NCBI RefSeq assembly: GCF_030812215.1
Contig: NZ_JAUSSG010000002.1
Coordinates: 248,001 to 312,000, forward strand
Direction of reading: 5' to 3'
Source of the DNA: Variovorax boronicumulans
GTDB taxonomy: Bacteria > Pseudomonadota > Gammaproteobacteria > Burkholderiales > Burkholderiaceae_C
Length of the DNA stretch: 64,000 nucleotides
This document shows, in pieces, positions 1-64,000 of this stretch (within the stretch, counting starts at the first letter, position 1; each line of letters opens with the position of its first letter). Under the pieces are notes generated by a model. The model did no database searches, was not told the origin of the DNA, and saw nothing but the letters and a program-made list of their open reading frames with translations. The position numbers were made by a program, and so were the translations under genes.

Positions 1-2
1 GC

Positions 3-299
3 GGCGCCGTTTACAAATTGAGCATCCGCAGCCAGTACGATGCAAACGGCCACTGTTATCCCTGCGAGGTTGACGAACAATACAACCCATACCAGCGACT
101 TCCTCCGGCGGGTTTGTCCGGGATTTTAAACCGCGCAACCCTCGAGTCCAGATTTTCAGCTGCCAGGAGTACGGCATTCGAAAATATGCGAACTGATCTC
201 GCGCGCTATTTGCGACCTCGCTCCGTATTTTCAGTCCCAGTCAAACCGGCACCCCTTGGCTCGCCTCCCCCTCCGCCCACTCCGATCGTCGTGACATGA
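3..299 (+). CDS. possible 3' end of a gene entering from the left edge
   Basis: The frame is open from the first bases of the window to a TGA at 297-299, so this may be the C-terminal part of a gene that begins outside. The only in-window start-like codon near the edge is a TTG at 18. The translation has no domain I recognise and ends in a proline-rich tail (GSPPPPPTP). It overlaps the next gene by ATGA, which supports a real coupled gene. If it is the tip of a secreted effector, the downstream membrane protein could be its partner, but that is speculation. Confidence 0.3.
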   Translation, partial: GAVYKLSIRSQYDANGHCYPCEVDEQYNPYQRLPPAGLSGILNRATLESRFSAARSTAFENMRTDLARYLRPRSVFSVPVKPAPLGSPPPPPTPIVVT

Positions 300-1333
300 C
301 GACTCAGGCGCAGCCCGTCTTTGGCAATACCGGCATTGCAATGCCGCGGCTAGAGCATTGGCTTGTCTATATCAATATGTTTACGGCTTTATCAGCCGGA
401 GTGCTGGCATCGTTGTCTGCACCCATGATGCTGGCCGTTCTTTATATTGATATATGGCTGTTTGCCAATCCTCACCTTATTGCAACCTACACGCGCATTC
501 GCCAGATTTCGTCGAGTATCAAAACTCATTGGGTGTTGATTTTTGCCGCTCCGCTTTTAATAGCGGCAGGCTTGACAATCATCGCACTTGCCTATGAAGC
601 AGCCGGGCTGCTGGCTCTCTATTTTGTGCTTCAGGCGTTTCATGTGACTCGCCAGAGTTATGGAATAGCAAGGCGCCACGACCGCCGACTGCAGGCGCCC
701 AATCAAAGGCTGCCTTATTTTTTGATTTATATTTTCCCCCTGTGGGGATACTTGCATCGCAGTGCACAGGCGCCAGAAAGCTTCCTGGGATATCCGATTT
801 GGCTGCCTCCCGTTCCGCAAGAGCTGGCCTTTGCGATAGGAGGTGTGGCTGTTACCAGCGCGTTATTTTGGCTTGCTCGCCTATGGCGCTACAAAAATAC
901 AGATCAGAAGAACAATACCTTCAATAGTTTTGTATTTTCCCATTTGTTAATTTCCTTGGTCAGCTACATCTTGATCAACGACATTACCCTGGGCTGGCTG
1001 ATAGTCAATGTTTGGCACAATATTCAGTATCTGATATTCGTCTACCGCCAACAACGCGGCAATACCAACACGATTGACAATGGCGGCGAACTGGAGAGCG
1101 CTCTAGCATTCCCGAGGCCATTGACCGAGACCTTGAAGCGCCCTGCAGCATTTTTTCTGGGATGCTTGGCTTTAGGAGCTATTTTTTATGTCATTGCCGA
1201 CAGAATTGGTGAAAGCCTGCTTTGGCTGGGATTTCCAACCGTTCTTATTGCACACCTTATTTTGAATTTTCATCATTATTTGGCGGACGGCTTTATATGG
1301 AAACGTCGCCGCATGGGCGGGCCGAAGAATTGA
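296..1333 (+). CDS. multi-spanning membrane protein with conserved-looking histidines, unknown function
   Basis: A 345-residue integral membrane protein with about eight hydrophobic segments. Histidines and polar residues sit at or near membrane edges: NPH at 58-60, QAFHVTRQ around 113-120, NVWHNIQY around 238-245, and NFHHYLADG around 324-332. This arrangement recalls membrane proteins that bind metal or haem through histidines, but I cannot name a family. The start is fixed by the ATGA overlap with the frame upstream. Base composition is clearly more AT-rich than the rest of the window, which suggests acquisition from elsewhere. Confidence 0.75.
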   Translation: MTTQAQPVFGNTGIAMPRLEHWLVYINMFTALSAGVLASLSAPMMLAVLYIDIWLFANPHLIATYTRIRQISSSIKTHWVLIFAAPLLIAAGLTIIALAYEAAGLLALYFVLQAFHVTRQSYGIARRHDRRLQAPNQRLPYFLIYIFPLWGYLHRSAQAPESFLGYPIWLPPVPQELAFAIGGVAVTSALFWLARLWRYKNTDQKNNTFNSFVFSHLLISLVSYILINDITLGWLIVNVWHNIQYLIFVYRQQRGNTNTIDNGGELESALAFPRPLTETLKRPAAFFLGCLALGAIFYVIADRIGESLLWLGFPTVLIAHLILNFHHYLADGFIWKRRRMGGPKN

Positions 1334-1408
1334 ATGCCGAGGAAATATTGAGACGCCTGGATAGATCGACAACCCGTGATGATTTTTTCAGTCAGCCGGA
1401 AGCCAAAT

Positions 1409-1855
1409 ATGAAAGTCGGCATTCACGCCAGTCTCTGTAGCCCAGATATGTCTCGTATAGCCATCGCCCTGAGCTCTCCCTTCGCAGAGCTCAGTAAATG
1501 GCTCGAAGGCGAATATGGAGGGGTAATGGAGCACCTTTGGATTGACTTGGAGCTTTACAAGCACGGCGCCCGAGCTGATGGCGCGGACCGGTACCCCTTG
1601 CGGATGCAAAAACGAGTATCTGGCCGCTCCCGTTTTGGACTACCGTCGCTGCCTGACAAATTCAACGTGGGCCACTACAGCGTCAGGCCTAACTTTCGAC
1701 TCATTGCTCGGCTTCCGAAAGATGAAATCTTGCTGTACGTCTTCTCACTGCTTTACGTGTCGACGGTAGTGCTTGTCGACAATGAAAAGCTTGGCGGCTT
1801 TGATGCTGCAACATTTCGAGATCGGTTTCTCGAATGGGGCCGACGCTTTGCCTGA
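1409..1855 (+). CDS. small hypothetical protein, possible immunity-type protein
   Basis: About 148 residues from the ATG at 1409. An in-frame ATG at 1376 gives 159 residues and one at 1448 a shorter form; none has a clear ribosome binding site. No signal peptide or membrane segment is seen. The central part reads LPDKFNVGHYSVRPNF, then a hydrophobic stretch LLYVFSLLYVSTVVLV and a charged end. It resembles uncharacterised proteins I associate with toxin-immunity neighbourhoods, but this is only an impression. It follows the AT-rich membrane gene by about 75 bp. Confidence 0.5.
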   Translation: MKVGIHASLCSPDMSRIAIALSSPFAELSKWLEGEYGGVMEHLWIDLELYKHGARADGADRYPLRMQKRVSGRSRFGLPSLPDKFNVGHYSVRPNFRLIARLPKDEILLYVFSLLYVSTVVLVDNEKLGGFDAATFRDRFLEWGRRFA

Positions 1856-1869
1856 GGCCGATATCCACA

Positions 1870-2469
1870 TCAGCCCCGCTCGGAAGCGAAACCACCAGCC
1901 CCGTCCTTGGCACTTCGAAACAGGATCACAAGCCCCGAAATCAAAAAGTACACAGCCCCCACCGCCGCATACCCCGCAAACGTCTGCACCACAGGCGCCG
2001 CACTCCCCTGTTGCGCCACAAAAAACCCGCCAGCCAGCGCCGACTGCGCCCCGCTGAGCATCATCACCCACTGCCCTTTCTCGCTCTTGCGCCGACGAAT
2101 CGCCGTCGCCAGCTGAAGCAGCCCCGCAACGATCGCCCACGCCCCGAAGATCGCCAGAATGAGCTGCAGCTTGAGCCCCAGCGAAACCGCCACGGCCACG
2201 GTGACCAGCGCGCTCATCCAGACGTTCAGCATCTGCGTGGGGTTGGCCTTGGCGCCGCCGGTCATCCGGGCGTCCCACAGGTTGGCCAGCGCGTCCCATG
2301 CGGGATAGACGACGAGCAGCACGCTCGCCACGACGGGCGAGCCCTTGGCGACGGTGAAGGCGAGCGCGACCCACACAAAGGAAAAAGCCGCGCGAGTGAA
2401 GTAGAGCTTGCGCAGCCACGCGGCTCGTTGTTGAAGCGGTTGAAGTTGGGGCTGGTTGGTGTCTGGCAT
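1870..2469 (-). CDS. DUF308-like small integral membrane protein
   Basis: A 199-residue membrane protein starting MPDTNQPQ at the ATG at 2469. It has a short polar N-terminus, then about six hydrophobic segments, with R/K-rich loops such as AIRRRKSEKG after the fourth. Glycine-rich helices (AGLLQLATAI, AALAGGFFVAQQG) fit the HdeD/DUF308 group of small membrane proteins. A longer upstream extension in this frame runs through a polypurine tract read as poly-Phe and is rejected as non-coding. The gene is divergent from the HD-GYP/LuxR regulator at 2684. Confidence 0.75.
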   Translation of the reverse strand: MPDTNQPQLQPLQQRAAWLRKLYFTRAAFSFVWVALAFTVAKGSPVVASVLLVVYPAWDALANLWDARMTGGAKANPTQMLNVWMSALVTVAVAVSLGLKLQLILAIFGAWAIVAGLLQLATAIRRRKSEKGQWVMMLSGAQSALAGGFFVAQQGSAAPVVQTFAGYAAVGAVYFLISGLVILFRSAKDGAGGFASERG

Positions 2470-2496
2470 GGCAATGGCGGTCAAGGCCGCGAGATT

Positions 2497-2535
2497 GGGA
2501 AAAGAGAAGAAGAAAAAGAAAAAGAGGAAGAAAAA
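2497..2535 (+). repeat. polypurine tract
   Basis: An uninterrupted run of A and G of about 39 bases lies between the divergent starts at 2469 and 2684. Such tracts bend DNA or can form triplex structures. It may also influence the shared promoter region. No function can be assigned from sequence. Confidence 0.6.
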
Positions 2536-2683
2536 CTCGTCGCCCCTGGAGCGGAGCGGCTGCAGCCAATTCTGTTGACGCTGCCCCCGGCGCGGTATCG
2601 GTCGAATGACCGACAGGGGCCCGAAAAAACGGGCTGTGCGATGCTGTGCTTTTGCCCCCCTCCGCCCCGCCCCGCCCTCCGTG

Positions 2684-4210
2684 ATGCCAGACAACACCAC
2701 CACCATCGCCGTTTTCGACGCCATCCGCGCGCTCGCTTTCATCGGCGACCTGAGCATGGGCCAGCCGACCGACCATTCGCTGCGCACCGCGTGGCTCGCG
2801 GGAATGATCGCGACAGAGGCCCGCTGCGCCCCTTCGCAGGTCGAGGCCGCCCGGCATGTCGCGCTGCTGCGCTGGTCGGGCTGCACGGCCAATGCGCAGG
2901 AGTTCGCGGACTTCCTGGACGACGACGTGCAGGGCCGGCAAGCCATGCTTGCCTCGCAGAAGCCGCGCGCACCGCAACAGCAGCAACAACCACATCAGCA
3001 GCCGCGCAGCGCGGCGATACCGGGCGCGATGCTCAACATGGCCAGCATCCATTGCGAGATCGCCGGCGACATCGCGAACACGCTGGGCCTGCTCCCCGAC
3101 ACCGAAGCGGCGCTGCGTGCGATCTTCGAGACCTACGACGGCGGCGGCGTGCCGGGGCTGCTGCAAGGCGACGACGTGCCGCTCGCCACGTACGTGGTGG
3201 CGCTGGCGAGCGATCTCGAAATCTTCAGCCGCCTCTACGGGCTCGATGAAGCGCTCACGCTGGCCCGCGGGCGCGCGAACAGCGTGTACCCGGGCGCGCT
3301 GGTCGATGCCAGCACGCCCCACGTCGCGACGTGGATGAAAGCGCTCGATGCGCCCACCCCGCCGTGGACCGACGCGGCCGAGCAGCCGGCGTCGATGCTT
3401 CAGCGCGTCGGGCTGGAGCTGGTGGGCGACGTGATCGATCTCAAGCTGCCGTGGATGACGGGTTACTCCCGCCGCGTGGCCCAGCTGGCGCGCGACGGCA
3501 GCGCGCGCGCGGGCCTGGACGAGGCCCAGTGCCACCGCACGTACAAGGCCGGGCTGATCCACGGCATCGGGCGGGCGTCGGTGCCCAACGCGATCTGGAA
3601 CGCGCCGGAGCCGCTGCCGGCCTCTTCGCTGGAGCGGCTGCGGCTCGTGCCGTACTGGACCTCGCGTGCGGCCGGGCAAATCGACGGGCTCGCGGCCGAA
3701 GCGGAAATCGCCTCCTTCGCTTTCGAGCGGCGCGATGGCTCGGGTTACTTCCGCGGCCGGTCGGGCACGGCGATGCCGCCGGAGGCGCAGTTCGTCGCCG
3801 CGGCCGAGCGGTGGGTTTCTCTTCGCACGCGGCGTCCGTGGCGGGCGGAGTTCACCGAAGCCCAAGCGCTGGGCTGCATGAAGGAAGACGTCGAGGCGGG
3901 CCGCTTCGATCAGAACGTTGTCGATGCGCTGCTCGCCTGCGCGATGTCGCGTGCGCCTTCGAAATCCGCAGTGGCTCAGCAGCTGCAGCAGCTGCAGCAG
4001 CAACAGCAGCGCGGCGAGCAGTCGCTGTCGGAGCGCGAGCTGGAGGTGCTGCGCTGCATCAGCAAGGGCGAGAACACCAAGGAAGTCGCCCGCGCGCTGG
4101 GCATCAGCCCGCGCACGGTGCGAACGCATGTCGAGCGGGTGTTCCTCAAGCTCGAATGTTCGACGCGCGCGGCCGCGACGTTGAAGGCGGCGACCCGCGG
4201 GCTGATCTGA
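2684..4210 (+). CDS. HD-GYP-like (apparently catalytically dead) regulator with C-terminal LuxR HTH
   Basis: A 508-residue protein. Residues 10-210 and 240-420 read as two HD-type helical bundles, and residues 446-505 are a LuxR/GerE helix-turn-helix (LSERELEVLRCIS, then GISPRTVRTHVERVF). The second bundle aligns by eye with HD-GYP phosphodiesterases, yet the metal-ligand signatures are changed: GHS is GYS (260-262), HD is HG (293-294), HPY is VPY (322-324), and HHE is FAFE (345-348). DGSGY (351-355) is kept. Glutamine-rich linkers lie near 98-106 and 432-442. It probably senses something and controls transcription rather than cleaving cyclic-di-GMP. The start MPDNTTT is preferred to an upstream ATG at 2606, because the extra residues look unstructured. 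Confidence 0.85.
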   Translation: MPDNTTTIAVFDAIRALAFIGDLSMGQPTDHSLRTAWLAGMIATEARCAPSQVEAARHVALLRWSGCTANAQEFADFLDDDVQGRQAMLASQKPRAPQQQQQPHQQPRSAAIPGAMLNMASIHCEIAGDIANTLGLLPDTEAALRAIFETYDGGGVPGLLQGDDVPLATYVVALASDLEIFSRLYGLDEALTLARGRANSVYPGALVDASTPHVATWMKALDAPTPPWTDAAEQPASMLQRVGLELVGDVIDLKLPWMTGYSRRVAQLARDGSARAGLDEAQCHRTYKAGLIHGIGRASVPNAIWNAPEPLPASSLERLRLVPYWTSRAAGQIDGLAAEAEIASFAFERRDGSGYFRGRSGTAMPPEAQFVAAAERWVSLRTRRPWRAEFTEAQALGCMKEDVEAGRFDQNVVDALLACAMSRAPSKSAVAQQLQQLQQQQQRGEQSLSERELEVLRCISKGENTKEVARALGISPRTVRTHVERVFLKLECSTRAAATLKAATRGLI

Positions 4211-4447
4211 GTTGAGCGCGGGCTCCGGTCGATAGCGGAGCAAGCAGCCAGTGCGCGCCGTGGCGCCTCTGTTTTTTTCTTTCTGCAGCCAGTGCAACCA
4301 GGATGCGATTCGCGCCGGAGTCGAAAGACTTCGCAAGCGGAATCGCTGCCGCCCGGCCGCGCGCGCAAGCTTTCATCGTCACGAACCCTTCATGTCGGCA
4401 CTGAAGAATCGCGCCTTCAAACGACCTGAGTACAACCTGACCCAACG

Positions 4448-5860
4448 ATGAAAAACGAAAAGAGCGCGCCCTTCCCCACGGTTCCCCTCGATCTTCCCCA
4501 ACGCCGCGCCTTCCTGCGGCAGAGCTTCGCGACAGCGGGCGTGGTCACGCTCCCGGCCTTTCTCGCTGCCTGCGGCGGTGGCGGCAGCAACGGCGTTGCC
4601 TTCCCGCCGATTGCCGGTGCGCCGCCCGCACCTTCGCCCGCTCCGGCACCGCCCGCCGCACAGCCCCCGGTCGAGCCGCCCGTCGTGAAGAAGAGCCCGT
4701 TCGCGGAGTTCTCGGAACTGCAGCCCGCCGATGCCAATGGCGTGATGCTGCCCAAGGGCTTCACCTCGCGCATCGTCGCGCAGTCGGGCACCGTCGCGGC
4801 AGGCAGCTATGCATGGCATGGCTCGCCGGATGGCGGAGCCTGCTATCCGACCGACAACGGCGGCTGGATCTACGTGAGCAATTCCGAAATCGGCAGCAAG
4901 GGCGGCGGCGTGGGCGCGTTGCGCTTCGACGCCAACGGCACGGTGGTCGATTCGTATGCGATCCTGAAGAGCACGTCGTCGAATTGCGCAGGCGGCCCCA
5001 CGCCTTGGAACACCTGGCTGTCGTGCGAGGAGCATTCCAGCGGCATGGTGTGGGAGTGCGACCCGGCCAAGCCCTGGGTGGACGCAAGCAGCGCCCCGAG
5101 CCTGCCGGCGCTGGGCCTCTACGCGCACGAGGCCGTGTGCGTGGACCCTGTTCACAAGACGCTCTACCTCACCGAAGACGCATCCCTTGGCCGCATCTAC
5201 CGCTTCGTCTGCGATGCGAGCGACTGGCCCGAAGGCGCCCCGCGCGCGGCGATGAAGACGGGCCGGCTGGAGGTGCTCAAGATCAAGGACATCGCGAGCG
5301 ACATCGACCTGGCCGATCCGGCCAAGCCGTACGCGAAGGACTTCAGCCAACCCCTGCCGGTGGAATGGCTCGACGTCGTCAACCCCGAGAAGCCGCAGGC
5401 CGGCGTGCGCGCGAGCATGCGCACCGCGGGCCTCACGCCGCCGGGCGCCGGGTTCCGGAAGGCCGAAGGCATCTGGTTCTTCAACGGCATCGTGTACTTC
5501 GTGACCTCCTACAACTCGCACATCTGGGCCTACGACACGCAGAACCAGACGCTCGAGGCGATCTACGACGGCATGAACAAGGACCCCGCCACGCATTCGA
5601 TCGACGAGCCGGACAACCTGACGATCTCGGCGCTCGGCGACATCCTGGTGGCGGAAGACGCGGGCAACCTGGAAATCGGCGTGCTGCGGATGGAATCGGG
5701 CACCTCGCAACCGCTCGTGCGCCTGGTCGGCCACGACGACAGCGAGGTGGTCGGCCCCGCCCTGTCGCCCGACGGCAAGCGGCTGTACTTCAGCTCGCAG
5801 CGCGGCACCGGAAAAGGCGGCATCACCTTCGAGATCACGCTGCCCTCCGCGGCGAAGTAA
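4448..5860 (+). CDS. PhoX-family (DUF839) alkaline phosphatase-like Tat lipoprotein
   Basis: A 470-residue exported protein. The N-terminus has a twin-arginine motif QRRAFLRQSF (18-27), a hydrophobic stretch and a lipobox LAAC with Cys42, so it is probably Tat-exported and then lipidated. A Pro/Ala-rich spacer (55-80) precedes the folded domain. PhoX signatures visible are NCAGGPTPWNTWLSCEE (179-195), AHEAV (226-230) and YLTED (240-244), whose acidic residues bind calcium and iron in characterised members. The family releases phosphate from organic phosphoesters in the periplasm. It stands alone; no pho box was identified upstream. Confidence 0.88.
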   Translation: MKNEKSAPFPTVPLDLPQRRAFLRQSFATAGVVTLPAFLAACGGGGSNGVAFPPIAGAPPAPSPAPAPPAAQPPVEPPVVKKSPFAEFSELQPADANGVMLPKGFTSRIVAQSGTVAAGSYAWHGSPDGGACYPTDNGGWIYVSNSEIGSKGGGVGALRFDANGTVVDSYAILKSTSSNCAGGPTPWNTWLSCEEHSSGMVWECDPAKPWVDASSAPSLPALGLYAHEAVCVDPVHKTLYLTEDASLGRIYRFVCDASDWPEGAPRAAMKTGRLEVLKIKDIASDIDLADPAKPYAKDFSQPLPVEWLDVVNPEKPQAGVRASMRTAGLTPPGAGFRKAEGIWFFNGIVYFVTSYNSHIWAYDTQNQTLEAIYDGMNKDPATHSIDEPDNLTISALGDILVAEDAGNLEIGVLRMESGTSQPLVRLVGHDDSEVVGPALSPDGKRLYFSSQRGTGKGGITFEITLPSAAK

Positions 5861-6083
5861 GGCGAGGCGGGGCGACGCGAGGCGAGGCGTTTGCTCGCTC
5901 GTTCGCTCTCTCGTTGGTTCGGCCCGGCGCAGGAAGACCGATCGGCGACGGTCGATCCTGCGGCCGATGCGGTTCGCCATATGGCGTAGCCGCGGTTGTC
6001 GGCGTAAGCTGAATTCCGGCCGACCAGCCAAGGTGATGGCCCGAGCAACCACCGCTGTGCCGACTTGTACGAAAGGACCTCCC

Positions 6084-6470
6084 ATGTTGTCCGACTCGTC
6101 TGTCACGACCATGCTCCCCGTCAAGGACATGGACCGCGCCCGCGCCTTCTACGAGGGGTGCCTGGGCCTGAAGCCCGGAGGCCTGCGGCCCGACGGCAAG
6201 TTCGTCTACACGGTGGGCGGCAGCACGCTGTCGCTGTTCCCCAAGCCGGAGGGAACCAAGGCCGACCACACGGCGATCAGCTTCCAGGTCGAGGACATCG
6301 CCGCCAGCATCGCGGCCCTGAAGCGCGCCGGCGTGGTGTTCGAGGACTACGACTACCCCGATCTGAAAACCGTCGACCACGTCTGCGTGCTCGGCTCGGA
6401 GAAGGCGGCGTGGTTCAAGGACACCGAGGGAAACTTCCTCTGCATTCACGAAGACATCGCAGAGGGGTAG
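6084..6470 (+). CDS. VOC (glyoxalase/bleomycin resistance) family protein
   Basis: A 128-residue cytoplasmic protein with the paired beta-alpha-beta-beta-beta pattern of the vicinal oxygen chelate fold. The N-terminal half begins TTMLPVKDMDRARAFYE, typical of these proteins. Likely metal ligands are His in HTAISF and Glu in FLCIHE. Members are dioxygenases, isomerases, lyases or drug-binding proteins, so the substrate cannot be told. The ATG at 6084 has a good GAAAGGA ribosome binding site. The open frame upstream to 5967 lacks one. Confidence 0.85.
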   Translation: MLSDSSVTTMLPVKDMDRARAFYEGCLGLKPGGLRPDGKFVYTVGGSTLSLFPKPEGTKADHTAISFQVEDIAASIAALKRAGVVFEDYDYPDLKTVDHVCVLGSEKAAWFKDTEGNFLCIHEDIAEG

Positions 6471-6600
6471 CGGCAACGCGCCGGACGCCGGCCCGACGCC
6501 GCTCGACCGGCGTTCGTCGTCACTGCGGGTTCATGCCGACCGGGCGCGTGGGGCGCTGGTAAATTTCGTCGCTCCGACCTCAACCGCCAGGAGCCCCCTC

Positions 6601-7029
6601 ATGACGAAACAAGAACTGCACCGCGGCCGCCTGATCGATCACATCGGGCTGGTGGTTCGCGATCTGGCTGCCAGCAAGGCCTTCTACGCGGCCGTGTTCG
6701 ACGTGCTGAAGATCCCCATGGGCGGCTCCGACGCGCACAACTTCTGGGCCGATGAACTGTTCGTGTCGGCGCCGGGCAGCCAGGAGGTGCAGGGCCAACT
6801 GACCGGGCGCCATCACATCGCCTTCCAGGCGCAGGACCGGGCGATGGTGGATGCCTTCCACAAGGCCGCATTGGCGCATGGCGGAACGGACAACGGCGCG
6901 CCGGGCGAGCGCCCCTACCACCCCGGCTACTACGCGGCGTTTGCGCTGGACCCGGACGGCAACAACATCGAAGCGGTGTTTCATGGCGAAGCCGAGCGGA
7001 GTGCGGCTTCGGTGCGGATCAGGTATTGA
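6601..7029 (+). CDS. VOC family protein
   Basis: A 142-residue protein with the VOC fold: LIDHIGLVVRDLAASKAFY at the start and HHIAFQAQDRAMVDAFHKAA at the second module. It ends with YYAAFALDPDGNNIEAVFH, the usual C-terminal metal-binding strand with a Glu. It resembles glyoxalase-like proteins of unknown substrate. It is not close to the VOC protein at 6084 in sequence, so the two are neighbours rather than a recent duplication. A GGAG ribosome binding site precedes the ATG. Confidence 0.88.
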   Translation: MTKQELHRGRLIDHIGLVVRDLAASKAFYAAVFDVLKIPMGGSDAHNFWADELFVSAPGSQEVQGQLTGRHHIAFQAQDRAMVDAFHKAALAHGGTDNGAPGERPYHPGYYAAFALDPDGNNIEAVFHGEAERSAASVRIRY

Positions 7030-7034
7030 TCGCT

Positions 7035-7060
7035 GCGCGGCGCCTCACGGGGTGCCGCGC
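7035..7060 (+). terminator. possible terminator between convergent genes
   Basis: The GC-rich hairpin GCGCGGCGCC-TCAC-GGGGTGCCGCGC (imperfect) follows the VOC gene stop by 5 bases and is followed by a T-containing but not pure T stretch. It lies between convergent genes and could serve both. Confidence 0.4.
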
Positions 7061-7071
7061 TTCTGCTCTGC

Positions 7072-7638
7072 TTATTTCCTGACGCCCAATTCGGCGATCT
7101 CGGCGGCGACCGGGATGCCCAGCGCCTCAGTGAGGGCCATCCACGCGGCCCAATAGCCTGGAAATCCATCGCTGGCGCGCAGCGCCTTGTCGGCCTCTCG
7201 GCGCAGCTGCAGCTGCCACTCGTTCAGATGGCCCTTGTCGGCCGCCTTGTCGATCGTGCAGCGCAAGCCGTCGACGACGCCCGGCAAGGCGCGCATCGCC
7301 CGCTTCTTCATGATCTCGATGAGGCGACGCATGGCGATGCTGCGGGCCCAGGTCATGTCATCGGTGCATGCGATGCGCTTCACATAGGCTGCCAGGTCGG
7401 CCTCGGACGGATTCTCGATCTGGCCCAGGGCATGCAGCAACAGCCACAGCGCACGCACTTTGCGGGCCTCGGGCCGTGTGTCCTCTCGGCGGTCGTTGCC
7501 GGCAGGGCCTCCCGCTACCGGAACGCCCCGTGCGCCTTCGTCGCGGTCAGGCCCTTTTTCCGCGGTTTCGATAGAGCGCCGCGCCGCTGCGCCTCGGCGT
7601 TCAGGCCGAAAACCGAAGCGGAAAGTAATACTGCCCAT
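7072..7638 (-). CDS. protein with similarity to phage Mu gp16/GemA C-terminal region
   Basis: A 188-residue protein. The first 55 residues are basic and low in order. Residues 58-110 read KVRALWLLLHALGQIENPSEADLAAYVKR..., the pattern of the gp16 (GemA, DUF1018) family found in Mu-like phages, where it acts as a regulator. The usual N-terminal gp16 half is not recognisable. No other phage genes are nearby, so this may be a domesticated remnant or an unrelated protein. Downstream sequence is convergent with the VOC gene. Confidence 0.5.
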   Translation of the reverse strand: MGSITFRFGFRPERRGAAARRSIETAEKGPDRDEGARGVPVAGGPAGNDRREDTRPEARKVRALWLLLHALGQIENPSEADLAAYVKRIACTDDMTWARSIAMRRLIEIMKKRAMRALPGVVDGLRCTIDKAADKGHLNEWQLQLRREADKALRASDGFPGYWAAWMALTEALGIPVAAEIAELGVRK

Positions 7639-7997
7639 CGATTTGTCTTCTTTTGTTGTTCACTAGTTAAATGACCAGTCAACAAATGTTGCACCAGTCG
7701 CTCAATGAAGTCCAACGGCCTCGGTTGGAAATCGCTGACGACGCGGTGAATGCGGCGTGAAATCGACAGACGCGAGAAACGGAAGTTGTAGATTCATGGT
7801 CACGAACAAGAGGTCGAAATAGAACAACGTCTCTTTGCGTGAGTCCGTCTCCCTTGCAGGCGTGACTAAATTTGCGAAAGCCGCAAAATCTTGCGGCACA
7901 ACGCGGTCATCTTTGAATCGGCATCTTCAAAAACAGAGCGGCGGGCGCGCAGGCAGCGTTGTTGGCCCGCCAAGCAGGATGCATTGCAGTCCGAGCG
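7639..7997. other. gene-free stretch, AT-richer, with a small palindrome
   Basis: About 360 bases between the divergent gp16-like gene and the PhyH-like gene. It is visibly AT-richer than its surroundings and contains TGACCAGTCA (7672-7681), a ten-base near-palindrome like TetR-type half-sites, though no TetR gene is close. A short frame on the minus strand here has no protein-like features. Promoters of both genes probably lie here. Confidence 0.4.
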
Positions 7998-8705
7998 ATG
8001 AAATCATTCCAAGGCGCCTTGTTCGTCGACAAAGGTTATCTACGGCTGGAAGGCTTCCATCCGCAGAAGCAGGTGGCGGGCGTCAGGCAGAAGCTGCTCG
8101 ACGAGCTCAAGCGGCTGAAGGCGGTGCCCGGAGGCAAGGGCCTGCCGGGTTCGCTGCAACGGCTCCCCCTCTTCCAGCAGATCGGAAAGCTGTCGGCGCT
8201 GGTGAAGGCTCCGGGCCTGCACGAGGCGCTGGTAACGCCTGGCCTCATCGACTGCGTCACGCGACTTGGCGGGCGCGCGCCCTCTGCGATTCAGGACACG
8301 CAACTGCTGCTGTCGCCGCCGAGCCAGGGCGCTTCGACGCTCGAGGGATTGAACTGGCATGTCGACATCGCGGCCAGGCCGCAAGACCCGCTGCCGGGCG
8401 TGCAGGCCTTCTTCCTGATCGACGACGTGGCGCCCGGCGGCGGCGCAACCCTGGCGTTGGCCGGATCGCATCGCGCCGGCGCGCCGGGGCAGCCTTCGGC
8501 CGCGCGGCTGCGGGAGGCGTTGAAGACGCCTGGGGACCTGGCGCGCAATCTCGAGCAACTGGGCATCGGCATCGTCGAGATGTCGGGCCGCGCGGGCGAC
8601 GTGTTCCTGATGGACCTGCGCCTCTTGCACACGCCGTCGGTCAATTCGACGAAGAACGTGCGGATGATGGCAACGGCCCGCTGCTTTTTCTCCAGGAACA
8701 CCTGA
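7998..8705 (+). CDS. phytanoyl-CoA dioxygenase (PhyH)-like Fe(II)/2-oxoglutarate oxygenase
   Basis: A 235-residue cytoplasmic protein. The iron-binding facial triad is visible: H121-x-D123 in NWHVD, and H211 in RLLHTPS. R222, eleven residues further on, can hold the 2-oxoglutarate carboxylate. The stretch FFLIDDVAPGGGATLALAGSH (138-158) is the typical PhyH strand before the distal half. Such enzymes hydroxylate aliphatic substrates; the substrate here is unknown. The start MKSFQGAL at 7998 is chosen because upstream codons do not look like protein. No enzyme partner is adjacent. Confidence 0.8.
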   Translation: MKSFQGALFVDKGYLRLEGFHPQKQVAGVRQKLLDELKRLKAVPGGKGLPGSLQRLPLFQQIGKLSALVKAPGLHEALVTPGLIDCVTRLGGRAPSAIQDTQLLLSPPSQGASTLEGLNWHVDIAARPQDPLPGVQAFFLIDDVAPGGGATLALAGSHRAGAPGQPSAARLREALKTPGDLARNLEQLGIGIVEMSGRAGDVFLMDLRLLHTPSVNSTKNVRMMATARCFFSRNT

Positions 8706-8831
8706 AATCACTGTCGGCGCACGACCGGCAAGGCGGGCCCGCGAGCGGTTGGACATAGGCCGTTTGGACGACTTCATCCGCAAAAAGAACCCGATAAGAA
8801 TTCGTACTTTCGGCTTCACTGGAGTGTCGCG

Positions 8832-9314
8832 ATGTCCCTGACTTTCCACGATGGAACGAGCTTGCTCTATCGGAACTACACGAATCACAGGGCATGGAAC
8901 AACACGGCCCTGCTGGGACTGAACCCGGGCCGCAGCTACGACAAGATGCTGATCGACGACTACAACAACGAAGCCAAGATGAAGGAGCTGTTCGCGCGTC
9001 CCGGCGCGCAGAACTGCTGCCCGGGCGGCGTCGGCGCCAGCAGGCTGGGCGACTATGTGAATTCGGATGTGCGCAACGTGATCGTGATCAAGGGCCTGCA
9101 CCAGTGGGTCGAGAAAGTCGGCACGGGCAGCGCGCGCTGGGGCTCCAACTTCCAGCTGCACATCACCTTCGGCCTGGACGGCCAGCTGTGGCACCTGTAC
9201 GCCACCTACTACGGCGACTCGCAGAAGGTCACGTTCAGCAGCGAGTGCTCGGCCGGCGAAAAGGTCTCGCACACCGACCACGAAGGGTTCAGCAAGCAGG
9301 GGCGCAAGAAGTAG
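8832..9314 (+). CDS. hypothetical protein
   Basis: A 160-residue protein that I do not recognise. It has no signal peptide, no membrane segment, a central two-cysteine NCCPGG (about residues 61-66), and many aromatic residues in a predicted beta-rich second half (WGSNFQLHITFGLDGQLWHLYATYYG). The end is basic (SKQGRKK). The ATG lies after a weak GTGTCGCG leader. It runs convergently into the DUF2130 gene. Confidence 0.65.
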   Translation: MSLTFHDGTSLLYRNYTNHRAWNNTALLGLNPGRSYDKMLIDDYNNEAKMKELFARPGAQNCCPGGVGASRLGDYVNSDVRNVIVIKGLHQWVEKVGTGSARWGSNFQLHITFGLDGQLWHLYATYYGDSQKVTFSSECSAGEKVSHTDHEGFSKQGRKK

Positions 9315-9371
9315 AAGAAAAAGCAGAAGCAGCAGCAGGCAAGCGCTCGCCCCGTGCGCGGATGGCGCGGC

Positions 9372-10781
9372 TCACCCGGCGTCGGGCGGCGCATCCTTCT
9401 TCAGATCGGCGAACTTGGCCGCCATCGTCGGGTTGCCCCGCGTCAGCTTCTTGATCGTGACGTCCTGCGCCTTGTCGTTCGCCAGGCGAAGGTTGCGGTC
9501 GGTGCCGAGCAGCGCCTCCTTCGTCTTTTGCAGGTGGTCGATCGACTTGTCGATCTCGTCGATGGCGGTCTGGAAGCGCCTGGAGGCCAGGTCGTAGTTC
9601 TTCGCGAAGGCGTTCTTGAACGTCTCCAGCTCGTTCTCGAAGTTCGTGACGTCGATGTTCTGCGCCTTGAAGAGCGCGAGCTCCGACTTGTACTTGAGCG
9701 AGTTCATCGCCGCATTGCGCAGCAGCGTGATGATCGGAAGAAAGAACTGCGGCCGCACGACATACATCTTCGGGTAGCGGTGAAACACGTCGACGATGCC
9801 GGTGTTGTAGAGCTCGCTGTCGGGCTCCAGCAGGGAGACCAGCACCGCGTATTCGCAGCCTTTTTCGGTGCGGTCCTTGTCGAGCTCTTTCAGGAAATCC
9901 TCGTTCCTGTTTTTCGTGGCGGTGCGGTCGCTCTCGTTCTTCATCTCGAACATGATCGAGACGATCTCGGTGCCCGCCTCGTCCGCGTCGCGAAAGACGT
10001 AGTCGCCCTTGCTGCCGGAGCGCGCGTCGTTGTCCTTCTCGAAGTACGCCCTCGGAAACGCCATCGCCCGGATGCGGTTGAACTCGGTCTCGCAGTGCTG
10101 CTCGAGGGTTTCGCCGACCATCTTGGTGGACAGGCGCGCCTTCATGTCGCGCAGGCGCTCGATGGCGTCGTCGCGGTCCTTGATCTGCGTCTCGTACTTG
10201 TCCTTGAGCGACTTCTCGGCGAGTTGCTTCTCGAGCTCGGCCCGCCCGAGGCCGCTCCTGAGTTCGTCGCGCTCCTTCTCGACCGCGCTCACGGCCTCGG
10301 TGACCGCAAGGCGCTGCGCCACCTCGATGGCTTCGAGCTTGGCCTTCAGGGCCTGGATCTCCGCATCCTTGGCGGCGGCGCCCCGCTCCAGCTCGCTCGC
10401 GTGCTTCGCCTGGGCCAGCTCGGCGGCGGCGCGCTTGTCTTGCCTGGCCTGCTCGAGTTCGCTGGCGAGCGCGTCGCGTTCTTTTTCGATGGCGCCCAGG
10501 GCCTCGCTCACGGCGAGCTTTCGCGCGACCTCGCCGGCATCGAGGCTGGCCTTCAACTGCTGGATCTCGGCGTCCTTGGCTGCAGCCGCGGCCTGCAACT
10601 CGCTGGCGGCCTTGGCCTGGGCGAGCTCGACGGCATTGCGCTTGTCCTGCGCGGCCAGTTCGAGGCGCTCGTGCAGTTGCTTGTCGAACTCGCTGTCGCG
10701 AACCTGCTTCAGGATGTCGGCGTAGCCGGCCTCGTCGATCTTGAATGCTTTCCCGCAGTGCGGGCAGATGATTTCATGCAT
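9372..10781 (-). CDS. DUF2130 coiled-coil protein
   Basis: A 469-residue protein. It opens with a zinc-knuckle-like ICPHCGKAF (residues 5-13), followed by a very long Ala/Glu/Lys/Gln coiled coil (about 30-210) and then the conserved DUF2130 domain (about 225-430) with SKGDYVFR and EFMFEMKNE-like segments. The domain has been compared to nuclease-like folds, but the role is not established. The coiled coil contains two related blocks around residues 50-110 and 110-165 ([10 protein letters not shown] and [10 protein letters not shown]), a sign of internal duplication. It is divergent from the EamA transporter gene. Confidence 0.88.
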
Positions 10782-11004
10782 GACTGATTACTCGTTTGTG
10801 TGGGGTGCAACCTGCATGTGCGTGGCTGGCCTCGATTCGTTTCATGGCCCGCGCCGCGATTGCTTCAGGGCCGGATCGTGCCACGAGGGTGAATGCCGGA
10901 TCATGGCCGAGGCTAGACTTGCGCCGTCGGCCAGGACCAGACATCCGCGGCGCCTCTGCCAGGCGGTCAAGAACAGGTCCCTTCCCCTGGCCACCACCCC
11001 GCCC

Positions 11005-11898
11005 ATGCACTCGACCGGAACCCTGCGCGGCATCGCCGCGATGCTGTTGGCCTGCGCCTTCTTCGCCTGCATGGACGCACTGCTCAAGAACCTGGCCGGG
11101 CACTATCCGCCGGTGCAGGTGATGGCGCTGCGCGGTCTCACGGCCCTGCCCCTGGTGTGCCTGTACATCGCCTGGCGGCGCGAGGCAGCCGGCGTTTTCA
11201 ACCGCCGAACGCGCTGGCGCCTGCACCTGCTGCGCACCGTGCTCAACATGACGATGCTCGTGCTCTTCGTCCACGGCCTGAAGACCCTGGGCCTTGCCGA
11301 GGCCTACACCCTCACTTTCATCGCTCCGCTGCTGATGGTGCTCATCGCGGTGCCGATGCTGGGCGAGTCGGTCCAGCCGCGGCACTGGATCGCCATCGGG
11401 CTGGGCTTCATCGGCGTCGTCATCGCACTGCGGCCCGAGCAGGGAGCTTTTCTCTCGGCGGGTGCCGTGGCGATCCTGGTGGCCGCCGTCTGCTATGCGC
11501 TGTCGAACGTGCTGGGCCGGCTCATCAGCCGCACCGAACCGAGCGCCGCGCTGGTCTTCTGGGCCACGGCCGGCATGGCTGTCGGCGGCGGTCTGCTGTC
11601 GGCACCGCAATGGGTGCCGATCCAGGCCGGGCACACGTGGGTGCTTGCAGGCCTGGCCATCAGCGGATTTCTGGGCCAGCTGGCCATCGCCGAGGCCTTC
11701 CGGCACGGACAGGCCGCTGCCATCGCCCCTTTCGAATACAGCGCCCTCGCCTGGGCGCTCGTGCTGGACTGGTTGTTCTGGCAAGCCACGCCCGATGCAT
11801 GGACGCTGGGCGGCGGCGCGCTGATCATTGCGAGCGGGCTGTGGTTGGCGCGAAGCGAGGCGCCGAGGTCTGCGGAGAAGAAGCGGCAGGCGGTTTGA
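11005..11898 (+). CDS. EamA-family (DMT superfamily) transporter
   Basis: A 297-residue inner-membrane protein with ten predicted hydrophobic helices in two EamA repeats (about 8-135 and 150-285). Typical sequences are FFACMDALLKNLA in helix 1 and the repeat-end FIAPLLMVLIAVPMLGE. The family exports metabolites or amino-acid-like compounds; the substrate is unknown. The ATG at 11005 (MHSTGTLRG) is chosen because it directly precedes the first membrane helix. The longer open frame upstream reads as unstructured sequence. Confidence 0.88.
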   Translation: MHSTGTLRGIAAMLLACAFFACMDALLKNLAGHYPPVQVMALRGLTALPLVCLYIAWRREAAGVFNRRTRWRLHLLRTVLNMTMLVLFVHGLKTLGLAEAYTLTFIAPLLMVLIAVPMLGESVQPRHWIAIGLGFIGVVIALRPEQGAFLSAGAVAILVAAVCYALSNVLGRLISRTEPSAALVFWATAGMAVGGGLLSAPQWVPIQAGHTWVLAGLAISGFLGQLAIAEAFRHGQAAAIAPFEYSALAWALVLDWLFWQATPDAWTLGGGALIIASGLWLARSEAPRSAEKKRQAV

Positions 11899-12005
11899 AT
11901 TGTGGCGAAGCGCGTATGTGAAGCCACATGTTGTTGTGGCGGGTTCAAGCGAGGATCTTGAATGGCTGGATGACGGGTTGGGGTGGAAGCTCTGGACGCG
12001 GTGAG

Positions 12006-12034
12006 AGGCTACGGTCGGCCATGAGCGGACATCG
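12006..12034 (+). repeat. isolated copy of the dispersed intergenic element
   Basis: GGCTACGGTCGGCC followed by ATGAGCGGACATCGG matches the element found repeatedly between 15.0 and 21.2 kb. It lies 108 bases downstream of the EamA gene, in the same orientation relative to the gene as the copies further on. Confidence 0.7.
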
Positions 12035-12137
12035 GTCCTGGTGACCGCTCGAAAGGATCAGGTCGAACCGCCCGAGGCCGGCCCCACGCGCCATGGTGCA
12101 GATCGACAGCAGCGCCGCGAGCCCAGCGCAAACTCTG

Positions 12138-13073
12138 TCAATGCGGTACTTCAGGGTTCATAAAGTCGACCAGTTGCCGCCACGCCCCGAACGGTCCTGC
12201 GATCGGGCACATCAAGCCGAGTGGCTCGAGCATGTAAAGCGGCCGTAGCTTCAACTCGCGCAGCAAACCGGCATCGAGGAGGGGCCGCACGAAGTTGAGC
12301 GGCAGGAACGACAGCAGGTTTTCTTGCTGCGAGAGCCACCACAACATGGCCGTTGAGCGAGTGACGACCGGATAGGTGCGGATCGGGTGAGGCAGGTTCG
12401 CGGTCAATTCGTCGAATCGCTCACGGGCGGCCGAACCCGCGGGGGCGAGTAGCCAGGTCTCGTCGACGAGTTGCGGCCAGCCCAGGGAACGCTTGCGCGC
12501 CAGCGGATGGTCTGCGCGCGCCAAGACGGCGAAACGATCTTCGCGCACCGGCATGAAGTGCCAGCCTTCCGGGATCACGGGAGGCCGTCGGCATGCCACG
12601 AGATCTGCCTCGCCACGTGCGATGGCCAGCAGCTGATCGTCCCCTTCGGCTTCCGAGAGGTGAACGGTGATATCCGGATGCCGTTGCGCGAAGCGAGGCA
12701 GCACGTCGAGCAGGAGCCCGTTCATCGCGCCGACCGAGGCGACGAGGCGGATGGCGCCGCCGATGCGTTGCCGTCGCGCGGCGACGACCTCGGCGCCGTC
12801 GGCGACGCCGATCAGCATGCGACGCGCAACGGGCAAGAGGTCTTCGCACGCCTGCGTGGGCCGCACGCCGCGCGCATGCCGCTCGAAGAGCTGAACCTCC
12901 AGCAGCCGTTCCAGGTACGCGAGGCCCTGGGTCACCGACGACTGCGTCATGCCGATCGAGTCCGCCGCCCGCTGGAGGCTGCCCAGTTCTGCCACTTTCA
13001 AGAGGATCTGCACATGCCGAAACTTGCCGCGCGCGAGCAGGCGGTTGAAGAGGACGGATGCGTCATGGCTCAA
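12138..13073 (-). CDS. LysR-family transcriptional regulator
   Basis: A 311-residue regulator. The winged helix-turn-helix lies at about 18-77 (LKVAELGSLQRAADSIGMTQSSVTQGLAYLERLL), followed by the periplasmic-binding-protein-like effector domain from about 100. It is divergent from the Bug protein gene with a 115-base gap, so it probably controls that gene and the following hydrolase in response to a small organic acid or similar ligand. The sequence groups with LysR members that have a longer N-terminal lead before the HTH. Confidence 0.92.
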   Translation of the reverse strand: MSHDASVLFNRLLARGKFRHVQILLKVAELGSLQRAADSIGMTQSSVTQGLAYLERLLEVQLFERHARGVRPTQACEDLLPVARRMLIGVADGAEVVAARRQRIGGAIRLVASVGAMNGLLLDVLPRFAQRHPDITVHLSEAEGDDQLLAIARGEADLVACRRPPVIPEGWHFMPVREDRFAVLARADHPLARKRSLGWPQLVDETWLLAPAGSAARERFDELTANLPHPIRTYPVVTRSTAMLWWLSQQENLLSFLPLNFVRPLLDAGLLRELKLRPLYMLEPLGLMCPIAGPFGAWRQLVDFMNPEVPH

Positions 13074-13075
13074 GG

Positions 13076-13123
13076 TATCGGCAAGTCTAATGGGAGATCG
13101 CTGTTTTTAATTTGTCGCCGATA
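13076..13123. promoter_or_regulatory. inverted repeat in the divergent LysR/Bug promoter region
   Basis: TATCGGC (13076-13082) and GCCGATA (13117-13123) form perfect 7-base arms about 34 bases apart. Placement between the divergent genes fits a LysR-controlled promoter, but the spacing is larger than a single LysR box. Confidence 0.35.
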
Positions 13124-13188
13124 GCTTGCTTAGGGATGATGGCAACTCCACAAACAGCGGGCAGCAAGCCACGCACAGGAGACAAAAC

Positions 13189-14160
13189 GTGAAAAAACCA
13201 TGGCCGCTGCTCGCGGTTGTCTGTTGCCTGCTCGGCGCCTTTCCGGCCCATGCGCAGGACGAGGTCTGGCCATCCAAGCCGATCCGGGTGATCGTGCCGA
13301 CCCCGCCCGGCGGCGCCTACGACCGCACCATGCGACCGCTTGCGCAGGAGTTGGCGTCGTTGCTCAAACAACCGGTGGTGATCGACAACAAGCCTGGTGC
13401 TGGCAACATCATCGGCGCCCAGGCGGGCGCCGCGGCCCCACCCGACGGCTACACGCTCACGATGACGGGCATGGTGAACACGATCGCCCAAGGCATGTAC
13501 GACAACGTGCCCTTCAACATCGTCAATGACTTCACCCACGTCGCCATGATCGGCGGCGGCGCGCAATGGCTGGTGGTCAACAGCCAGTCCGGCATCGAGT
13601 CTTTCGCCGATCTGATCGCCCGCGCCAGACGCGAGCCAGGCGCGATCAACTACGCGAGCTCGGGCGCCGGCAGCACCGGCCATCTGTTGATGGAACTGCT
13701 GCAGAAGGCGACACAAACCTCGTTCGTGCACATCCCCTACAAGGGCGGCGCGCCGGCGCTGATGGATGTGCTGGGAGGCCAGGTCGCTGTCACCGTGATT
13801 CCGCCGAGCGGGTCGATGCAGTACATCCAGAGCGGCAAGCTCAGGGTGCTGGCCGTGTCCAGCCCGAAGCGCACCCCCGAGCTCCCTCAGGTTCCGACCT
13901 TCGAGGAGCTGGGCTACAAGCAGCTGACGGTGATCTCCTGGGTGGGCCTGTCGGCACCGAAGAAGACGCGGCCCGAAGTCGTGCGCAAGGTCAACGAAGC
14001 AGTGCGCGAAGCGATGATGAGGCCGGAGCTGCAAAAGAAGCTCGACGCCGAAGGCATCACGCCGATGACGATGACGCCCGACGAGTTCACGCGCGTCGTC
14101 AAGAGCGACACCGAGCGCTGGGGTGCACTGACACGCAGCCTGCAACTCAAGGCCAACTGA
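13189..14160 (+). CDS. Bug/TctC-family periplasmic solute-binding protein
   Basis: A 323-residue exported protein. The start is the GTG at 13189, preceded by an AGGAGA ribosome binding site, giving a lysine-led signal peptide KKPWPLLAVVCCLLGAFPAHAQ. The mature part shows family marks: WPSKPIRVIVPTPPGG near the start, VIDNKPGAGNIIGAQ, and PDGYTL. Bug proteins bind carboxylates and usually hand them to a TctAB membrane pair, which is not encoded here. The next gene, a hydrolase, is 18 bases downstream, so the two are probably co-transcribed. Confidence 0.93.
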   Translation: MKKPWPLLAVVCCLLGAFPAHAQDEVWPSKPIRVIVPTPPGGAYDRTMRPLAQELASLLKQPVVIDNKPGAGNIIGAQAGAAAPPDGYTLTMTGMVNTIAQGMYDNVPFNIVNDFTHVAMIGGGAQWLVVNSQSGIESFADLIARARREPGAINYASSGAGSTGHLLMELLQKATQTSFVHIPYKGGAPALMDVLGGQVAVTVIPPSGSMQYIQSGKLRVLAVSSPKRTPELPQVPTFEELGYKQLTVISWVGLSAPKKTRPEVVRKVNEAVREAMMRPELQKKLDAEGITPMTMTPDEFTRVVKSDTERWGALTRSLQLKAN

Positions 14161-14178
14161 AACCCGAGCCCATCCCTC

Positions 14179-14982
14179 ATGCCTTTTGTCACATCGAACA
14201 AACGCGACATCTACTACGAGCGCCACGGCGCCGGCCCGGCGATCCTGTTCCTGCACGGTGCCGGCTCGAACGCCGCCACCTGGTGGCAGCAATTGCCGGC
14301 CTTCACGCCGCAGTACACCTGTCTCACGATGGACATCCGCTGCTTCGGTCGTTCGGTGGCGCCGCCGGAGGAGTTCTCGCTGGAGCTCTTCGTCGGCGAT
14401 GCCTTGGCGGTACTGGCGCGCGAAGGCATCGAGCGCGCGACGGTCGTCGGCCAATCGCTCGGCGGGATGATCGGGTTGCGGCTCGCGCTGCGCCATCCCG
14501 AGCGCGTCGCCGCGTTCGTCGCGTGCGACACGTCGCTGGCCATCGATCACCCGACGCTGGTCGACAGCATCGAGCGGCGCTTCAAGACAGTTTCCGCGGT
14601 AAGCATCGAGCAGCGCTCGCTGGGCGCCTGGTTCTTGAAGGCGCAGCCCGCGCTTGCAGCGCTTTACGCGCAGATCAACCACTTCAACCCGAGCGCTCAC
14701 AGTATTGCGCCCGAAGCCTGGCGCGAGGCCGTACTGCGCCTGAACCAGCCCGAGAACCTGCTCGCCGTCGCAGAGATCGACCAGCTGGCTTGCCCGACGA
14801 TGTTTCTCGTTGGCGCCGAAGACCCCATTGTTCCGCCGGCGGTCATGCGCGAACTCGGCCAGCGCCTGCCAGGGAGCGAGGTCGTCGTCGTCGAGGAGGC
14901 CGCGCATTCTGCGTACTTCGAGAAGCCGCTGGAGTTCAACCAGACGGTGTTCGACTTCTTGAGACGACGCGCCGACTCCTAG
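14179..14982 (+). CDS. alpha/beta-fold hydrolase
   Basis: A 267-residue cytoplasmic hydrolase. The oxyanion motif is FLHGAGSNAATW (about 24-35), the nucleophile elbow is GQSLGG (about 94-99), the acid is in GAEDPIVPP, and the catalytic His is in AHSAYFEKP near 245. It resembles 3-oxoadipate enol-lactonase and related meta-cleavage hydrolases in overall layout, but sequence alone does not fix the substrate. It probably works with the upstream Bug protein on an aromatic or carboxylic compound. Confidence 0.9.
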   Translation: MPFVTSNKRDIYYERHGAGPAILFLHGAGSNAATWWQQLPAFTPQYTCLTMDIRCFGRSVAPPEEFSLELFVGDALAVLAREGIERATVVGQSLGGMIGLRLALRHPERVAAFVACDTSLAIDHPTLVDSIERRFKTVSAVSIEQRSLGAWFLKAQPALAALYAQINHFNPSAHSIAPEAWREAVLRLNQPENLLAVAEIDQLACPTMFLVGAEDPIVPPAVMRELGQRLPGSEVVVVEEAAHSAYFEKPLEFNQTVFDFLRRRADS

Positions 14983-15030
14983 GTCTGCTGTGCAGCGATT
15001 GCTGACATCCCTCGGCTTCGCGCGAATGGG

Positions 15031-15056
15031 TACTATCGGCGCAACCAGACATTCGC
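15031..15056 (+). repeat. dispersed intergenic element, copy 1 of the array
   Basis: ACTATCGGCGCAACCAGACATTCGC is a degenerate copy of the element consensus, 48 bases after the hydrolase stop. It marks the left end of the repeat-punctuated segment. Confidence 0.5.
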
Positions 15057-15133
15057 CGAGGTGGCCAAATTCGTGAAGCCGACGTTCGCGGCGCATTCAC
15101 ACCAAGAGAGCGCGGGAAACGGGGCGTTATTTT

Positions 15134-15493
15134 CTACGCCGCATCTTCCGGCATGCCATCAACACCAAATTCCACACCGCGCTCTTCCAACTTCGCGCGC
15201 GCTGCGTGGTGCACCACTCCGCGTTTGCGCGTGTCAGACTCCAGCAGCCTGCGTAGGGTGGCTTGGCTGACGTTGGCATTGCGCACCACTTCCATTCGTA
15301 CGCCCCAGAATTTGTCATTCGCGAAACGATCCAAGATCTCTGCGTCTGCATCCGGGTTCATTGCCGCCGTGGCGCGTATAGCTTGATTGGGGTCAGCCAA
15401 AAAAGGCTCGAGCTCAACTGCATTAGCTGCAGCACTGGCAGCAATGTAGCGACGCTCCTCTGCATTTTTCTGTTCGGTTGTTTTTTTGACCAT
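15134..15493 (-). CDS. small leucine-rich-variant/HEAT-like repeat protein
   Basis: A 119-residue soluble protein. Two or three short helical repeats are visible, of the form FLADPNQAIRATAAMNPDADAEILDRFANDKFWGVRMEV and then NANVSQATLRRLLES. This is the LRV or HEAT-like pattern often used for protein binding. The N-terminus is charged (MVKKTTEQKNAEERR). The base composition and isolation mark it as part of the accessory array. Its partner is unknown. Confidence 0.7.
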   Translation of the reverse strand: MVKKTTEQKNAEERRYIAASAAANAVELEPFLADPNQAIRATAAMNPDADAEILDRFANDKFWGVRMEVVRNANVSQATLRRLLESDTRKRGVVHHAARAKLEERGVEFGVDGMPEDAA

Positions 15494-15669
15494 TACGCAC
15501 TCAAAGGGATGAACGCATCTAGCTTCGCATACGCAATGGCTGATGCATACGAATTCCGGCTGCGCTAGTCGGATAACTATCCTAAGGTCAGACCGTCATC
15601 CAAGGATTCGAGTGAACGCTGTACGCTCTCGACGATGACGGGTGTTGGCACTTTCGCGACGGCGCCGCG

Positions 15670-15701
15670 ACCGGCTACAGTCGGCCAATACCGGAAGTTC
15701 G
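15670..15701 (+). repeat. dispersed intergenic element, near-consensus copy
   Basis: ACCGGCTACAGTCGGCC followed by AATACCGGAAGTTCG. This is one of the closest copies to the consensus I derived by eye. Confidence 0.75.
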
Positions 15702-15752
15702 TCACACCTCTCCAGTTGTCCTCCAGCGGCACCTCGCTTGCGCTTCCGCCTT

Positions 15753-15781
15753 GACTACAGTCGGCCGAGACCGGCCAGTCG
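15753..15781 (+). repeat. dispersed intergenic element, second tandem copy
   Basis: GACTACAGTCGGCC followed by GAGACCGGCCAGTCG, about 50 bases after the previous copy and in the same orientation. Confidence 0.65.
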
Positions 15782-15868
15782 ACGGCGAGGCAGAATTCGC
15801 CCCACCGCGACCATTTGGTTTCAGCGGATCCATCCAAAATCGAGGGCTCATATCCATGATCGAGCGCA

Positions 15869-16345
15869 ATGAAAATGACTGGCGCTGCTGAAGTTGACGC
15901 CACGATTCGCGAGGTTCGGTGTGCTGCTGCAATGCGCGGTGCCAGCGCGGTTCAAGCGCTTGACCGAGCGCTGGCAGACCTCGTTGCCCGTCCCACTGCT
16001 GCCTATATTGGGCCGCTTCTTCTATTACTGGATGACGAGGCCGACTATGACGAAGCCATGTTCTCGCTCATCCATGTGGCAGAGGCGTTCACCGACGATG
16101 AATACGTCGCAGGGCTTCTTCAGGTCCTGTCTGACATGAGAGCGAGAGCTCCCAAGTGGGCTTCGATAGTGCTGATGCGTGTTCTGAACAGTGCGTCTGC
16201 CCGAGCTGCGCTTGTTCGAAAGCTTCGCGAGACCGATTCGCCGACGAAGCAAGCTTCGTTGTGGTTGTGCGAGCGCATCAACGAACGAAGCCCAACGTTT
16301 TTGGCCAAAACCACTGCTGTCATGCTCGCGGCGCAAGCTGCGTGA
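15869..16345 (+). CDS. Imm30-like immunity protein
   Basis: A 158-residue soluble helical protein. The core DYDEAMFSLIHVAEAFTDDEYV (about 59-80), then RAPKWASIVLMRVLNS (about 92-107) and LVRKLRE match my knowledge of the Imm30 family. That family protects bacteria against polymorphic toxins from neighbours. No toxin gene is next to it. The element copy at 16346 begins immediately after the TGA, as for other genes in this array. The start could also be the next in-frame ATG two codons on. Confidence 0.75.
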   Translation: MKMTGAAEVDATIREVRCAAAMRGASAVQALDRALADLVARPTAAYIGPLLLLLDDEADYDEAMFSLIHVAEAFTDDEYVAGLLQVLSDMRARAPKWASIVLMRVLNSASARAALVRKLRETDSPTKQASLWLCERINERSPTFLAKTTAVMLAAQAA

Positions 16346-16376
16346 CAGACGGTTGTCGGCCAACACCGGTCATTTG
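16346..16376 (+). repeat. dispersed intergenic element directly after a stop codon
   Basis: CAGACGGTTGTCGGCC followed by AACACCGGTCATTTG starts at the base after the TGA of the Imm30-like gene. Confidence 0.65.
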
Positions 16377-16412
16377 CGACGGCACAATGTGGACAAGGAG
16401 CGGACAGTCACA

Positions 16413-16787
16413 ATGGATGAGGTAGATGCACTATTAAAAGCCATCGAGATAGGCCGTTCCCGTTGGGGCGACACACTACCGACCCTTTGGTGGAATCTTG
16501 AAGGCGGGGAATGGAATGTGACATTTGATTCTGAAGTGACGTTCCGATTTCGTCAGAGCGATGGCCAGCTGATTGACGATACCGATGGTTTGGATGCAGT
16601 GGCAGCCTTTCGCGCGGCAAGAAGCCACGCCCTGCGCGAGGGCCTCCGATGGGGCCCGGCTTTTTCTATCGGCCGCAAATCTGGTGAATGGTATGTTGGT
16701 GATAGGCAGTCCCAATTGGGAGGCCAGATCTCTATCGTCGTCGGCGCTGACGGCTCAATAAAGTCGACGTCGGTCAATCCGAAGTAG
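16413..16787 (+). CDS. hypothetical small protein of the array
   Basis: A 124-residue soluble protein from the ATG at 16413, which has an AAGGAG ribosome binding site 13 to 19 bases upstream. It is rich in Trp/Tyr strands (LPTLWWNLEGGEWNVTF, then RKSGEWYVGDRQ). It ends with ISIVVGADGSIKSTSVNPK, similar in style to NTF2-like immunity proteins, but I cannot assign a family. An element copy follows the stop by two bases. Confidence 0.7.
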   Translation: MDEVDALLKAIEIGRSRWGDTLPTLWWNLEGGEWNVTFDSEVTFRFRQSDGQLIDDTDGLDAVAAFRAARSHALREGLRWGPAFSIGRKSGEWYVGDRQSQLGGQISIVVGADGSIKSTSVNPK

Positions 16788-16789
16788 AG

Positions 16790-16817
16790 GCGACTGTCGG
16801 CCAGAACCAGTCCTTCG
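16790..16817 (+). repeat. dispersed intergenic element directly after a stop codon
   Basis: GCGACTGTCGGCCAGAA followed by CCAGTCCTTCG begins two bases after the TAG of the 16413 gene and ends nine bases before the next start codon. Confidence 0.75.
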
Positions 16818-16825
16818 AGCCCTGC

Positions 16826-17254
16826 ATGATGTCGAACTACAGTCACTTATGGGACGGCACCGAGCCAGGCTGGGTACTTTTGCAGGTCCATCGCCAGACA
16901 TCGACGATCGCGGTGCTGTTTGATGAGCCCGGAGCGACTCCTCTAGAAATCCAGGCACTACGCCGTGTGGTGCCCGAATTCACTGCACTGCCTGCACAGC
17001 AAGCTGTCCTGCAGCTTCGCGGACGTCGGCGCATCGACCTCGGCGAAATGGAGTCCCGGGAAGCCCGAAGGCTGATTGAGACGCTTTGGGACTGCGGCCT
17101 ACGTGTGGAAGAGCAGGCGCTGGACCGCAGTGGTTACCTGCCGTTCAACGAAGTTTCGAAGTTGGCACTGCTCATTGAAGATGAGGTTGAAGGTAGAGCA
17201 GTGGCAGCCGAAGCGTTGAGGCAAGGAATCCCGGTTCGACAGGTCGAGAGCTAA
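16826..17254 (+). CDS. hypothetical small protein of the array
   Basis: A 142-residue soluble protein beginning NYSHLWDGTEPGWVLLQV after the initial Met pair. It looks like an uncharacterised family of small proteins with the opening SHLWDGxxPGWVLL that I have seen in accessory regions, but no function is known to me. Two short alpha/beta modules seem present (IQALRRVVPEF and the LPFNEVSKLALLIEDEVEGRAV end). The gene begins nine bases after an element copy. Confidence 0.7.
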   Translation: MMSNYSHLWDGTEPGWVLLQVHRQTSTIAVLFDEPGATPLEIQALRRVVPEFTALPAQQAVLQLRGRRRIDLGEMESREARRLIETLWDCGLRVEEQALDRSGYLPFNEVSKLALLIEDEVEGRAVAAEALRQGIPVRQVES

Positions 17255-17314
17255 CTCACTTCAGCAGGTTGGGCTACTCAAACGACCGGGACGACTGGCT
17301 GCTCTGGAGCAAGC

Positions 17315-17347
17315 CCGACTTCCGCTTTGGCCCTTTTGCGACATTCG
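17315..17347. repeat. degenerate element copy with both half-types
   Basis: CTTCCGCTTTGGCC followed by CTTTTGCGACATTCG. The left half matches the element read on the minus strand and the right half its plus-strand end, so this copy is close to a hairpin. It lies about 60 bases after the 16826 gene. Confidence 0.5.
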
Positions 17348-17511
17348 CTGAAACCCAAAGCAGACTTTGAACAAGATGCGCGCTGGTCCAACACTTAGCC
17401 TTAGCGTGCACTACAGGGCCTATCAAGTCCTGGGGCGATGCGCGATGAAGTAGGTCAGTCTTCTACGCTTATCCTGGCGGTGAAATGGAAAATCTAAGTA
17501 AGGAAATTTTC

Positions 17512-17991
17512 ATGGATGGACGTCTTGCTTTCTTGATTGCCACTCTTGCTTTGGCCGGATGCACTTCGCCGGGGTCGCGAGTTCAAAGTTATGCCGGCAA
17601 GCAGTTGCCCCCCGAGGAAGTGGCTACTGTGTTTTCAACGATGGGTGGACGCTATGGGAATACTGTGATCTGTTCAGTAGATGAACAGCCAGTGAGACCG
17701 ATGGGTGGTTGCGCGAATGTGATCTACGTTTTGCCTGGTTCCCATGTTCTTGGATGGCGTTACGATTCATACGGAACGGCGGGCAATGGGAAGCTCTTAC
17801 TCAGGGCCGAAGCGGGACGCATCTATCAGCTCAATGCATCGCCGCTTGGAGAAGTGAATGGGAAGCTGACGGGAATGGCTCAGACCATGCCGATGGCGCC
17901 GGGCAGCAAGCTTACTTATCGCAACGTGAATCCGGGCTATGTACCATCCGGTGCCAAGCTGGACGATATCGTTCCCTACGGAGCTAATTGA
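17512..17991 (+). CDS. small lipoprotein
   Basis: A 159-residue exported lipoprotein. The start at 17512 (MDGRLAFLIATLALAGC) has an AAGTAAGGAA ribosome binding site and gives a signal peptide ending in lipobox LAGC, Cys17. An upstream ATG at 17485 would place charged residues before the signal and is less likely. The mature part has CSVDEQPV and YVLPGSHVLGWRYDSYG, a pattern seen in small envelope proteins of unknown role. It is the last plus-strand gene of the array and meets the minus-strand genes head to head. Confidence 0.75.
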   Translation: MDGRLAFLIATLALAGCTSPGSRVQSYAGKQLPPEEVATVFSTMGGRYGNTVICSVDEQPVRPMGGCANVIYVLPGSHVLGWRYDSYGTAGNGKLLLRAEAGRIYQLNASPLGEVNGKLTGMAQTMPMAPGSKLTYRNVNPGYVPSGAKLDDIVPYGAN

Positions 17992-18060
17992 CTGCAGTTG
18001 GCAGGACAGCAAAACGTCCGCTGTTGGCCGCATTCTGCCTGTCGCAACCGTAGCGACGGC
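17991..18060. repeat. element pair at the strand switch
   Basis: The sequence from 17991 contains a plus-type start (CTGCAGTTGGCAGGACAGC) and then a minus-type copy (AACGTCCGCTGTTGGCC and ATTCTGCCTGTCGC). It fills the 75 bases between the stops of the converging genes 17512-17991 and 18067-18456. Confidence 0.65.
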
Positions 18061-18066
18061 ACGGCA

Positions 18067-18456
18067 TCAAATCTTGGGCGCGGGGCGCCAATGCACGGTG
18101 TCTGGATAGGCGCGTCCATGCCTGAAGCACAGGAAGATTTCCACGACGGCGCTCGCGTGAAACCATTCGTCCGATTTGAGGCGCAGTTCGCCGGCTCCGA
18201 AGGCAAGGACGGTGCCGTCAGGGAACACTGGGCTCGGCTTGTCGTGAAAAGCTCGCAATCTCTTTGAGGTAGAGACGTTGAAGCTTTCAACCATGCAGGT
18301 GACGCCGCCGCCGGCCACCTGAAGATAGTTTCCTTGAGCGTCGGTCAGCGATGCGTACGAATGCCGACCATAACTCTTGAGCGCAAGAAGTCTGCTTTCG
18401 AGGACGTGGTCGGATGGCGCACTCGCCGCAGCAAAGTTCTGGCCCTCAAATTTCAT
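18067..18456 (-). CDS. hypothetical small protein of the array
   Basis: A 129-residue soluble protein. Its N-terminal half includes SYGRHSYASLTDAQGNYLQVAGGGVTCMVE, a well-formed beta-rich segment seen in uncharacterised proteins near toxin-immunity genes. The second half is FPDGTVLAFGAGELRLKSDEWFHAS. The ATG at 18456 overlaps the stop of the 18453-18926 gene (ATGA), so the pair is translationally coupled. Function unknown. Confidence 0.7.
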   Translation of the reverse strand: MKFEGQNFAAASAPSDHVLESRLLALKSYGRHSYASLTDAQGNYLQVAGGGVTCMVESFNVSTSKRLRAFHDKPSPVFPDGTVLAFGAGELRLKSDEWFHASAVVEIFLCFRHGRAYPDTVHWRPAPKI

Positions 18457-18926
18457 GATTGGGAGGTCGAGTTGAAGGTCCGCTTCTGGCCGCTATGCGA
18501 CCTCAATTCTGCTTTGTTGAAGGCAAGTGGTCGGTCGATCAGCTCAGCGGCGTTCACCGCCAGGGCGAACGCTTCTGCGGCGGCAAAGGTGTAGCTGAGG
18601 TCGTTGGAATCTGTCTCATGGTGTGCGCCATCGACCACCCGGACCATCGTCTGCTGAAGCTCATACCCATCAAGCGCGCTGCCGTGGCTGAACCATCGCT
18701 CGATGCCTTCCAGAGTGGCCTGGCGGTACATGGATGGAATCTGCGCTTCAGAGACCTCCCAGGCGTAAGCCATGCCCGGCTCCTCAGACGGCTCTATCCT
18801 CAAAACTACACGGCCAAACCGGTGCATGCCACCTGCTTGTCGGATGAAGCAGCCTTCAGCGGTGACGGGACTCAAGAAGCGAAGGGGGCGCATGGTCATG
18901 AGAATTCTGGAACTGTCGGTGGGCAT
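18453..18926 (-). CDS. stand-alone EF-G domain IV-like protein
   Basis: A 157-residue soluble protein. Residues 34-128 read like domain IV of elongation factor G: GMHRFGRVVLRIEPSE, then MVRVVDGAHHETDSNDLSYTFAAAEAFALAV. In EF-G this domain mimics the tRNA anticodon arm; GTPase and other domains are absent. The last ~20 residues (from about KAELRSHSGQKRTFN) are encoded by an element copy, so the original gene end has been replaced or extended. The start may be the ATG at 18899 instead of 18926. The role of the single domain is unknown; it could be an immunity or decoy protein. Confidence 0.7.
   Translation of the reverse strand: MPTDSSRILMTMRPLRFLSPVTAEGCFIRQAGGMHRFGRVVLRIEPSEEPGMAYAWEVSEAQIPSMYRQATLEGIERWFSHGSALDGYELQQTMVRVVDGAHHETDSNDLSYTFAAAEAFALAVNAAELIDRPLAFNKAELRSHSGQKRTFNSTSQS
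18474..18502 (-). repeat. dispersed intergenic element inside a gene's 3' end
   Basis: GAAGGTCCGCTTCTGGCC followed by GCTATGCGACC, a minus-orientation copy that codes for the C-terminus of the EF-G IV-like protein. Confidence 0.65.
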
Positions 18927-18992
18927 GGGACGCTGCCAGATTGCAGCCAGCCAAAAGGGCTTCCTACAAGGGACAAAACTGGGAGGCCGTGA

Positions 18993-19025
18993 CGAATGTC
19001 CGATCCTGGCCGGATTCTGCCGGCC
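18993..19025 (-). repeat. dispersed intergenic element after a minus-strand gene
   Basis: CGAATGTCCGATCCTGGCC followed by GGATTCTGCCGGCC, a near-consensus minus copy ending seven bases from the stop of the 19032-19331 gene. Confidence 0.8.
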
Positions 19026-19031
19026 GCGCCT

Positions 19032-19331
19032 TCAGTCGTGAAGGCTGACCTGGATGCTGATGCCGGGATGCCGCTTTTCGAGTCCACGTAACCACGCAGA
19101 CAGCTCGGAGCTCTCATCGCGATAGAGCGTGGCCAAACGAGGAAGACCAATGACCGTGAACTTGGCCGGAAGCGAAGGTTCTGAACCAGCCACCAAGCTC
19201 TCACGCAGGAATTCCCACGTGAGCTCGCGGTCAAGCGACAGGCCGAGAAAGCGCGCCACGGCCTGTCGCACGTATAGCGGTGATGTGGCGCCGCTCACGT
19301 CAAGCACCGATTTCCTGGTCTCCATCAACAT
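19032..19331 (-). CDS. barstar-like small protein, possible immunity protein
   Basis: A 99-residue soluble protein. The layout, an N-terminal strand RKSVLDVSG followed by a helix VRQAVARFLGLS, a turn DRELTWEFLRESLV, then a strand AKFTVIGLPRLA and a final helix, is like barstar, the inhibitor of the RNase barnase. The match is by eye and key contact residues cannot be verified. An element copy follows its stop within a few bases. Confidence 0.55.
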   Translation of the reverse strand: MLMETRKSVLDVSGATSPLYVRQAVARFLGLSLDRELTWEFLRESLVAGSEPSLPAKFTVIGLPRLATLYRDESSELSAWLRGLEKRHPGISIQVSLHD

Positions 19332-19344
19332 CCTCGTCTATTGA

Positions 19345-19407
19345 GCGTCCGGTTGCGGGCGAATTCTGCGTCGGCCCCGAACGGCAGGTCTTGGCCGCAT
19401 TCTGCCT
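19345..19407 (-). repeat. two tandem element copies
   Basis: Two minus copies: GCGTCCGGTTGCGGGCGAA with TTCTGCGTCGG, and GGCAGGTCTTGGCCGC with ATTCTGCCT. They lie between the starts and ends of the genes 19032-19331 and 19433-19840. Confidence 0.65.
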
Positions 19408-19432
19408 CCCAGTGGTCCCGTCCGGTTCGGGG

Positions 19433-19840
19433 TCACCAACCAATGTGGGCGAAGCCACCCTCATGATGAAAGACGGTGAGGCCGGAAATCTGAGGCCACA
19501 TAAATACCACGTCTCCATCGAACATGAACTGAGACGAAAGGTCCACCCTTTGACGTAGTTCTTGAGCCGGGCAGCAAAGCAGTTCGCCGCTGATGAAACT
19601 CTCATCGGTGATCACGATGACCTCACCCGGCGGGAGAGGCTTTCCGGCGAATATCAAATCGAACAAGTCGGTTTTTCCATACTGCGCTCCTGTCTCCTCC
19701 CAATCTGCGATGGTGAGGAACTTGCATGTAAGGCCTTTGCGCTCCGCGGCTTCAAGAATCGATTCGGGCTGAAGGGTTGCACCGGGAAGAATTCGTTCCA
19801 GTAAGGTGCGTGGCAGTGACAAAGAGCTGTTCATCTTCAT
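19433..19840 (-). CDS. hypothetical small protein of the array
   Basis: A 135-residue soluble protein if it starts at the ATG at 19840 (MKMNSSLSLPR); the next ATG at 19834 is equally possible. An open frame continues upstream into an element copy and is excluded. Features are an N-terminal helix SLPRTLLERILPG and a central acidic strand PPGEVIVITDESFISGELL. It then has two cysteines and a Trp/His-rich end FMWPQISGLTVFHHEGGFAHIG. I do not recognise it. Confidence 0.65.
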   Translation of the reverse strand: MKMNSSLSLPRTLLERILPGATLQPESILEAAERKGLTCKFLTIADWEETGAQYGKTDLFDLIFAGKPLPPGEVIVITDESFISGELLCCPAQELRQRVDLSSQFMFDGDVVFMWPQISGLTVFHHEGGFAHIGW

Positions 19841-19860
19841 ATTCAAGGCGGCTACCGATT

Positions 19861-19935
19861 GCGAATGTCCGCTTGAGAGCAAATCGCCCGGAGTTGGCGA
19901 ACGGCCGGTTCTGGCCGAAATCTGTCAATCTGCCG
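19861..19935 (-). repeat. two element copies in tandem
   Basis: GCGAATGTCCGCTTGAG begins one copy, and ACGGCCGGTTCTGGCC followed by GAAATCTGTC the next. The pair ends one base before the stop of the 19936-20268 gene. Confidence 0.7.
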
Positions 19936-20268
19936 CTATCGAGGTTGGGCCTCGAAACGCAACAGTTTGATCCTTGTACCCACCGGCACGTCGGTGTCTG
20001 ACAGTCCGGCAAATGCAATCACGCCCGGCGCGTGTATTGGGCTGACAAGGGCCACGGACGCGAAGTGCGGGGTAATTGAGCCGTCCGGCAACGTCAGTTC
20101 GACGCGCAAGCGAGCCACCTCAAAATGGGGTTTCAGCCTAGGCATTGGCAACGATGAGACCGCGTTTGCCAAGACGAAGTACGGCGAGTCCAACATCGCC
20201 GACAAAGAGGAACGGCCTCCGCGCAGCGGCATGACTTCGGACGCACTGATTCGGAATTGGACGGACAT
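19936..20268 (-). CDS. hypothetical small beta-rich protein of the array
   Basis: A 110-residue protein from the ATG at 20268 (MSVQFRISASEV). It is mostly predicted strands (HFEVARLRVELTLPDGSI, SVALVSPIHAPGVIAFAGL, RIKLLRFEAQPR), with no membrane segment. A longer frame upstream overlaps the next gene and includes an element copy, so the shorter start is used. Unknown function. Confidence 0.6.
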   Translation of the reverse strand: MSVQFRISASEVMPLRGGRSSLSAMLDSPYFVLANAVSSLPMPRLKPHFEVARLRVELTLPDGSITPHFASVALVSPIHAPGVIAFAGLSDTDVPVGTRIKLLRFEAQPR

Positions 20269-20270
20269 GA

Positions 20271-20299
20271 TGAATGGCCGATTCAAGCCGAACCGGTCG
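20271..20299 (-). repeat. element copy overlapping a stop codon
   Basis: TGAATGGCCGATTCAAGCC followed by GAACCGGTCG. The stop of the zinc-ribbon gene (20283-20285) lies inside this copy. Confidence 0.6.
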
Positions 20300-20684
20300 T
20301 ACCCAGGACGCCCCGAAACTTGTCGATCCATATTGCGCGAGCTTCCTCTGCTGTCTCCAAATTCCATCGGCGCGACAAGCTACGCGGAATCTCAGTTCCG
20401 CAGTCACCGCAGGTCTCGCGAGCGGCCACATAGCTCCATGGATTTTCGCCCGAGTATTTGACCCCGACCATGATGTCACCTGCGACTCGATGTCCCCCAC
20501 ATTCGGGACAACTGAACGGCTTTTCCTCCAAGCGACCTTCACGCTCAAGCTCGCGCCGTCTCTTTCCGTCATCAACCTGCTGCCTGTACCCACGCTTGCA
20601 TGGCATGCACAGACCGCCATTTAACTCAGCTGTATCTGGGTGAATGGACTCGCCGCAGGTCTTGCAAGGAAGTCGTTCGGTCAT
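20283..20684 (-). CDS. zinc-ribbon protein, hypothetical
   Basis: A 133-residue protein with four cysteine pairs: C7/C10, C26/C29, C59/C62 and C92/C95, which fit two zinc ribbons. A basic linker (KRRRELEREGRLEEK) lies between them. The last residues (LGTTGSA) are encoded by an element copy. Such proteins bind zinc structurally; no nucleic-acid binding can be proved. It may be another accessory immunity-type or regulatory protein. Confidence 0.7.
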   Translation of the reverse strand: MTERLPCKTCGESIHPDTAELNGGLCMPCKRGYRQQVDDGKRRRELEREGRLEEKPFSCPECGGHRVAGDIMVGVKYSGENPWSYVAARETCGDCGTEIPRSLSRRWNLETAEEARAIWIDKFRGVLGTTGSA

Positions 20685-20710
20685 ATGGGTGGAATGGCTT
20701 GTGGTGCTGC

Positions 20711-20793
20711 TTGAACGTCCGCTCTAAGTAAGGCGAATTGGGCCTCGGCGTCGACTGACAGCTTCTGGCCGACTGTAGCCGGTCGCGTCCTCG
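20711..20793 (-). repeat. two element copies in tandem
   Basis: TTGAACGTCCGCTCTAAG and then GCTTCTGGCCGACTGTAGCC with GGTCGCG, the latter close to the reverse consensus. They lie between the zinc-ribbon and YCII genes. Confidence 0.75.
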
Positions 20794-20841
20794 GAGACCC
20801 TTGCACCTAAAGCAGTCCCTGATGAATGTTTGCCCGGACAG

Positions 20842-21144
20842 CTAGGTTCGAGGCAACTCCCGAATCTCCACCGTGCCGCCGGCCTCGTAAACTGGATTAT
20901 CTGCAAGAAATTGCTTCGCGCTTTCGAGGCTGACTGCGCGCACTCGAATGAAGCCACCGAGGTCTTTGCCCGTCGGTTGGCTCGTGTGATTCTTACAGTG
21001 GCGCTCCCCACGCCCCATCGAGCTCCCGCCATCAAATTGCCCGGTGCTTCGAAGCTGAGCGAGGTATTGCTCCCAGCGTTTCGCATCATTGGCGGCTTCC
21101 GCATTGGGGGCGTCCTCATGCATGAGTAGCATGTATTCATTCAC
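20842..21144 (-). CDS. YCII-domain protein
   Basis: A 100-residue soluble protein with the YCII-related (DGPF) pattern: MNEYMLLMHEDAP, WEQYLAQLRSTGQFDGGSSMG, then GGFIRVRAVSLESAKQFLADNPVYEAGGTVEIRELP. Related proteins often sit beside ECF sigma factors, but none is here. The catalytic role of the family is unclear. It is one of the few array genes with a common, well-known domain. Confidence 0.85.
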   Translation of the reverse strand: MNEYMLLMHEDAPNAEAANDAKRWEQYLAQLRSTGQFDGGSSMGRGERHCKNHTSQPTGKDLGGFIRVRAVSLESAKQFLADNPVYEAGGTVEIRELPRT

Positions 21145-21194
21145 TCTTATTCTCCTTCGCCCACGTTAAGCATGCTCACCACCGAGCAGCTGTG

Positions 21195-21230
21195 GTCAAC
21201 GGCCGGTTATAGCCGAATGTAGCCGGTCGG
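21195..21230 (-). repeat. dispersed intergenic element, right-most copy
   Basis: GTCAACGGCCGGTTATAGCC followed by GAATGTAGCCGGTCGG, about 20 bases downstream of the 21250-21711 gene. I found no further clear copies to the right. Confidence 0.65.
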
Positions 21231-21249
21231 GCTTCCGCCGCGAAGGGCC

Positions 21250-21711
21250 CTAAGTCCCCTTCAGCAATAGCTCGAAGCGGTCGCACGTGACAGCCTCGTC
21301 ACCAAACTCCAACTCAAGCGCGATGCGAACAAGCGCAGGATAGGCAAACCAATACTGCCGACGAAGGGCATCACTCACAAACTGGTCACCCAGTTCTGCG
21401 CGGTAGTAGCGTTCATGCCATGCATCAAGCGGCTCACTGTCGATTCGCATGAGTCGCTTTCGATAATGAGTCATGAGTGCCGCAAACCGACCTCGGGTCT
21501 TGATGCCGAATCTCGCGAGCTCAGGCAAGAGCTCTTCGAACGAAGCCTCGCCATAGTCGTTCTTCTTCGGGAAGATCTTTCTCATCGAGGATTGGAGCAG
21601 CGCCGCATTGAGCGACTCGGCAGCGCGGAGTCTTCGTGCAGAAATCGGTATTTCCATCCGTCGATCGGTTGCGTTGAATCGCCTCTTGATTGCTCTCTCG
21701 GTGTCCGGCAA
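21250..21711 (-). CDS. hypothetical soluble protein
   Basis: A 153-residue, highly charged, helical protein (SARRLRAAESLNAALLQSSMRKIF, then FEELLPELARFGIKTRGRF and DSEPLDAWHERYYRAELG). No family recognised. It starts four bases after the stop of the membrane-protein gene at 21716, so these two form an operon. An element copy lies just downstream. Confidence 0.65.
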   Translation of the reverse strand: MPDTERAIKRRFNATDRRMEIPISARRLRAAESLNAALLQSSMRKIFPKKNDYGEASFEELLPELARFGIKTRGRFAALMTHYRKRLMRIDSEPLDAWHERYYRAELGDQFVSDALRRQYWFAYPALVRIALELEFGDEAVTCDRFELLLKGT

Positions 21712-21715
21712 GCCG

Positions 21716-22078
21716 CTACGCCCGAAACCAGATCCTGAGCGTCACATACATCGCATAGCCAAGGGCAAGCACGATCCACGTCAGGAAGAACACGTTGGCC
21801 CAGTACTCCCCGGCTTGCGTCGCAAGGGTGTAGACCTGCATCTTGCAGGCCTTGCCGATGCATGGCACCTCAGCTCGAACCAGTGCGCGCAACAAGGCGA
21901 ACAAGAGGTAGCACCCCAAGCCAGCGGTCACCAGGAATCCCACTGGCCCCAGGATTCCCTCGGTGCGTTCGCCGCTCTCGCTCCACCGCCCCTTCCGAAG
22001 CAGGTTTTGCCCGAACTTGTACCAGGCAAATCCGAGCAAAAGCATCAGCGAGTAGTAAATGACAGTACGCATGTCCAT
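21716..22078 (-). CDS. small membrane protein, hypothetical
   Basis: A 120-residue protein (start MDMRTVIYY at 22078; the next ATG at 22072 is possible). It has three hydrophobic helices: VIYYSLMLLLGFAWYKF, VGFLVTAGLGCYLLFALLRALV and FFLTWIVLALGYAMYVTLRIWF. Basic residues follow the first helix. The function is unknown. It forms a two-gene operon with 21250-21711. Confidence 0.65.
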   Translation of the reverse strand: MDMRTVIYYSLMLLLGFAWYKFGQNLLRKGRWSESGERTEGILGPVGFLVTAGLGCYLLFALLRALVRAEVPCIGKACKMQVYTLATQAGEYWANVFFLTWIVLALGYAMYVTLRIWFRA

Positions 22079-22199
22079 CGAGTCGTTGAGTTGTGAGGTG
22101 TGAGGTGGTGGCAGGTGAGTCGACGGAATGCTATCCGACCAACGCGTGCGCATCACCCCGCCACGCCATGCGCGACGGCACCTCGCCTGCCTGCATCGC

Positions 22200-23633
22200 T
22201 CAGGCGGCCACGGCTCGCACGGGGCTCCGCAGCAAGCTCACCACGCTCCCGGCCAACGCGGCCAGGGCCGCCATGCCCAACCCCCAATGCACCGCGCTGT
22301 GCGCCGATAGCAGCGCAAACGCCAGGCTCATCCACAGGCTGCCGAGCGTCAGCCCCGTGAGCCGCGCCGTGCCTTGGGCGCCACCGGCGGCCCCGCTGCG
22401 CGCCTTGGGTGCCGAGAGCAGCATGTTCTGGTTGTTGGGCGTCTGGAAGAAGCCGAAGCCCAGGCCGGCGAGGCTCGTGAACACCGCGATCGGCAACATC
22501 GAGCTGCCGTGCAGCGGCCACAGCGCGCACAGGGCGAGGCCCAGCGCGAAACACGCACTCCCCGCGGCGCACAGCCATGCGGTCGGCACACGCTGGGCCA
22601 GGCGTGCCGACAGCGGCGCGGCCAGCATCACCGCCAAGGGCCAGGGGGTCATCAGGAGGCCGGCGGTCACCGCGCTCTGGCCGAGTTCGTGCTGGATGTA
22701 GAACGGCAGAGCCACAAGGGCCGCCATCTGGCCGGTGAAGCAGCACACGGAGGCAATCACCGAGACCCGAAAGGAATGCACGCGCAGCAGGTCGAGCGGA
22801 ATCAGCGGCGCCGCCTTGGGCATTTCGCGCCGCACCAGCAAGACCATGCAGATGGCCGACAGCGCGAGCAACGCGCCGCCTTGCAGCGGATGCGCCACGA
22901 GCCGGTCGCATCCCATGACGAAGGCGGCAAACATGACCGCGTTGAGCGCGATGCTCCACACGTCGATCTGGCGCGCCGAGCGCGGCGGGCTCGGCAACCC
23001 CGCGCAGGCGACCAGCACGACGAGGCCGATCGGCAGGTTCACCGCAAAGAGCCACGGCCAGCCTGCCACCGAAAGCATGAAAGCGCCAAGGGCAGGCCCC
23101 GCCGCCGAAGCGGCCGCGACGGCGAGCGCGTTCCAGGCGATGGAGCGCGCCAGCAATCGACGCGGATAGGTGAAACGCAGCAACGCCAGCCCAAGCGGCA
23201 TCACGGCCGCGCTGCCCAGGCCCTGGAGGCACCGCGCGGCCACGAGCCACGGCAGCGAAGGAGCCAACGCGCACAACACCGACGCCACGGTGAAGAGCGC
23301 CACGCCACCGGCGAACACGCGCCGATACCCGAACCGCTCCCCGATGGCAGAAGCGGGCAACAGAAACATCACCACGGCCAGCTGGTAGGCGGTGACGATC
23401 CAGACGGCATCGGCGGGCGTCGCCTGCAATTGCTGCGCGATGCTCGGCAGCGCGATGTTGGCGATGGCGCCGTCGAGCACCACCAGCACACCCGCGCCCA
23501 GAATCGCGGCGACGGCTGCGAAGCGTCGCGGCAGCGGCAGGCCATCGGCGTCTTGCACCGCGTTCGCCTCTGGGGTCTGGACGGCGCGGGCCGGGTTGGA
23601 AGAAGCGTTCGGTCTGAGCGTAGATGACAACAT
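22200..23633 (-). CDS. MFS transporter, DHA2-like (drug/metabolite exporter)
   Basis: A 477-residue protein with about 14 transmembrane segments from residue 35. Early helix sequence GVLVVLDGAIANIALPSIAQQL is the classic DHA2 (EmrB-like) start, followed by AYQLAVVMFLLPASAIGERFGYRRVF, the motif A loop. It is likely a proton-driven exporter of the inner membrane. The ATG at 23633 is used; a TTG nine bases upstream has no advantage. It is divergent from the LysR gene at 23775, its likely regulator. Confidence 0.9.
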   Translation of the reverse strand: MLSSTLRPNASSNPARAVQTPEANAVQDADGLPLPRRFAAVAAILGAGVLVVLDGAIANIALPSIAQQLQATPADAVWIVTAYQLAVVMFLLPASAIGERFGYRRVFAGGVALFTVASVLCALAPSLPWLVAARCLQGLGSAAVMPLGLALLRFTYPRRLLARSIAWNALAVAAASAAGPALGAFMLSVAGWPWLFAVNLPIGLVVLVACAGLPSPPRSARQIDVWSIALNAVMFAAFVMGCDRLVAHPLQGGALLALSAICMVLLVRREMPKAAPLIPLDLLRVHSFRVSVIASVCCFTGQMAALVALPFYIQHELGQSAVTAGLLMTPWPLAVMLAAPLSARLAQRVPTAWLCAAGSACFALGLALCALWPLHGSSMLPIAVFTSLAGLGFGFFQTPNNQNMLLSAPKARSGAAGGAQGTARLTGLTLGSLWMSLAFALLSAHSAVHWGLGMAALAALAGSVVSLLRSPVRAVAA

Positions 23634-23774
23634 GATGGGCAACTGGAAAAGGCACGCTCTATTGCGTCAAGTCAGCTTAGGACCGCGCACCCGGCTTGCC
23701 CAGCGCGTGGTGCGCAGCTTGTTCCTGCATGCGACGCCTGTCGAAACCGCCGCAGCCGTGATAGGTTGCGGGCC

Positions 23775-24701
23775 ATGCCAACAGACACCGACCTGAATCT
23801 GCTGTTTGCGTTGAACGCGCTTCTTTCCGAGGGCAGCGTCGCGAAAGCCGCCGAGCGCCTGGGCCTGAGCGAGTCGGCCATGAGCCGCGCGCTCGCGCGA
23901 TTGCGGGAATCCACAGGAGACGAGCTCCTGGTGCGCGCGGGCCGCGCGATGGTGCTCACGCCGCACGCGCTGGCACTGCGCGATCGCGTGAGGGAGCTGG
24001 TGCAGGAATCACGCGCGGTGCTTCACCCCGCCGGCGCCGACATGGACCCTAGCGCGCTCCAGCAGCTCTTCACCATTCGGGCCAACGACGGCTTCATCGA
24101 GGGTTTCGCGCACCAGCTGGTGGCGCGCGCCGCGCACGAGGCGCCCGGCGTTCGCCTGCGCTTCGCACCCAAGCCCGACAAGGACGTTCGCCCCCTGCGC
24201 GAGGGATTGATCGACCTGGACATCGGCGTGCTCGGCGAGTCGGGCCCGGAGGTGCGGGTGCAGGCGCTGTTTCGCGACCACTTCGTCGCCGTGGTGCACG
24301 AGGGCCATCCCCTGCTCGCCGCACCCGCGATCACTGCAGAGCGCTATGCAGCCTGCGACCACGTGGTCACGTCGCGCCACGGCCGGACCGAGGGGCCGGT
24401 GGACGTTGCGCTCGCGGCGATGGGCCTGGTGCGCAATGCGGCGGTCGTCGTGCCCAGCTTCGGCACCGCCCTGGCGATCGCGGCCGCGACCGATCTGGTG
24501 GCACTGATCCCGTCCTCGTACTTCGAACACCTGAGGGTGCGTGGCACGCTGCGCGCGTTTCCACTGCCGATGCCGACGGCGCAGATCACCGTCTCGCAGA
24601 TGTGGCATCCGCGCCTGGACCGCGACCCTGCGCACCGGTGGCTGCGCGGCGTGGTGCTCGAGGTTTGCCGGCCATTGAACGAGCAGACGAAAGCGCCGTG
24701 A
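23775..24701 (+). CDS. LysR-family transcriptional regulator
   Basis: A 308-residue regulator with HTH at about 6-65 (LLFALNALLSEGSVAKAAERLGLSESAMSRALARL) and the effector domain after about 90. The ATG at 23775 matches the usual MxxDLNLL opening of the NodD/NahR-like group. It shares a ~140-base intergenic region with the MFS exporter and probably controls it in response to the exported compound or a precursor. Confidence 0.92.
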   Translation: MPTDTDLNLLFALNALLSEGSVAKAAERLGLSESAMSRALARLRESTGDELLVRAGRAMVLTPHALALRDRVRELVQESRAVLHPAGADMDPSALQQLFTIRANDGFIEGFAHQLVARAAHEAPGVRLRFAPKPDKDVRPLREGLIDLDIGVLGESGPEVRVQALFRDHFVAVVHEGHPLLAAPAITAERYAACDHVVTSRHGRTEGPVDVALAAMGLVRNAAVVVPSFGTALAIAAATDLVALIPSSYFEHLRVRGTLRAFPLPMPTAQITVSQMWHPRLDRDPAHRWLRGVVLEVCRPLNEQTKAP

Positions 24702-24889
24702 TCCTGCCCTCGAAGTTCGGCCTTGAACATCGGTTTCATGGGCTGATGCTGGCTGGCAGAAACCGAAGCTTCTTTGTCATTGCCGCAGCCATCCGCAACT
24801 CCTAGACTCGCCGCTCGATGCGCGCCCTGAGCATGTCAGGAGGCCTCCCCATTTTTTTCGGCAACGCCCCCCCGTAAGGAGTGAGCAGC

Positions 24890-25531
24890 ATGTCAAAGCT
24901 TCGATTGAGGATCTCGATGTCGCTGGACGGTTTCGTCGCCGGTCCGAACCAGAGCTTGAAAGAACCGCTGGGCACTGGCGGCGAGCAATTGCACGAGTGG
25001 GTGTTCAATCTGGAGGCCTGGCGGCGCCCGCATGGCCTGGAGGGCGGCGTGGTGAACGAGAGCACGCCGGTGATGGAGGAAGAACTCGCCAACATCGGCG
25101 CGACCCTCATGGGCCGCAACATGTTCGGCGGCGGGCCGGGTCCGTGGAACACGGCAGATCCGTGGAACGGATGGTGGGGCAGCAATCCACCGTTTCGCCA
25201 TCCGGTGTTCGTGCTGACGCATCACGCGCGCGAACCGCTCGTGATGGAAGGCGGCACGACCTTCACGTTCGTCACCGACGGGATCGAAAGTGCGCTGGAG
25301 CAGGCCCGGCGTGCTGCGGGTGGAAATGACGTGGCGCTCGCGGGCGGTGCCCATGTTGCGCGGCAGTATTTGAAGGCGGGCCTGGTCGATGAAGTGCAGC
25401 TTCATCTGGCCCCCACGCTGCTCGGCAGCGGTGAACGCTTGTTCGAGGACGCCGATGCCCTGCGGGGCCTGGCCATGGTGAAGACGGTCGCGGCACCGGA
25501 TGTGGTGCATCTGAAATTCGCGAGGAAGTAG
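24890..25531 (+). CDS. dihydrofolate reductase-like (RibD C-terminal) family protein
   Basis: A 213-residue cytoplasmic protein. It opens KLRLRISMSLDGFVAGPNQS, the typical strand-loop of the YwjB/RibD_C group, and has LMGRNMFGGG and VALAGGAHVARQYLKAGLVDEVQLHLAP later. These proteins bind NADPH and reduce unknown compounds. The ATG at 24890 has a GTAAGGAG ribosome binding site at 24874-24881; a GTG at 24881 overlaps it and is less suitable. It stands alone downstream of the LysR gene. Confidence 0.88.
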   Translation: MSKLRLRISMSLDGFVAGPNQSLKEPLGTGGEQLHEWVFNLEAWRRPHGLEGGVVNESTPVMEEELANIGATLMGRNMFGGGPGPWNTADPWNGWWGSNPPFRHPVFVLTHHAREPLVMEGGTTFTFVTDGIESALEQARRAAGGNDVALAGGAHVARQYLKAGLVDEVQLHLAPTLLGSGERLFEDADALRGLAMVKTVAAPDVVHLKFARK

Positions 25532-25540
25532 AAGCCTTTC

Positions 25541-26521
25541 TCAGTCCAGCCGGATCCCGGTGCGCTTGGCCAGCGCCGCGTACTTGTCGATCTGCTGGCG
25601 CAGGAACTCGGCGAAGACCTCGGGCGGCTCGACCGAGACGACGACCCCATCGCTGGCCAGCCGGTCGCGGATGCGCGGGGTCTGCAAGGTGCGCGCGATC
25701 TGGGTGCTCAGCGTGTCGACGAACCGGTCCGGCGTGCGAGCGGGTGCAACGAAGCCGTAGAAGCCGACCAGCTCGAAGCCGGGCAGCGACTCCGCAATGG
25801 CGGGCAACTGCGGATACGCCGTGGCCCGCCGCCCACTCGTGATGCCCAGCGCCCGGATGCGCCGTGCGCGCAGGTGCGGCAGTGCGGACTCCAGCGTCAC
25901 GAACGCCAGCGGCAGGTCGCCGCCGATGAGCGCGCGGTAGACCTGCGAGCTGCCGTTGTAGGGCACATGCGCGAGCGGGACATCGGCTTCGATGGCAAGC
26001 AGCTCGCCCGCCAGGTGCGACACCGAGCCGATGCCCAGCGACGCGTACTGCAGCGGCGGATCGGTGCGCCGCGCCAGCTCGATCACCTCGGCCACGCTGT
26101 GGGCAGCGAAGCCGGCCTGCGCGACCAGCACGACGATCGAATGACCGCCCAGGCAGACGGGCTTGAAGTCGGTGAGCGCGTTGTACGGCATGTGCTGGCG
26201 CATCGCCTGGTTGACGGCGTGCGGCGAGAACACGATGCCGAAGGTGTTGCCATCGGGCGCGGCCATGGCCACCGCCTGCGTGCCGATGATCATGCCGCCG
26301 CCCGGCCGGTTGTCGACCACCACCGGCCGCTCGAGCGCCCCCGCAAGGTCCTTGGCGAGCAGGCGCGCCATGAAGTCGGCCGCACCGCCGGGCGCCTGCG
26401 GCACGATCATGCGCAGCGCCCGTGTCGTGCCGTTGGCGGCCAGCGCATCGCGGCCGCACAGGGCGGCGCTCGCCATGGCGGCGAGCATTGCGCGCCGCGT
26501 GGCTGACGTGGCGCCGCTCAC
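25541..26521 (-). CDS. Bug/TctC-family solute-binding protein with twin-arginine signal
   Basis: A 326-residue protein starting at GTG 26521 with the first bases overlapping the TGA of the upstream LysR gene (GTGA). The N-terminus SATRRAMLAAMASAALCGRDALA has a twin-arginine pair before a hydrophobic stretch. Family marks are RMIVPQAPGGAADFMARLL, VVVDNRPGGGMIIG and the PDGNTF motif. It is translationally coupled to its probable regulator, an unusual co-directional arrangement. The ligand is probably a carboxylate, not identified. Confidence 0.9.
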   Translation of the reverse strand: MSGATSATRRAMLAAMASAALCGRDALAANGTTRALRMIVPQAPGGAADFMARLLAKDLAGALERPVVVDNRPGGGMIIGTQAVAMAAPDGNTFGIVFSPHAVNQAMRQHMPYNALTDFKPVCLGGHSIVVLVAQAGFAAHSVAEVIELARRTDPPLQYASLGIGSVSHLAGELLAIEADVPLAHVPYNGSSQVYRALIGGDLPLAFVTLESALPHLRARRIRALGITSGRRATAYPQLPAIAESLPGFELVGFYGFVAPARTPDRFVDTLSTQIARTLQTPRIRDRLASDGVVVSVEPPEVFAEFLRQQIDKYAALAKRTGIRLD

Positions 26522-27462
26522 CGCCGCAGCCTGCGCGACGCGCGCCGGAACTCGGCCGCGAGCGCCGCGGCCGATGCGGTCAGCGGCCGCATCGTCGGGG
26601 TCATGAGGTACTGCACGGCCGGCGGCAGATCGACTTCGATGGGCAGCACCTTCAGCAGCCCCTTCGCCCGCAGCGGCTCCAGCGCGGCCAGGCTGTTCAG
26701 CGTGACGTAGTCGCTCTGCAGCAGCATGGAAATCAGCGCGCTCGACGAATCGCAATGCGCCACCAGCGTCGGATCGGGCAGGCCGTGCTTGCGCATCAAC
26801 GAAACGATGGCCGGCCCGCCGGTCTGCTGCACGCTGTAGAGCCAGCCATAGGGCGCCAGGCTCGCAAGGTCGCGTGCATCGGCGGCCGGGTGGTCCGCAC
26901 GCACGACGATGCCCAGGTCGGAACTGCACAACTGCTCGGTGTGCAGGTCGGAGACGCTCTGGTCGGTCGGCAGCGGGCCGACCGCGAAATCGATCCTGGC
27001 TTCGCGCAGCGCCGCGATGGTCGACGACGAACGACCGCCGAGCACGCTGACCAGCGCGTTGGGCGTGTGCTCCCGAAACCGCGCTACGGCCACCGGCAGC
27101 AGCATGGCTTCGGCCGTGGCCGACAGGCCCACGGTAATGAGCTTGTGGGCGTCGCCGTTGAGGCTCTCGATTTCCTCCTGCATGTGCCGCAGCTCCGCAT
27201 CGACGATGCGTGCGCGGCGCAGCACGATGCGACCGAACTCGGTGGGTTCGACACCGCGCGCGGAACGCACCAGGAGTGGCACGCCCAACGACTTTTCGAG
27301 CGCAGTGAGGTTCTTGCTGACGGCGGCCTGCGCGAGGCCAAGCTTGCGCGCGGCGGATCGAACACTGCCAGTTTCGATGACTGCTATCAAATCTCTTAGA
27401 TGGGCCTCTCGCACAATGTCTCGTATGTAATTTTCGTTTTGAACTAAACGATTATCCGGCAA
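26518..27462 (-). CDS. LysR-family transcriptional regulator
   Basis: A 314-residue regulator. HTH at about 20-80: LIAVIETGSVRSAARKLGLAQAAVSKNLTALEKSLG. The effector domain follows, with a long C-terminal basic tail ASRRLRR. The frame starts at a TTG at 27462; no better ATG exists before the HTH, and an internal GTG at codon 17 (27414) is an alternative. It lies directly upstream of, and overlaps, the Bug gene at 25541-26521, so both share one transcript and possibly one regulatory circuit. Confidence 0.88.
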   Translation of the reverse strand: MPDNRLVQNENYIRDIVREAHLRDLIAVIETGSVRSAARKLGLAQAAVSKNLTALEKSLGVPLLVRSARGVEPTEFGRIVLRRARIVDAELRHMQEEIESLNGDAHKLITVGLSATAEAMLLPVAVARFREHTPNALVSVLGGRSSSTIAALREARIDFAVGPLPTDQSVSDLHTEQLCSSDLGIVVRADHPAADARDLASLAPYGWLYSVQQTGGPAIVSLMRKHGLPDPTLVAHCDSSSALISMLLQSDYVTLNSLAALEPLRAKGLLKVLPIEVDLPPAVQYLMTPTMRPLTASAAALAAEFRRASRRLRR

Positions 27463-27565
27463 GGACCCATTCGGCGCAGCGCAATCGCAGGCGCTCTCAG
27501 GGCGCAGCGCAACGCTGCCACGCCGCGCGAATGCTGGAGGTGCGGCACTGCGACCATGGGGTGTC

Positions 27566-27589
27566 CACCTGCGGTGAACGAGTTAACCG
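27566..27589 (+). repeat. 24-base direct repeat, left copy
   Basis: CACCTGCGGTGAACGAGTTA followed by ACCG. The right copy at 28776-28799 differs at two positions. Both flank the two small exported-protein genes. The sequence is also partly self-complementary. Confidence 0.55.
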
Positions 27590-27645
27590 CCGGTGTGCAT
27601 GCGGGGCGCGCAAGCCGCGGCCCACCCTTCGGCGAATGAGAGGCA

Positions 27646-28137
27646 TCAGGGCGCAGCGGCCCGCGGCGGTTGGGCCCAGGCCTTGTCGCTCGACCAGTGG
27701 AAGTGGACGATGCGAAAGCTGTCGCCGGCGCGGCGCACGATCGCCGTCTCCTGCATCACCTGATCGATCGGCTTGCCATCGGGCAGCTTGCCGGTGACGT
27801 GGTAGGTGCTGAGCACCCAGCGCTCGTTGCCGCTGCCGCCGACACGACGTGCCTGCAAGGTCCAGTCGGAGACGGCGGCCATGTCGATGTCGCCCGGCAG
27901 ATGGCTCAACGCATAGGCCTCGACCGTCGGGTCGGTCACGCCGAACTCGAACACCACCAGCGAACGGTCCAGGTAAGACAGTGCACCGCCCGTGTCCTTG
28001 CGCTTGAGCGCCGCGTGGAAGCCATCGACCGCATCGGCCGGCAGCTTCACGGTCTGCGCCCCTGCCGCGCCGGCCAGGGCCAGGCTCGCGGCGGCGAGCA
28101 ACGCGTGCGCCCTTTTCACCCACGCACCGTGGCACAT
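27646..28137 (-). CDS. exported NTF2/SnoaL-like protein
   Basis: A 163-residue protein with a signal peptide (VKRAHALLAAASLALAGAAGAQ) and a DUF4440/NTF2-like body: DGFHAALKRKDTGGALSYLDRSLVVFE and later RRAGDSFRIVHFHWSS. These cone-shaped folds bind or turn over small molecules; function not known. The start is the ATG at 28137 or the GTG at 28119. It follows the exported-protein gene at 28160 by about 22 bases, so the two are an operon. Confidence 0.8.
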   Translation of the reverse strand: MCHGAWVKRAHALLAAASLALAGAAGAQTVKLPADAVDGFHAALKRKDTGGALSYLDRSLVVFEFGVTDPTVEAYALSHLPGDIDMAAVSDWTLQARRVGGSGNERWVLSTYHVTGKLPDGKPIDQVMQETAIVRRAGDSFRIVHFHWSSDKAWAQPPRAAAP

Positions 28138-28159
28138 CGCCGTCTCTGCGCGCGGTGCG

Positions 28160-28600
28160 TTACGCATTGGCGTCGACCAGCTTGGGGTCGATCAATTCGA
28201 TGACGACGATGTCCCCCTCGGCCACGCCTTCCATCGAAGGATCTGTGCTGCGCACCGTGAGTTCGTCGGGCGTATTGCTCTTGAGCCACAAGGTCCTGCC
28301 GAACATCTTTCCTCGGATGAAGGTCAGCCGCCAGCCGCGCATCTCGTTGCGCTTGGGCGCCACCATGCCCGGGCCAATCGGCTCGAAGCGCAGCGTGGAG
28401 ATGCGGCCCGCCTTGCCGGCCTGGCCCACGCGGGTCACCTTCGCGGTGAAACGCCGCACCGCGGGGTCGACCGCATCGTGGCCGGCGACCTGCATCCCGT
28501 CGAACCGCATCGGCTCGGCCGCGGCGTGAAGCGTGGTCAGCAAGACCGCGGCCAGCAGCGAAGCGCGCGCGCCGGCCAGCACCCATGTCGTGAGCAACAT
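28160..28600 (-). CDS. exported hypothetical protein
   Basis: A 146-residue protein from the ATG at 28600 with a ribosome-binding AGGGACAG. The signal peptide TTWVLAGARASLLAAVLLTTLHAAA is clear. The mature part is unfamiliar and beta-rich, with MRFDGMQVAGHDAVDPAVRR near the start and TDPSMEGVAEGDIVVIELID near the end. It precedes the NTF2-like exported protein in the same operon. Two similar 24-base repeats lie outside the pair. Confidence 0.75.
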   Translation of the reverse strand: MLLTTWVLAGARASLLAAVLLTTLHAAAEPMRFDGMQVAGHDAVDPAVRRFTAKVTRVGQAGKAGRISTLRFEPIGPGMVAPKRNEMRGWRLTFIRGKMFGRTLWLKSNTPDELTVRSTDPSMEGVAEGDIVVIELIDPKLVDANA

Positions 28601-28775
28601 CACTGTCCCTTGCCTGAATTGAAAGTCGGCGATGTTATCGACGCGGCGCTCGCGTGCAAGGGACGGCAACGCATTGCAATCAGCGTTCGCGCGCGAAGAA
28701 AGCGCGCGACTTTCGTGCCGCAACGCGAGTGTCCGCGGGGCCTTGTGACGGGCGCGATGCGTCGATCCACGTGCT

Positions 28776-28799
28776 CACCTGCGATGAACGAGTCAACCG
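28776..28799 (+). repeat. 24-base direct repeat, right copy
   Basis: CACCTGCGATGAACGAGTCA followed by ACCG, a 22 of 24 match to the copy at 27566. Confidence 0.55.
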
Positions 28800-28868
28800 T
28801 TGGTCATCTTCTGGCGCATCGGATTCACAACTAATCTCTCCGGCCACTTCACACCACATTCACCCGAC

Positions 28869-29387
28869 ATGCCGGCTTCCGTGACGACTCGCACCCGCTG
28901 GCTCCTGTGGCTCGCAACGGTGCTCGTTGTGGGCCTGGCAGCACGGTGGTGGTGGCCCTCGTCCGATGACGCGGTAGTGCCGGCGCCGATTGCGTCAGTC
29001 GGGTCGGCTGCACCCGTCACGTCTGCGCCAGCCGCCCCGGCACCGATGCCACCGGCCTCCCCAAAGCCGGTCGATGCCGCACGGTCCGCCTCGGCGTTCA
29101 AGCTCGTCGGCACGGTCGTGGCGGCCGACGGCAACGACAGCTTCGCGTTGATGCGTCGCACGGCGGACTCGCAGCTCATGCAGTTGCGCGTCGGCGCCCA
29201 CGTCGAAGGCCTGACCGTCAGCGCGATCCAGTCCGACAGCGTCGTGCTGGCCGGCGCAGGACAGGCCCTCGTGATCGAAGCCGACAGAACCACCGTGTCG
29301 CCCGCGCCCGCTCCCGCAGTCAATCCCCCTCGTGCCCCGGACGTGGAGCCGGCCTGGGCGGGGGACCCCGCCCCCTTCGGGCATTGA
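28869..29387 (+). CDS. GspC-like (type II secretion) inner-membrane protein, N-terminal part only
   Basis: A 172-residue protein. It has a single N-terminal membrane helix (TRWLLWLATVLVVGLAARWWW), a Pro/Ala-rich linker (about 40-68), and a domain resembling the GspC homology region: FKLVGTVVAADGNDSFALMRR and VLAGAGQALVIEADR. The usual PDZ or coiled-coil C-terminus of GspC is absent. No other secretion genes are in the window. It lies 65 bases before the large LVIVD lipoprotein and may help deliver it. Confidence 0.7.
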   Translation: MPASVTTRTRWLLWLATVLVVGLAARWWWPSSDDAVVPAPIASVGSAAPVTSAPAAPAPMPPASPKPVDAARSASAFKLVGTVVAADGNDSFALMRRTADSQLMQLRVGAHVEGLTVSAIQSDSVVLAGAGQALVIEADRTTVSPAPAPAVNPPRAPDVEPAWAGDPAPFGH

Positions 29388-29452
29388 CGCGAACACCCTC
29401 CCCCGCTCTCCCCAGGTCCCGTGTTTTTTTGACAGAGAAAGAAAGAAGAACC

Positions 29453-31690
29453 ATGAAAAGAAGACAACCCCCAAAAGCCAACCTGTTGTTGATTGCTTCG
29501 CTGACCAGCGCGTTGCTGCTCGCCGCGTGCGGCGGCAGCAACGACAGCGGCGCGCCGCCCCTCATCATTCCGCCTGGCCAGCCACCCGCAGGCACAGAGC
29601 AACCACCCGCCGACACCGGGCCGGTGGCGCAGGACTACGTGACACCACCTCGCATCTGCGAGCCCGGCCCCGGCGACCAGGGGGAACCGGGGGTCAATGG
29701 CCACATCCCCAAATCGGCGATGTACGACGCCACCACCAACCCCGATGGCTTCCAGGGCTACTGGTGCGGCGCGAGAAAGGTCGCGCAGCACACGCTGTTC
29801 GGCCGCGGCGCCTTCGGCGACCTGCAGATCAAGGCCAAGGGGTCGACGCGCTGCGCCTATGCCTCCAATCGCGATGGCGCGGCCGGCGGCGATGCGGCGC
29901 TCACCACCGGCATCATCGTGTTCGACATGAAGACGCCGTCGAAGATGCAGGTTGCGCCCGCGAGCGGCGACACCACGGTCGTCGGCACTGCGCCCTCGGC
30001 CAGCGTCAAGGTGACGAGCACCAACAAATGGGGCGAGGAAACCACCGCCACCACGCCCGTCAACCCGAACGGGAAGATCCTGCGCACGCCGGCGGCGCTC
30101 GAAGCCTATTCGGGTCTGGAGCTCTCCGGCGACCTGCTGGTGGCCGGCTACAAGGACAACAAGATGGTGGACGTCTATGACGTCAGCGATTGCCTGCACC
30201 CCGTTCCGCTGAACGCGAGCTACCAGTCTTCCGGCGGCCACCACGACGGCTGGCTCTCACCGGACGGCAAGACCTGGTATGGCGTGCCGTTCGGCACCAC
30301 CGCCAAGGACGGTGGTACGACGCTCATCACGGGCGGCACCTCCCCCACGGACGAGAACTTCGCCAACTACACCATCGACACGAAGCGCGTCGACCTGCAC
30401 ATCACCAGCCTGGACGATCCGAAGAACCCGAAGCTGCTCCTGAGCTGGAACCGGTCGATGCTGCCCGACGAGGTGAAGAGCAACAAGAACTGGCGGATCA
30501 TGGCGGCGACCAACGTGCACGACGTCAGCACCAACCCGGACGGCACGCGCATCTATCTCGCGGTGTACGGCGGCGGCGGCCAGGTGGCCGGCAACCTGCC
30601 GACCCCCACCACGACGTTCTGGAGGGACCAGACCTGCGCCAACGGCCTCCTGGTCATGGACTCGAGCGACATCGTCAAGCGGGTGGCCGATCCGAAGCTG
30701 AAGTACGTGAGCTTCCTCTCGTGGTGCGACCAGCAGCCCAACCCCGAGTTCGAGCAGGGTGGCTACACCCGGATGACCTCTACCGCCGCGACCCACGCGA
30801 CCGAATGGGTGCGTCACGTCAACGGCAAGGAGTACATCGTCTCGACCGACGAGTCGTACGCCCTGACCACGAGCGACACCAACGGCCTGCCGAACCAGTG
30901 CAAGCAGCAGAGCTTCGGCCGCATGATCGACATCTCGGACGAGAAGCACCCCAAGATCGTCGGTACCTTCGAGCAGGACGCCAACAAGGCCAGCGTGTGC
31001 CCGACGCTGGTGGCGGAAGGCGGCAATGTCCCGATGGTTCACTACCTGAACTTCGACGACCGCAACAACATGCGCGTGGCGGTGTACGCGGCGGCCTCGG
31101 GCGGCATCCGTTTTGCCGACTGGACCGATCCGACGAGCCCCAAGGAAATCGCCTACTACATCGCCCGGCGCAACACGCCGAGCAAGATGGACTTCTCGCG
31201 GCCCGATCCGCGCTACGACGCCGAGAACTGCCTGTACTACACGGGCTGGAACCAGGGCGGACTGGTCTCGATCGAGCTGACCAACCCGCAGTACAACGCC
31301 TGCATGAGCCGCACCGCGAACGTCAACGGCAAGGTGGCCACGGCGCAAGGCGACATCACCGTCGCCCTGAAGGCCGGCCGCACCACCGACGGGCCGACCG
31401 CCAGCCTGAGCATCGACGGACTGGGCAACAAGGTGCAGCTGACTTCGGTCACACGCCTCGGCTCGGCGATCGACGCGGATGGCGCGCAGGTCACGGCGAC
31501 CAGGAACTCGGTGCAGATCGATGGCGTCGGCACCTTCAACGACCAGCCGGCGAAGTTCCGCATCCAGGTGACCGACAACGGCGAGAACAAGGGTTTCTTC
31601 TCGCTGACCTGCACCGAAGGCTGCTCGTTCACGACCAATGGCTACCTGCAGGGCGGCGGGAAGCTGGCGGTGGCGAATCTGAAGAGTTGA
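29453..31690 (+). CDS. large lipoprotein with LVIVD-type beta-propeller repeats
   Basis: A 745-residue surface or periplasmic lipoprotein. Signal peptide NLLLIASLTSALLLAAC gives lipobox LAAC. The body shows LVIVD-like blades, for example KMVDVYDVSDCLHPVPL, RVDLHITSLDDPKNPKLL, GRMIDISDEKHPKIVG and GGIRFADWTDPTSPKEI. The C-terminal ~120 residues are a different beta domain (TAQGDITVALKAGRTTDG and beyond). The start at 29453 follows a GAAAGAAGAA leader. The exact role is unknown; it may be an enzyme or binding platform coupled to the GspC-like protein. Confidence 0.85.
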   Translation: MKRRQPPKANLLLIASLTSALLLAACGGSNDSGAPPLIIPPGQPPAGTEQPPADTGPVAQDYVTPPRICEPGPGDQGEPGVNGHIPKSAMYDATTNPDGFQGYWCGARKVAQHTLFGRGAFGDLQIKAKGSTRCAYASNRDGAAGGDAALTTGIIVFDMKTPSKMQVAPASGDTTVVGTAPSASVKVTSTNKWGEETTATTPVNPNGKILRTPAALEAYSGLELSGDLLVAGYKDNKMVDVYDVSDCLHPVPLNASYQSSGGHHDGWLSPDGKTWYGVPFGTTAKDGGTTLITGGTSPTDENFANYTIDTKRVDLHITSLDDPKNPKLLLSWNRSMLPDEVKSNKNWRIMAATNVHDVSTNPDGTRIYLAVYGGGGQVAGNLPTPTTTFWRDQTCANGLLVMDSSDIVKRVADPKLKYVSFLSWCDQQPNPEFEQGGYTRMTSTAATHATEWVRHVNGKEYIVSTDESYALTTSDTNGLPNQCKQQSFGRMIDISDEKHPKIVGTFEQDANKASVCPTLVAEGGNVPMVHYLNFDDRNNMRVAVYAAASGGIRFADWTDPTSPKEIAYYIARRNTPSKMDFSRPDPRYDAENCLYYTGWNQGGLVSIELTNPQYNACMSRTANVNGKVATAQGDITVALKAGRTTDGPTASLSIDGLGNKVQLTSVTRLGSAIDADGAQVTATRNSVQIDGVGTFNDQPAKFRIQVTDNGENKGFFSLTCTEGCSFTTNGYLQGGGKLAVANLKS

Positions 31691-31701
31691 TCCACGCCCC
31701 G

Positions 31702-31719
31702 GGGTCGCACGAGCGACCC
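31702..31719 (+). terminator. small hairpin before the main terminator
   Basis: GGGTCGC-ACGA-GCGACCC, a perfect 7-base stem, 12 bases after the stop of the LVIVD lipoprotein gene. It stacks immediately before the stronger hairpin. Confidence 0.5.
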
Positions 31720-31725
31720 GACCCC

Positions 31726-31759
31726 AGCCCCCGGCTCGCGGCGAGCCGGGGGCTTTTCT
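31726..31759 (+). terminator. Rho-independent terminator of the LVIVD lipoprotein gene
   Basis: A 14-base perfect inverted repeat, AGCCCCCGGCTCGC against GCGAGCCGGGGGCT, almost without a loop and followed by TTTCTT. It is the clearest intrinsic terminator in the window. Confidence 0.8.
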
Positions 31760-32026
31760 TTTGGCCTCGGCCAGTTCAGTCCGCGGGCTTTGTCGATGAC
31801 CGGGAACTCGCTGCGAACGCTCAGTGCCGCGGATGCCCCTTCCCCCGATCAACGGCATGCGGCTCAACAATCACGACCGCTCGTGCAGTCGATGGCTCGC
31901 ATCCGACACTCAAGTGCAAGGACATGGTCGATGTGCCTGTGGAGTTCGACTTCGGCAGCGCGCGCCGGATGCCGAGCAGCAGCCGCGTCAGCGCCGCGAT
32001 AGATCAGGTGATGTCGGAGACGGCGA

Positions 32027-33439
32027 TCAGCCCACGATGGGCTGCGCCATGATCCAGAGGCTCAGGCTCGTATAGGCCACCATGAGCACGAGCATCGGCA
32101 ACTGGCTCAGCAGTGCCGCGCGGTGGCTCGCGAAGCGACGCGTCGCCTCGACATGCGCGACGATGACCGCCAGCACATGGCCGACGACGATCAGCGTGAC
32201 GGCTGTGTACCAATAGACGGCCGGGCTGACGATGCCCAGGTTGACGGCCTGCCCGCGCGTGCCGAACAGGTTCCAGCCCCAGCCGAACGGGTCCGACGCG
32301 AGCGGGACGATGAACTGCCCCGTCGTCAGCAGCAGCGATGCATAGTGCGCGAGGTGGTAGGCCACGGCGATCGGCACCAGGCTCCAGACCATCGCGTTCA
32401 GGTCCGCGTGCGTCGAGCTGCCGGCCAGGCGCAGCATCCACGCGCTCACGCCGCGAAAGATCAGCACGAAGGCCAACGGGAACAGCAGCAGCACCACGGT
32501 GTTCAGCCACTGCGTCTCGTCCATGCCCGTTGCGGAGGAGAGCATGAACAGCGCCTCGGCCACCGGGCGCGCAGTCTGCGCGGCGGTGCCGAGGCTGTCC
32601 ATCAGCGGCGTCTCGTGGAAGCCGTCGAAGGTGACCGTGGCGAGCATCAAGAGCACGAACACGGCGACCGAATTGGGCACCGCCCCCTCCGTCAGCAAGC
32701 CTGCGCCGTAGGGCCGCAGGCGCAGGCGCGCGGGCTCGGTCGGCGTCGAGCTGCGCATCTCGAGCGGTGCGAAGCGGCTCAGCACGCGGAACGCCATCGC
32801 GAAAGCGTCGCCCTTGCTGCACCATGCCTCCACACCGAACAGCAGCATGCCGCACCAGCTCAAAGCCGCATAGGCCAGCAGACCGGAGGCGAGCGCGCGG
32901 GGAACGTCCTTGTCCTGCCAGACCAGTTCGGCCCACGCGAAGGCGAAGAACAGAACGACCGACGGCCACGCGCCCAACCACGCGGGCCACGGCAGCGCCA
33001 GCGATTCGCGCCTGCCGGTCAGGCGGGCGACCGCGCGATACAGCGTGGGCAAGGGGTTGACGACTTCCCACAGGTCGCCGATGAGCGCGCAGAAGAAAGC
33101 CATGCCCACCCACCACAGCACCCAGACCATCGTGACGATCAGGTTCGCATACGCGTCTTCGTTGCCGAAGAAACCGGTCGCCAGCGTCAGCACGAATACC
33201 GCGCAGCTGAAGATGCGCAGCACGACCGCGAGCGGATGCGCGATGCGGAGCAACGGCGCGAACCGCAGCAGGTCGATGCTGCGAAGGAACGCCGCACCCA
33301 AGCCGCGCCGCCGCGCGAACAACGCCAGCGCCGCAAAGGTCAGCACGAGGGTCGCGCCGGCCCCCGTGAGCCAGAGCCACAGCGGCAGCGGCAGGTCGAA
33401 GCGCTGGCCGAAGCCATGCGCGTTTGCGCGGCCGGTCAC
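32027..33439 (-). CDS. large integral membrane protein, uncharacterised
   Basis: A 470-residue membrane protein with about ten to twelve transmembrane segments from residue 18 on. The start is GTG at 33439. Loops contain DLWEVVNPLPTLYRAVARL and SSATGMDETQWLNTVV. A His/Tyr cluster VAYHLAHYASLLLT near residue 360 could bind a metal or cofactor. It is the last gene of a set with the cupredoxin-like protein and a Bug protein, which suggests an envelope redox or uptake function. Uncertain. Confidence 0.75.
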   Translation of the reverse strand: MTGRANAHGFGQRFDLPLPLWLWLTGAGATLVLTFAALALFARRRGLGAAFLRSIDLLRFAPLLRIAHPLAVVLRIFSCAVFVLTLATGFFGNEDAYANLIVTMVWVLWWVGMAFFCALIGDLWEVVNPLPTLYRAVARLTGRRESLALPWPAWLGAWPSVVLFFAFAWAELVWQDKDVPRALASGLLAYAALSWCGMLLFGVEAWCSKGDAFAMAFRVLSRFAPLEMRSSTPTEPARLRLRPYGAGLLTEGAVPNSVAVFVLLMLATVTFDGFHETPLMDSLGTAAQTARPVAEALFMLSSATGMDETQWLNTVVLLLFPLAFVLIFRGVSAWMLRLAGSSTHADLNAMVWSLVPIAVAYHLAHYASLLLTTGQFIVPLASDPFGWGWNLFGTRGQAVNLGIVSPAVYWYTAVTLIVVGHVLAVIVAHVEATRRFASHRAALLSQLPMLVLMVAYTSLSLWIMAQPIVG

Positions 33440-33488
33440 GCACGCGACGGCGAAACCGAACCCGGATCGAAAGGAGTTCAGAGCGTGC

Positions 33489-33860
33489 CTACGGATGAAC
33501 TTCGATGAACATCACCGCGCGGTGATTGCCCGGCCCGTGGCGATGCTCGTGCACAGGGAAACGGCCCGCCAGGTCGGCCTTGAAGGCCAGCAGCGCGGGC
33601 GCGGGCGGCGCGACCTTCGTCTCGATGTCGTAGCCGTGCAGATGCAGCACCAGGGGCTGGTCGCTCACCACGCTCACCTGCACCTGGTCGCCCTGGCGCA
33701 CCTTCAGCGTGTCGTCGCCCTTGATGCGGCCGCCCACGAGCTCGACCGAGAACTTCGGCGAGGCGGCCGCGGCGACGCCTGCGATCGGCGCCAGTGCCGC
33801 CAGCGCGATCAGCCGCAGGCGCCAGCGGTACGGGTTTGGGTTTGTCGTGGCAGTGGTCAT
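33489..33860 (-). CDS. exported cupredoxin-like protein
   Basis: A 123-residue protein with signal peptide RLRLIALAALAPIAGVAAAA. The mature beta-barrel contains GDQVQVSVVSDQPLVLHLHGYDIETKV and ends PVHEHRHGPGNHRAVMFIEVHP. The HLHGYD motif is typical of cupredoxin-like proteins, but the full copper-ligand set is not certain. It starts three bases after the Bug gene stop and is followed at 50 bases by the membrane protein. Confidence 0.8.
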   Translation of the reverse strand: MTTATTNPNPYRWRLRLIALAALAPIAGVAAAASPKFSVELVGGRIKGDDTLKVRQGDQVQVSVVSDQPLVLHLHGYDIETKVAPPAPALLAFKADLAGRFPVHEHRHGPGNHRAVMFIEVHP

Positions 33861-33862
33861 GC

Positions 33863-34837
33863 TCACTCCGCGTACTGCCCTGCCGCCTTGATGACAGATC
33901 CCCACTTCTCGATTTCGGCGGCGACGAACTTCTTGTGCTCCGGCCCGTTGACCCGTGCGTCGCTGATGATCACCGCGCCGAGCCCTTCCTGGCTTTTGAC
34001 GAAGGCGGGATCCTTCAGCGCCACCTTCAGTGCCGCGTTGAGCTTGTCGGTGACCGCCTTGGGCGTTCCCTTGGGCGCGAAGAGGCCATGCCAGATGCTG
34101 ACGTTGAAGCCCTTCAGGCCGCTCTCGTCGAGCGTTGGCAGCGCGGCCAGCGCGGGCGTGGTCAGGCGCTTCTGCGTCGTCACCGCATAGGCCTTCACCA
34201 TGTTGCCTTCGATCTGCGCGGTGGTGTTGGTGGTCTGGTCGCACATGACGTCGACCTGGCCGCCGATGAGGTCGGTCATCGCCGGCGCGGTGCCCTTGTA
34301 GGGGATGGTCTGCACCTCGATCTTCAGCGCGTTCTGCAGCATCAGCCCGCACAGGTGCGAGGCCGAGCCGATGCCGGCGTTGGCCAGGTTGGTCTTGCTC
34401 GCGTTGGTTTCGAGCCATTTGCGCAGCTCGGCGAAGTTGGTGGCGGGCAGCGTCTTCTTGCTGATGACGGTCATCGGCACCTCGTTGATGAGGCCCAGGT
34501 ACTCGAAGCCGTTCAGTGTGTCGTAGGGGAGCTTGCGGTACAGCGCGGGCGAGGTCGCCATGCTCACGTGGTGCAGCAGCAGCGTGTAGCCGTCGTTGGG
34601 TGCGCGTGCCGCCTTGGCCGCACCGAGCGTGCCGCCGGCGCCACCGCTGTTGTCCACGGCGATGGCGACATTGCCCAATTGCTTGCGCAGCGCCTCCGCG
34701 AAGTCGCGCGCCACCTTGTCGGTCGGCCCGCCGGCGGCGAACGGCACCACGAGCGTGATCGGCTTGTCGGGATACTCGGCGAAGGCTGGGAGTGCGGCGA
34801 TGGCCGAGATCGCGATCGCAAGGAGGCGCTTCTTCAT
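33863..34837 (-). CDS. Bug/TctC-family periplasmic solute-binding protein
   Basis: A 324-residue protein with signal KKRLLAIAISAIAALPAFA and mature start EYPDKPITLVVPFAAGGPTDKVARDF. AVDNSGGAGGTLG and PNDGYTLLLHH follow the family pattern. It is the first gene of a three-gene operon with the cupredoxin-like and membrane proteins. The TctAB partners are not present, so its transport or signalling partner is probably elsewhere. Confidence 0.92.
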   Translation of the reverse strand: MKKRLLAIAISAIAALPAFAEYPDKPITLVVPFAAGGPTDKVARDFAEALRKQLGNVAIAVDNSGGAGGTLGAAKAARAPNDGYTLLLHHVSMATSPALYRKLPYDTLNGFEYLGLINEVPMTVISKKTLPATNFAELRKWLETNASKTNLANAGIGSASHLCGLMLQNALKIEVQTIPYKGTAPAMTDLIGGQVDVMCDQTTNTTAQIEGNMVKAYAVTTQKRLTTPALAALPTLDESGLKGFNVSIWHGLFAPKGTPKAVTDKLNAALKVALKDPAFVKSQEGLGAVIISDARVNGPEHKKFVAAEIEKWGSVIKAAGQYAE

Positions 34838-35118
34838 TGATTGTTGTCTCGAGGGATAGGAAGCCGAAAATCCTATCGATCGCTTGCGCCAGGCAGAAGA
34901 TGACCGGTTGTTAAGGCAGTCACTTTCGGTGAACGCCGCGAACTGCTGCGAAGCGAATGCCGTCGTCGAACGACGAGCCATCGATATCTGCGGCGTCATG
35001 CTCCGGGGCAGACAGGCGAGAAGCGCGGAATCTTCTTGTGAATGCGCTTCGGGCAATGGCGGCTTGTGCCCCTTCCGTGCGGCGCGCAAAATCGCACTCC
35101 CGACCTGGAGGATGGAAC

Positions 35119-35562
35119 ATGACGATTCCGTACTTTGTCCTGACGCGCGATCAGCGCGAAGTTCCTCTGAATGTGCTTGGCACGCAAGTCACCGTTCTGG
35201 CGTCGAATGCGGCAACCCAGAGCTATGGGATCACCTTTCAACAGGGCAGCGAGGGAACCGGCCCGCCGCCGCACAGCCACGATTGGGACGAATCCTTCTA
35301 CGTCCTCGACGGCGAGATCGACTTTCACTGCGACGGGCGCGTCCACGCGTGCCATCCCGGAACACTCGTGCACGTGCCGCGCGGAACGGTGCACGGCTTT
35401 CAGTACGGCAAAGGTGGCGGCAGGATGCTGGAGATCACCGGACAAGGCGCGTTGGCCGCCCAGATGTTCACCGCCGTCGACCACGAGGTTCCAGCGGGAC
35501 CGCCCGATGTTCCGGCGCTGCTGGCCGTTCTTGAACGCCACGGGGTCACGGTAGCGGGCTGA
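35119..35562 (+). CDS. cupin-domain protein
   Basis: A 147-residue protein with one cupin barrel. The metal-binding motif 1 is GPPPHSHDWDESFYVLDGEIDF and motif 2 is HVPRGTVHGFQY. It probably binds a metal ion and acts on, or senses, a small molecule. A GGAGGATGG leader precedes the ATG. It is divergent from the Bug operon. Confidence 0.88.
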   Translation: MTIPYFVLTRDQREVPLNVLGTQVTVLASNAATQSYGITFQQGSEGTGPPPHSHDWDESFYVLDGEIDFHCDGRVHACHPGTLVHVPRGTVHGFQYGKGGGRMLEITGQGALAAQMFTAVDHEVPAGPPDVPALLAVLERHGVTVAG

Positions 35563-35585
35563 GCGGCGCGTCCCCTGTCTTGTGG

Positions 35586-36506
35586 TCAGTCCCACCAGAC
35601 ATTCTTCATGGGTAGCCTTGCGGCGCAGCGATCTGCCAGCATCTTCTGCGAATAGGGCGGCACGTGTTTCACATCAACAGTTTCCAAGATGCTCAACTGA
35701 CGCATCAGCTCGGCAAACGACGGGGCACGAAACTCGCCCGCATGTTCGTTCAAGGATGCCTGCATTTCTCCGTCGCTCGTTCTGACGTGCGGATGAAGCA
35801 AGATCAACGCAGTGCTGTCATCCGCATACTTTCCGATGAGGATCGCACGACCATAGTCGCTCGTGCGCCCGGATATCGAGTCCTGAGCGACGCCATAAGA
35901 GAAGTACTCATGGTCGCCGGAGTGAATTGGCACGGTCTGCATGAGCGCCCAGTAATCGGGCTCCAGGTCCTTGAACAAACCTACATCGTCCAGTTCCAGC
36001 ATTCCCACGAATCGAGAGCGGTTGTGCGGATCGAATCCTGACGGTGCGAGCGCCTGTGACTTGTATGCGATCCAGAAATCCTTGTACGACTTCGGGAGCT
36101 CCATCTTCAGTCGAGCTTCAAGCTGAGCGAGACCCGTCTTCAGTTCGGTCTCGGTTGGGCCCGGTGGGCCGCCAGGTGTTTGCTGCCCGAGGACCATCAG
36201 ATGACGCAGACCTCTCGCGGCCTCTGGCTTCGTCGAATACAACTCAAACGAAGACTTGCGCCAGCAGTCCATGAAGACGCTCCAGTCCCTGGAATTTCCC
36301 GCATAGGCTGAGTGCCGATCGCGCAGTTGGATCGTGGTCTTCGTGCCCTCAACCTTCGGACTTGGATCGGCTTCGTCCCCGCACCCCGACAGCATGAACA
36401 ACGCGCACAGGCTTGCCAGGAGCCGGGAACGGAAAGATGGCCTCGACGCCGAAGAGGATGAATCCAGGTCACTTATGGGAGGAAAAGGCAAGAGGCGATC
36501 GTTCAT
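35586..36506 (-). CDS. SMI1/KNR4 (SUKH)-domain lipoprotein
   Basis: A 306-residue lipoprotein. The start at 36506 (MNDRLLPFP) gives a signal peptide ending LFMLSGC, the lipobox. A SUKH-like segment is visible in the middle: LEARLKMELPKSYKDFWIAYKS followed by a Trp/Tyr-rich region. SUKH proteins commonly act as immunity proteins to nuclease or other toxins. The lipobox suggests an envelope location, which is less usual. Confidence 0.75.
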   Translation of the reverse strand: MNDRLLPFPPISDLDSSSSASRPSFRSRLLASLCALFMLSGCGDEADPSPKVEGTKTTIQLRDRHSAYAGNSRDWSVFMDCWRKSSFELYSTKPEAARGLRHLMVLGQQTPGGPPGPTETELKTGLAQLEARLKMELPKSYKDFWIAYKSQALAPSGFDPHNRSRFVGMLELDDVGLFKDLEPDYWALMQTVPIHSGDHEYFSYGVAQDSISGRTSDYGRAILIGKYADDSTALILLHPHVRTSDGEMQASLNEHAGEFRAPSFAELMRQLSILETVDVKHVPPYSQKMLADRCAARLPMKNVWWD

Positions 36507-36525
36507 CGATTCGCTCGCGCAGCAA

Positions 36526-37140
36526 TCAAGTGGCGCCGGCGAGGAATGCCTTGGCCCGCGCCAACAATTCCTTGGTCGCCTTTTTGCCCGGGCGTCGATC
36601 GGCGATCTTCCCGGCAAGTCGCTCGACGATAGACCGATGCCCCATGCCAATGGCGATCTCCAGCAGTTCTTCCTGGTGCGGATGGATCACTGTGTAGTCC
36701 CTGCCGACTTCGTCGCACCGCGATACGGCTTCGTCGAACAGATGCGCAAAGCGGTCGGCCTCGTGCCGGGCGTTCAGCAGCAGCTGGAAGAAGGCCCACT
36801 CCACCATGTGCTTGTCATTCAGAAGCCCTTGCCCGGCCCAATCGAAGGCAATGGCCTGGCGCAGCAGCGGCTCTGCGGTCTCGATCTCGGCCGCACGATT
36901 GAATGCGATGCCCGCGCGCACGAGGTGGTTCATCGCCTGATTCGGTTTGGACTGATTCGCACGATGCTCGGCATCCGCTCGTTCGGCCGCAAGGCAGAAA
37001 AGCAAGGCGGCCTCGGCGTGGAGCTGTCGGTCCTGCCGGCGATGCGCGCGGTCGCCAATATCGAATGCCGAGAAAGGTGCGTCGGCTTTCTCTTTGATCA
37101 ATGCCCGTGCGGCATCGCGGTCAAAAGTCGGCAGGTTCAT
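36526..37140 (-). CDS. helical repeat (TPR-like) protein
   Basis: A 204-residue soluble helical protein. Pairs such as QLHAEAALLFCLAAERADAEHR, HLVRAGIAFNRAAEIETAEPLL and LLNARHEADRFAHLFDEAV fit TPR-like or alpha-solenoid repeats. It may be a partner of the SUKH lipoprotein, whose gene starts 19 bases downstream. Its start overlaps the end of the LysR gene by 20 bases. Confidence 0.65.
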   Translation of the reverse strand: MNLPTFDRDAARALIKEKADAPFSAFDIGDRAHRRQDRQLHAEAALLFCLAAERADAEHRANQSKPNQAMNHLVRAGIAFNRAAEIETAEPLLRQAIAFDWAGQGLLNDKHMVEWAFFQLLLNARHEADRFAHLFDEAVSRCDEVGRDYTVIHPHQEELLEIAIGMGHRSIVERLAGKIADRRPGKKATKELLARAKAFLAGAT

Positions 37141-38083
37141 TGCTGGATGAAAAAGTGGGAGACGAATTGTGCCGCGACCGTAGAGGTCTTCCACATCGTG
37201 CCGCAATCCACTCCCTCACCCACCGATGCCCCGCATCCCGATGCCGCCTTTCATGCCACAGCATCGCCATCTCATACCCCGGCACCTCCAGCGGTGCCTC
37301 CACCACCCGCAGCCCTGGCGCGCGGCGCGCCAATCGCTCGGGCAGCATCGCCACCATGTCGGTCTCGGCCAGCACCGACATCATGAAAAGAAAGTGCGGC
37401 ACCGACAGCGCCACGCGACGCGCCATTCCCATCTGCGCCAGCGCATCGTCGGTCGGCCCGACGAAGCCGCCGCCGCTCATCGACACCACCACATGCTCCA
37501 TCGCACAGAACTGCGCGAGCGTCGGCTTTCGCTTCAGCCGCGGATGCCCCGCCCTCCCCGCCAGCACGTAGCGCTCGTTGAACAGCACCCGCCGATGCAG
37601 CCCAGCCGGCGCGCCCACGCTGGTGTGAAAGAACAGATCGATCTCCCCATGCTCCAGCTGTCGTGCCATGCGCGACGGCACCGCCTCCACCACGGCCAGC
37701 CGGGTGTTCGGCGCCGCCTTGCGCAGCCCGGCCAGCGCCGGCAGCAGGATCGCCGACTCGGCATAGTCGGCCGCAGCCACGCGCCAGGTGGTGGTCGCCT
37801 CGGCGGGGTCGAAGGGCTTGGTCGGCGCTACCGCGCGGCCCAGTGACTCCAGTGCTTCGCGCAGCGGCTCGCGCAGTTCGTCGGCACGCGCCGTGGGCCG
37901 CATGCCGCGTTGCGCCGGCACCAACAGCGGGTCATTGAACGCCTCGCGCAGTTTGGCGAGCTGCACACTCACCGAGGGCTGCGAGAGGTTCAGGCGCTCG
38001 GCGGCGCGGGTGACGTTGCGCTCTGCGAGCAGCACATCGAGCGTGATCAGCAGGTTGAGGTCGAGACGGTTGAAATTGTTCAT
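37121..38083 (-). CDS. LysR-family transcriptional regulator (NodD/NahR-like)
   Basis: A 320-residue regulator starting MNNFNRLDLNLLITLDVLLAE, the NahR/NodD-type N-terminus, with HTH at about 20-65 (RNVTRAAERLNLSQPSVSVQLAKL). The effector domain follows, with AAADYAESAILLPALAGL. The C-terminus runs into a Ser-rich tail. It is divergent from the quinone reductase gene at 38176 (92-base gap), its likely target. Confidence 0.92.
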   Translation of the reverse strand: MNNFNRLDLNLLITLDVLLAERNVTRAAERLNLSQPSVSVQLAKLREAFNDPLLVPAQRGMRPTARADELREPLREALESLGRAVAPTKPFDPAEATTTWRVAAADYAESAILLPALAGLRKAAPNTRLAVVEAVPSRMARQLEHGEIDLFFHTSVGAPAGLHRRVLFNERYVLAGRAGHPRLKRKPTLAQFCAMEHVVVSMSGGGFVGPTDDALAQMGMARRVALSVPHFLFMMSVLAETDMVAMLPERLARRAPGLRVVEAPLEVPGYEMAMLWHERRHRDAGHRWVREWIAARCGRPLRSRHNSSPTFSSSNEPADF

Positions 38084-38094
38084 GGCAATGGCTG

Positions 38095-38109
38095 GAATTC
38101 GAACTATTC
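38095..38109. promoter_or_regulatory. possible LysR-type box in the 38084-38175 gap
   Basis: GAATTCGAACTATTC, a small inverted repeat with 4-base arms of the T-N11-A kind. It lies between the divergent LysR and quinone reductase genes. Confidence 0.35.
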
Positions 38110-38175
38110 ATTTCCAATATATCGCCACCGCTCCTAACCTGCGGGCATGTTCTTCATTCCACAGGCAATCCAACC

Positions 38176-38955
38176 GTGAAAGTCCTCCTCGTCCACGCCC
38201 ACCCCGAAGCCCGTTCGCTGAACGGCTCGCTGAAAGATTTCATGGTGGAGCACCTCACGCACGCCGGGCACGACGTGCGCGTGTCCGATCTCTACGCGAT
38301 GCAATGGAAGGCGCCGCTCGATGCGGCCGACTTTTCGCATGTCGAGCCCGGCGCGCATTTCGATCCGGTGCTCGATTCGCTGCGCGCCTTCCAGGACGGC
38401 ACGCAGCCCGACGACATTGCCACCGAGCAGGCCAAGCTGCTGTGGGCCGATGCGGTGATCTTCCAGTTTCCGCTCTGGTGGTACTCGATGCCCGCCATCC
38501 TCAAGGGGTGGGTAGAGCGGGTGTATGCCTATGGCTTTGCCTACGGCATCGGCGAGCATTCCGACACGCACTGGGGCGATCGCTTCGGCGAAGGCACGCT
38601 GGCGGGCAAGCGCGCGATGCTCGTGGTCACCACCGGCGGCTGGGCGCCGCACTACAGCGCGCGCGGGATCAACGGGCCGATGGACGACCTGCTGTTTCCC
38701 ATTCACCACGGCATCCTCTACTACCCGGGCTTCGAGGTGCTGCCGCCGTTCGTGGTGCACCGCACGGGCAAGGTCGACGATGCGGGCTATGCGCGGATCA
38801 CCGAGGAGCTCGGTGATCGTCTGGATGCGCTGTGGACGACGGCGCCCATCGCGTTCCGCCCGCAGAACGCGGGCGACTACGAAATCCCCGCCCTCACCTT
38901 GCGGCCCGACATCGCGCCGGGTCGCACCGGGTTCGCGGCGCACATCGCGGATTGA
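38176..38955 (+). CDS. NAD(P)H:quinone oxidoreductase-like flavoprotein
   Basis: A 259-residue flavodoxin-fold protein of the Flavodoxin_2 (NQO) family: KVLLVHAHPEARSLNGSLKDF at the N-terminus, FPLWWYSMPAILKGWVERVY at about 95-114, and LVVTTGGWAPHYSA. These bind FMN/FAD and reduce quinones or nitroaromatics using NAD(P)H. It is the likely target of the divergent LysR regulator and may detoxify quinones. Confidence 0.9.
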   Translation: MKVLLVHAHPEARSLNGSLKDFMVEHLTHAGHDVRVSDLYAMQWKAPLDAADFSHVEPGAHFDPVLDSLRAFQDGTQPDDIATEQAKLLWADAVIFQFPLWWYSMPAILKGWVERVYAYGFAYGIGEHSDTHWGDRFGEGTLAGKRAMLVVTTGGWAPHYSARGINGPMDDLLFPIHHGILYYPGFEVLPPFVVHRTGKVDDAGYARITEELGDRLDALWTTAPIAFRPQNAGDYEIPALTLRPDIAPGRTGFAAHIAD

Positions 38956-39007
38956 TTGAGGCCTGCCAACACTACCGGACCCTACAAGCCTGGAGCGCGG
39001 CTGCAGG

Positions 39008-39790
39008 CTACAGGGTAGGAACCGTGCCGCCGTCGATCCGATACTCGGCCCCTGCGATCGAAGCGGATCGCGGCGACGCCAGGAAAGCAATCAAATCGGC
39101 AACCTCCTCTGGTTTGGCGGGGCGGCCCACTGGAATTCCTCCCAGCCAATCCATGACGATTTTCTTGCCGCCCTCGTAATCTGTTCCGGCATCTGCAGCC
39201 ATCCGCTGCGCAAACGCTACCGAAGCCTCGGTCTCGATCCAGCCCGGCGCAACGCTCAGCACGCGAACTCCCTTTGGCGTCACCTCTCTTGCCAGAGACT
39301 TGCTGTAGGTCGTGAGGGCCCCCTTGGCCGCGGCATAGGCTGTGGTGGACTCGGGCAGCGGCAGCACGCGCTGGATGGAGCTGACGTGGATGATGACACC
39401 CGAGCCTTGAGCCAGCATCGCTGGAAGCAGCGCACGGTCCAGACGTACGGCAGGCATCAGGTTCAGGTTCAGCTCGGCGAACCAGTGCTCATCACTGATC
39501 GCAGCAAAGCCGCCACCGGGAGTTCTTGAGCCGCCGAGCACGTTGATCAAGATGTCGGCGCCGCCCCAATCCTGCAGGATGGCCTGAGCAAAGTGACTCG
39601 TGCCCTCCGCCGTCGACAGGTCGGCAGCCACGTAGGTGATCCCCTCCAAAGGCTGCGCTGGCACAGTGCGCGCGGATGTCGCCACCCGAGCGCCGGCCTC
39701 TGCGAGGGTTTTCACGACTGCAGCGCCAAGGCCCAGCGTGCCGCCGGTGACCACTGCCCGCAGGCCATTCAGGTGCAGGTCGAAGCTCAT
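39008..39790 (-). CDS. SDR-family oxidoreductase
   Basis: A 260-residue short-chain dehydrogenase. The cofactor motif is TGGTLGLG (15-22). The catalytic set is S137 or S138, Y152 and K156 in the AYAAAKGAL segment. Typical C-terminal PGWIETEA and later GRPAKPEEVADLIAFLAS are present. NADP or NAD use cannot be decided. It overlaps the SnoaL-like gene (ATGA), so the two are co-translated. Confidence 0.92.
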   Translation of the reverse strand: MSFDLHLNGLRAVVTGGTLGLGAAVVKTLAEAGARVATSARTVPAQPLEGITYVAADLSTAEGTSHFAQAILQDWGGADILINVLGGSRTPGGGFAAISDEHWFAELNLNLMPAVRLDRALLPAMLAQGSGVIIHVSSIQRVLPLPESTTAYAAAKGALTTYSKSLAREVTPKGVRVLSVAPGWIETEASVAFAQRMAADAGTDYEGGKKIVMDWLGGIPVGRPAKPEEVADLIAFLASPRSASIAGAEYRIDGGTVPTL

Positions 39791-40113
39791 GCCGTGACCT
39801 CCAGCGATGCGATCAGCCCGCGTTCAAGGCGAAAGCGGTAGGACAGGACGATCGGGCTGCCTGGGAAGTTGCCGGTGACGTTGGCGCGGACGAGTTGGAA
39901 GCCGTCCTCCCGCTCGATGGCGAACGGCACGCTCGTCGCGCTGTACTTGGCCGAAGCCTCGGCCATGAAGGCCTTGATGGCGTTGACGCCTGTATAGGTG
40001 TGACCGTCGTCCTTCATGACGGCTTGCGCGGTGAAGCAATGTGCCAAGGCTTCAGGGTTGTGTTCCGCCGCGAAGTACGCGGCAATTGGCTCGGGAAGGG
40101 TCAAGGTGTTCAC
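39787..40113 (-). CDS. SnoaL-like (NTF2 fold) protein
   Basis: A 108-residue soluble protein: PIAAYFAAEHNPEALAHCFTAQAVMKDDGHTYTGVNAIKAFMAEA, the SnoaL-like start, then beta strands. Members act as isomerases, cyclases or small-molecule binding proteins. With the following SDR it forms a two-gene unit facing the LysR gene at 40216. Confidence 0.85.
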   Translation of the reverse strand: MNTLTLPEPIAAYFAAEHNPEALAHCFTAQAVMKDDGHTYTGVNAIKAFMAEASAKYSATSVPFAIEREDGFQLVRANVTGNFPGSPIVLSYRFRLERGLIASLEVTA

Positions 40114-40175
40114 GTTGTCGGCTCCATGGGATCAATGAAGTCCTCAGGATGCGCGCCGGAGTGAATTTAGTGAAT

Positions 40176-40191
40176 ATCCTAGAATCTGGAT
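40176..40191. promoter_or_regulatory. small inverted repeat in the LysR/SnoaL intergenic gap
   Basis: ATCCTAGAATCTGGAT has inverted ATCC/GGAT ends, 25 bases before the LysR start and about 60 before the SnoaL start. It could be a LysR-type operator. Confidence 0.35.
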
Positions 40192-40215
40192 TGGCTGTGT
40201 AGCAACGAATACATA

Positions 40216-41127
40216 ATGCGTGGATCCGAATTTGCCGAGCTGAAAGCCTTCGTGGCCGTCGTTGAGCGTCAAAGCTTCGCGCGGGCCGCAGAGCATCTGG
40301 GCCTGTCGCCTTCGGCACTCAGCCAGACCATCCGTCAGCTCGAAGGCCGCATCGGCGCACGTCTTCTGAATCGCACGACTCGAAGCGTCGCGCCGTCGGC
40401 AAGTGGCCAGCTCCTGTACGCGCGCATAGCTCCGCTGTTCCGGGAGATGGCTGCCGCAGTCGCTGAAGCCAGCGAGGCGACAGGACAGATGAGCGGCACG
40501 CTGCGTATCAACACGCTGGGGATCGCAGCGAGAACCATCATCGCGCCCCGGCTCTCGCGCTTCCATCAAGCACACCCCGACGTGGTTCTCGACATCGTGG
40601 TCGACGACGCGCTGGCCGATATCGTCGTTGGCCGCTTCGACGCGGGCATCCGCGTGGGGAACCGGCTTGAAAAAGACATGGTTGCCGTCCGCCTCACGCC
40701 AGACCTGGACATGATTGCGGTGGCGTCCCCGAACTACCTCGCGCGTCGAGGAACGCCCAAGTCACCCGCCGATTTGCATAACCACGCATGCATCAACTGG
40801 CGGCTCCAGATGGACGGCAGGCACTATCGCTGGGAGTTCAAGAAACGAGGGCAGCGACTCGAAGTGGCGGTAGAAGGTCCCGTCGTCACCAATCATGCCG
40901 ACATCGGCGTCGCTGCTGCGCTGAACGGCCTGGGCATTGCCTATCACTTTGAGCGAGATGGCGTGGGTGAGCTTCTGGCCCAGGGGCGGCTGGTCCAGGT
41001 CCTCGCGGACTGGTCGATTTCGCGCCCGGGGCTGTTTCTCTACTATCCGAACAGGCAGCATCGACCAGCCCTCCTCGGTGCGTTCATCGACTGTCTGCTG
41101 GATCGAAAACCGTTCGATCGGCTCTAG
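40216..41127 (+). CDS. LysR-family transcriptional regulator
   Basis: A 303-residue regulator with the HTH at about 8-65 (LKAFVAVVERQSFARAAEHLGLSPSALSQTIRQLEG) and the effector domain from about 90, with FDAGIRVGNRLEKDMVAVRL. This composition is typical of regulators of SDR-containing units. It is divergent from the SnoaL-SDR pair. Confidence 0.92.
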   Translation: MRGSEFAELKAFVAVVERQSFARAAEHLGLSPSALSQTIRQLEGRIGARLLNRTTRSVAPSASGQLLYARIAPLFREMAAAVAEASEATGQMSGTLRINTLGIAARTIIAPRLSRFHQAHPDVVLDIVVDDALADIVVGRFDAGIRVGNRLEKDMVAVRLTPDLDMIAVASPNYLARRGTPKSPADLHNHACINWRLQMDGRHYRWEFKKRGQRLEVAVEGPVVTNHADIGVAAALNGLGIAYHFERDGVGELLAQGRLVQVLADWSISRPGLFLYYPNRQHRPALLGAFIDCLLDRKPFDRL

Positions 41128-41190
41128 CGAGGGCCTGGCCTGTTGGCACAGCCGCAAGCCATCAGCGATGAGAATTGGTGTGAACAGGCC

Positions 41191-43287
41191 CTAGGGCAGC
41201 ACGGGGTTGGCGTTGGCATTCGCAATCGCCGCGTCGGCATCGACGCGCAGCATGAAGCGCCTGGCCACCAGGTCGTTGGCTGCGTTCGTCACGGCCGCGA
41301 CGTAGCCCGCCTGATCGGTGTAGCGCTCCTGCAGCGAGAGCCGCGGGTCGGTGGTGCCGGCGCGCTGCGCGGCCGTCTTCACGAACGGAAAGTACGCACC
41401 GAAGAGCCCTGCCTGGTCGATGGTGCCGGGCTTGTTCGTGTAGTTCCAGCCGGTGTTGGTGCCGATGGGCACGGCCACGTCGAGGCTGCGGATGCCGGCG
41501 ATGTCGTTGCCGTCCGCATCGACCTGCGGCACGAGGATCGCGTAGTCACGGCCGAGGTACGCGGGCGGCACCTGGGTGGCAATGCCGGTCTCGTCCTGCG
41601 GTCGATAGTTCGGCCCCCAGTCGAGCAGCGAATAGGTGTTGACCAAGCCCGTGTAGTTCGCGCCCGGAATGGCCGGGAACTTCACCTGCGCCGGGCGCAC
41701 CAGCGTGGCGTCCGCCAGCTTGGGCACCTGGCTGTCGGGCGGCGTGGTGCCGTTCACGACCCACTCCTCCAGGTTCTGGTACAGCGCGCGCACAACGGGT
41801 ATCACGCTCGCGTTCGCATTGGTCGCGTAGAGCGCGCCGGCGTTCGCACCCGGCAGCGATGCAAGGCCCAGCAGATGGTGCGTGCTCGCGTAGTAGTAGA
41901 CGCGCGCGTTGGCCGGCTGCACGAGGTCGGTGGTGCCCCACGCGTCGGTCAGCAGCGGCGAACCCTGCAGCACGTAGAACTCCGTGCCGCTGAAGCCAAT
42001 GAAGAGCTTGGGGCAGGTGCCGCTCGCCTCGCAGCGCGAGAGGATGCCGCCGCGGCGCTGGGCCACGTCGTCCACGTAGTCCTTCGAGAGGCCGCGCGTG
42101 CCGGCCTGGCCGAAGGCCGTGTGATCGGTGCGCACACCGCCGCCGCCACCGGGAATGGAAAAGCGCATGTTGATGTTGGTCTGCCGCGCAGCGATCTGCG
42201 CGAACACGCCGTCGAACACCTTCTGCCCCGCGCGGTCTTCGTTGAAGCCCAGGTGCACGAAGGTCTTCATGAAGTTGCCGCATTGCGAGACACCGGAGGC
42301 GATGGTGTTCTTGATGGCCGTGGCCACCGGGTTGGGCGTGCCTGCCGCATCGCTCGCGTCGCGATGGAAGAAGGTGATCATGTCGCGCAGCGCGGCAAGG
42401 CCGAGGCCCATGACCTTGGGGTCTTTCGCGATGTAGACCAGCTCATACATGTAGGCCGGGTCCCATTTGTCCTTGAGGCACACGTTGGTCTCGTCGGGCG
42501 TGCCTGGGAACGGCGTACCGGCACCGCACTTCGCGAACTTCCAGTCGCTTGCGGGAATGAGCTGGCGCGCGTCGCCCTCGTTGATGCGGCGCGTGAGCAC
42601 GTAGCCAGGCTTGGTGTTGTCCAGGCTCGCGGTGGCGTAGGCCTGCATCGCTGCGTTGAAGGGGCCGCCGGGCAGCGGCAGCGAGTCGTTCGTCGCCACG
42701 GTAGGCAGCAGCTCGGCGCGGTAGGTGCCGGTGATGGTGCTGCCATCTGGACTCTTCGCGACCGGCACGTTGAGCGTGAGCTTGCCGGCGGCTGCGGGCA
42801 CATCGCCTTGCCAGGCCGCCGTGAGGAACACGTAGCCGCGCGAGGCGAAGTACGGGTCGAGGTTCACGATGTTCCCGCGGTTCGGCGCGTCATAACGCAG
42901 CACGCCGCTGGCCTTGCTCATGTCCTTGGGCTTGAAGAGCACGAAGTCCGACGTGTACTCGACCTTGCCGTTGGCGTTGAGCGGTGCGAGCTGCAGGTCC
43001 TGAATGATCGCGTTGCGCGCGTCCTTCGGATCGACCTCGCCGGTGAAGGTGCCGCTGATCTTCTCGTAGGTTCCCGCTGCGCCGAAGGTGCCGGGCACGT
43101 CTTCGGTCTTGCTGATGGCGAGCTTGAATTTCGGCGCGGTGGCGGCCGGGGGTTGCGCAGCGGGCGGCGGCGTGCCGGTGGCGGGCGGCAGCACGAAGCC
43201 CCCGCCTCCACCGCCGCTCCCGCCGCAGGCACTCAGAAAAAGGGCGGCCGAAGCCACCGTGGCAGCCGCAAGGCTCCAGCGTTTCAT
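41191..43287 (-). CDS. alpha/beta hydrolase-domain lipoprotein (Abhydrolase_10-like)
   Basis: A 698-residue lipoprotein. Signal SLAAATVASAALFLSAC ends in lipobox LSAC and is followed by a Gly-rich tail. The body matches the alpha/beta hydrolase family that often accompanies AtuA-like and Bug genes, with nucleophile elbow GVSQCGNF (about residues 308-315). It also has GFSGTEFYVLQGSPLLTD and ASTHHLLGLASLPG. It is probably a periplasmic esterase or lactonase and is the last gene of the operon led by 44721-46112. Confidence 0.85.
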   Translation of the reverse strand: MKRWSLAAATVASAALFLSACGGSGGGGGGFVLPPATGTPPPAAQPPAATAPKFKLAISKTEDVPGTFGAAGTYEKISGTFTGEVDPKDARNAIIQDLQLAPLNANGKVEYTSDFVLFKPKDMSKASGVLRYDAPNRGNIVNLDPYFASRGYVFLTAAWQGDVPAAAGKLTLNVPVAKSPDGSTITGTYRAELLPTVATNDSLPLPGGPFNAAMQAYATASLDNTKPGYVLTRRINEGDARQLIPASDWKFAKCGAGTPFPGTPDETNVCLKDKWDPAYMYELVYIAKDPKVMGLGLAALRDMITFFHRDASDAAGTPNPVATAIKNTIASGVSQCGNFMKTFVHLGFNEDRAGQKVFDGVFAQIAARQTNINMRFSIPGGGGGVRTDHTAFGQAGTRGLSKDYVDDVAQRRGGILSRCEASGTCPKLFIGFSGTEFYVLQGSPLLTDAWGTTDLVQPANARVYYYASTHHLLGLASLPGANAGALYATNANASVIPVVRALYQNLEEWVVNGTTPPDSQVPKLADATLVRPAQVKFPAIPGANYTGLVNTYSLLDWGPNYRPQDETGIATQVPPAYLGRDYAILVPQVDADGNDIAGIRSLDVAVPIGTNTGWNYTNKPGTIDQAGLFGAYFPFVKTAAQRAGTTDPRLSLQERYTDQAGYVAAVTNAANDLVARRFMLRVDADAAIANANANPVLP

Positions 43288-43349
43288 GGTTTGTCTCCTG
43301 TTGTGGTGTTCTGTCTTCTGCGGCGCCGTTCTCCGCTACGGCGTGCGCA

Positions 43350-44315
43350 TCACTCGGCTTCGATGCCGGCGGCCTTCACGATGCGGCCCCACTTCTGCGA
43401 TTCGCCGGCCTGGAACTTCGCCAGTTCCTCGGGCGAGGTGGTGAACACCTCGGTGCCGGTCGGTTCGTAGAAGGCGGTCTTCGCCGACTCGCTCTTCGCG
43501 GCCTTCACGAGCAGTTCGTTCAAACGCTTGACGACGGCGGGCGGCGTCTTCGCGGGCGCGTAGGCCGCGAACCAGTAGCCCATCTCGTAGCCCTTCACGC
43601 CGGCCTCGGCGATGGTGGGCACGTCGGGCGCGAGCGGCGAGCGGCTGGCGCTCGACATGCCCAGCGCGCGCAGCTTGCCACCCTTGACCTGCGGCAGGCC
43701 CGTGGCGGTGTCGGTGATCATCATGTGGATCTGCCCGCCGAGCAGATCGGTCACGGCCAGCGTGTTGCTCTTGTAGGGCACATGCAGGAGCTTGATGTCG
43801 GCCATCTGCTGCAGCAACTCGCCCGCCATGCGACTGGACGAACTGCCGCTGCCGAAGCTGTACTTGCCCGGCTCCTTCTTCGCGAGCGCAACGAACTCGG
43901 CCACGGTCTTCGCGGGAAACGAGGGGTTCACCACCATGATCTGCCCGCCCTTGCCGAGCGCGGCGATGGGCGCGAAGTCTTTCACCGGGTCATAGGGCAG
44001 CTTCTTGAACAGGTGTTCGTTGGCGGCGTGTGTGGTGTTGGTGGTGATGAGCACCGTGTAGCCATCGGCCGGCGCCTTGGCCACGTTCTGCGAGGCGATG
44101 AAGCCACTCGCGCCCGCCTTGTTGTCGATGATGACGGGCTGCTTGGTCTCGGCCGTGATGCTGTTGCCGAGCGCGCGAGCGATCTGGTCGGTGGCGGTGC
44201 CGGCCGCGAACGGCACGACGAAGGTGATGGATTTTTCGGGGAAGGCCTGTGCTTGGCCCAGCAACGGGGCCAGCGCGAGTGCCGTTGTCAGTACGGCGAG
44301 GGGAAATCGTTTCAT
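43350..44315 (-). CDS. Bug/TctC-family periplasmic solute-binding protein
   Basis: A 321-residue protein with signal KRFPLAVLTTALALAPLLGQAQA and mature start FPEKSITFVVPFAAGTATDQIARAL. The IIDNKAGASGFIASQ and PADGYTVLI motifs are seen. It is the third gene of the operon, 46 bases after the AtuA C-terminal-like gene and 62 before the hydrolase lipoprotein. The ligand may be the same compound that the neighbouring AtuA-like and hydrolase proteins handle. Confidence 0.92.
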   Translation of the reverse strand: MKRFPLAVLTTALALAPLLGQAQAFPEKSITFVVPFAAGTATDQIARALGNSITAETKQPVIIDNKAGASGFIASQNVAKAPADGYTVLITTNTTHAANEHLFKKLPYDPVKDFAPIAALGKGGQIMVVNPSFPAKTVAEFVALAKKEPGKYSFGSGSSSSRMAGELLQQMADIKLLHVPYKSNTLAVTDLLGGQIHMMITDTATGLPQVKGGKLRALGMSSASRSPLAPDVPTIAEAGVKGYEMGYWFAAYAPAKTPPAVVKRLNELLVKAAKSESAKTAFYEPTGTEVFTTSPEELAKFQAGESQKWGRIVKAAGIEAE

Positions 44316-44361
44316 TGTTTTGTCTCCGGATGGATGAGTAGGAAAAAAATGGGCGGCACCG

Positions 44362-44724
44362 CTACGGCCCTGCAAGCAAGGGTTCGAGCGCGCGAGGGAT
44401 CTGGATCGGCATGTCGAGCAGCAGGAACGAGAGCGCCTTGCCGTGCGCATCGAGGTTCAGCGCATCGTTCACGCCGCCGTCGAGCACCGCATCGAGCACG
44501 AAATTCATCGCGTGCAGCCTGGGCAACACGAAACGCTGCACCTGCGATGGCGTGCGATGGCGGAATTGCGCGGCCACGCGCTCTGGCGTGAGCTGTTCGA
44601 GCAGCAGCGGATAGAACTCGGCGCGCCAGGCGATCACGCTGATGTTGGAGCGGTCGCCCTTGTCGCCGGTGCGGCCGTGGGCGGCGCGGTAGAGAGGGAC
44701 TTCGATCATGTCGGCCGTGTTCAT
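44362..44724 (-). CDS. AtuA C-terminal domain-like small protein
   Basis: A 120-residue cytoplasmic protein, MIEVPLYRAAHGRTGDKGDRSNISVIAWRAEFYPLLLEQL, as in the small domain that is fused to, or follows, AtuA-type (DUF1446) proteins. The start ATG overlaps the stop of the AtuA-like gene (ATGA), so expression is coupled. The two together form one functional unit in terpene or related acid catabolism in known cases. Confidence 0.85.
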   Translation of the reverse strand: MNTADMIEVPLYRAAHGRTGDKGDRSNISVIAWRAEFYPLLLEQLTPERVAAQFRHRTPSQVQRFVLPRLHAMNFVLDAVLDGGVNDALNLDAHGKALSFLLLDMPIQIPRALEPLLAGP

Positions 44725-46112
44725 GCGAGCGCCTTTGCATCGAGCAGTTCGAACCGAACCGGCACCGCATCGCGCGGCAGCAGGCATGAGAGCGTGTTGA
44801 GACGCGGCGTGAGCGCGGTCCGAACGCCGCCGCCACCGGCAGGGCCACAGGTGTAGAGCGCCATCACTTCGCGCGCCAGGCGCTCGGCCTGTGCGCGGTC
44901 GGTGTGCGTGGCGGCGACGCGCAGGCGCACGTCGCGCAAACCGGCGTCGGGCGTGTCGGCGAGCGCGCGGCCGGCGTCGTCGCCGAGGATGCTCAGCGCG
45001 CCGATCAGGTCGACGCGCAGCGCGAGGCCGTCGAGCCGCTTGCGCAGCACGTCCGCCGCGAGCCGGGCACGGGCTTCGGCGCGTGGGCCTGCGTAGGAGA
45101 TTTCGCCCTCCGCCAGCCAGCCGCCTTCGTGGCAGACGTTGACCTTGTAGTGGCTCGGCCGCGCATGGCCGCGCACGCCGGAGAGTTCGACGCGGTCTTT
45201 CCCGGGCAGCGCGCGCACCTCGGCTTCGGCGATGTCGGCGATCACGTCGGGCGTCAGGTAGGCGGCCGGGTCGTGTACCTCGTAGAGCAATTGCTCCTTC
45301 ACCGTGGCGTCGCTCACGAGGCCGCCGGTGGCGTCGGCCTTGCCGATGATGCAGTGGCCGTCAGCGTCGATCTCGGCAATCGGGAAGCCAACCGCTTCGA
45401 GCCCGGGAACGTCCTTGTAACCGGGGTCCGCGAAATAGCCGCCGCAGACCTGCGCGCCGCATTCGAGCAGATGGCCCGCCATGGTCGCGCGGCCGAGGCG
45501 GTGCCAGTCGTCGGCGCGCCAGCCGAAGTGCGACATGGCCGGGCCCACGGTGAGCGACGGGTCCGCCACGCGGCCGCACACGACGATCTGTGCGCCCGCA
45601 TCGAGCGCGGCGGCGATGGGCTCGGCGCCGATGTATGCGTTGGCGCTGACGACGCGCAAGCCCTCGATCTGCGGGCCGAGCGCGTCTTTCAGGAGCGCCC
45701 GGTGTTCGAGGCCCGAGAGATCGTCGCCCTCCACCACGGCGATGCGCGGCGCCTCTGCTCCGAGCTCGCGTGCCATGCGGGCGATGTGCCGCGCCGCGGC
45801 ACGCGGATTGGCCGCGCCGAAGTTGCTCACGATGCGGATGCCGAGCGCGAGGCAGCGCGCCAGCACGGGCCGCAGCATCGCATCGAGCAGCGGCTCATAA
45901 CCGGCCTCGGGGTTGTCGCGTCGGCGCAGTTGCGCAAGTGCCAGCGTGCGCTCGGCCAGCGTCTCGAAGATCAGGAAGGCGCGCTGCCCGGACGGCCCAC
46001 CGGCGAGCCGCGCGATCAACGTATCGACCACCGGCCCGGCCGCATCGGTACGGTCGCCGGAGAAACCAGCCGCGCAGCCGATCAGCAAAGGAGGCAGTGA
46101 TTGGGCATTCAT
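44721..46112 (-). CDS. AtuA-like (DUF1446) family protein
   Basis: A 463-residue cytoplasmic protein. The opening PLLIGCAAGFSGDRTDAAGPVVDTL and ANPRAAARHIARMARELG, VVCGRVADPSLTVGPAMSHFGW and GKADATGGLVSDATVKEQLLYEVHDPAAYLTPDV are the typical DUF1446 sequence. In Pseudomonas AtuA belongs to acyclic terpene use; many relatives are only generally involved in carboxylate catabolism. It heads a four-gene operon divergent from the LysR gene at 46201. Confidence 0.9.
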   Translation of the reverse strand: MNAQSLPPLLIGCAAGFSGDRTDAAGPVVDTLIARLAGGPSGQRAFLIFETLAERTLALAQLRRRDNPEAGYEPLLDAMLRPVLARCLALGIRIVSNFGAANPRAAARHIARMARELGAEAPRIAVVEGDDLSGLEHRALLKDALGPQIEGLRVVSANAYIGAEPIAAALDAGAQIVVCGRVADPSLTVGPAMSHFGWRADDWHRLGRATMAGHLLECGAQVCGGYFADPGYKDVPGLEAVGFPIAEIDADGHCIIGKADATGGLVSDATVKEQLLYEVHDPAAYLTPDVIADIAEAEVRALPGKDRVELSGVRGHARPSHYKVNVCHEGGWLAEGEISYAGPRAEARARLAADVLRKRLDGLALRVDLIGALSILGDDAGRALADTPDAGLRDVRLRVAATHTDRAQAERLAREVMALYTCGPAGGGGVRTALTPRLNTLSCLLPRDAVPVRFELLDAKALA

Positions 46113-46139
46113 CGAGGTGCAATGTAGGCAAAGGGTTGT

Positions 46140-46165
46140 GATCCGTAAAATCGAAAATCCGGATC
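46140..46165. promoter_or_regulatory. inverted repeat in the AtuA/LysR promoter region
   Basis: GATCCG (46140-46145) and CGGATC (46160-46165) are perfect 6-base arms around an AT-rich 14-base centre. It lies 28 bases from the AtuA start and about 35 from the LysR start, a likely LysR binding site. Confidence 0.5.
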
Positions 46166-46200
46166 AATTGATCTGCATTTCAAATAAGAAGGCCAGAGAC

Positions 46201-47112
46201 ATGAGAAAGACGCCCGATCTCTCCACGCGGCAACTGCGTGCCTTTCTCGCGCTGGCCGAGCACCGCAACTTCACGCGCGCGGCGCAGACCAGCCACTTGT
46301 CGCAGCCCGCGTTCAGCGCGCTGATCCGCACGCTCGAAGACGCCATCGGCACGCGCCTCTTCGACCGCGACACGCGCAGCGTGCAGCTCACGCCCGAAGG
46401 CCGGCTCTTCGAGAGCTCAGCGCGCCGCCTGCTCGACGACATGGGCAGTGCCATGGACGACCTGGCCGATCACGTGGAGCGCCGCAAGGGCCGCGTGCGC
46501 ATCGCGGCCTTGCCCTCGCTCGCGGCAGGCTGGCTGCCCACGGTGTTCGCGGAGTTCATGCAGGCCTGGCCCGGCATCCGCATCGACCTGGACGATGCGC
46601 TGTCCGACGCCTGCGTCGCGCTGGTGCGCAGCGGCCAGGCCGACTTCGCGCTCGCGGCCTCGGGCGCCGCGGCAGACAGCGACCTGCGTGCGCGCAAGCT
46701 CTGCACCGACCGCTTTCACCTCGTGTGCCGCGCCGACCATCCGCTCGCGCACGAGCCGCGCCTCTCGGTCAAGAAGATCGCGCCGTGGCCCTTCATCCAG
46801 ATGGCCCGCAACAGCAGCGTGCGGCAGGCGCTCGACGCGGCGCTGCACCCGCTGCGGCTGAACGCGGTGTTCGAGGTGGAGCACCTGGCCACGGTGATGG
46901 GGTTGGTGGAAGCCGGGCTCGGCATCAGCGTGGTGCCTGCGCTCACGCTCTTTCACTTCCGGCGCGAGACGCTGGTGACCCGGCCGCTGCCGCTGCCTGC
47001 GCTCACGCGCACGCTGTACCTGGTGCAGCGGCGAGAGGGCAGCCTGTCGGTGGCGGCGCAGACGCTGCATGACCTCGTGGTCGCGCGGCTCGGGTCCCTG
47101 CGATTGGACTGA
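46201..47112 (+). CDS. LysR-family transcriptional regulator
   Basis: A 303-residue regulator beginning RKTPDLSTRQLRAFLALAEHRNF, with HTH at about 10-67 (FTRAAQTSHLSQPAFSALIRTLE) and an effector domain with RIAALPSLAAGWLPTVFAEF. It is divergent from the AtuA-like operon with an 88-base gap containing the inverted repeat, so it is the likely controller. An open frame upstream is shadow sequence. Confidence 0.92.
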   Translation: MRKTPDLSTRQLRAFLALAEHRNFTRAAQTSHLSQPAFSALIRTLEDAIGTRLFDRDTRSVQLTPEGRLFESSARRLLDDMGSAMDDLADHVERRKGRVRIAALPSLAAGWLPTVFAEFMQAWPGIRIDLDDALSDACVALVRSGQADFALAASGAAADSDLRARKLCTDRFHLVCRADHPLAHEPRLSVKKIAPWPFIQMARNSSVRQALDAALHPLRLNAVFEVEHLATVMGLVEAGLGISVVPALTLFHFRRETLVTRPLPLPALTRTLYLVQRREGSLSVAAQTLHDLVVARLGSLRLD

Positions 47113-47263
47113 ACCTGCGGGCACGGGCACGGTCCGGCGCCATGCCGGAACGCTATATCTCCCAGTGCGCACACGCTATTGCCCCAGGGCGGGCCAGCGG
47201 GAATAGTTCGGCATCGCGGCGCAAGACCGCACGGATTGCCCTACAGACCTTCCCAGGAGACCC

Positions 47264-48238
47264 ATGAGACATTCCCGCCGCAGCTTCGTCGGCCTGATGC
47301 TGACCTTGGCTGCCAGCCCCGCTGCCTTCGCAGCGCCCCGGCCGCTTTCCTCCCGCCCCATCCGCCTGGTGGTGCCCTTCGGCGCAGGCGGCGTGGCCGA
47401 CCTGGTCGCGCGCAGCGTGGCACAGAAGATGTCCGAATCGATGGGCCAGAGCATCGTCGTCGACAACAAGCCCGGTGCCGGCGGCGTGGTGGCATCGGAC
47501 ACCGTCGCCAAGGCGCCGGCCGATGGCCACACGCTGCTCCTGATGTCCAACGCCAACGCAGTGAGTGTGGGCCTCTTCAAGTCGCTGCCCTACGACACGG
47601 TGAAAGACTTCGCACCGGTCTCGATGCTCGGCTACTTCGACATGGCGATCCTCGCGCCGGGAAATGGCAAGTTCAAGAGCCTGGCCGAGCTGGTGGCCTA
47701 CGCCAAGGCGAACCCCGGCAAGCTCAACATCGGCACCATCAACGTCGGCAGCACGCAGCACCTGGCGGGCGAGTTGCTCAAGACCTCGCTCGGCATCGAT
47801 GCGCAGGTCGTGCCCTTCAACGGCACGCCGGCGGTGGTGACCGCACTGCGCGGCAACCAGGTCGACGTGGCGGTGGAGATTCTTCCGCCGGTGCTCTCGC
47901 AGATCGAAGGCAAGGCGCTGCGTGCGCTGGCGGTGATGGGCGAGAAGCGCGCGAGCGGCCTGCCCGATGTGCCGACCGTCGCGGAGAGCGGCACGCCAGG
48001 CGTCCAGGTCGCCTCGTGGAACGCGCTGGCCGCGCCCGCCGCGACGCCACCCGAGGTGATCGCGCGATTGAACACCGAAGCGCTCGCCGCACTGGCTTCG
48101 CCCGAAGTGAAGAAGCGGCTGCAGAACCTGGGCGTGGAGCCGCGCGGCAGCACACCACAGGAACAAGCCCGGCTGCTGGAGAGCGAAATCAGGCGCTGGT
48201 CGGGCGTGATCCAGCGCGCCGGCATTCCCAGGCAATGA
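47264..48238 (+). CDS. Bug/TctC-family solute-binding protein with twin-arginine signal
   Basis: A 324-residue exported protein. Its signal HSRRSFVGLMLTLAASPAAFA contains RRSFV, a twin-arginine motif. Family marks are RPIRLVVPFGAGGVADLVARS, VVDNKPGAGGVVASD and PADGHTLLL. The TGA overlaps the start of the amidohydrolase (ATGA), so the two products are made together; the hydrolase may act on what this protein binds. Confidence 0.92.
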   Translation: MRHSRRSFVGLMLTLAASPAAFAAPRPLSSRPIRLVVPFGAGGVADLVARSVAQKMSESMGQSIVVDNKPGAGGVVASDTVAKAPADGHTLLLMSNANAVSVGLFKSLPYDTVKDFAPVSMLGYFDMAILAPGNGKFKSLAELVAYAKANPGKLNIGTINVGSTQHLAGELLKTSLGIDAQVVPFNGTPAVVTALRGNQVDVAVEILPPVLSQIEGKALRALAVMGEKRASGLPDVPTVAESGTPGVQVASWNALAAPAATPPEVIARLNTEALAALASPEVKKRLQNLGVEPRGSTPQEQARLLESEIRRWSGVIQRAGIPRQ

Positions 48239-49122
48239 ACCTCCCCATGAAAACCATCGCCCCACCTCACCCCCATCCGAGCGCGCCCGCGTTCCACCTG
48301 CCGGCGGACGCCTGCGACGCGCATTGCCACGTGTTCGGCCCCGGCGACGTGTTTCCGTATTCGGACAACCGCCGCTATACGCCGCCCGATGCGCCTGCGG
48401 CCAAGCTGCGCGCGCTGCATGAACTGCTGGGCATCGAGCGCGTCGTGCTGGTGCAGGCCAGCGTGCACGGCCACGACAACCGCGCGATGCTCGACGCCAT
48501 TGCGCAGTCGCCCGACAGCTACCGCGGCGTCGCGATGGTGGGCGCGGGCGTGAGCGATGCCGAAATCGCCGCACTGCACAAGGCCGGCGTGCGCTCGGTT
48601 CGCTTCAACTTCGTGCAGCACCTGGGCGGCGCGCCCGACCTGCCCACCGTGCTGCGCATGGCCGAGCGCATCAAGCCGCTGGGCTGGCACCTGGTGCTGC
48701 ATCTTGATGCGGAAGACCTCGTCACCTACCGCGCGTTTCTCGACACGCTGCCCGTGCCCTTCGTGATCGACCACATGGGCCGCACGATGGTCGCGCACGG
48801 CCTCGGGCAGCAGGCCTGCGCGATGATGCTCGACCTGATGCGCGACGAGCGCGCGTGGGTCAAGGTGAGCGGCGCGGAGCGCATTTCGCAAACGCTCTCC
48901 GCGCAAGGGCAGCCGTATGCGGATGCCGTGCCCTTCGCGCGCCAGCTGATCGCCGCCGCTCCCGACCGCGTGCTCTGGGGCACCGACTGGCCGCACCCCA
49001 ACGTGCGCGAGATGCCAGACGACGGCAAGCTGGTGGACCTGCTGCCTCTTTTCTGCGACGACGCAGTGCAGCTGAAGAAGCTGCTGGTCGACAACCCGAC
49101 GCGCCTCTACTGGTACGACTGA
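48235..49122 (+). CDS. metal-dependent amidohydrolase, LigI/PDC hydrolase-like
   Basis: A 295-residue cytoplasmic TIM-barrel amidohydrolase of the amidohydrolase_2 family. The metal and catalytic set is H30-x-H32 in DAHCHVFGP, H180 in FVIDHMGR, and D251 with H254 in GTDWPHPN. The overall pattern is close to 2-pyrone-4,6-dicarboxylate lactonase (LigI) and similar lactonases of aromatic degradation; exact substrate unknown. It is coupled to the Bug gene and followed by a porin gene, a possible uptake-catabolism unit. Confidence 0.9.
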   Translation: MNLPMKTIAPPHPHPSAPAFHLPADACDAHCHVFGPGDVFPYSDNRRYTPPDAPAAKLRALHELLGIERVVLVQASVHGHDNRAMLDAIAQSPDSYRGVAMVGAGVSDAEIAALHKAGVRSVRFNFVQHLGGAPDLPTVLRMAERIKPLGWHLVLHLDAEDLVTYRAFLDTLPVPFVIDHMGRTMVAHGLGQQACAMMLDLMRDERAWVKVSGAERISQTLSAQGQPYADAVPFARQLIAAAPDRVLWGTDWPHPNVREMPDDGKLVDLLPLFCDDAVQLKKLLVDNPTRLYWYD

Positions 49123-49239
49123 GCGCCCCGCACCGCGGCGCGCACGCAAACCGACACCAACCTCACGCAGTGGCGCAGCCATGGCGTGCGGAGCCGTGCG
49201 CGCCTTTGCTTCCAAGAACAACCAACGAGGAGACAAGCC

Positions 49240-50262
49240 ATGAGACGACTACTACCCGCCCTCGCGCTGTGCAGCGTGGCGCAGGCCGCATGGGCGCAGG
49301 CCGATGCGCCCGCGGCCAGCGCGCAGATCTACGGCCTGCTCGACGCCTTTGCCGGCTCGATGCGGCGCAGCGACGAGCCCGGCCGAACCAAGGTGCTCAA
49401 CAGCGGCGGCATGACCACGTCGTTCTGGGGCATTCGCGGTGCAGAGAGCCTGGGCGGCGGGCTCCAGGCGCAGTTCGCGCTGGAGAGCTTCTTCCAGGTC
49501 GACAGCGGCACCATGGGGCGCAACAGCACCGACCCTTATTTCTCGCGCAATGCCTGGGTCGGCCTCGCGGGCGGCTTCGGCCAGGTGGCGCTGGGCCGGC
49601 AGACCAACCCGATGTTCGTGGCGAGCGGCGCGTTCAATCCGTTCGGCACCTCGCTGCAGTTCTCACCTGTCATGCTGCACACCTGGCAGCCGACGTACAA
49701 CCGTGCGGTGATCGGCGACAGCGTGTGGAGCAACGCGCTGCAGTACACCTCACCCACCCTCGCCGGCCTGCGCGCCAGCGTGCTCTACAGCCTGGGCGAA
49801 GTGACGAACCGCAGCGGCGTGCACAACCTGAACCTCACGCTCAACTATGCGGCCGGCCCCTTCGCCGCCGTGGTGTCGGCGCAGCAGGCGCAGGTGGGCC
49901 CGGGCTTCACCACGGCCATCCTGCGGCAGGACGCGGCGCTCGTCGGCGCCTCCTACGATTTGAAGGCGGTGCAGCTCTACGGCCAATTCCAGCGCACCCG
50001 CACGCCCGACATCCGCACCACGGCCACCACCGCGCAACTGGGCGCAGCGGTTCCGGTGGGCGCAGGCCGCTTCCTGGCATCGGTTGCGCGCACGCAGCGC
50101 AAGGTGCAGCCGGCCACCGAAACGCATCGCACGACCTGGGCCATCGGCTACGACCATTTCCTGTCGAAGCGCACCGACCTCTACGCCGTCTACATGCGCG
50201 ACCGGCTCACGGGCTTCGACGGCCGGGGCAGCATCGGCGTCGGCATGCGTCACCGCTTCTGA
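49240..50262 (+). CDS. gram-negative porin (trimeric, Burkholderiales type)
   Basis: A 340-residue outer-membrane protein with signal RRLLPALALCSVAQAAWAQ. The mature start AQIYGLLDAFAGSM, GGMTTSFWGIRGAESLGGGLQAQFALE and NAWVGLAGGFGQVALGRQ are typical of Burkholderiales porins. The end YMRDRLTGFDGRGSIGVGMRHRF has the terminal aromatic that targets it to the outer membrane. It follows the amidohydrolase gene by 117 bases and probably admits the same compounds. Confidence 0.93.
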   Translation: MRRLLPALALCSVAQAAWAQADAPAASAQIYGLLDAFAGSMRRSDEPGRTKVLNSGGMTTSFWGIRGAESLGGGLQAQFALESFFQVDSGTMGRNSTDPYFSRNAWVGLAGGFGQVALGRQTNPMFVASGAFNPFGTSLQFSPVMLHTWQPTYNRAVIGDSVWSNALQYTSPTLAGLRASVLYSLGEVTNRSGVHNLNLTLNYAAGPFAAVVSAQQAQVGPGFTTAILRQDAALVGASYDLKAVQLYGQFQRTRTPDIRTTATTAQLGAAVPVGAGRFLASVARTQRKVQPATETHRTTWAIGYDHFLSKRTDLYAVYMRDRLTGFDGRGSIGVGMRHRF

Positions 50263-51176
50263 GCCTTCGCGTGCCCGCCCAGGTGCTGCTGCACGAGCTC
50301 GCGCAGCAGTTCGCCCATGGCGCGCTGCGTGCGCGTGACCGGCCGCTGCGAACTCGCGGCCAGTGCGAGCCGCGTTCGCAGGCTCGGCTCGACGATGGGA
50401 CGGATGGCATAGCGCTGCGGCCGCCCCGCATTGGCGACCGCATTGCGCGACAGCACCGCATGGCCTGCGCCATCGGCCACGAGCGCGAGGATAGCGGGCA
50501 CGCCGTCGATCTCCAGCGCGATCTGCGGTCGCAATCCGATGGCCGCCAGCTCCGCCTCGACCCGCATGCGGATGGCGTTGGGCCGGGTCGGAATCACCAG
50601 CGGCTGGCCCGCCAGCTGGCGCAGCGGCATGGGGGCGCCGCGCCGCGTGGGGCCGGTGCCTTTGGTGGCGCTGACCAGGAACAGGTCTTCCTCCAGCACC
50701 GTCTCGCTGTCCACGTCGGGCGACGGCTGCGGGTTGTAGAGCAGCGCGATATCGAGCCGGCCGGTGACCAGCGACTCCTGCATCGCCGTTGAAAGGTTCT
50801 CGGTGATGGAGAGCGCCGCCTCGGGCAATCGCTCACGCGCGGCGCGCACCAGCGGCACCGTCAGCACGCCGGCCACGCTGGGCGGCAGCCCGACGGCGAC
50901 GCGGCCGGCCAGCGCTTCGCGCGAGCGGTTCATGTCTTCGTGCGCCCGCGCCACCTGGTGCAGGATGCCGCGGCCATGCTCCAGCAGGCGCTTGCCCGCA
51001 TCGGTGACCACCACGCCGCGGCCGTTGCGCACCAGCAGGTTCTGCCGCAGCTCGACCTCCAGGTTGCGCACCTGGCGGCTCAATGCGGGCTGCGCGATGT
51101 CGATCACGATCGACGCACGGGTGAAACTGCCGAGCTCGGCCACGCGGATGAAGTACTCCAGTTGCTTCAGGTCCAT
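50250..51176 (-). CDS. LysR-family transcriptional regulator
   Basis: A 308-residue regulator starting MDLKQLEYFIRVAELGSFTRASIVIDIAQPALSRQVRNLE, the typical HTH (about 3-62). The effector domain follows. It converges on the porin gene with a 13-base overlap of the ends. It most likely controls the Bug-hydrolase-porin unit, but is not adjacent to its promoter, so this is inference. Confidence 0.92.
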   Translation of the reverse strand: MDLKQLEYFIRVAELGSFTRASIVIDIAQPALSRQVRNLEVELRQNLLVRNGRGVVVTDAGKRLLEHGRGILHQVARAHEDMNRSREALAGRVAVGLPPSVAGVLTVPLVRAARERLPEAALSITENLSTAMQESLVTGRLDIALLYNPQPSPDVDSETVLEEDLFLVSATKGTGPTRRGAPMPLRQLAGQPLVIPTRPNAIRMRVEAELAAIGLRPQIALEIDGVPAILALVADGAGHAVLSRNAVANAGRPQRYAIRPIVEPSLRTRLALAASSQRPVTRTQRAMGELLRELVQQHLGGHAKAQKR

Positions 51177-51298
51177 GCCCAAAGGGTATCGGCATGAAGG
51201 CCTCGCAGGTATGCGTGTTTGTTCTATCCGGCGGACGGCCACACGACCACTTGATGCAAGCAGCCACGCAGTCCGTTCGAGAAGGGCTGCACGACCAG

Positions 51299-51328
51299 CC
51301 CTCGCCCTCGCCCTCGCCCTCGCCCTCG
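51299..51328 (+). repeat. tandem hexamer repeat (CCCTCG)x5
   Basis: Five exact copies of CCCTCG lie in the intergenic gap between the divergent ends of the LysR and nitrobindin-like genes. It is a likely slippage site, with no known role. Confidence 0.7.
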
Positions 51329-51410
51329 GCGTGTCGGCGCAGTCACCGCTGGCGAGCGACGCGCAGGCCTTGCTCTGCTTCGGCGCCGCCGCGTGGTGCC
51401 CGGCGAAGTT

Positions 51411-52076
51411 TCACGCGGATGTGGAAGCGGCGACCAACTGAGCCAATGCGGCGCGCGCGGTCGGGTTGGGCGTGGGCTCCGCGATCTTGTGCAGCGTGTT
51501 GCGGTCGGTATGCCGAAAGGGTTCGGGCTTGCCGAGCACATCGAGCAGCGTGACCTGCTCATACGACCAGCTCGCGTTGTCGTGGATGGTGACGGTGATG
51601 TCGTAGCGCAGCGTCTTGAACGCATGCTCCAGAAACGGGTTCGAGAGGATGCCGTTGGTCGCCGCGCCGCGCACTGCCTCGAGCTTGAACGACTTCGCAT
51701 CGGGCGCCGCGTGCCCCATGGCCATCACGGCCTGCCCGCGGGGAATCGTCAGCGTCTGGATCACCGTGCCGGTGGCGGCCTCCCAGAGCCAGTAGCCGAC
51801 CTGGTCGTGAAAGCTCTCGACCTCATCGGGCTTGACGATGCGCACGTGGTAGCGCAGCCCGTAGAAGATCTGCGGCCCGTTGGTCTGCGCATCGATGGGC
51901 TGGAACTCGGCGTGCTCGACATAGGCCTCCGCTTCGGGGCCGTCTTCTCCTGGCGCCACGTCGTGGCCCCCGGCGCTGGTCCAGATGCCGGCGAGGCCGG
52001 TGAGCGGACCGAGGTTGGAGAGCGTGTGCGGATCGGGTTCGGGTTCTGTGTAGATGTCCTGGGGATAATCGGCCAT
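51411..52076 (-). CDS. nitrobindin-like (THAP4 heme-binding / DUF1794) protein
   Basis: A 221-residue cytoplasmic beta-barrel protein. LGPLTGLAGIWTSAGGHDVAPG near the start and FYGLRYHVRIV, GYWLWEAATGTVIQTLTIPRGQAV are the typical FABP-like nitrobindin pattern. Members can bind haem and sense or scavenge nitric oxide-like molecules. The axial haem ligand His cannot be confirmed from one sequence. It starts upstream of the LacI gene in the opposite direction. Confidence 0.8.
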   Translation of the reverse strand: MADYPQDIYTEPEPDPHTLSNLGPLTGLAGIWTSAGGHDVAPGEDGPEAEAYVEHAEFQPIDAQTNGPQIFYGLRYHVRIVKPDEVESFHDQVGYWLWEAATGTVIQTLTIPRGQAVMAMGHAAPDAKSFKLEAVRGAATNGILSNPFLEHAFKTLRYDITVTIHDNASWSYEQVTLLDVLGKPEPFRHTDRNTLHKIAEPTPNPTARAALAQLVAASTSA

Positions 52077-52217
52077 GTTTTTTCCTGGATCTGGGTGTGA
52101 CGGGCCGAAGTATCGCCAAAAGTGGGCATCCGGCGGCCGGACTTTCCAGCGCTCCCCCTCCAGGAAGCACGACACCCCCGCCCCAAACCCCTTCCCGGGT
52201 TTCCCCCCACATCAAAA

Positions 52218-52233
52218 TGAGGTACGCACCTCA
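52218..52233. promoter_or_regulatory. candidate LacI-type operator
   Basis: TGAGGTACGCACCTCA is an inverted repeat with six-base perfect arms and a CG in the centre, as in LacI/GalR operators. It lies 10 bases before the ATG at 52244 of the LacI gene, so it probably mediates autoregulation. This favours 52244 over 52217 as translation start. Confidence 0.5.
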
Positions 52234-52243
52234 AACTCCGCCC

Positions 52244-53302
52244 ATGCCATCCTCCCCGCAGCGACAAGCCGCACAGACCAGCCGCGCCACGCTCAGCGAC
52301 GTGGCACGCGAAGCCGACGTGAGCCTGGCCACTGTGGACCGCGTGCTCAACAAGCGTACCGGCGTGCATGCACGCTCGATCGCCCAGGTGCACCAGGCCG
52401 TCGAGCGGCTGAACTACCGCCCCGACCCGGCGGCCGCCCGCCTCGCACGGCCGCACCCGCACCGGGTGAGCTTCCTTCTGCCTTCGGGCAACAACACCTT
52501 CATCGAGATGCTGCGCGAGCAGATCGCGGGCAGCAGCGGCTGGATGGAAGACCACCGCGTGAGCGCGCAGACACACCAGGTCGACGTCTTCGAGCCGCAG
52601 CGCCTCGCGCGCCGGATCCTTGCGCTGCGCGGCCAGTGCGACACGGCCGTGGTGATGGCGCTCGACCACCCGCTGGTGCAGTCGGCCATCGACAAGCTGG
52701 TCGGCCACGGCGTGGGCGTGATCACGCTGGTGTCGGACGTGCCGAAGTCACAGCGCCAGCACTTCGTGGGCATCGACAACGTGGCCGCCGGCCGTACCGC
52801 GGGCACGCTGGTCGGCCGGTTCTCGGGCGGCACGAAAGGCGAGGTCGGCGTGATCGTCGGCAGCCTGTCGCTGCGCGACCATGCGGAGCGCAGCCTGGGC
52901 TTCAGCCAGGTGATGTCGGCCGAATATCCCGGCCTTCGCGTGCTGCCACCGCTGGAGGGCAAGGACGACCCCAAGCTCGCGCGGCAGCTCTCGGCGCGCC
53001 TGCTGGCCGCGCACCCGAAGCTGGTCGCGATCTACAGCGTGGGCGCGGGCAACCCGGGCATCTCCGCCACGCTCAAGGCGAGCGGGCGCGCGGGAAAGAT
53101 CGTCTTCGTCGGCCATGAACTCACGCCGGCCGCGCGCGCCGACCTGCTCGACGGCACGATGGCCGCGGTCATCAACCAGGACGCGGGACACGAGATCCGC
53201 TCTGCCCTGCGGCTGGCCATTGCACGCCTCACGCGCGAGCCGGTGCATGCGGACCAGGAGCGCATCCGCATCGATATCTACCTGAAGGACAACCTGCCGT
53301 GA
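52244..53302 (+). CDS. LacI-family transcriptional regulator
   Basis: A 352-residue regulator. The HTH is TLSDVAREADVSLATVDRVLNKRTGVH (about 16-42), followed by the hinge and a ribose-binding-protein-like effector domain (VSFLLPSGNNTFIEMLREQI, then VITLVSDVPKSQRQHFVGIDN). The start is likely 52244; an in-frame ATG at 52217 sits on the palindrome. It is followed by the sugar isomerase and sugar-binding protein, whose genes it probably regulates. Confidence 0.92.
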   Translation: MPSSPQRQAAQTSRATLSDVAREADVSLATVDRVLNKRTGVHARSIAQVHQAVERLNYRPDPAAARLARPHPHRVSFLLPSGNNTFIEMLREQIAGSSGWMEDHRVSAQTHQVDVFEPQRLARRILALRGQCDTAVVMALDHPLVQSAIDKLVGHGVGVITLVSDVPKSQRQHFVGIDNVAAGRTAGTLVGRFSGGTKGEVGVIVGSLSLRDHAERSLGFSQVMSAEYPGLRVLPPLEGKDDPKLARQLSARLLAAHPKLVAIYSVGAGNPGISATLKASGRAGKIVFVGHELTPAARADLLDGTMAAVINQDAGHEIRSALRLAIARLTREPVHADQERIRIDIYLKDNLP

Positions 53303-53356
53303 ATGCGGCAGTGCGGCCCTTCTTTCACTGAACTTTTTTTGCAGGAGCGTCGGCAC

Positions 53357-54436
53357 ATGGCAACCAACATCAAGGGCCCAGGCATCTATCTCGCGCAGTT
53401 CGCGAGCGACGCGGCACCGTTCGATTCGTGGGACTCGATCACGCGCTGGGCCGGCAGCCTCGGCTTCAAGGGCGTGCAGATTCCCTCGTGGGATGCGCGC
53501 ATCTTCGACCTGAAGAAAGCCGCCGAATCGAAGACCTACTGCGACGAAGTGGCCGGCGTGGCGCGCGAGAACGGCGTGGAGATCACCGAACTCGGCACGC
53601 ACCTGCAGGGCCAGCTCGTGGCGGTGCATCCGGCGTACGACGAAGCCTTCGACGGCTTCGCGCCTGAAGCCTATCGGCGCAACCCGGTGGCGCGACAGGC
53701 GTGGGCGGTGGAGCAGATGCTGTTCGCCGCGAAGGCCTCGCGCAACCTGGGGCTCAAGAGCAATGTGAGTTTTCCGGGGGCGCTGGCGTGGCCGTACCTC
53801 TATCCGTGGCCGCCGCGGCCGGCTGGACTGATCGAGGCCGCGTTCGACGAACTCGCCAAGCGCTGGCATCCGATCTTCGATGCGTTCGAAGACGCCGACT
53901 GCAACGTCTGCTTCGAGCTGCATCCGGGCGAAGACCTGTTCGATGGCGTGACCTTCGAGATGTTTCTGGAGCGCGTGAACAACCATCCGCGCTGCTGCAT
54001 CAACTACGACCCGTCGCACTTCCTGCTGCAACAGCTGGACTACCTCGAGTTCATCGACATCTACCACTCGCGCATCAAGGCGCTGCACATCAAGGATGCG
54101 GAGTTCCGCCCCACGGGCCGACAGGGCGTGTACTCGGGCTTCCAGCCGTGGGTGAACCGCGCGGGGCGTTTCCGGTCGCTGGGCGATGGGCAGATCGACT
54201 TCGGCGCCATCTTCTCCAAGATGGCGCAATACAACTACGACAGCTGGGCCGTGCTCGAGTGGGAGTGCTGCCTGAAGCACCCCGAGGACGGCGCGGCCGA
54301 GGGCGCGGAATTCATTCGCCGCCACATCATCCGCACGACCGAGAAAGCCTTCGATGACTTCGCGGGCGCCGAGACCGATACCCAGCAGCTTCGCCGGATG
54401 CTGGGCCTGGAGACGACGACAACGGCGAAGAAGTAG
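53357..54436 (+). CDS. sugar phosphate isomerase/epimerase (AP endonuclease 2 TIM barrel)
   Basis: A 359-residue cytoplasmic TIM-barrel enzyme: SWDSITRWAGSLGFKGVQIPSW at the first strand, NVCFELHPGEDLFDGVTFEMF near 198-218, and NYDPSHFLLQQLDYLEFID, INxDPSH being a metal site. IKALHIKDAEF provides later metal ligands. It probably interconverts a keto sugar or similar. The ATG follows GCAGGAGCGTCGGCAC. It sits between the LacI regulator and the sugar-binding protein. Confidence 0.9.
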   Translation: MATNIKGPGIYLAQFASDAAPFDSWDSITRWAGSLGFKGVQIPSWDARIFDLKKAAESKTYCDEVAGVARENGVEITELGTHLQGQLVAVHPAYDEAFDGFAPEAYRRNPVARQAWAVEQMLFAAKASRNLGLKSNVSFPGALAWPYLYPWPPRPAGLIEAAFDELAKRWHPIFDAFEDADCNVCFELHPGEDLFDGVTFEMFLERVNNHPRCCINYDPSHFLLQQLDYLEFIDIYHSRIKALHIKDAEFRPTGRQGVYSGFQPWVNRAGRFRSLGDGQIDFGAIFSKMAQYNYDSWAVLEWECCLKHPEDGAAEGAEFIRRHIIRTTEKAFDDFAGAETDTQQLRRMLGLETTTTAKK

Positions 54437-54485
54437 TCAGCAACCCATGAGCTAGCTTTATCTACAACGAAGGAGACAAGAGACC

Positions 54486-55445
54486 ATGACGAACAGAAGA
54501 TTTTTTTCGGGCATCGCACTGGCCGTATGCGCCCTCGCCAGCATGCCCGCACTGGCCCAGAACAAGGCCACGGTGATGGGCGTCTCGGTGCCCGCCGCCA
54601 CGCACGGCTGGACCGGCGGCGTCGTGTACTGGGCCAATCGCACCAAGGCCGAGCTGGAGAAGCAGTACCCCGGCATGAAGGTCTTCGTGAAGACCGCGGG
54701 CTCGGCCACCGAGCAGGCCAACCAGGTGCAGGACCTGCAGACGGTCAACAAGATCGACACGCTGGTCATCCTGCCCTTCGAATCGGCGCCGCTCACCAAG
54801 CCGGTGGCGCAGGTCAAGGCCAAGGGCGTGTTCGTGACCGTGGTCGACCGGGGCCTGACCGACCCGAACGCACAGAGCGCCTACGTGGCCGGCGACAACC
54901 CGGGCTTCGGCAAGGTGGCGGGCGAGTACATGGCCAAGACGATGGGCGGCAAGGGCAACGTGGTCATCCTGCGCGGCATTCCCACGGTGATCGACAACCA
55001 GCGCGTCGATGCCTTCAACGAAGTGATGAAGGCCAACCCCGGCATCAAGGTGCTCGATGCCAAGCACGGCAACTGGAACCGCGACGATGCGTTCAAGGTC
55101 ATGCAGGACTACCTCACCCGCTTCAAGCAGATCGATGCGGTGTGGGCCTCCGACGACGACATGGCCGTGGGCGTGCAGAAGGCCATCGAGCAGGCCAAGC
55201 GCGATGACGTGAAGCTGGTGGTGGGCGGCGCCGGCGCCAAGGGCTACATCAAGAAGGTGATGGACGGCGACAAGATCGTCTCGGCCGACGTGACCTACGC
55301 GCCGAGCATGATCGCCGACGCGATGAACCTCACGGCGAAGGCGCGCGTGGAAGGCGGCACGATGCCGGCGACGACGATCATTCCGTCGGTGCTGGTGACC
55401 AAGGAGAACGCGGCGAAGTACTACTTCCCCGATTCGCCGTTCTGA
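54486..55445 (+). CDS. sugar ABC transporter-type periplasmic substrate-binding protein
   Basis: A 319-residue exported protein: signal [24 protein letters not shown], which also has a twin-arginine pair, and a ribose-binding-type body with [29 protein letters not shown] and [17 protein letters not shown]. This type (RbsB-like) feeds an ABC importer, but no ATPase or permease follows in the window. A GAAGGAGACAAGAG leader precedes the start. With the isomerase and LacI gene it suggests sugar uptake and processing. Confidence 0.9.
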
Positions 55446-55699
55446 GTGAGCCAGGGCCGCATCGCCCTGGTGATCGCGGGCTCGGTGGGCCTCCGGCTCA
55501 CCGAAGCCTGACGCGGAAAGACCCGCCGAGGCCGAAATTTTGGAACTTTGGCATTCGTTACCAACGGGAGCGGCGGGCCTTTAACCATTCCGGGACTGGG
55601 CCGATTCTCAGGGGGCTTCAAACCGTCACGACATGGGAGCAAGATGCCGGTCCGCCGATTTCTTGCCGTCATCCCGATCTGACCGAAGGAGCCTGCCTC

Positions 55700-56089
55700 A
55701 TGTTCGCCACGCCAGAACGAACCATCAAGATCCCCGGCCCCGACCATGCCATCACCATCGCGCGCAATCCGCACCGCGTGGTGGTGTCGGTCGACGGTTG
55801 TGTCGTCGCCGATACGCGCGAGGCACTGACACTGCGCGAGTCGCACTTCGGAACGGTGCACTACATCCCGCGCAAGGACGTGAAGATGTCGCTGCTGGAG
55901 CGCACGCAGCACGCGACCTACTGCCCCTACAAGGGCGAGGCCAACTACTACAGCATTCCCGCAGGCGGCGAGCGCTCGGTGAATGCGGTGTGGACTTATG
56001 AAGCGCCGTACGACTCGGTCTCGCAGATCAAGGACCACCTGGCCTTTTATCCGGACCGCGTGGGGCCGATCGAAGAGCGCATCGCCTAG
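55700..56089 (+). CDS. DUF427 family protein
   Basis: A 129-residue cytoplasmic protein of the DUF427 type: VVVSVDGCVVADTREALTLRESH and YIPRKDVKMSLLERTQHATYCPYKGEANYYSI. The family folds as a small beta protein; its function is unknown. A Rho-independent terminator follows about 26 bases after the stop. It is not clearly linked to the sugar genes. Confidence 0.9.
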   Translation: MFATPERTIKIPGPDHAITIARNPHRVVVSVDGCVVADTREALTLRESHFGTVHYIPRKDVKMSLLERTQHATYCPYKGEANYYSIPAGGERSVNAVWTYEAPYDSVSQIKDHLAFYPDRVGPIEERIA

Positions 56090-56115
56090 GTTTCGTCCCC
56101 TGGGTCAACAAACAA

Positions 56116-56151
56116 AAAAGCCGGACCCCGCTTTCGCAGGGCCCGGCTTTT
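56116..56151. terminator. bidirectional Rho-independent terminator
   Basis: AAAAGCCGGACCC and GGGCCCGGCTTTT form a 13-base stem with one mismatch. The A-run on one side and T-run on the other allow it to stop transcription from both DUF427 (plus) and the DUF4148 gene (minus). Confidence 0.8.
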
Positions 56152-56188
56152 GCACGTTCGCTCGCCATCGAAGGCGAGGCGCTGTGAG

Positions 56189-56569
56189 TTACAGCGGCAG
56201 TGCGTCGCCACGAGCGGCAGCGCGGGCTGCGGCACGCACCGTGGCACGGTCTACACCGCTGGCCAGCACCGGAGCAACACGCGACGAGGCGCCTTCGGCA
56301 TACGGGTTCTCGCTGCGTGCGGCGACAGCGGCTTCGGCACGGACGGCGGCGCGGCTGGTCGAAGAGACGAACACTTGTGCAGGGCCCGCATTGGCGCCGG
56401 TGGCGTACGGGTTTGCGCTGCGTGCGGCAACCACGGCCTGGCCGGCGACATCGGCGCGGCTGACGGTGGAGTTCACTTGCTGCACACCTTCGTAGGTTTC
56501 AGCGTGGGCGGCGCCGGCAACGGCCATCAGGGCAACAGCAACGGCGGAGAGGAGCTTGGAGGCATTCAT
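56189..56569 (-). CDS. DUF4148-like exported protein with internal repeats
   Basis: A 126-residue exported protein with signal NASKLLSAVAVALMAVAGAAHA. The mature part is a set of three related ~30-residue units containing VSRADVAGQAVVAARSANPYATGA, TSRAAVRAEAAVAARSENPYAEGA, and VDRATVRAAARAAARGDALPL. Such alanine-rich proteins are common in Burkholderiales and of unknown function. The terminator on its 3' side is shared with DUF427. Confidence 0.85.
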   Translation of the reverse strand: MNASKLLSAVAVALMAVAGAAHAETYEGVQQVNSTVSRADVAGQAVVAARSANPYATGANAGPAQVFVSSTSRAAVRAEAAVAARSENPYAEGASSRVAPVLASGVDRATVRAAARAAARGDALPL

Positions 56570-56816
56570 TTCGATTTCCTTCAGTTCAGTTCAAGTTCAA
56601 GTTCTTGCTTGGTTGATTTCGAACCGGTCTTGGGTGGGTCACCGTCCCTCCGGGGGCGGCCACCTCGCTCGGGGCCCTGTTCACTCGGATCAATCAACTG
56701 TGTGGCTGGTCCGTGAGATGAATTGTGCGCCGCCATCTAAGTAAAAACCCTCGACAAAAAGAACCGCGGTGTTCACAGCTGGGAAACAATCGTGGCTTGC
56801 GCGGCCACCACCCCGC

Positions 56817-57623
56817 TCATCCCCAGGTCAGCGGGTCCAGGTGCAGATAGAAGGCGAGGCGCTCGTCGTCGGGGGTGGCAATGCGATGAGCTTCGAAGAG
56901 CGACTTGCGCGCCGCGAGCGGTTGGTCGGCATTCGCCCAGGTCTCGCGCGCGTTGGCGAGCAGCAGCGAAAAGTCGACATACCGGTCCGCCCTTCCGAGC
57001 CGTCCAAGGTCGACAAGGCCGGTGCAGCGCAGCGTCTCGGGATCGACCATGAAGTTCGGCATGCACGCATCGCCATGGCAGACCACCAGGTCGCGCGCCT
57101 CCTGCGCGAGCCGCGTGGGCAGTTGCGCGCGCAAGCGATCCAGCAGCACCGGCGGCGGAATGGCCTGGTGCTCGGGGTCGAGGAAATCCGGGTTCACCGC
57201 ATTCCGCGCGACGACATCGGCGGCGCGGTCGAACATCACCGAAAGGCTGCGCACGAACGGGCAACCGGCGACCGGAATTTCGTGCAGCGCCTTCACCCGC
57301 CCGGCGATGGACGGCCACGCCTTCAGCAAATCGGACGCGGAAAGATCGCTGGCCGGCACACCCGCCACGGCACGCGTGACGAGGCATGCGCCATCGCTCG
57401 ACGCATGCCAGTCCAGCACCGCCGGCGACCCGAGATCGAACGGTGCGAGCCACTCGGTGCGACGGCGTTCTTCATCGAGTTGCGCCGCGCCCTCGCCGAG
57501 TGAAACCTTCGCGAACGCAGCGCCATCGCTGCGCCGGTACACGGCATCGCCGGACTCGCCTTCGCTCGCGCGAATCCAGGTCTTGCCAAGCGGGATCGGG
57601 GGCAAAAGGTTCGCCGTGTCCAT
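56817..57623 (-). CDS. APH(3'')-like aminoglycoside phosphotransferase
   Basis: A 268-residue kinase-fold protein. The ATP-binding Lys is K39 in FAKV; the catalytic loop is HGDACMPNF (183-191, D185 and N190), and the metal-binding Asp is D205 in DLGRLG. NAVNPDFL and ERLAFYLHLDPLTWG at the end strongly recall the streptomycin phosphotransferase StrA/APH(3'')-Ib. It is probably a chromosomal relative. It begins directly after the SMR gene stop, so the two are an operon. Confidence 0.85.
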   Translation of the reverse strand: MDTANLLPPIPLGKTWIRASEGESGDAVYRRSDGAAFAKVSLGEGAAQLDEERRRTEWLAPFDLGSPAVLDWHASSDGACLVTRAVAGVPASDLSASDLLKAWPSIAGRVKALHEIPVAGCPFVRSLSVMFDRAADVVARNAVNPDFLDPEHQAIPPPVLLDRLRAQLPTRLAQEARDLVVCHGDACMPNFMVDPETLRCTGLVDLGRLGRADRYVDFSLLLANARETWANADQPLAARKSLFEAHRIATPDDERLAFYLHLDPLTWG

Positions 57624-57959
57624 TCAGTGCCCCACCGATTTCGAGAACACATTGACCACCACGACGCCCGCGATGATCAGCCCCAGCCCCGCAATCGCGG
57701 GCCCGTCCAGCGACTGGCCGAACCACAGCCAGCTCACCACCGAAATGAGCACGATGCCCACGCCCGACCAGATCGCATACGCAATGCCCGTCGGCAGCAC
57801 GCGCAATGCGAGCGACAGGAAGTAGAACGACACCGCATAGCCCACCACCGTGGCCACGCTGGGCCACAACCGGGTGAAACTCTCGGAGGCTTTGAGGAAG
57901 CTGGTCGCCAGCACTTCGACGACGATGGCGACCGCGAGATAGATGTAGGTAAGAGCCAT
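57624..57959 (-). CDS. small multidrug resistance (SMR) transporter, EmrE-type
   Basis: A 111-residue protein with four hydrophobic helices. Glutamate E15 in AIVVEVLATS corresponds to the essential Glu14 of EmrE, and YAIWSGVGIVLISVV matches the EmrE third helix. It exports cationic drugs or quaternary ammonium compounds using protons; EmrE works as an antiparallel dimer. It is upstream of, and touches, the aminoglycoside phosphotransferase gene. Confidence 0.92.
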   Translation of the reverse strand: MALTYIYLAVAIVVEVLATSFLKASESFTRLWPSVATVVGYAVSFYFLSLALRVLPTGIAYAIWSGVGIVLISVVSWLWFGQSLDGPAIAGLGLIIAGVVVVNVFSKSVGH

Positions 57960-58155
57960 CGACGAACTCTAGTCGCCGCAGGCTCGATGCAAACAGGTTC
58001 CATCCCTTTGCCGAGGGCGAATGCGCGGGACGTTTGACGACGGTTCGAAGCTGTGCGCACGCGACGAAAACATCTGCCGTGCCGGCGCGCCCCCCGCCCC
58101 TCGAATCGCCCTTCAGGCGTCAACCGGCAATGGCCGGCTCGGAACATGAGCACGC

Positions 58156-58689
58156 TCAAGGCGGCAGCAGCAGCGGCCCGCAGTTCTCGTCGGTCACGAA
58201 CACCGCCACCAGCTTCGCGGGCTTCACCGGATCGGGGTTCTCCGCGAAGACATGCAGCGTGCCCGGCGGTTCGAAGAAGGTCTCGCCGGTCTTGTACGTG
58301 CCGACCGGCCCGCCGCCCAGTTGCGAGCGGATCGTGCCGTCGAGGATGATCGCCGTCACCGAGCCCGGATGCCGGTGCGCCGGCGAATAGGCGAGCGGCG
58401 GAAAGTCGACGATGACCGTGGTCACCGACTTGCCCGGCACATGCGGCAGCGCTTCGCACGAGATCACCTTCGTCGAGGTCGCGGGCCGTGCCGCTTCGCC
58501 CGAACCCGCGGGCGCCGGCGCGGACGAGAACATCGGCCGGCTCACCGCGCTGCACACATCGTCGAGCCATTGCACGGCGTCCTGCTTGCTGCCGTGCGGC
58601 ATCAATGCCCAGCCCGTCGCCAACACCACGGACAGCGCGGCGATGCCGGCCCCGATCTGGCTGCGATGGAGAAGCCGCGCCGTCTTCAT
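58156..58689 (-). CDS. membrane-anchored cupin-domain protein
   Basis: A 177-residue protein with an N-terminal hydrophobic segment (GAGIAALSVVLATGWAL) and then a C-terminal cupin barrel: SPAHRHPGSVTAIILDGTIRSQLGG and EPPGTLHVFAENP, with two His in HRH. The His and Glu motif positions fit a metal-binding cupin. Its start overlaps the stop of the SDR gene (ATGA). Confidence 0.85.
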   Translation of the reverse strand: MKTARLLHRSQIGAGIAALSVVLATGWALMPHGSKQDAVQWLDDVCSAVSRPMFSSAPAPAGSGEAARPATSTKVISCEALPHVPGKSVTTVIVDFPPLAYSPAHRHPGSVTAIILDGTIRSQLGGGPVGTYKTGETFFEPPGTLHVFAENPDPVKPAKLVAVFVTDENCGPLLLPP

Positions 58690-59429
58690 GCCGCCAGCCC
58701 CTTGGGCAGCCGCAGCGATGCATACCAGCCCAGCTCGCGCTTGGCCTTCTCGCTGCTGACTTCGGCGTTGTCCTCGGCGATGTTGAAGACGCCGCCCTGC
58801 GCATGCCGTAGCGCCATCACAGCTGCCCAGGCCGCGGCTTCCACGTGGACCGGGCTCGCGCCCTTGGGAACGGCCGTCGACGTACCCGGCCCGTAGATCT
58901 GCCCGTAGCGCAGCACCGTGGCCTTGATGCCGACAGCCCCCAGCACGCCGCGCTCCAGTGCCACCACGCCGCCCACGCTCACGCGGCGGATGCCGTCGGC
59001 TTCAAGGTCGAGCGGATCGTCTTCGACGTGCGGCCTGTGTCCCGGCGCGTAAGCCCAGGCGATGCTCTGCGCGACCAGCCGGCGGCTGCCTGCCGCCATT
59101 GCCGCGGTCACGAGGTTGCGCGTGCCTTCGGTACGCACACGGGCGTTGCGATGCGCCGCCTCGGCCATCTTCGCCGGATCGAGATCGGGCGGCAGATCGG
59201 TGAGCTGGTGAACCACGATTTCGGGCCTCACGCGAACCAGCGCCGCGCGAAGCGCCTCGGCGTCGAACACATCGACGACGATCGGCGTCACGCCCCGGGC
59301 TTCGAGCGCCTCCGCGCGGTTGGCGTGGCGGGTGCTGCCGTACACGTCGTAGCCGGCTTCGGTCAACAGAGGAACCAGCGCGGAGCCAATGGCACCGGCC
59401 GCACCCGCCACGAATATCTTCTCGCGCAT
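58686..59429 (-). CDS. NAD(P)-dependent epimerase/dehydratase-like protein
   Basis: A 247-residue Rossmann protein: KIFVAGAAGAIGSALVPLL with GAAGAIG, the cofactor motif, then VVHQLTDLPP, and LRYGQIYGPGTST as in the extended SDR group. The catalytic Tyr-Lys pair (YxxxK) is not obvious, so it may bind rather than reduce. It is coupled with the cupin gene and divergent from the MocR-type regulator. Confidence 0.85.
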   Translation of the reverse strand: MREKIFVAGAAGAIGSALVPLLTEAGYDVYGSTRHANRAEALEARGVTPIVVDVFDAEALRAALVRVRPEIVVHQLTDLPPDLDPAKMAEAAHRNARVRTEGTRNLVTAAMAAGSRRLVAQSIAWAYAPGHRPHVEDDPLDLEADGIRRVSVGGVVALERGVLGAVGIKATVLRYGQIYGPGTSTAVPKGASPVHVEAAAWAAVMALRHAQGGVFNIAEDNAEVSSEKAKRELGWYASLRLPKGLAA

Positions 59430-59478
59430 CGCATGTCCTTTTCTTGCTGAATGTTCTGGTCGATGGGTCAATCCTAGG

Positions 59479-59499
59479 TTTTTGATGTCCCATCAAAAA
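59479..59499. promoter_or_regulatory. perfect inverted repeat between SDR and MocR genes
   Basis: TTTTTGATG-TCC-CATCAAAAA, nine-base perfect arms with a three-base loop, 30 bases before the MocR start and 50 before the SDR start. It is a likely regulator binding site for the divergent pair. Confidence 0.65.
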
Positions 59500-59528
59500 G
59501 AGGCAAGATTCGTCGAAATGACAAGGCC

Positions 59529-60974
59529 ATGATTCAAGAAAAAACCTCTTCCTCCGCCGCCCTCCTGGAGATCGACCGCAGCACGCCGACGCCGCTGTAC
59601 CGGCAGATCTACGCGCGCTTCAGAACCGCCATCGAGCAGGGCGTGCTCCACCCGGGCGACCGCGTGGCATCGGCGCGCGACCTGGCAAGCGAGCTGGGCG
59701 TGTCGCGCGGCACCATCGAGACGGCCTACAACCTGCTCATGGGCGAAGGCTATTTCTCGTCGCAGGGACAGGCGGGCACGGTGGTCTCTCCCTCGCTGCC
59801 TGCGCAGCGGCCGGCGCGGCGCGAACGCCGGCGGAGCGAAGCCCCCTCCAATGGCGAAGTGCTCGCCGATGCCGCGCCCCCGCCGCCGCTGCAACTGGGC
59901 ATTCCGGCGCTCGACGCGTTCCCGCGCAAGCTCTGGGCACGCCTGACCGCCCGCCGCGCGAGGGCAGCGACCGCGGCCGACATGTTCTACGGCAACCCCT
60001 CGGGCCATGCGCCGCTGCGCGCGGCCATCGCGGCCTATCTGCTGGTGTCGCGTGGTGTGTCGTGCAAGCCTTCGCAGGTCTTCGTGACCGGGGGGTATCG
60101 CGCCTCGCTCTCGCTCATCGCGCGCACGCTGCTCGACAAGGGCGATGCGGTGTGGGTCGAAGACCCGGGCTATCCGCCCACGCAGGAAGTGCTGCGCAGC
60201 AAGGGCCTGCGCGCAGTGCCCGTTCCGGTGGACGACGAAGGCATGGTCGTGGCACGCGGCATGCGCAAGGCGGCCGCCGCGCGCATGGCCATCGTCACGC
60301 CGTCGCACCAGGCGCCGCTCGGCGTTTCAATGTCGCTCGCGCGGCGGCTGCAGCTGCTCGAATGGGCCTCGCGGAACAAGGCCTGGATCGTCGAGGACGA
60401 CTACGACGGCGAGTACCGCTACGCCGGCCCGCCGCTGCCCGCGCTCAAGAGCCTCGATGGTCACGATCGTGTGCTGTATGCGGGCAGCTTCTCGAAGGTG
60501 CTGTATCCGGGCCTGGCGCTGGGCTACCTGGTAGCGCCCGAATCGCTCTGCGCCGCCTTCGCCGAAGCCGCGAAGACCGGCTCCAACGGCAGCCCGCAGA
60601 TCACGCAGGCCGTCGTCGCGGACTTCATGCGCGGCGGCTATTTCCCGCGCCACCTGAAGAAGATGCGGCTCCTCTATGCACGGCGCCGCGGCATGCTCGC
60701 GGCCGCGCTGCTGAAGGCCTTTGGCGACGACGTGCGCATCGACTTGAAGAGCGGCGGCATGCATCTCATCGCGCGCTTCGACAAACACCGCGAGCGCGAT
60801 ACCGAACTCGCCCGCCGCGCGCAACGCGCGGGTTTGAATTGCCAGCCGCTTTCGGCGCGTGGCACGGCGAGCTTTCGCGATGAAGGGCTGCTGATGGGGT
60901 TCACCAACATAGGCTCTGCTGCGCAGGCGCAGCAGCTTGCGACGAAGCTGCGCGCGGCGCTCGGCACGCGCTGA
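59529..60974 (+). CDS. MocR/PdxR-like GntR-family regulator with aminotransferase domain
   Basis: A 481-residue protein. N-terminal winged helix (about 17-85): LYRQIYARFRTAIEQGVLHPGDRVASARDLASELGVSRGTIETAYNLL. The C-terminal fold type I aminotransferase region is about 125-475. The PLP lysine is in YAGSFSKVLYPGLALG. MocR regulators use PLP or an amino compound as effector. It is divergent from the SDR-cupin operon, which it probably controls. Confidence 0.92.
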   Translation: MIQEKTSSSAALLEIDRSTPTPLYRQIYARFRTAIEQGVLHPGDRVASARDLASELGVSRGTIETAYNLLMGEGYFSSQGQAGTVVSPSLPAQRPARRERRRSEAPSNGEVLADAAPPPPLQLGIPALDAFPRKLWARLTARRARAATAADMFYGNPSGHAPLRAAIAAYLLVSRGVSCKPSQVFVTGGYRASLSLIARTLLDKGDAVWVEDPGYPPTQEVLRSKGLRAVPVPVDDEGMVVARGMRKAAAARMAIVTPSHQAPLGVSMSLARRLQLLEWASRNKAWIVEDDYDGEYRYAGPPLPALKSLDGHDRVLYAGSFSKVLYPGLALGYLVAPESLCAAFAEAAKTGSNGSPQITQAVVADFMRGGYFPRHLKKMRLLYARRRGMLAAALLKAFGDDVRIDLKSGGMHLIARFDKHRERDTELARRAQRAGLNCQPLSARGTASFRDEGLLMGFTNIGSAAQAQQLATKLRAALGTR

Positions 60975-61059
60975 AGCGACTGGAGATACTTCCGTTTGAG
61001 CGCTTCGATATCGACTCGGCCTCGGGCACTTGCTCCCGATGCCATGGCTGAAGACGTGT

Positions 61060-62055
61060 CTATCGCGGCAGCTCACCAAGATCGATGAGCCTCGTGCCCT
61101 CGACGGTCTCGGCGAATCCCGCGCCAAACAACCGGGCAGGCGTCTCGAATCCAGGCGAATGTTCGCCGCCCAGGACGCGACGGGCCGCCTCGACGGCGAT
61201 CATCGGCGTGTACGAATAGCCGTTGACCGTCTCGATCACCGCTCGCACCGTTGCGCCATCAGCACCCGTGACCTCTGCGACCGCACGGGCAGGTTCGGCC
61301 TCGCGATCCGCGGCACTTGGACCATCCGGAAGCAACGACAGATCGCCTTCAGGGAAAGCGCCACCTGTCACGTTCACGAACATCGCGATGTTGGGAATGC
61401 GGGTCGAATGCCACGCGGTGACCAGGTCGCCGAAGGAAAGCGGCGCACAGACGACAGGCCCTCGGCCGAAGTCGAACAGCTCGGGCTGTGCATCCGGGCT
61501 TGGCACCAGTGCACCGGCCACCCGCGTCATGAGACCGGCGCCAACGATCTCGCCTGCACTCACAGCCGAGCCGCGGGACATCGATCCGGCGACCTGCAAT
61601 GCGATACGCAGGGATTGCGGCTCCGCGACACGCCGGCCGAGATGCATCGCGAGACAGTCGGTCGGGACCACATCCCACCCGACGCCCGGCATCAGCATCG
61701 TTCCAGCCTTCGCAGCCTCGGCGCCGAGGCGTTCTGCCAACCGGTAGACATTGATCTCGGCGGTGATGTCGAGGTAGTGGATGCCCGCCCGGATGCAGGC
61801 GCGCATCAGAGGCTCTGCGGTGCGAGCGAAGGGCCCGGCGCAATTGAGCAGAACGCAGACGCCGCGCAGTGCGTCGCCGACATCGTCGGCATCGACCTGG
61901 AAGGTGCTGTACGGCACGCCCAGTTCCAGCGCGAGCCCTGCCAGTTTTGCTCCGTCGCGGCCGGCGATGACGAAGTCCAGCCCCGCAGCCCTCGCCTGCC
62001 TGGCCACCATGCTGCCCGTGTAGCCGGCAGCGCCATAGATGAGGAGACGGCTCAC
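61060..62055 (-). CDS. saccharopine dehydrogenase-like / trans-acting enoyl reductase family protein
   Basis: A 331-residue NAD(P)-binding protein. The N-terminal Rossmann motif is RLLIYGAAGYTGSMVARQA (3-21), followed by LLNCAGPFARTAEPLMRACIRAGIHYLDIT, characteristic of the saccharopine-dehydrogenase-like group including trans-acting enoyl reductases. Substrate unknown. It overlaps the VOC gene by ATGA. Confidence 0.88.
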   Translation of the reverse strand: MSRLLIYGAAGYTGSMVARQARAAGLDFVIAGRDGAKLAGLALELGVPYSTFQVDADDVGDALRGVCVLLNCAGPFARTAEPLMRACIRAGIHYLDITAEINVYRLAERLGAEAAKAGTMLMPGVGWDVVPTDCLAMHLGRRVAEPQSLRIALQVAGSMSRGSAVSAGEIVGAGLMTRVAGALVPSPDAQPELFDFGRGPVVCAPLSFGDLVTAWHSTRIPNIAMFVNVTGGAFPEGDLSLLPDGPSAADREAEPARAVAEVTGADGATVRAVIETVNGYSYTPMIAVEAARRVLGGEHSPGFETPARLFGAGFAETVEGTRLIDLGELPR

Positions 62056-62450
62056 GCGTGCTGCCAGCTCTTGTAGACGAACTCGAGGCTGTAGCCGTCC
62101 GGGTCGAACACATTGGCGGCGTAGTAGCGCGGGTCGTAGTAGAGCCGTGCGCTCGGTGGGCCGTTGTCGGAAGCGCCCGCCGCCATGGCTGCGGCATGGG
62201 CCGCTTCGACTTCGAGCTTGCTCGATGCGATGAAGCCGATGTGAACGGCTCGTCCGTCGACGACGCCCTCGCGCAGCCAGAAGAACACCCGCCCCTTCGC
62301 TCCGAAGCCCTTGAGGTCAGGGTGGCCCGGGGGCCCATCCTTGCCGTCGTAGTCATGCTGGCGCGTGATGCCGAGCGGCGCCAGGGCGGCCGTGTAGAAG
62401 TCGATCGAGCGCTGCACGTCGCTCACTGAAACGAAGACATGGTCGAGCAT
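62052..62450 (-). CDS. VOC family protein
   Basis: A 132-residue protein with LDHVFVSVSDVQRSIDFYTAALAPLGITR and AVHIGFIASSKLEVEAAHAAAMAAGA, and finally YYAANVFDPDGYSLEFVYKSW. The fold resembles the VOC group used in isomerisation or dioxygenation. It is translationally coupled to the enoyl-reductase-like gene and 12 bases after the SDR gene, forming a three-gene operon. Confidence 0.9.
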   Translation of the reverse strand: MLDHVFVSVSDVQRSIDFYTAALAPLGITRQHDYDGKDGPPGHPDLKGFGAKGRVFFWLREGVVDGRAVHIGFIASSKLEVEAAHAAAMAAGASDNGPPSARLYYDPRYYAANVFDPDGYSLEFVYKSWQHA

Positions 62451-62461
62451 GGGGTATCCGA

Positions 62462-63226
62462 TCAGATGTTGTAGCCGCCAGCGACTTCGATGTTCTGCGC
62501 GTTGATCCAGCCATTGTCCGCGGACAGGAGGCCGGCGATCACGCGGCCGACGTCGTCCGGTGCACCGATCCGGCCGAGGGCGGTCTGCCCGGCGAGCGTC
62601 GTCTCGAACTCGGGCATCTGGTCGAAGGCGCCGCTGGTCATGTCGGTGCGAATCGCGCCCGGAGAGACCGAGTTCGCACGGATGCCGCGCGGGCCGAACT
62701 CCTTGGCCATGTAGCGCGTCAGCACTTCGAGGCCGCCCTTGAAGGCCGCATATGGCGCTGCCCCCGGCGTCGCCACGCGGGTGGTCGCGCTGGTCATGTT
62801 GACGATCTGGCCCCCATCGGCCATCAGTGGCAAAAGCGCCTGCGTCAGGAAGAACGGGCCCTTGAGGTGCACGCCCAGCAGGCCATCGAACTCGGCTTCG
62901 GTGACGGCCTCGATCGCGTTGAACTGGCCATAGCCTGCGTTGTTGACCAATGCATCGAAGCGGTCGCGGTCCCAGGTCGTTGCGAGCGCGGTTGCGACCT
63001 TGTCGCGAAAGCCCGCGAACGACGCGACCTTGGCGACATCCAGTTCCAGCGCCACGGCCTTGCCGCCGCCGGCCTCGATCTGCTGCACCACGGCGTCGGC
63101 ACCGGCGGAGTGGCTGTTGTAGGTGACGATGACGCCCATGCCACGTTTGGCAGCCTGAATGGCGGTGCTGGCGCCGAGGCCGCGGCTTGCGCCGGTGATG
63201 ACGACGATGTCGGTGTGCTTGCTCAT
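62462..63226 (-). CDS. SDR-family oxidoreductase
   Basis: A 254-residue short-chain dehydrogenase: TGASRGLG (11-18) binds the cofactor, NNAG follows at about 95-98, S146 in NMTSA, Y159 and K163 in PYAAFKGGL form the catalytic set. It heads the operon with the VOC and enoyl-reductase-like genes and is divergent from the AraC-type regulator at 63354. Confidence 0.93.
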   Translation of the reverse strand: MSKHTDIVVITGASRGLGASTAIQAAKRGMGVIVTYNSHSAGADAVVQQIEAGGGKAVALELDVAKVASFAGFRDKVATALATTWDRDRFDALVNNAGYGQFNAIEAVTEAEFDGLLGVHLKGPFFLTQALLPLMADGGQIVNMTSATTRVATPGAAPYAAFKGGLEVLTRYMAKEFGPRGIRANSVSPGAIRTDMTSGAFDQMPEFETTLAGQTALGRIGAPDDVGRVIAGLLSADNGWINAQNIEVAGGYNI

Positions 63227-63353
63227 GTGTTTCTCAGGTTGGTTGACAGTGACCGAACGATAGGTCGCACACCGCTTCCGCGCCTGCCCGTTTCTGGCTC
63301 AAGCCTGCCTAAAACTGCTTTTGCGCTTGCGCGACCGCGTGCGATGCGGTCTG

Positions 63354-64000
63354 ATGCATCGCATGGAAGAACAACTCGCCGAGCTCAGGGCCCTTGCTGC
63401 CAAGGCACAGAACCGCATGACGGAGACCGGCATTCCTCGAGTCGCGATGGTGCAGGGCAAGATCCCCGAGCACGAACTGGCGGCGGTCTACGACCCGATG
63501 GTCAACTTGATCCTGAGAGGGAGCAAGTCGATGACCGTGGGCGACCAGACCTTGCACTACTGTCCGGCCAACTACTTCGTCATGTCGGTCGACCTGCCCG
63601 CCGTCGGCACGGTGTGGCCGGCCGCATCCGGCGAGCCATACCTGGCCGTGGCCCTGACGCTGCAGCCTGCGGTGATCGCGGCGTTGCTCGCGGACCTGCC
63701 CAAACTTGCCGAGCCCGAGAAGGCCGGGAGCGGCTTCTCGGTTGCGGCAGTGACGCCACCGCTGATGGATGCATGGGTCCGCATGCTGCGACTGATGAAC
63801 CACCCCGACGACATCCCCGCGTTGGCACCGGCCTATGAACGGGAGATTCTTTACCGGGTGCTGCGAGGTTCACAGGGCAGGATGCTGCGCGAGATCGCAC
63901 GACCCGACAGTGCCATGGCGCGAGTCAGCCTGGCGATCCAGTGGATCCGCCGCGATTTCGCGGAACCCTTGCGGATCGAAGCCCTCGCTGAAAGGGCCGC
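63354..64000 (+). CDS. AraC-type regulator (AraC_N domain), cut by the window edge
   Basis: An open frame from the ATG at 63354 (an ATG at 63363 is an alternative) continues to the end of the window, about 215 residues. The start MEEQLAELRALAAKAQNRMTETGIPRVAMVQGKIPEHELAAVYDP and ILRGSKSMTVGDQTLHYCPANYFVMSVDLPAVGTV match the AraC N-terminal family (YqhC-like). The end SLAIQWIRRDFAEPLRIEALAERAA begins the AraC helix-turn-helix. It is divergent from the SDR operon and probably controls it. Confidence 0.88.
   Translation, partial: MHRMEEQLAELRALAAKAQNRMTETGIPRVAMVQGKIPEHELAAVYDPMVNLILRGSKSMTVGDQTLHYCPANYFVMSVDLPAVGTVWPAASGEPYLAVALTLQPAVIAALLADLPKLAEPEKAGSGFSVAAVTPPLMDAWVRMLRLMNHPDDIPALAPAYEREILYRVLRGSQGRMLREIARPDSAMARVSLAIQWIRRDFAEPLRIEALAERA

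Follow-up and report, generated by a model that had tools for sequence, protein, structure and literature searches.

The window, a 64,000-nucleotide stretch of the Variovorax boronicumulans genome, contains a 508-aa open reading frame without internal stop codons, which is divergent to a gene for a DUF308 protein (Table 1). An in-frame ATG at 2606, which automatic annotation could choose, would give a product longer by 26 aa. Because this codon lies within a conserved palindrome (2598-2613) and the annotated start of the V. paradoxus orthologue matches about residue 2 of the 508-aa protein, translation more likely begins at 2684. On the minus strand, an open frame of 863 aa (1745-4336) also covers the gene; it looks like a codon-bias by-product of GC-rich DNA.

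Table 1. Features of the regulator locus (window coordinates).
Feature	Position	Strand	Basis
Predicted pseudo-HD-GYP/LuxR one-component regulator, 508 aa, group A	2684..4210	+	ORF translation, Pfam, PDB sequence match, AlphaFold2 model
N-terminal HD-like module, residues 8-225, V-cGAP3-like	2705..3358	+	Weak phmmer stretch 17-81 to 5z7c; fold match over model residues 4-427
First Gln-rich run, about residues 95-109, within the first module; unconserved and modelled with low confidence	2966..3010	+	
Degenerate HD-GYP module, residues 240-425	3401..3958	+	PmGH ligand mapping; fold matches 9rbz, 4mcw, 4r8z
Second Gln-rich run, residues 432-442, unconserved linker to the HTH	3977..4009	+	
LuxR/GerE helix-turn-helix, residues 445-508	4016..4207	+	Pfam GerE, E 9.6e-18; fold matches
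Divergent DUF308 gene, predicted target; start codon 2469	1870..2469	-	Pfam DUF308, E 1.6e-7
Predicted -10 hexamer CAGAAT of the DUF308 promoter	2569..2574	-	Common offset of 39 from operator start
Predicted operator TCGGTCGAATGACCGA (TCGGTC-GAAT-GACCGA); minus strand, towards DUF308, TCGGTCATTCGACCGA	2598..2613	.	Comparative genomics

Pfam recognized HD_5 twice in the 508-aa protein (E 3.8e-30, best stretch 246-412), and a C-terminal GerE helix-turn-helix (HTH; PF00196, residues 446-501, 64 bits against a cut-off of 23.5), so that the attached DNA-binding domain of the original prediction is confirmed. The top sequence match in the PDB was V-cGAP3 (5z7c, E 1.6e-24), with a weak stretch at residues 17-81 and a strong one at 122-425. 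In an AlphaFold2 model made from 56 family members (the window protein and 55 named loci; mean pLDDT 88.9, pTM 0.89), 5z7c aligned with residues 4-427, which corresponds to tandem HD modules over about 420 residues; the first of these modules was absent from the original prediction. The HD-GYP fold is present in the model (Z 21.0 to 4mcw and 20.1 to 4r8z), and the DGxGYP loop is kept as DGSGYF, with only the last residue changed (GYP to GYF), in agreement with the retained DGSGY signature pointed out originally. Judging from the sequence matches and the model, the 508-aa protein is of the tandem HD-[HD-GYP] type and ends in a LuxR tail.

Two other identities were considered and rejected. The name of the best NCBIfam match, a NosR-family response regulator c-di-GMP phosphodiesterase, was dropped at 94.7 bits against a cut-off of 400, and a defence gene was rejected because the PADLOC matches were confined to residues 414-491, i.e., the HTH and the part preceding it. 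The Gln-rich linkers, once thought to suggest a flexible tether, did not live up to this reading. The runs occur in the window protein and a few close Variovorax relatives, and are shorter or missing in other aligned Variovorax; the median dN/dS of the two stretches is relaxed (0.45 and 0.53 among 17 Variovorax group-A genes), and a functional Gln tether was rejected on these grounds. In the model, the second run is predicted to be helical, and the first falls within the first HD module and is modelled with low confidence.

Loss of the metal site and its order relative to the fusion

The metal ligands of PmGH are E185, H189, H221, D222, H250, H276, H277, and D305 (PMC4159591). They align with W257, Y261, H293, G294, V322, A346, F347, and E375 of the window protein, respectively, so that seven of the eight positions are changed, the sole exception being His293 of the HD pair, while Glu375 is a conservative substitute for D305. 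Arg297 takes the place of the Lys of HDxxK, and Val378 that of PmGH D308. All four signature changes that had been read from the sequence (GHS to GYS, HD to HG, HPY to VPY, and HHE to FAFE) were found again in the translation and the alignment. The change at the E185 place means little, because Tyr or Phe is also found there in 28 of 29 intact LuxR-less relatives.

The family alignment proposed along with the original prediction shows that the ligand loss is conserved. Among 101 distinct degenerate rows, which include the window itself (L001), a contig-end fragment (L031), and L116 without an aligned HTH, one of the seven ligands other than E185 is kept in 95 rows, two in 5, and none in 1. A loss common to 101 distinct rows is no sequencing fault; that all ligands are lost is, on the other hand, partly true by definition because the rows were sorted by the ligand positions themselves, and the independent test is the single clade obtained with the ligand columns left out (see below). 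The replacements W257 (all 101 rows), R297 (100), G294 (99), V322 (93), and A346 (84) are nearly uniform, while positions 261 (Tyr 56, Phe 37, His 5), 347 (Tyr 62, Phe 24, Asp 11), and 375 (Val 37, Ala 28, Glu 20) are less uniform. Judging from the alignment, much of the replaced metal site is fixed and not drifting. The degenerate HD-GYP module is under purifying selection: the median dN/dS among the 17 Variovorax group-A genes is 0.17 for this module and 0.15 for the HTH, and the two parts of the first module have values of 0.15 and 0.21. A recent pseudogene was rejected in view of this selection and the conserved replacements. In L116, a Rhodoferax MAG, the HTH is found in another reading frame (about 7201-7450), probably due to an assembly frameshift.

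All 29 rows of relatives without a LuxR domain have intact H, HD, H, and HH, and 99 of the 101 degenerate rows have an aligned LuxR domain. There is also a small set of LuxR-fused relatives (L022, L147-L150, and L158 from Nocardioides sp. JS614) which have the same domain order as the window protein, but unlike it keep H189, HD, H250, and HH, the last Asp being Glu in L147-L150; L158 is annotated as "HD domain-containing phosphohydrolase." In trees for which both the ligand columns and the HTH were left out, and which were rooted on the LuxR-less proteins, the degenerate rows form one clade (100 by SH-aLRT with 36 of the 101 degenerate rows, and 100/100 with 16), and the intact LuxR-fused rows (six and five, respectively) branch just outside it, between the degenerate clade and the LuxR-less proteins. 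Under this rooting, a single fusion followed by a single loss is sufficient. Because intact LuxR-fused relatives lie outside the degenerate clade, the DNA-binding domain was probably gained before the metal site was lost, with the reservation that the intact rows are few and sit on long branches; in the 36-row tree, long branches meeting each other were flagged.

Gene neighborhood, predicted operator, and promoter geometry

The regulator gene is divergent to a DUF308 gene in all 30 Variovorax group-A loci (13 and 17, partly of the same species). Among 80 named loci from at least 14 genera, 65 have a DUF308 or α/β-hydrolase relative within the fetched stretch, mostly adjoining and divergent, and the remaining 15 have neither within that stretch. 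Pfam confirmed DUF308 and Abhydrolase_6 for the neighbor genes, whereas NCBIfam gave no match for DUF308 and only sub-cut-off matches for the hydrolase, for which one weak PDB relative was found. The genome of the window also carries a paralogue (C11:213835-215262, 51% identical) just downstream of an α/β-hydrolase gene. The intact LuxR-fused gene of Nocardioides (L158, 3067-6218) is located on a plasmid typed as conjugative and adjoins two α/β-hydrolase genes, and from this context hydrolases may have been linked to the regulator before the metal site was lost.

The distribution of the gene is patchy. It was matched at 1e-30 or better in 16 of 81 related genomes, 14 of which are Variovorax with the degenerate copy. 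Among 399 genomes of the order, 69 gave a match at 1e-15, and the match reached through the HTH in only eight, seven of them degenerate and one (G058, the source of L022) intact; this search scored three candidates per genome, and the gene may be missed among the 392 genomes counted as others. In one of these others (G375:C15:247814-248026), a 71-residue piece in a 117-aa open frame is 54% identical to the start of the first module; it is perhaps a remnant of the degenerate gene, and G375 has no exact operator. Among 12 plasmid records with a degenerate copy, one names the gene "helix-turn-helix domain-containing protein" and another "hypothetical protein," while the others have no annotated feature. 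Thus the degenerate family is nearly unlabelled in these plasmid records, and a count of HD domains alone would suggest a c-di-GMP enzyme.

The palindrome between the regulator and DUF308 genes occurs once in the 6.7-Mb genome. The pattern TCGGTCRAATGACCGA was found in 10 of 81 genomes, once each and always upstream of the regulator gene, i.e., in 10 of 13 group-A carriers versus none of 68 others (Fisher p 1.5e-10). The remaining three group-A carriers (L015, L016, and L017) have a version with one arm mismatch, and the reversed control pattern was found once in the 81 genomes (G069). In the larger set, the exact 17-mer is present in 5 of 399 genomes, namely four of the seven degenerate-gene carriers (all except G104, G317, and G345) versus 1 of 392 others (p 1.7e-7); the lone site in a non-carrier (G174) is inside a coding frame, with no regulator relative in the surrounding 2.2 kb.

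Of 97 non-B degenerate loci, many of which come from related species and are not independent, 85 have a site in the upstream 400 bp whose arms deviate at no more than two positions (none in 60, one in 18, and two in 7). Up to one mismatch, this is 78 of 97 loci versus 0.13% of letter-shuffled controls, and up to two, 85 of 97 versus 2.6%. Real 400-bp stretches elsewhere in L058-L137 gave 17 of 2076 with at most one mismatch and 78 of 2076 with at most two, where the excluded zone was set by the usual position of the gene, and in a few loci with the gene at another position the regulator upstream region is itself among the 2076 stretches; several of the 17 are further sites with the fixed -10 (described below) before other genes. 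No site with up to two mismatches was found within 400 bp in 12 of the 97 (L035, L036, L075, L077, L080, L084, L088, L101, L112, L121, L124, and L136), and five of these (L075, L088, L101, L112, and L124) have a site elsewhere in the locus, with an unusual centre in L075. Under the same limits no such site was found near the regulator in the intact LuxR-fused L022 and L147-L150, nor in 15 group-B loci. Several Paraburkholderia loci carry two or three operator copies (L101 at 3684, 3993, and 8166; L112 at 3109, 3918, and 8298; L083 at 5921 and 8307; L089 at 4901 and 5904). The genes following these copies include those for DUF308, cupin, cytochrome b561, a lactonase-like metallo-hydrolase, and a protein with a weak ExtJ match. 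Because several copies precede different genes, the regulon seems to be larger in some Paraburkholderia than in Variovorax.

The group-B hydrolase genes have an upstream site of another type, TCGGAC-ATTC-GTCCGA with variants, which is shared by 14 aligned loci. In the genome of the window, the site of the paralogue is the imperfect palindrome TAGGAC-ATTC-GTCCAA, which occurs once. When a pattern covering both types was allowed one mismatch, only two sites were found in this genome, the window site and C11:212894-212910, which precedes the hydrolase gene of the paralogue. In the recognition helix, A481 and L483 are found in the same 11 of 101 rows, all of the group-B type, while T481 is found in 87 rows and V483 in 83. 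The GGTC half-site goes with T481/V483, and GGAC with A481/L483; from this covariation, the half-site type goes with the recognition helix. The paralogue would most likely regulate its α/β-hydrolase gene in the same manner, via the GGAC instead of the GGTC half-site. Two paralogues with one predicted operator each, differing at residues 481 and 483, make a compact case of paralogue insulation.

Across the genomes compared, the palindrome is conserved and linked to the regulator gene, and it would provide the two-fold symmetric DNA target of a LuxR/GerE (NarL-type) transcription factor; direct gene control by the protein via a cognate predicted operator is strongly indicated. The original view of a sensor which evolved from a hydrolase and now controls genes directly is supported in part, as to the missing ligands, the conserved loss, and the predicted operator; a sensing role is presumptive, and the order of events needs correction, as discussed above.

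The position of the operator relative to the promoter is rigid. Of 75 distinct sites, 69 have a NANNNT hexamer on the target side at an offset of exactly 39 bases from the operator start; the sites were chosen blind to the -10, with the requirement that the centre read ATT towards the target and that the arms have no more than two mismatches to either half-site type. On the target side, the hexamer reached no more than 12% of sites at any other offset from 16 to 59, and on the opposite side no more than 16%. Of the six sites lacking the -10, five are without a recognized target (L023, L059, L110, L124, and L132). The genes behind the 75 sites encode α/β-hydrolases (31), DUF308 proteins (25), cytochrome b561 (8), proteins with a weak ExtJ match (2), cupins (2), or none of these (7). 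If the hexamer corresponds to -12 to -7, the operator extends from -51 to -36, with its centre at about -43.5, near -42, the position of class II activators at LuxR-type promoters. The site consensus includes no separate -35, and rigid spacing to the -10 without a separate -35 is the usual picture of an activator-dependent promoter. Because the operator is at the class II position, DUF308 is most likely under activation by this protein. An A/G-rich tract (2500-2545) is found in the predicted leader (5') of the DUF308 mRNA.

The pocket, alternative explanations, and the proposed switch

V-cGAP3, a 3'3'-cGAMP phosphodiesterase of Vibrio cholerae, is the best fold match to the model (Z 22.8, rmsd 4.0, 347 residues) and shares the tandem HD and HD-GYP modules, but it keeps GHS, HDIGK, HHE, and AD and its chain ends at the HD-GYP module, whereas the window protein has lost these residues and continues into the HTH. 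The second-best match is DvhD of Desulfovibrio vulgaris (9rbz; Z 22.6, rmsd 5.1, 196 residues), a degenerate HD-GYP protein which is reported to bind c-di-GMP without metal and not to hydrolyze it, and is a precedent for a metal-free HD-GYP receptor (PMC13090378). DvhD differs from the window protein in having PAS and periplasmic dCache domains, in controlling a protease, and in the residues that replace its ligands.

The DvhD contacts (PMC13090378) were mapped by the PDB sequence alignment with a numbering that fits all eight contact letters; E668, which lies where the alignment is gapped, has no assigned counterpart. Y523, L577, K582, Y621, M646, R650, and Y652 correspond to W257, L311, L316, Y355, L380, R384, and W386, respectively, and the guanine contacts R314 and K317 of PmGH (PMC4159591) to R384 and R387. 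The contacts L577, Y621, M646, R650, and Y652 mostly have conserved counterparts in this family: among 101 rows, W257 is found in 101, R384 in 98, R387 in 93, L380 in 88, L311 and W386 in 87 each, and Y355 in 83. K582 has no conserved counterpart, its position being Trp in 61 and Leu in 19 of the rows; Gly replaces W386 in 11 rows, namely ten group-B rows and L116, and Gln replaces R387 in 5 rows of group B. By these positions, the pocket is compatible with a nucleotide ligand in group A. Because the K582 position is unconserved and W386 is Gly in 11 rows, a single nucleotide ligand for all members is doubtful. A cyclic dinucleotide is a possible ligand and, with several nucleotide-contact positions still in place, the most conservative guess. 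The fuller proposal, in which an HD-GYP-derived receptor would have retained its substrate pocket but given up catalysis and would convert the level of c-di-GMP or 3'3'-cGAMP directly into transcription, with one operator per paralogue and a GGTC/GGAC switch preventing cross-talk between the control of a DUF308 gene and that of a hydrolase gene in one cell, we put forward tentatively, as a reading that has the odds against it.

A non-nucleotide signal acting through the same regulator and operator deserves serious thought, although we would not bet on it. The pocket would then be an aromatic one for an ester, lactone, or other compound removed by the controlled hydrolases. The metal ligands have been replaced mostly by W, Y/F, V, A, and Y/F, α/β-hydrolases are the most common product behind the sites described above, the target hydrolase of L089 has weak, below-cut-off matches to AiiA and 4-pyridoxolactonase, and the α/β-hydrolase neighbors of the intact L158 are in keeping with it as well. 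However, the conserved R384 and R387, equivalent to the guanine-contacting residues of PmGH, fit an anionic or guanine-like ligand. A further alternative is repression instead of activation: with the operator lying over the -35 region, the protein would block RNA polymerase at the divergent promoters, and a position of -51 to -36 would permit such occlusion too. We consider such repression rather unlikely in view of the rigid -10 spacing and the consensus lacking a separate -35.

It is very improbable that the protein is still an enzyme, acting without metal or with a metal site rebuilt from alternative residues: His293 and Asp252 are each kept in 99 of 101 rows, Glu348 is invariant in the alignment of the window protein with the 55 named loci, and RpfG is thought to retain a binuclear centre without two of the eight PmGH ligands (PMC4159591), but the seven altered positions led us to reject a rebuilt site, Ala at any PmGH ligand save E185 and D305 essentially abolished activity (PMC4159591), and DvhD, with changed HD and HH pairs, did not hydrolyze c-di-GMP with any ion added (PMC13090378). 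We likewise give hardly any credence to the palindrome being the site of another regulator, placed beside these genes by chance, since it co-occurs with the gene over 81 and 399 genomes, is present as one site per paralogue in the own genome, covaries with residues 481 and 483 of the recognition helix, and has the HD-LuxR gene as the common factor of loci with different targets.

Judging from the sequence comparisons taken together, we are fairly confident that the protein is a one-component transcription factor derived from a tandem HD-[HD-GYP] protein. Its second module is, by its sequence, a pseudoenzyme without a complete metal centre, and its C-terminal LuxR/GerE domain would bind TCGGTC-N4-GACCGA as a dimer. 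From about -51 to -36, it would most likely activate DUF308, and its own promoter may be affected too. A small molecule or a partner in the old substrate pocket would presumably set its activity. VpsT, a c-di-GMP-responsive LuxR-type regulator, likewise has a LuxR/GerE HTH driven by a second-messenger domain, as is proposed for the window protein, but this domain is receiver-like and not an HD-GYP pseudoenzyme. Among the literature matches listed, which covered few subscription papers, there was no description of this family or of a transcription factor built on an HD-GYP pseudoenzyme.

The protein is very probably a switch for its neighboring gene, acting via a specific DNA sequence. In this family, the loss of catalysis can be ordered relative to the fusion with a DNA-binding domain, and the prediction of operator, target, and spacing goes down to the single base. 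The gene is found in Variovorax and many related soil bacteria, in which the predicted operator can be read from the genomes alone. Should the pocket bind a cyclic dinucleotide, the protein would be an HD-GYP pseudoenzyme turned transcription factor.
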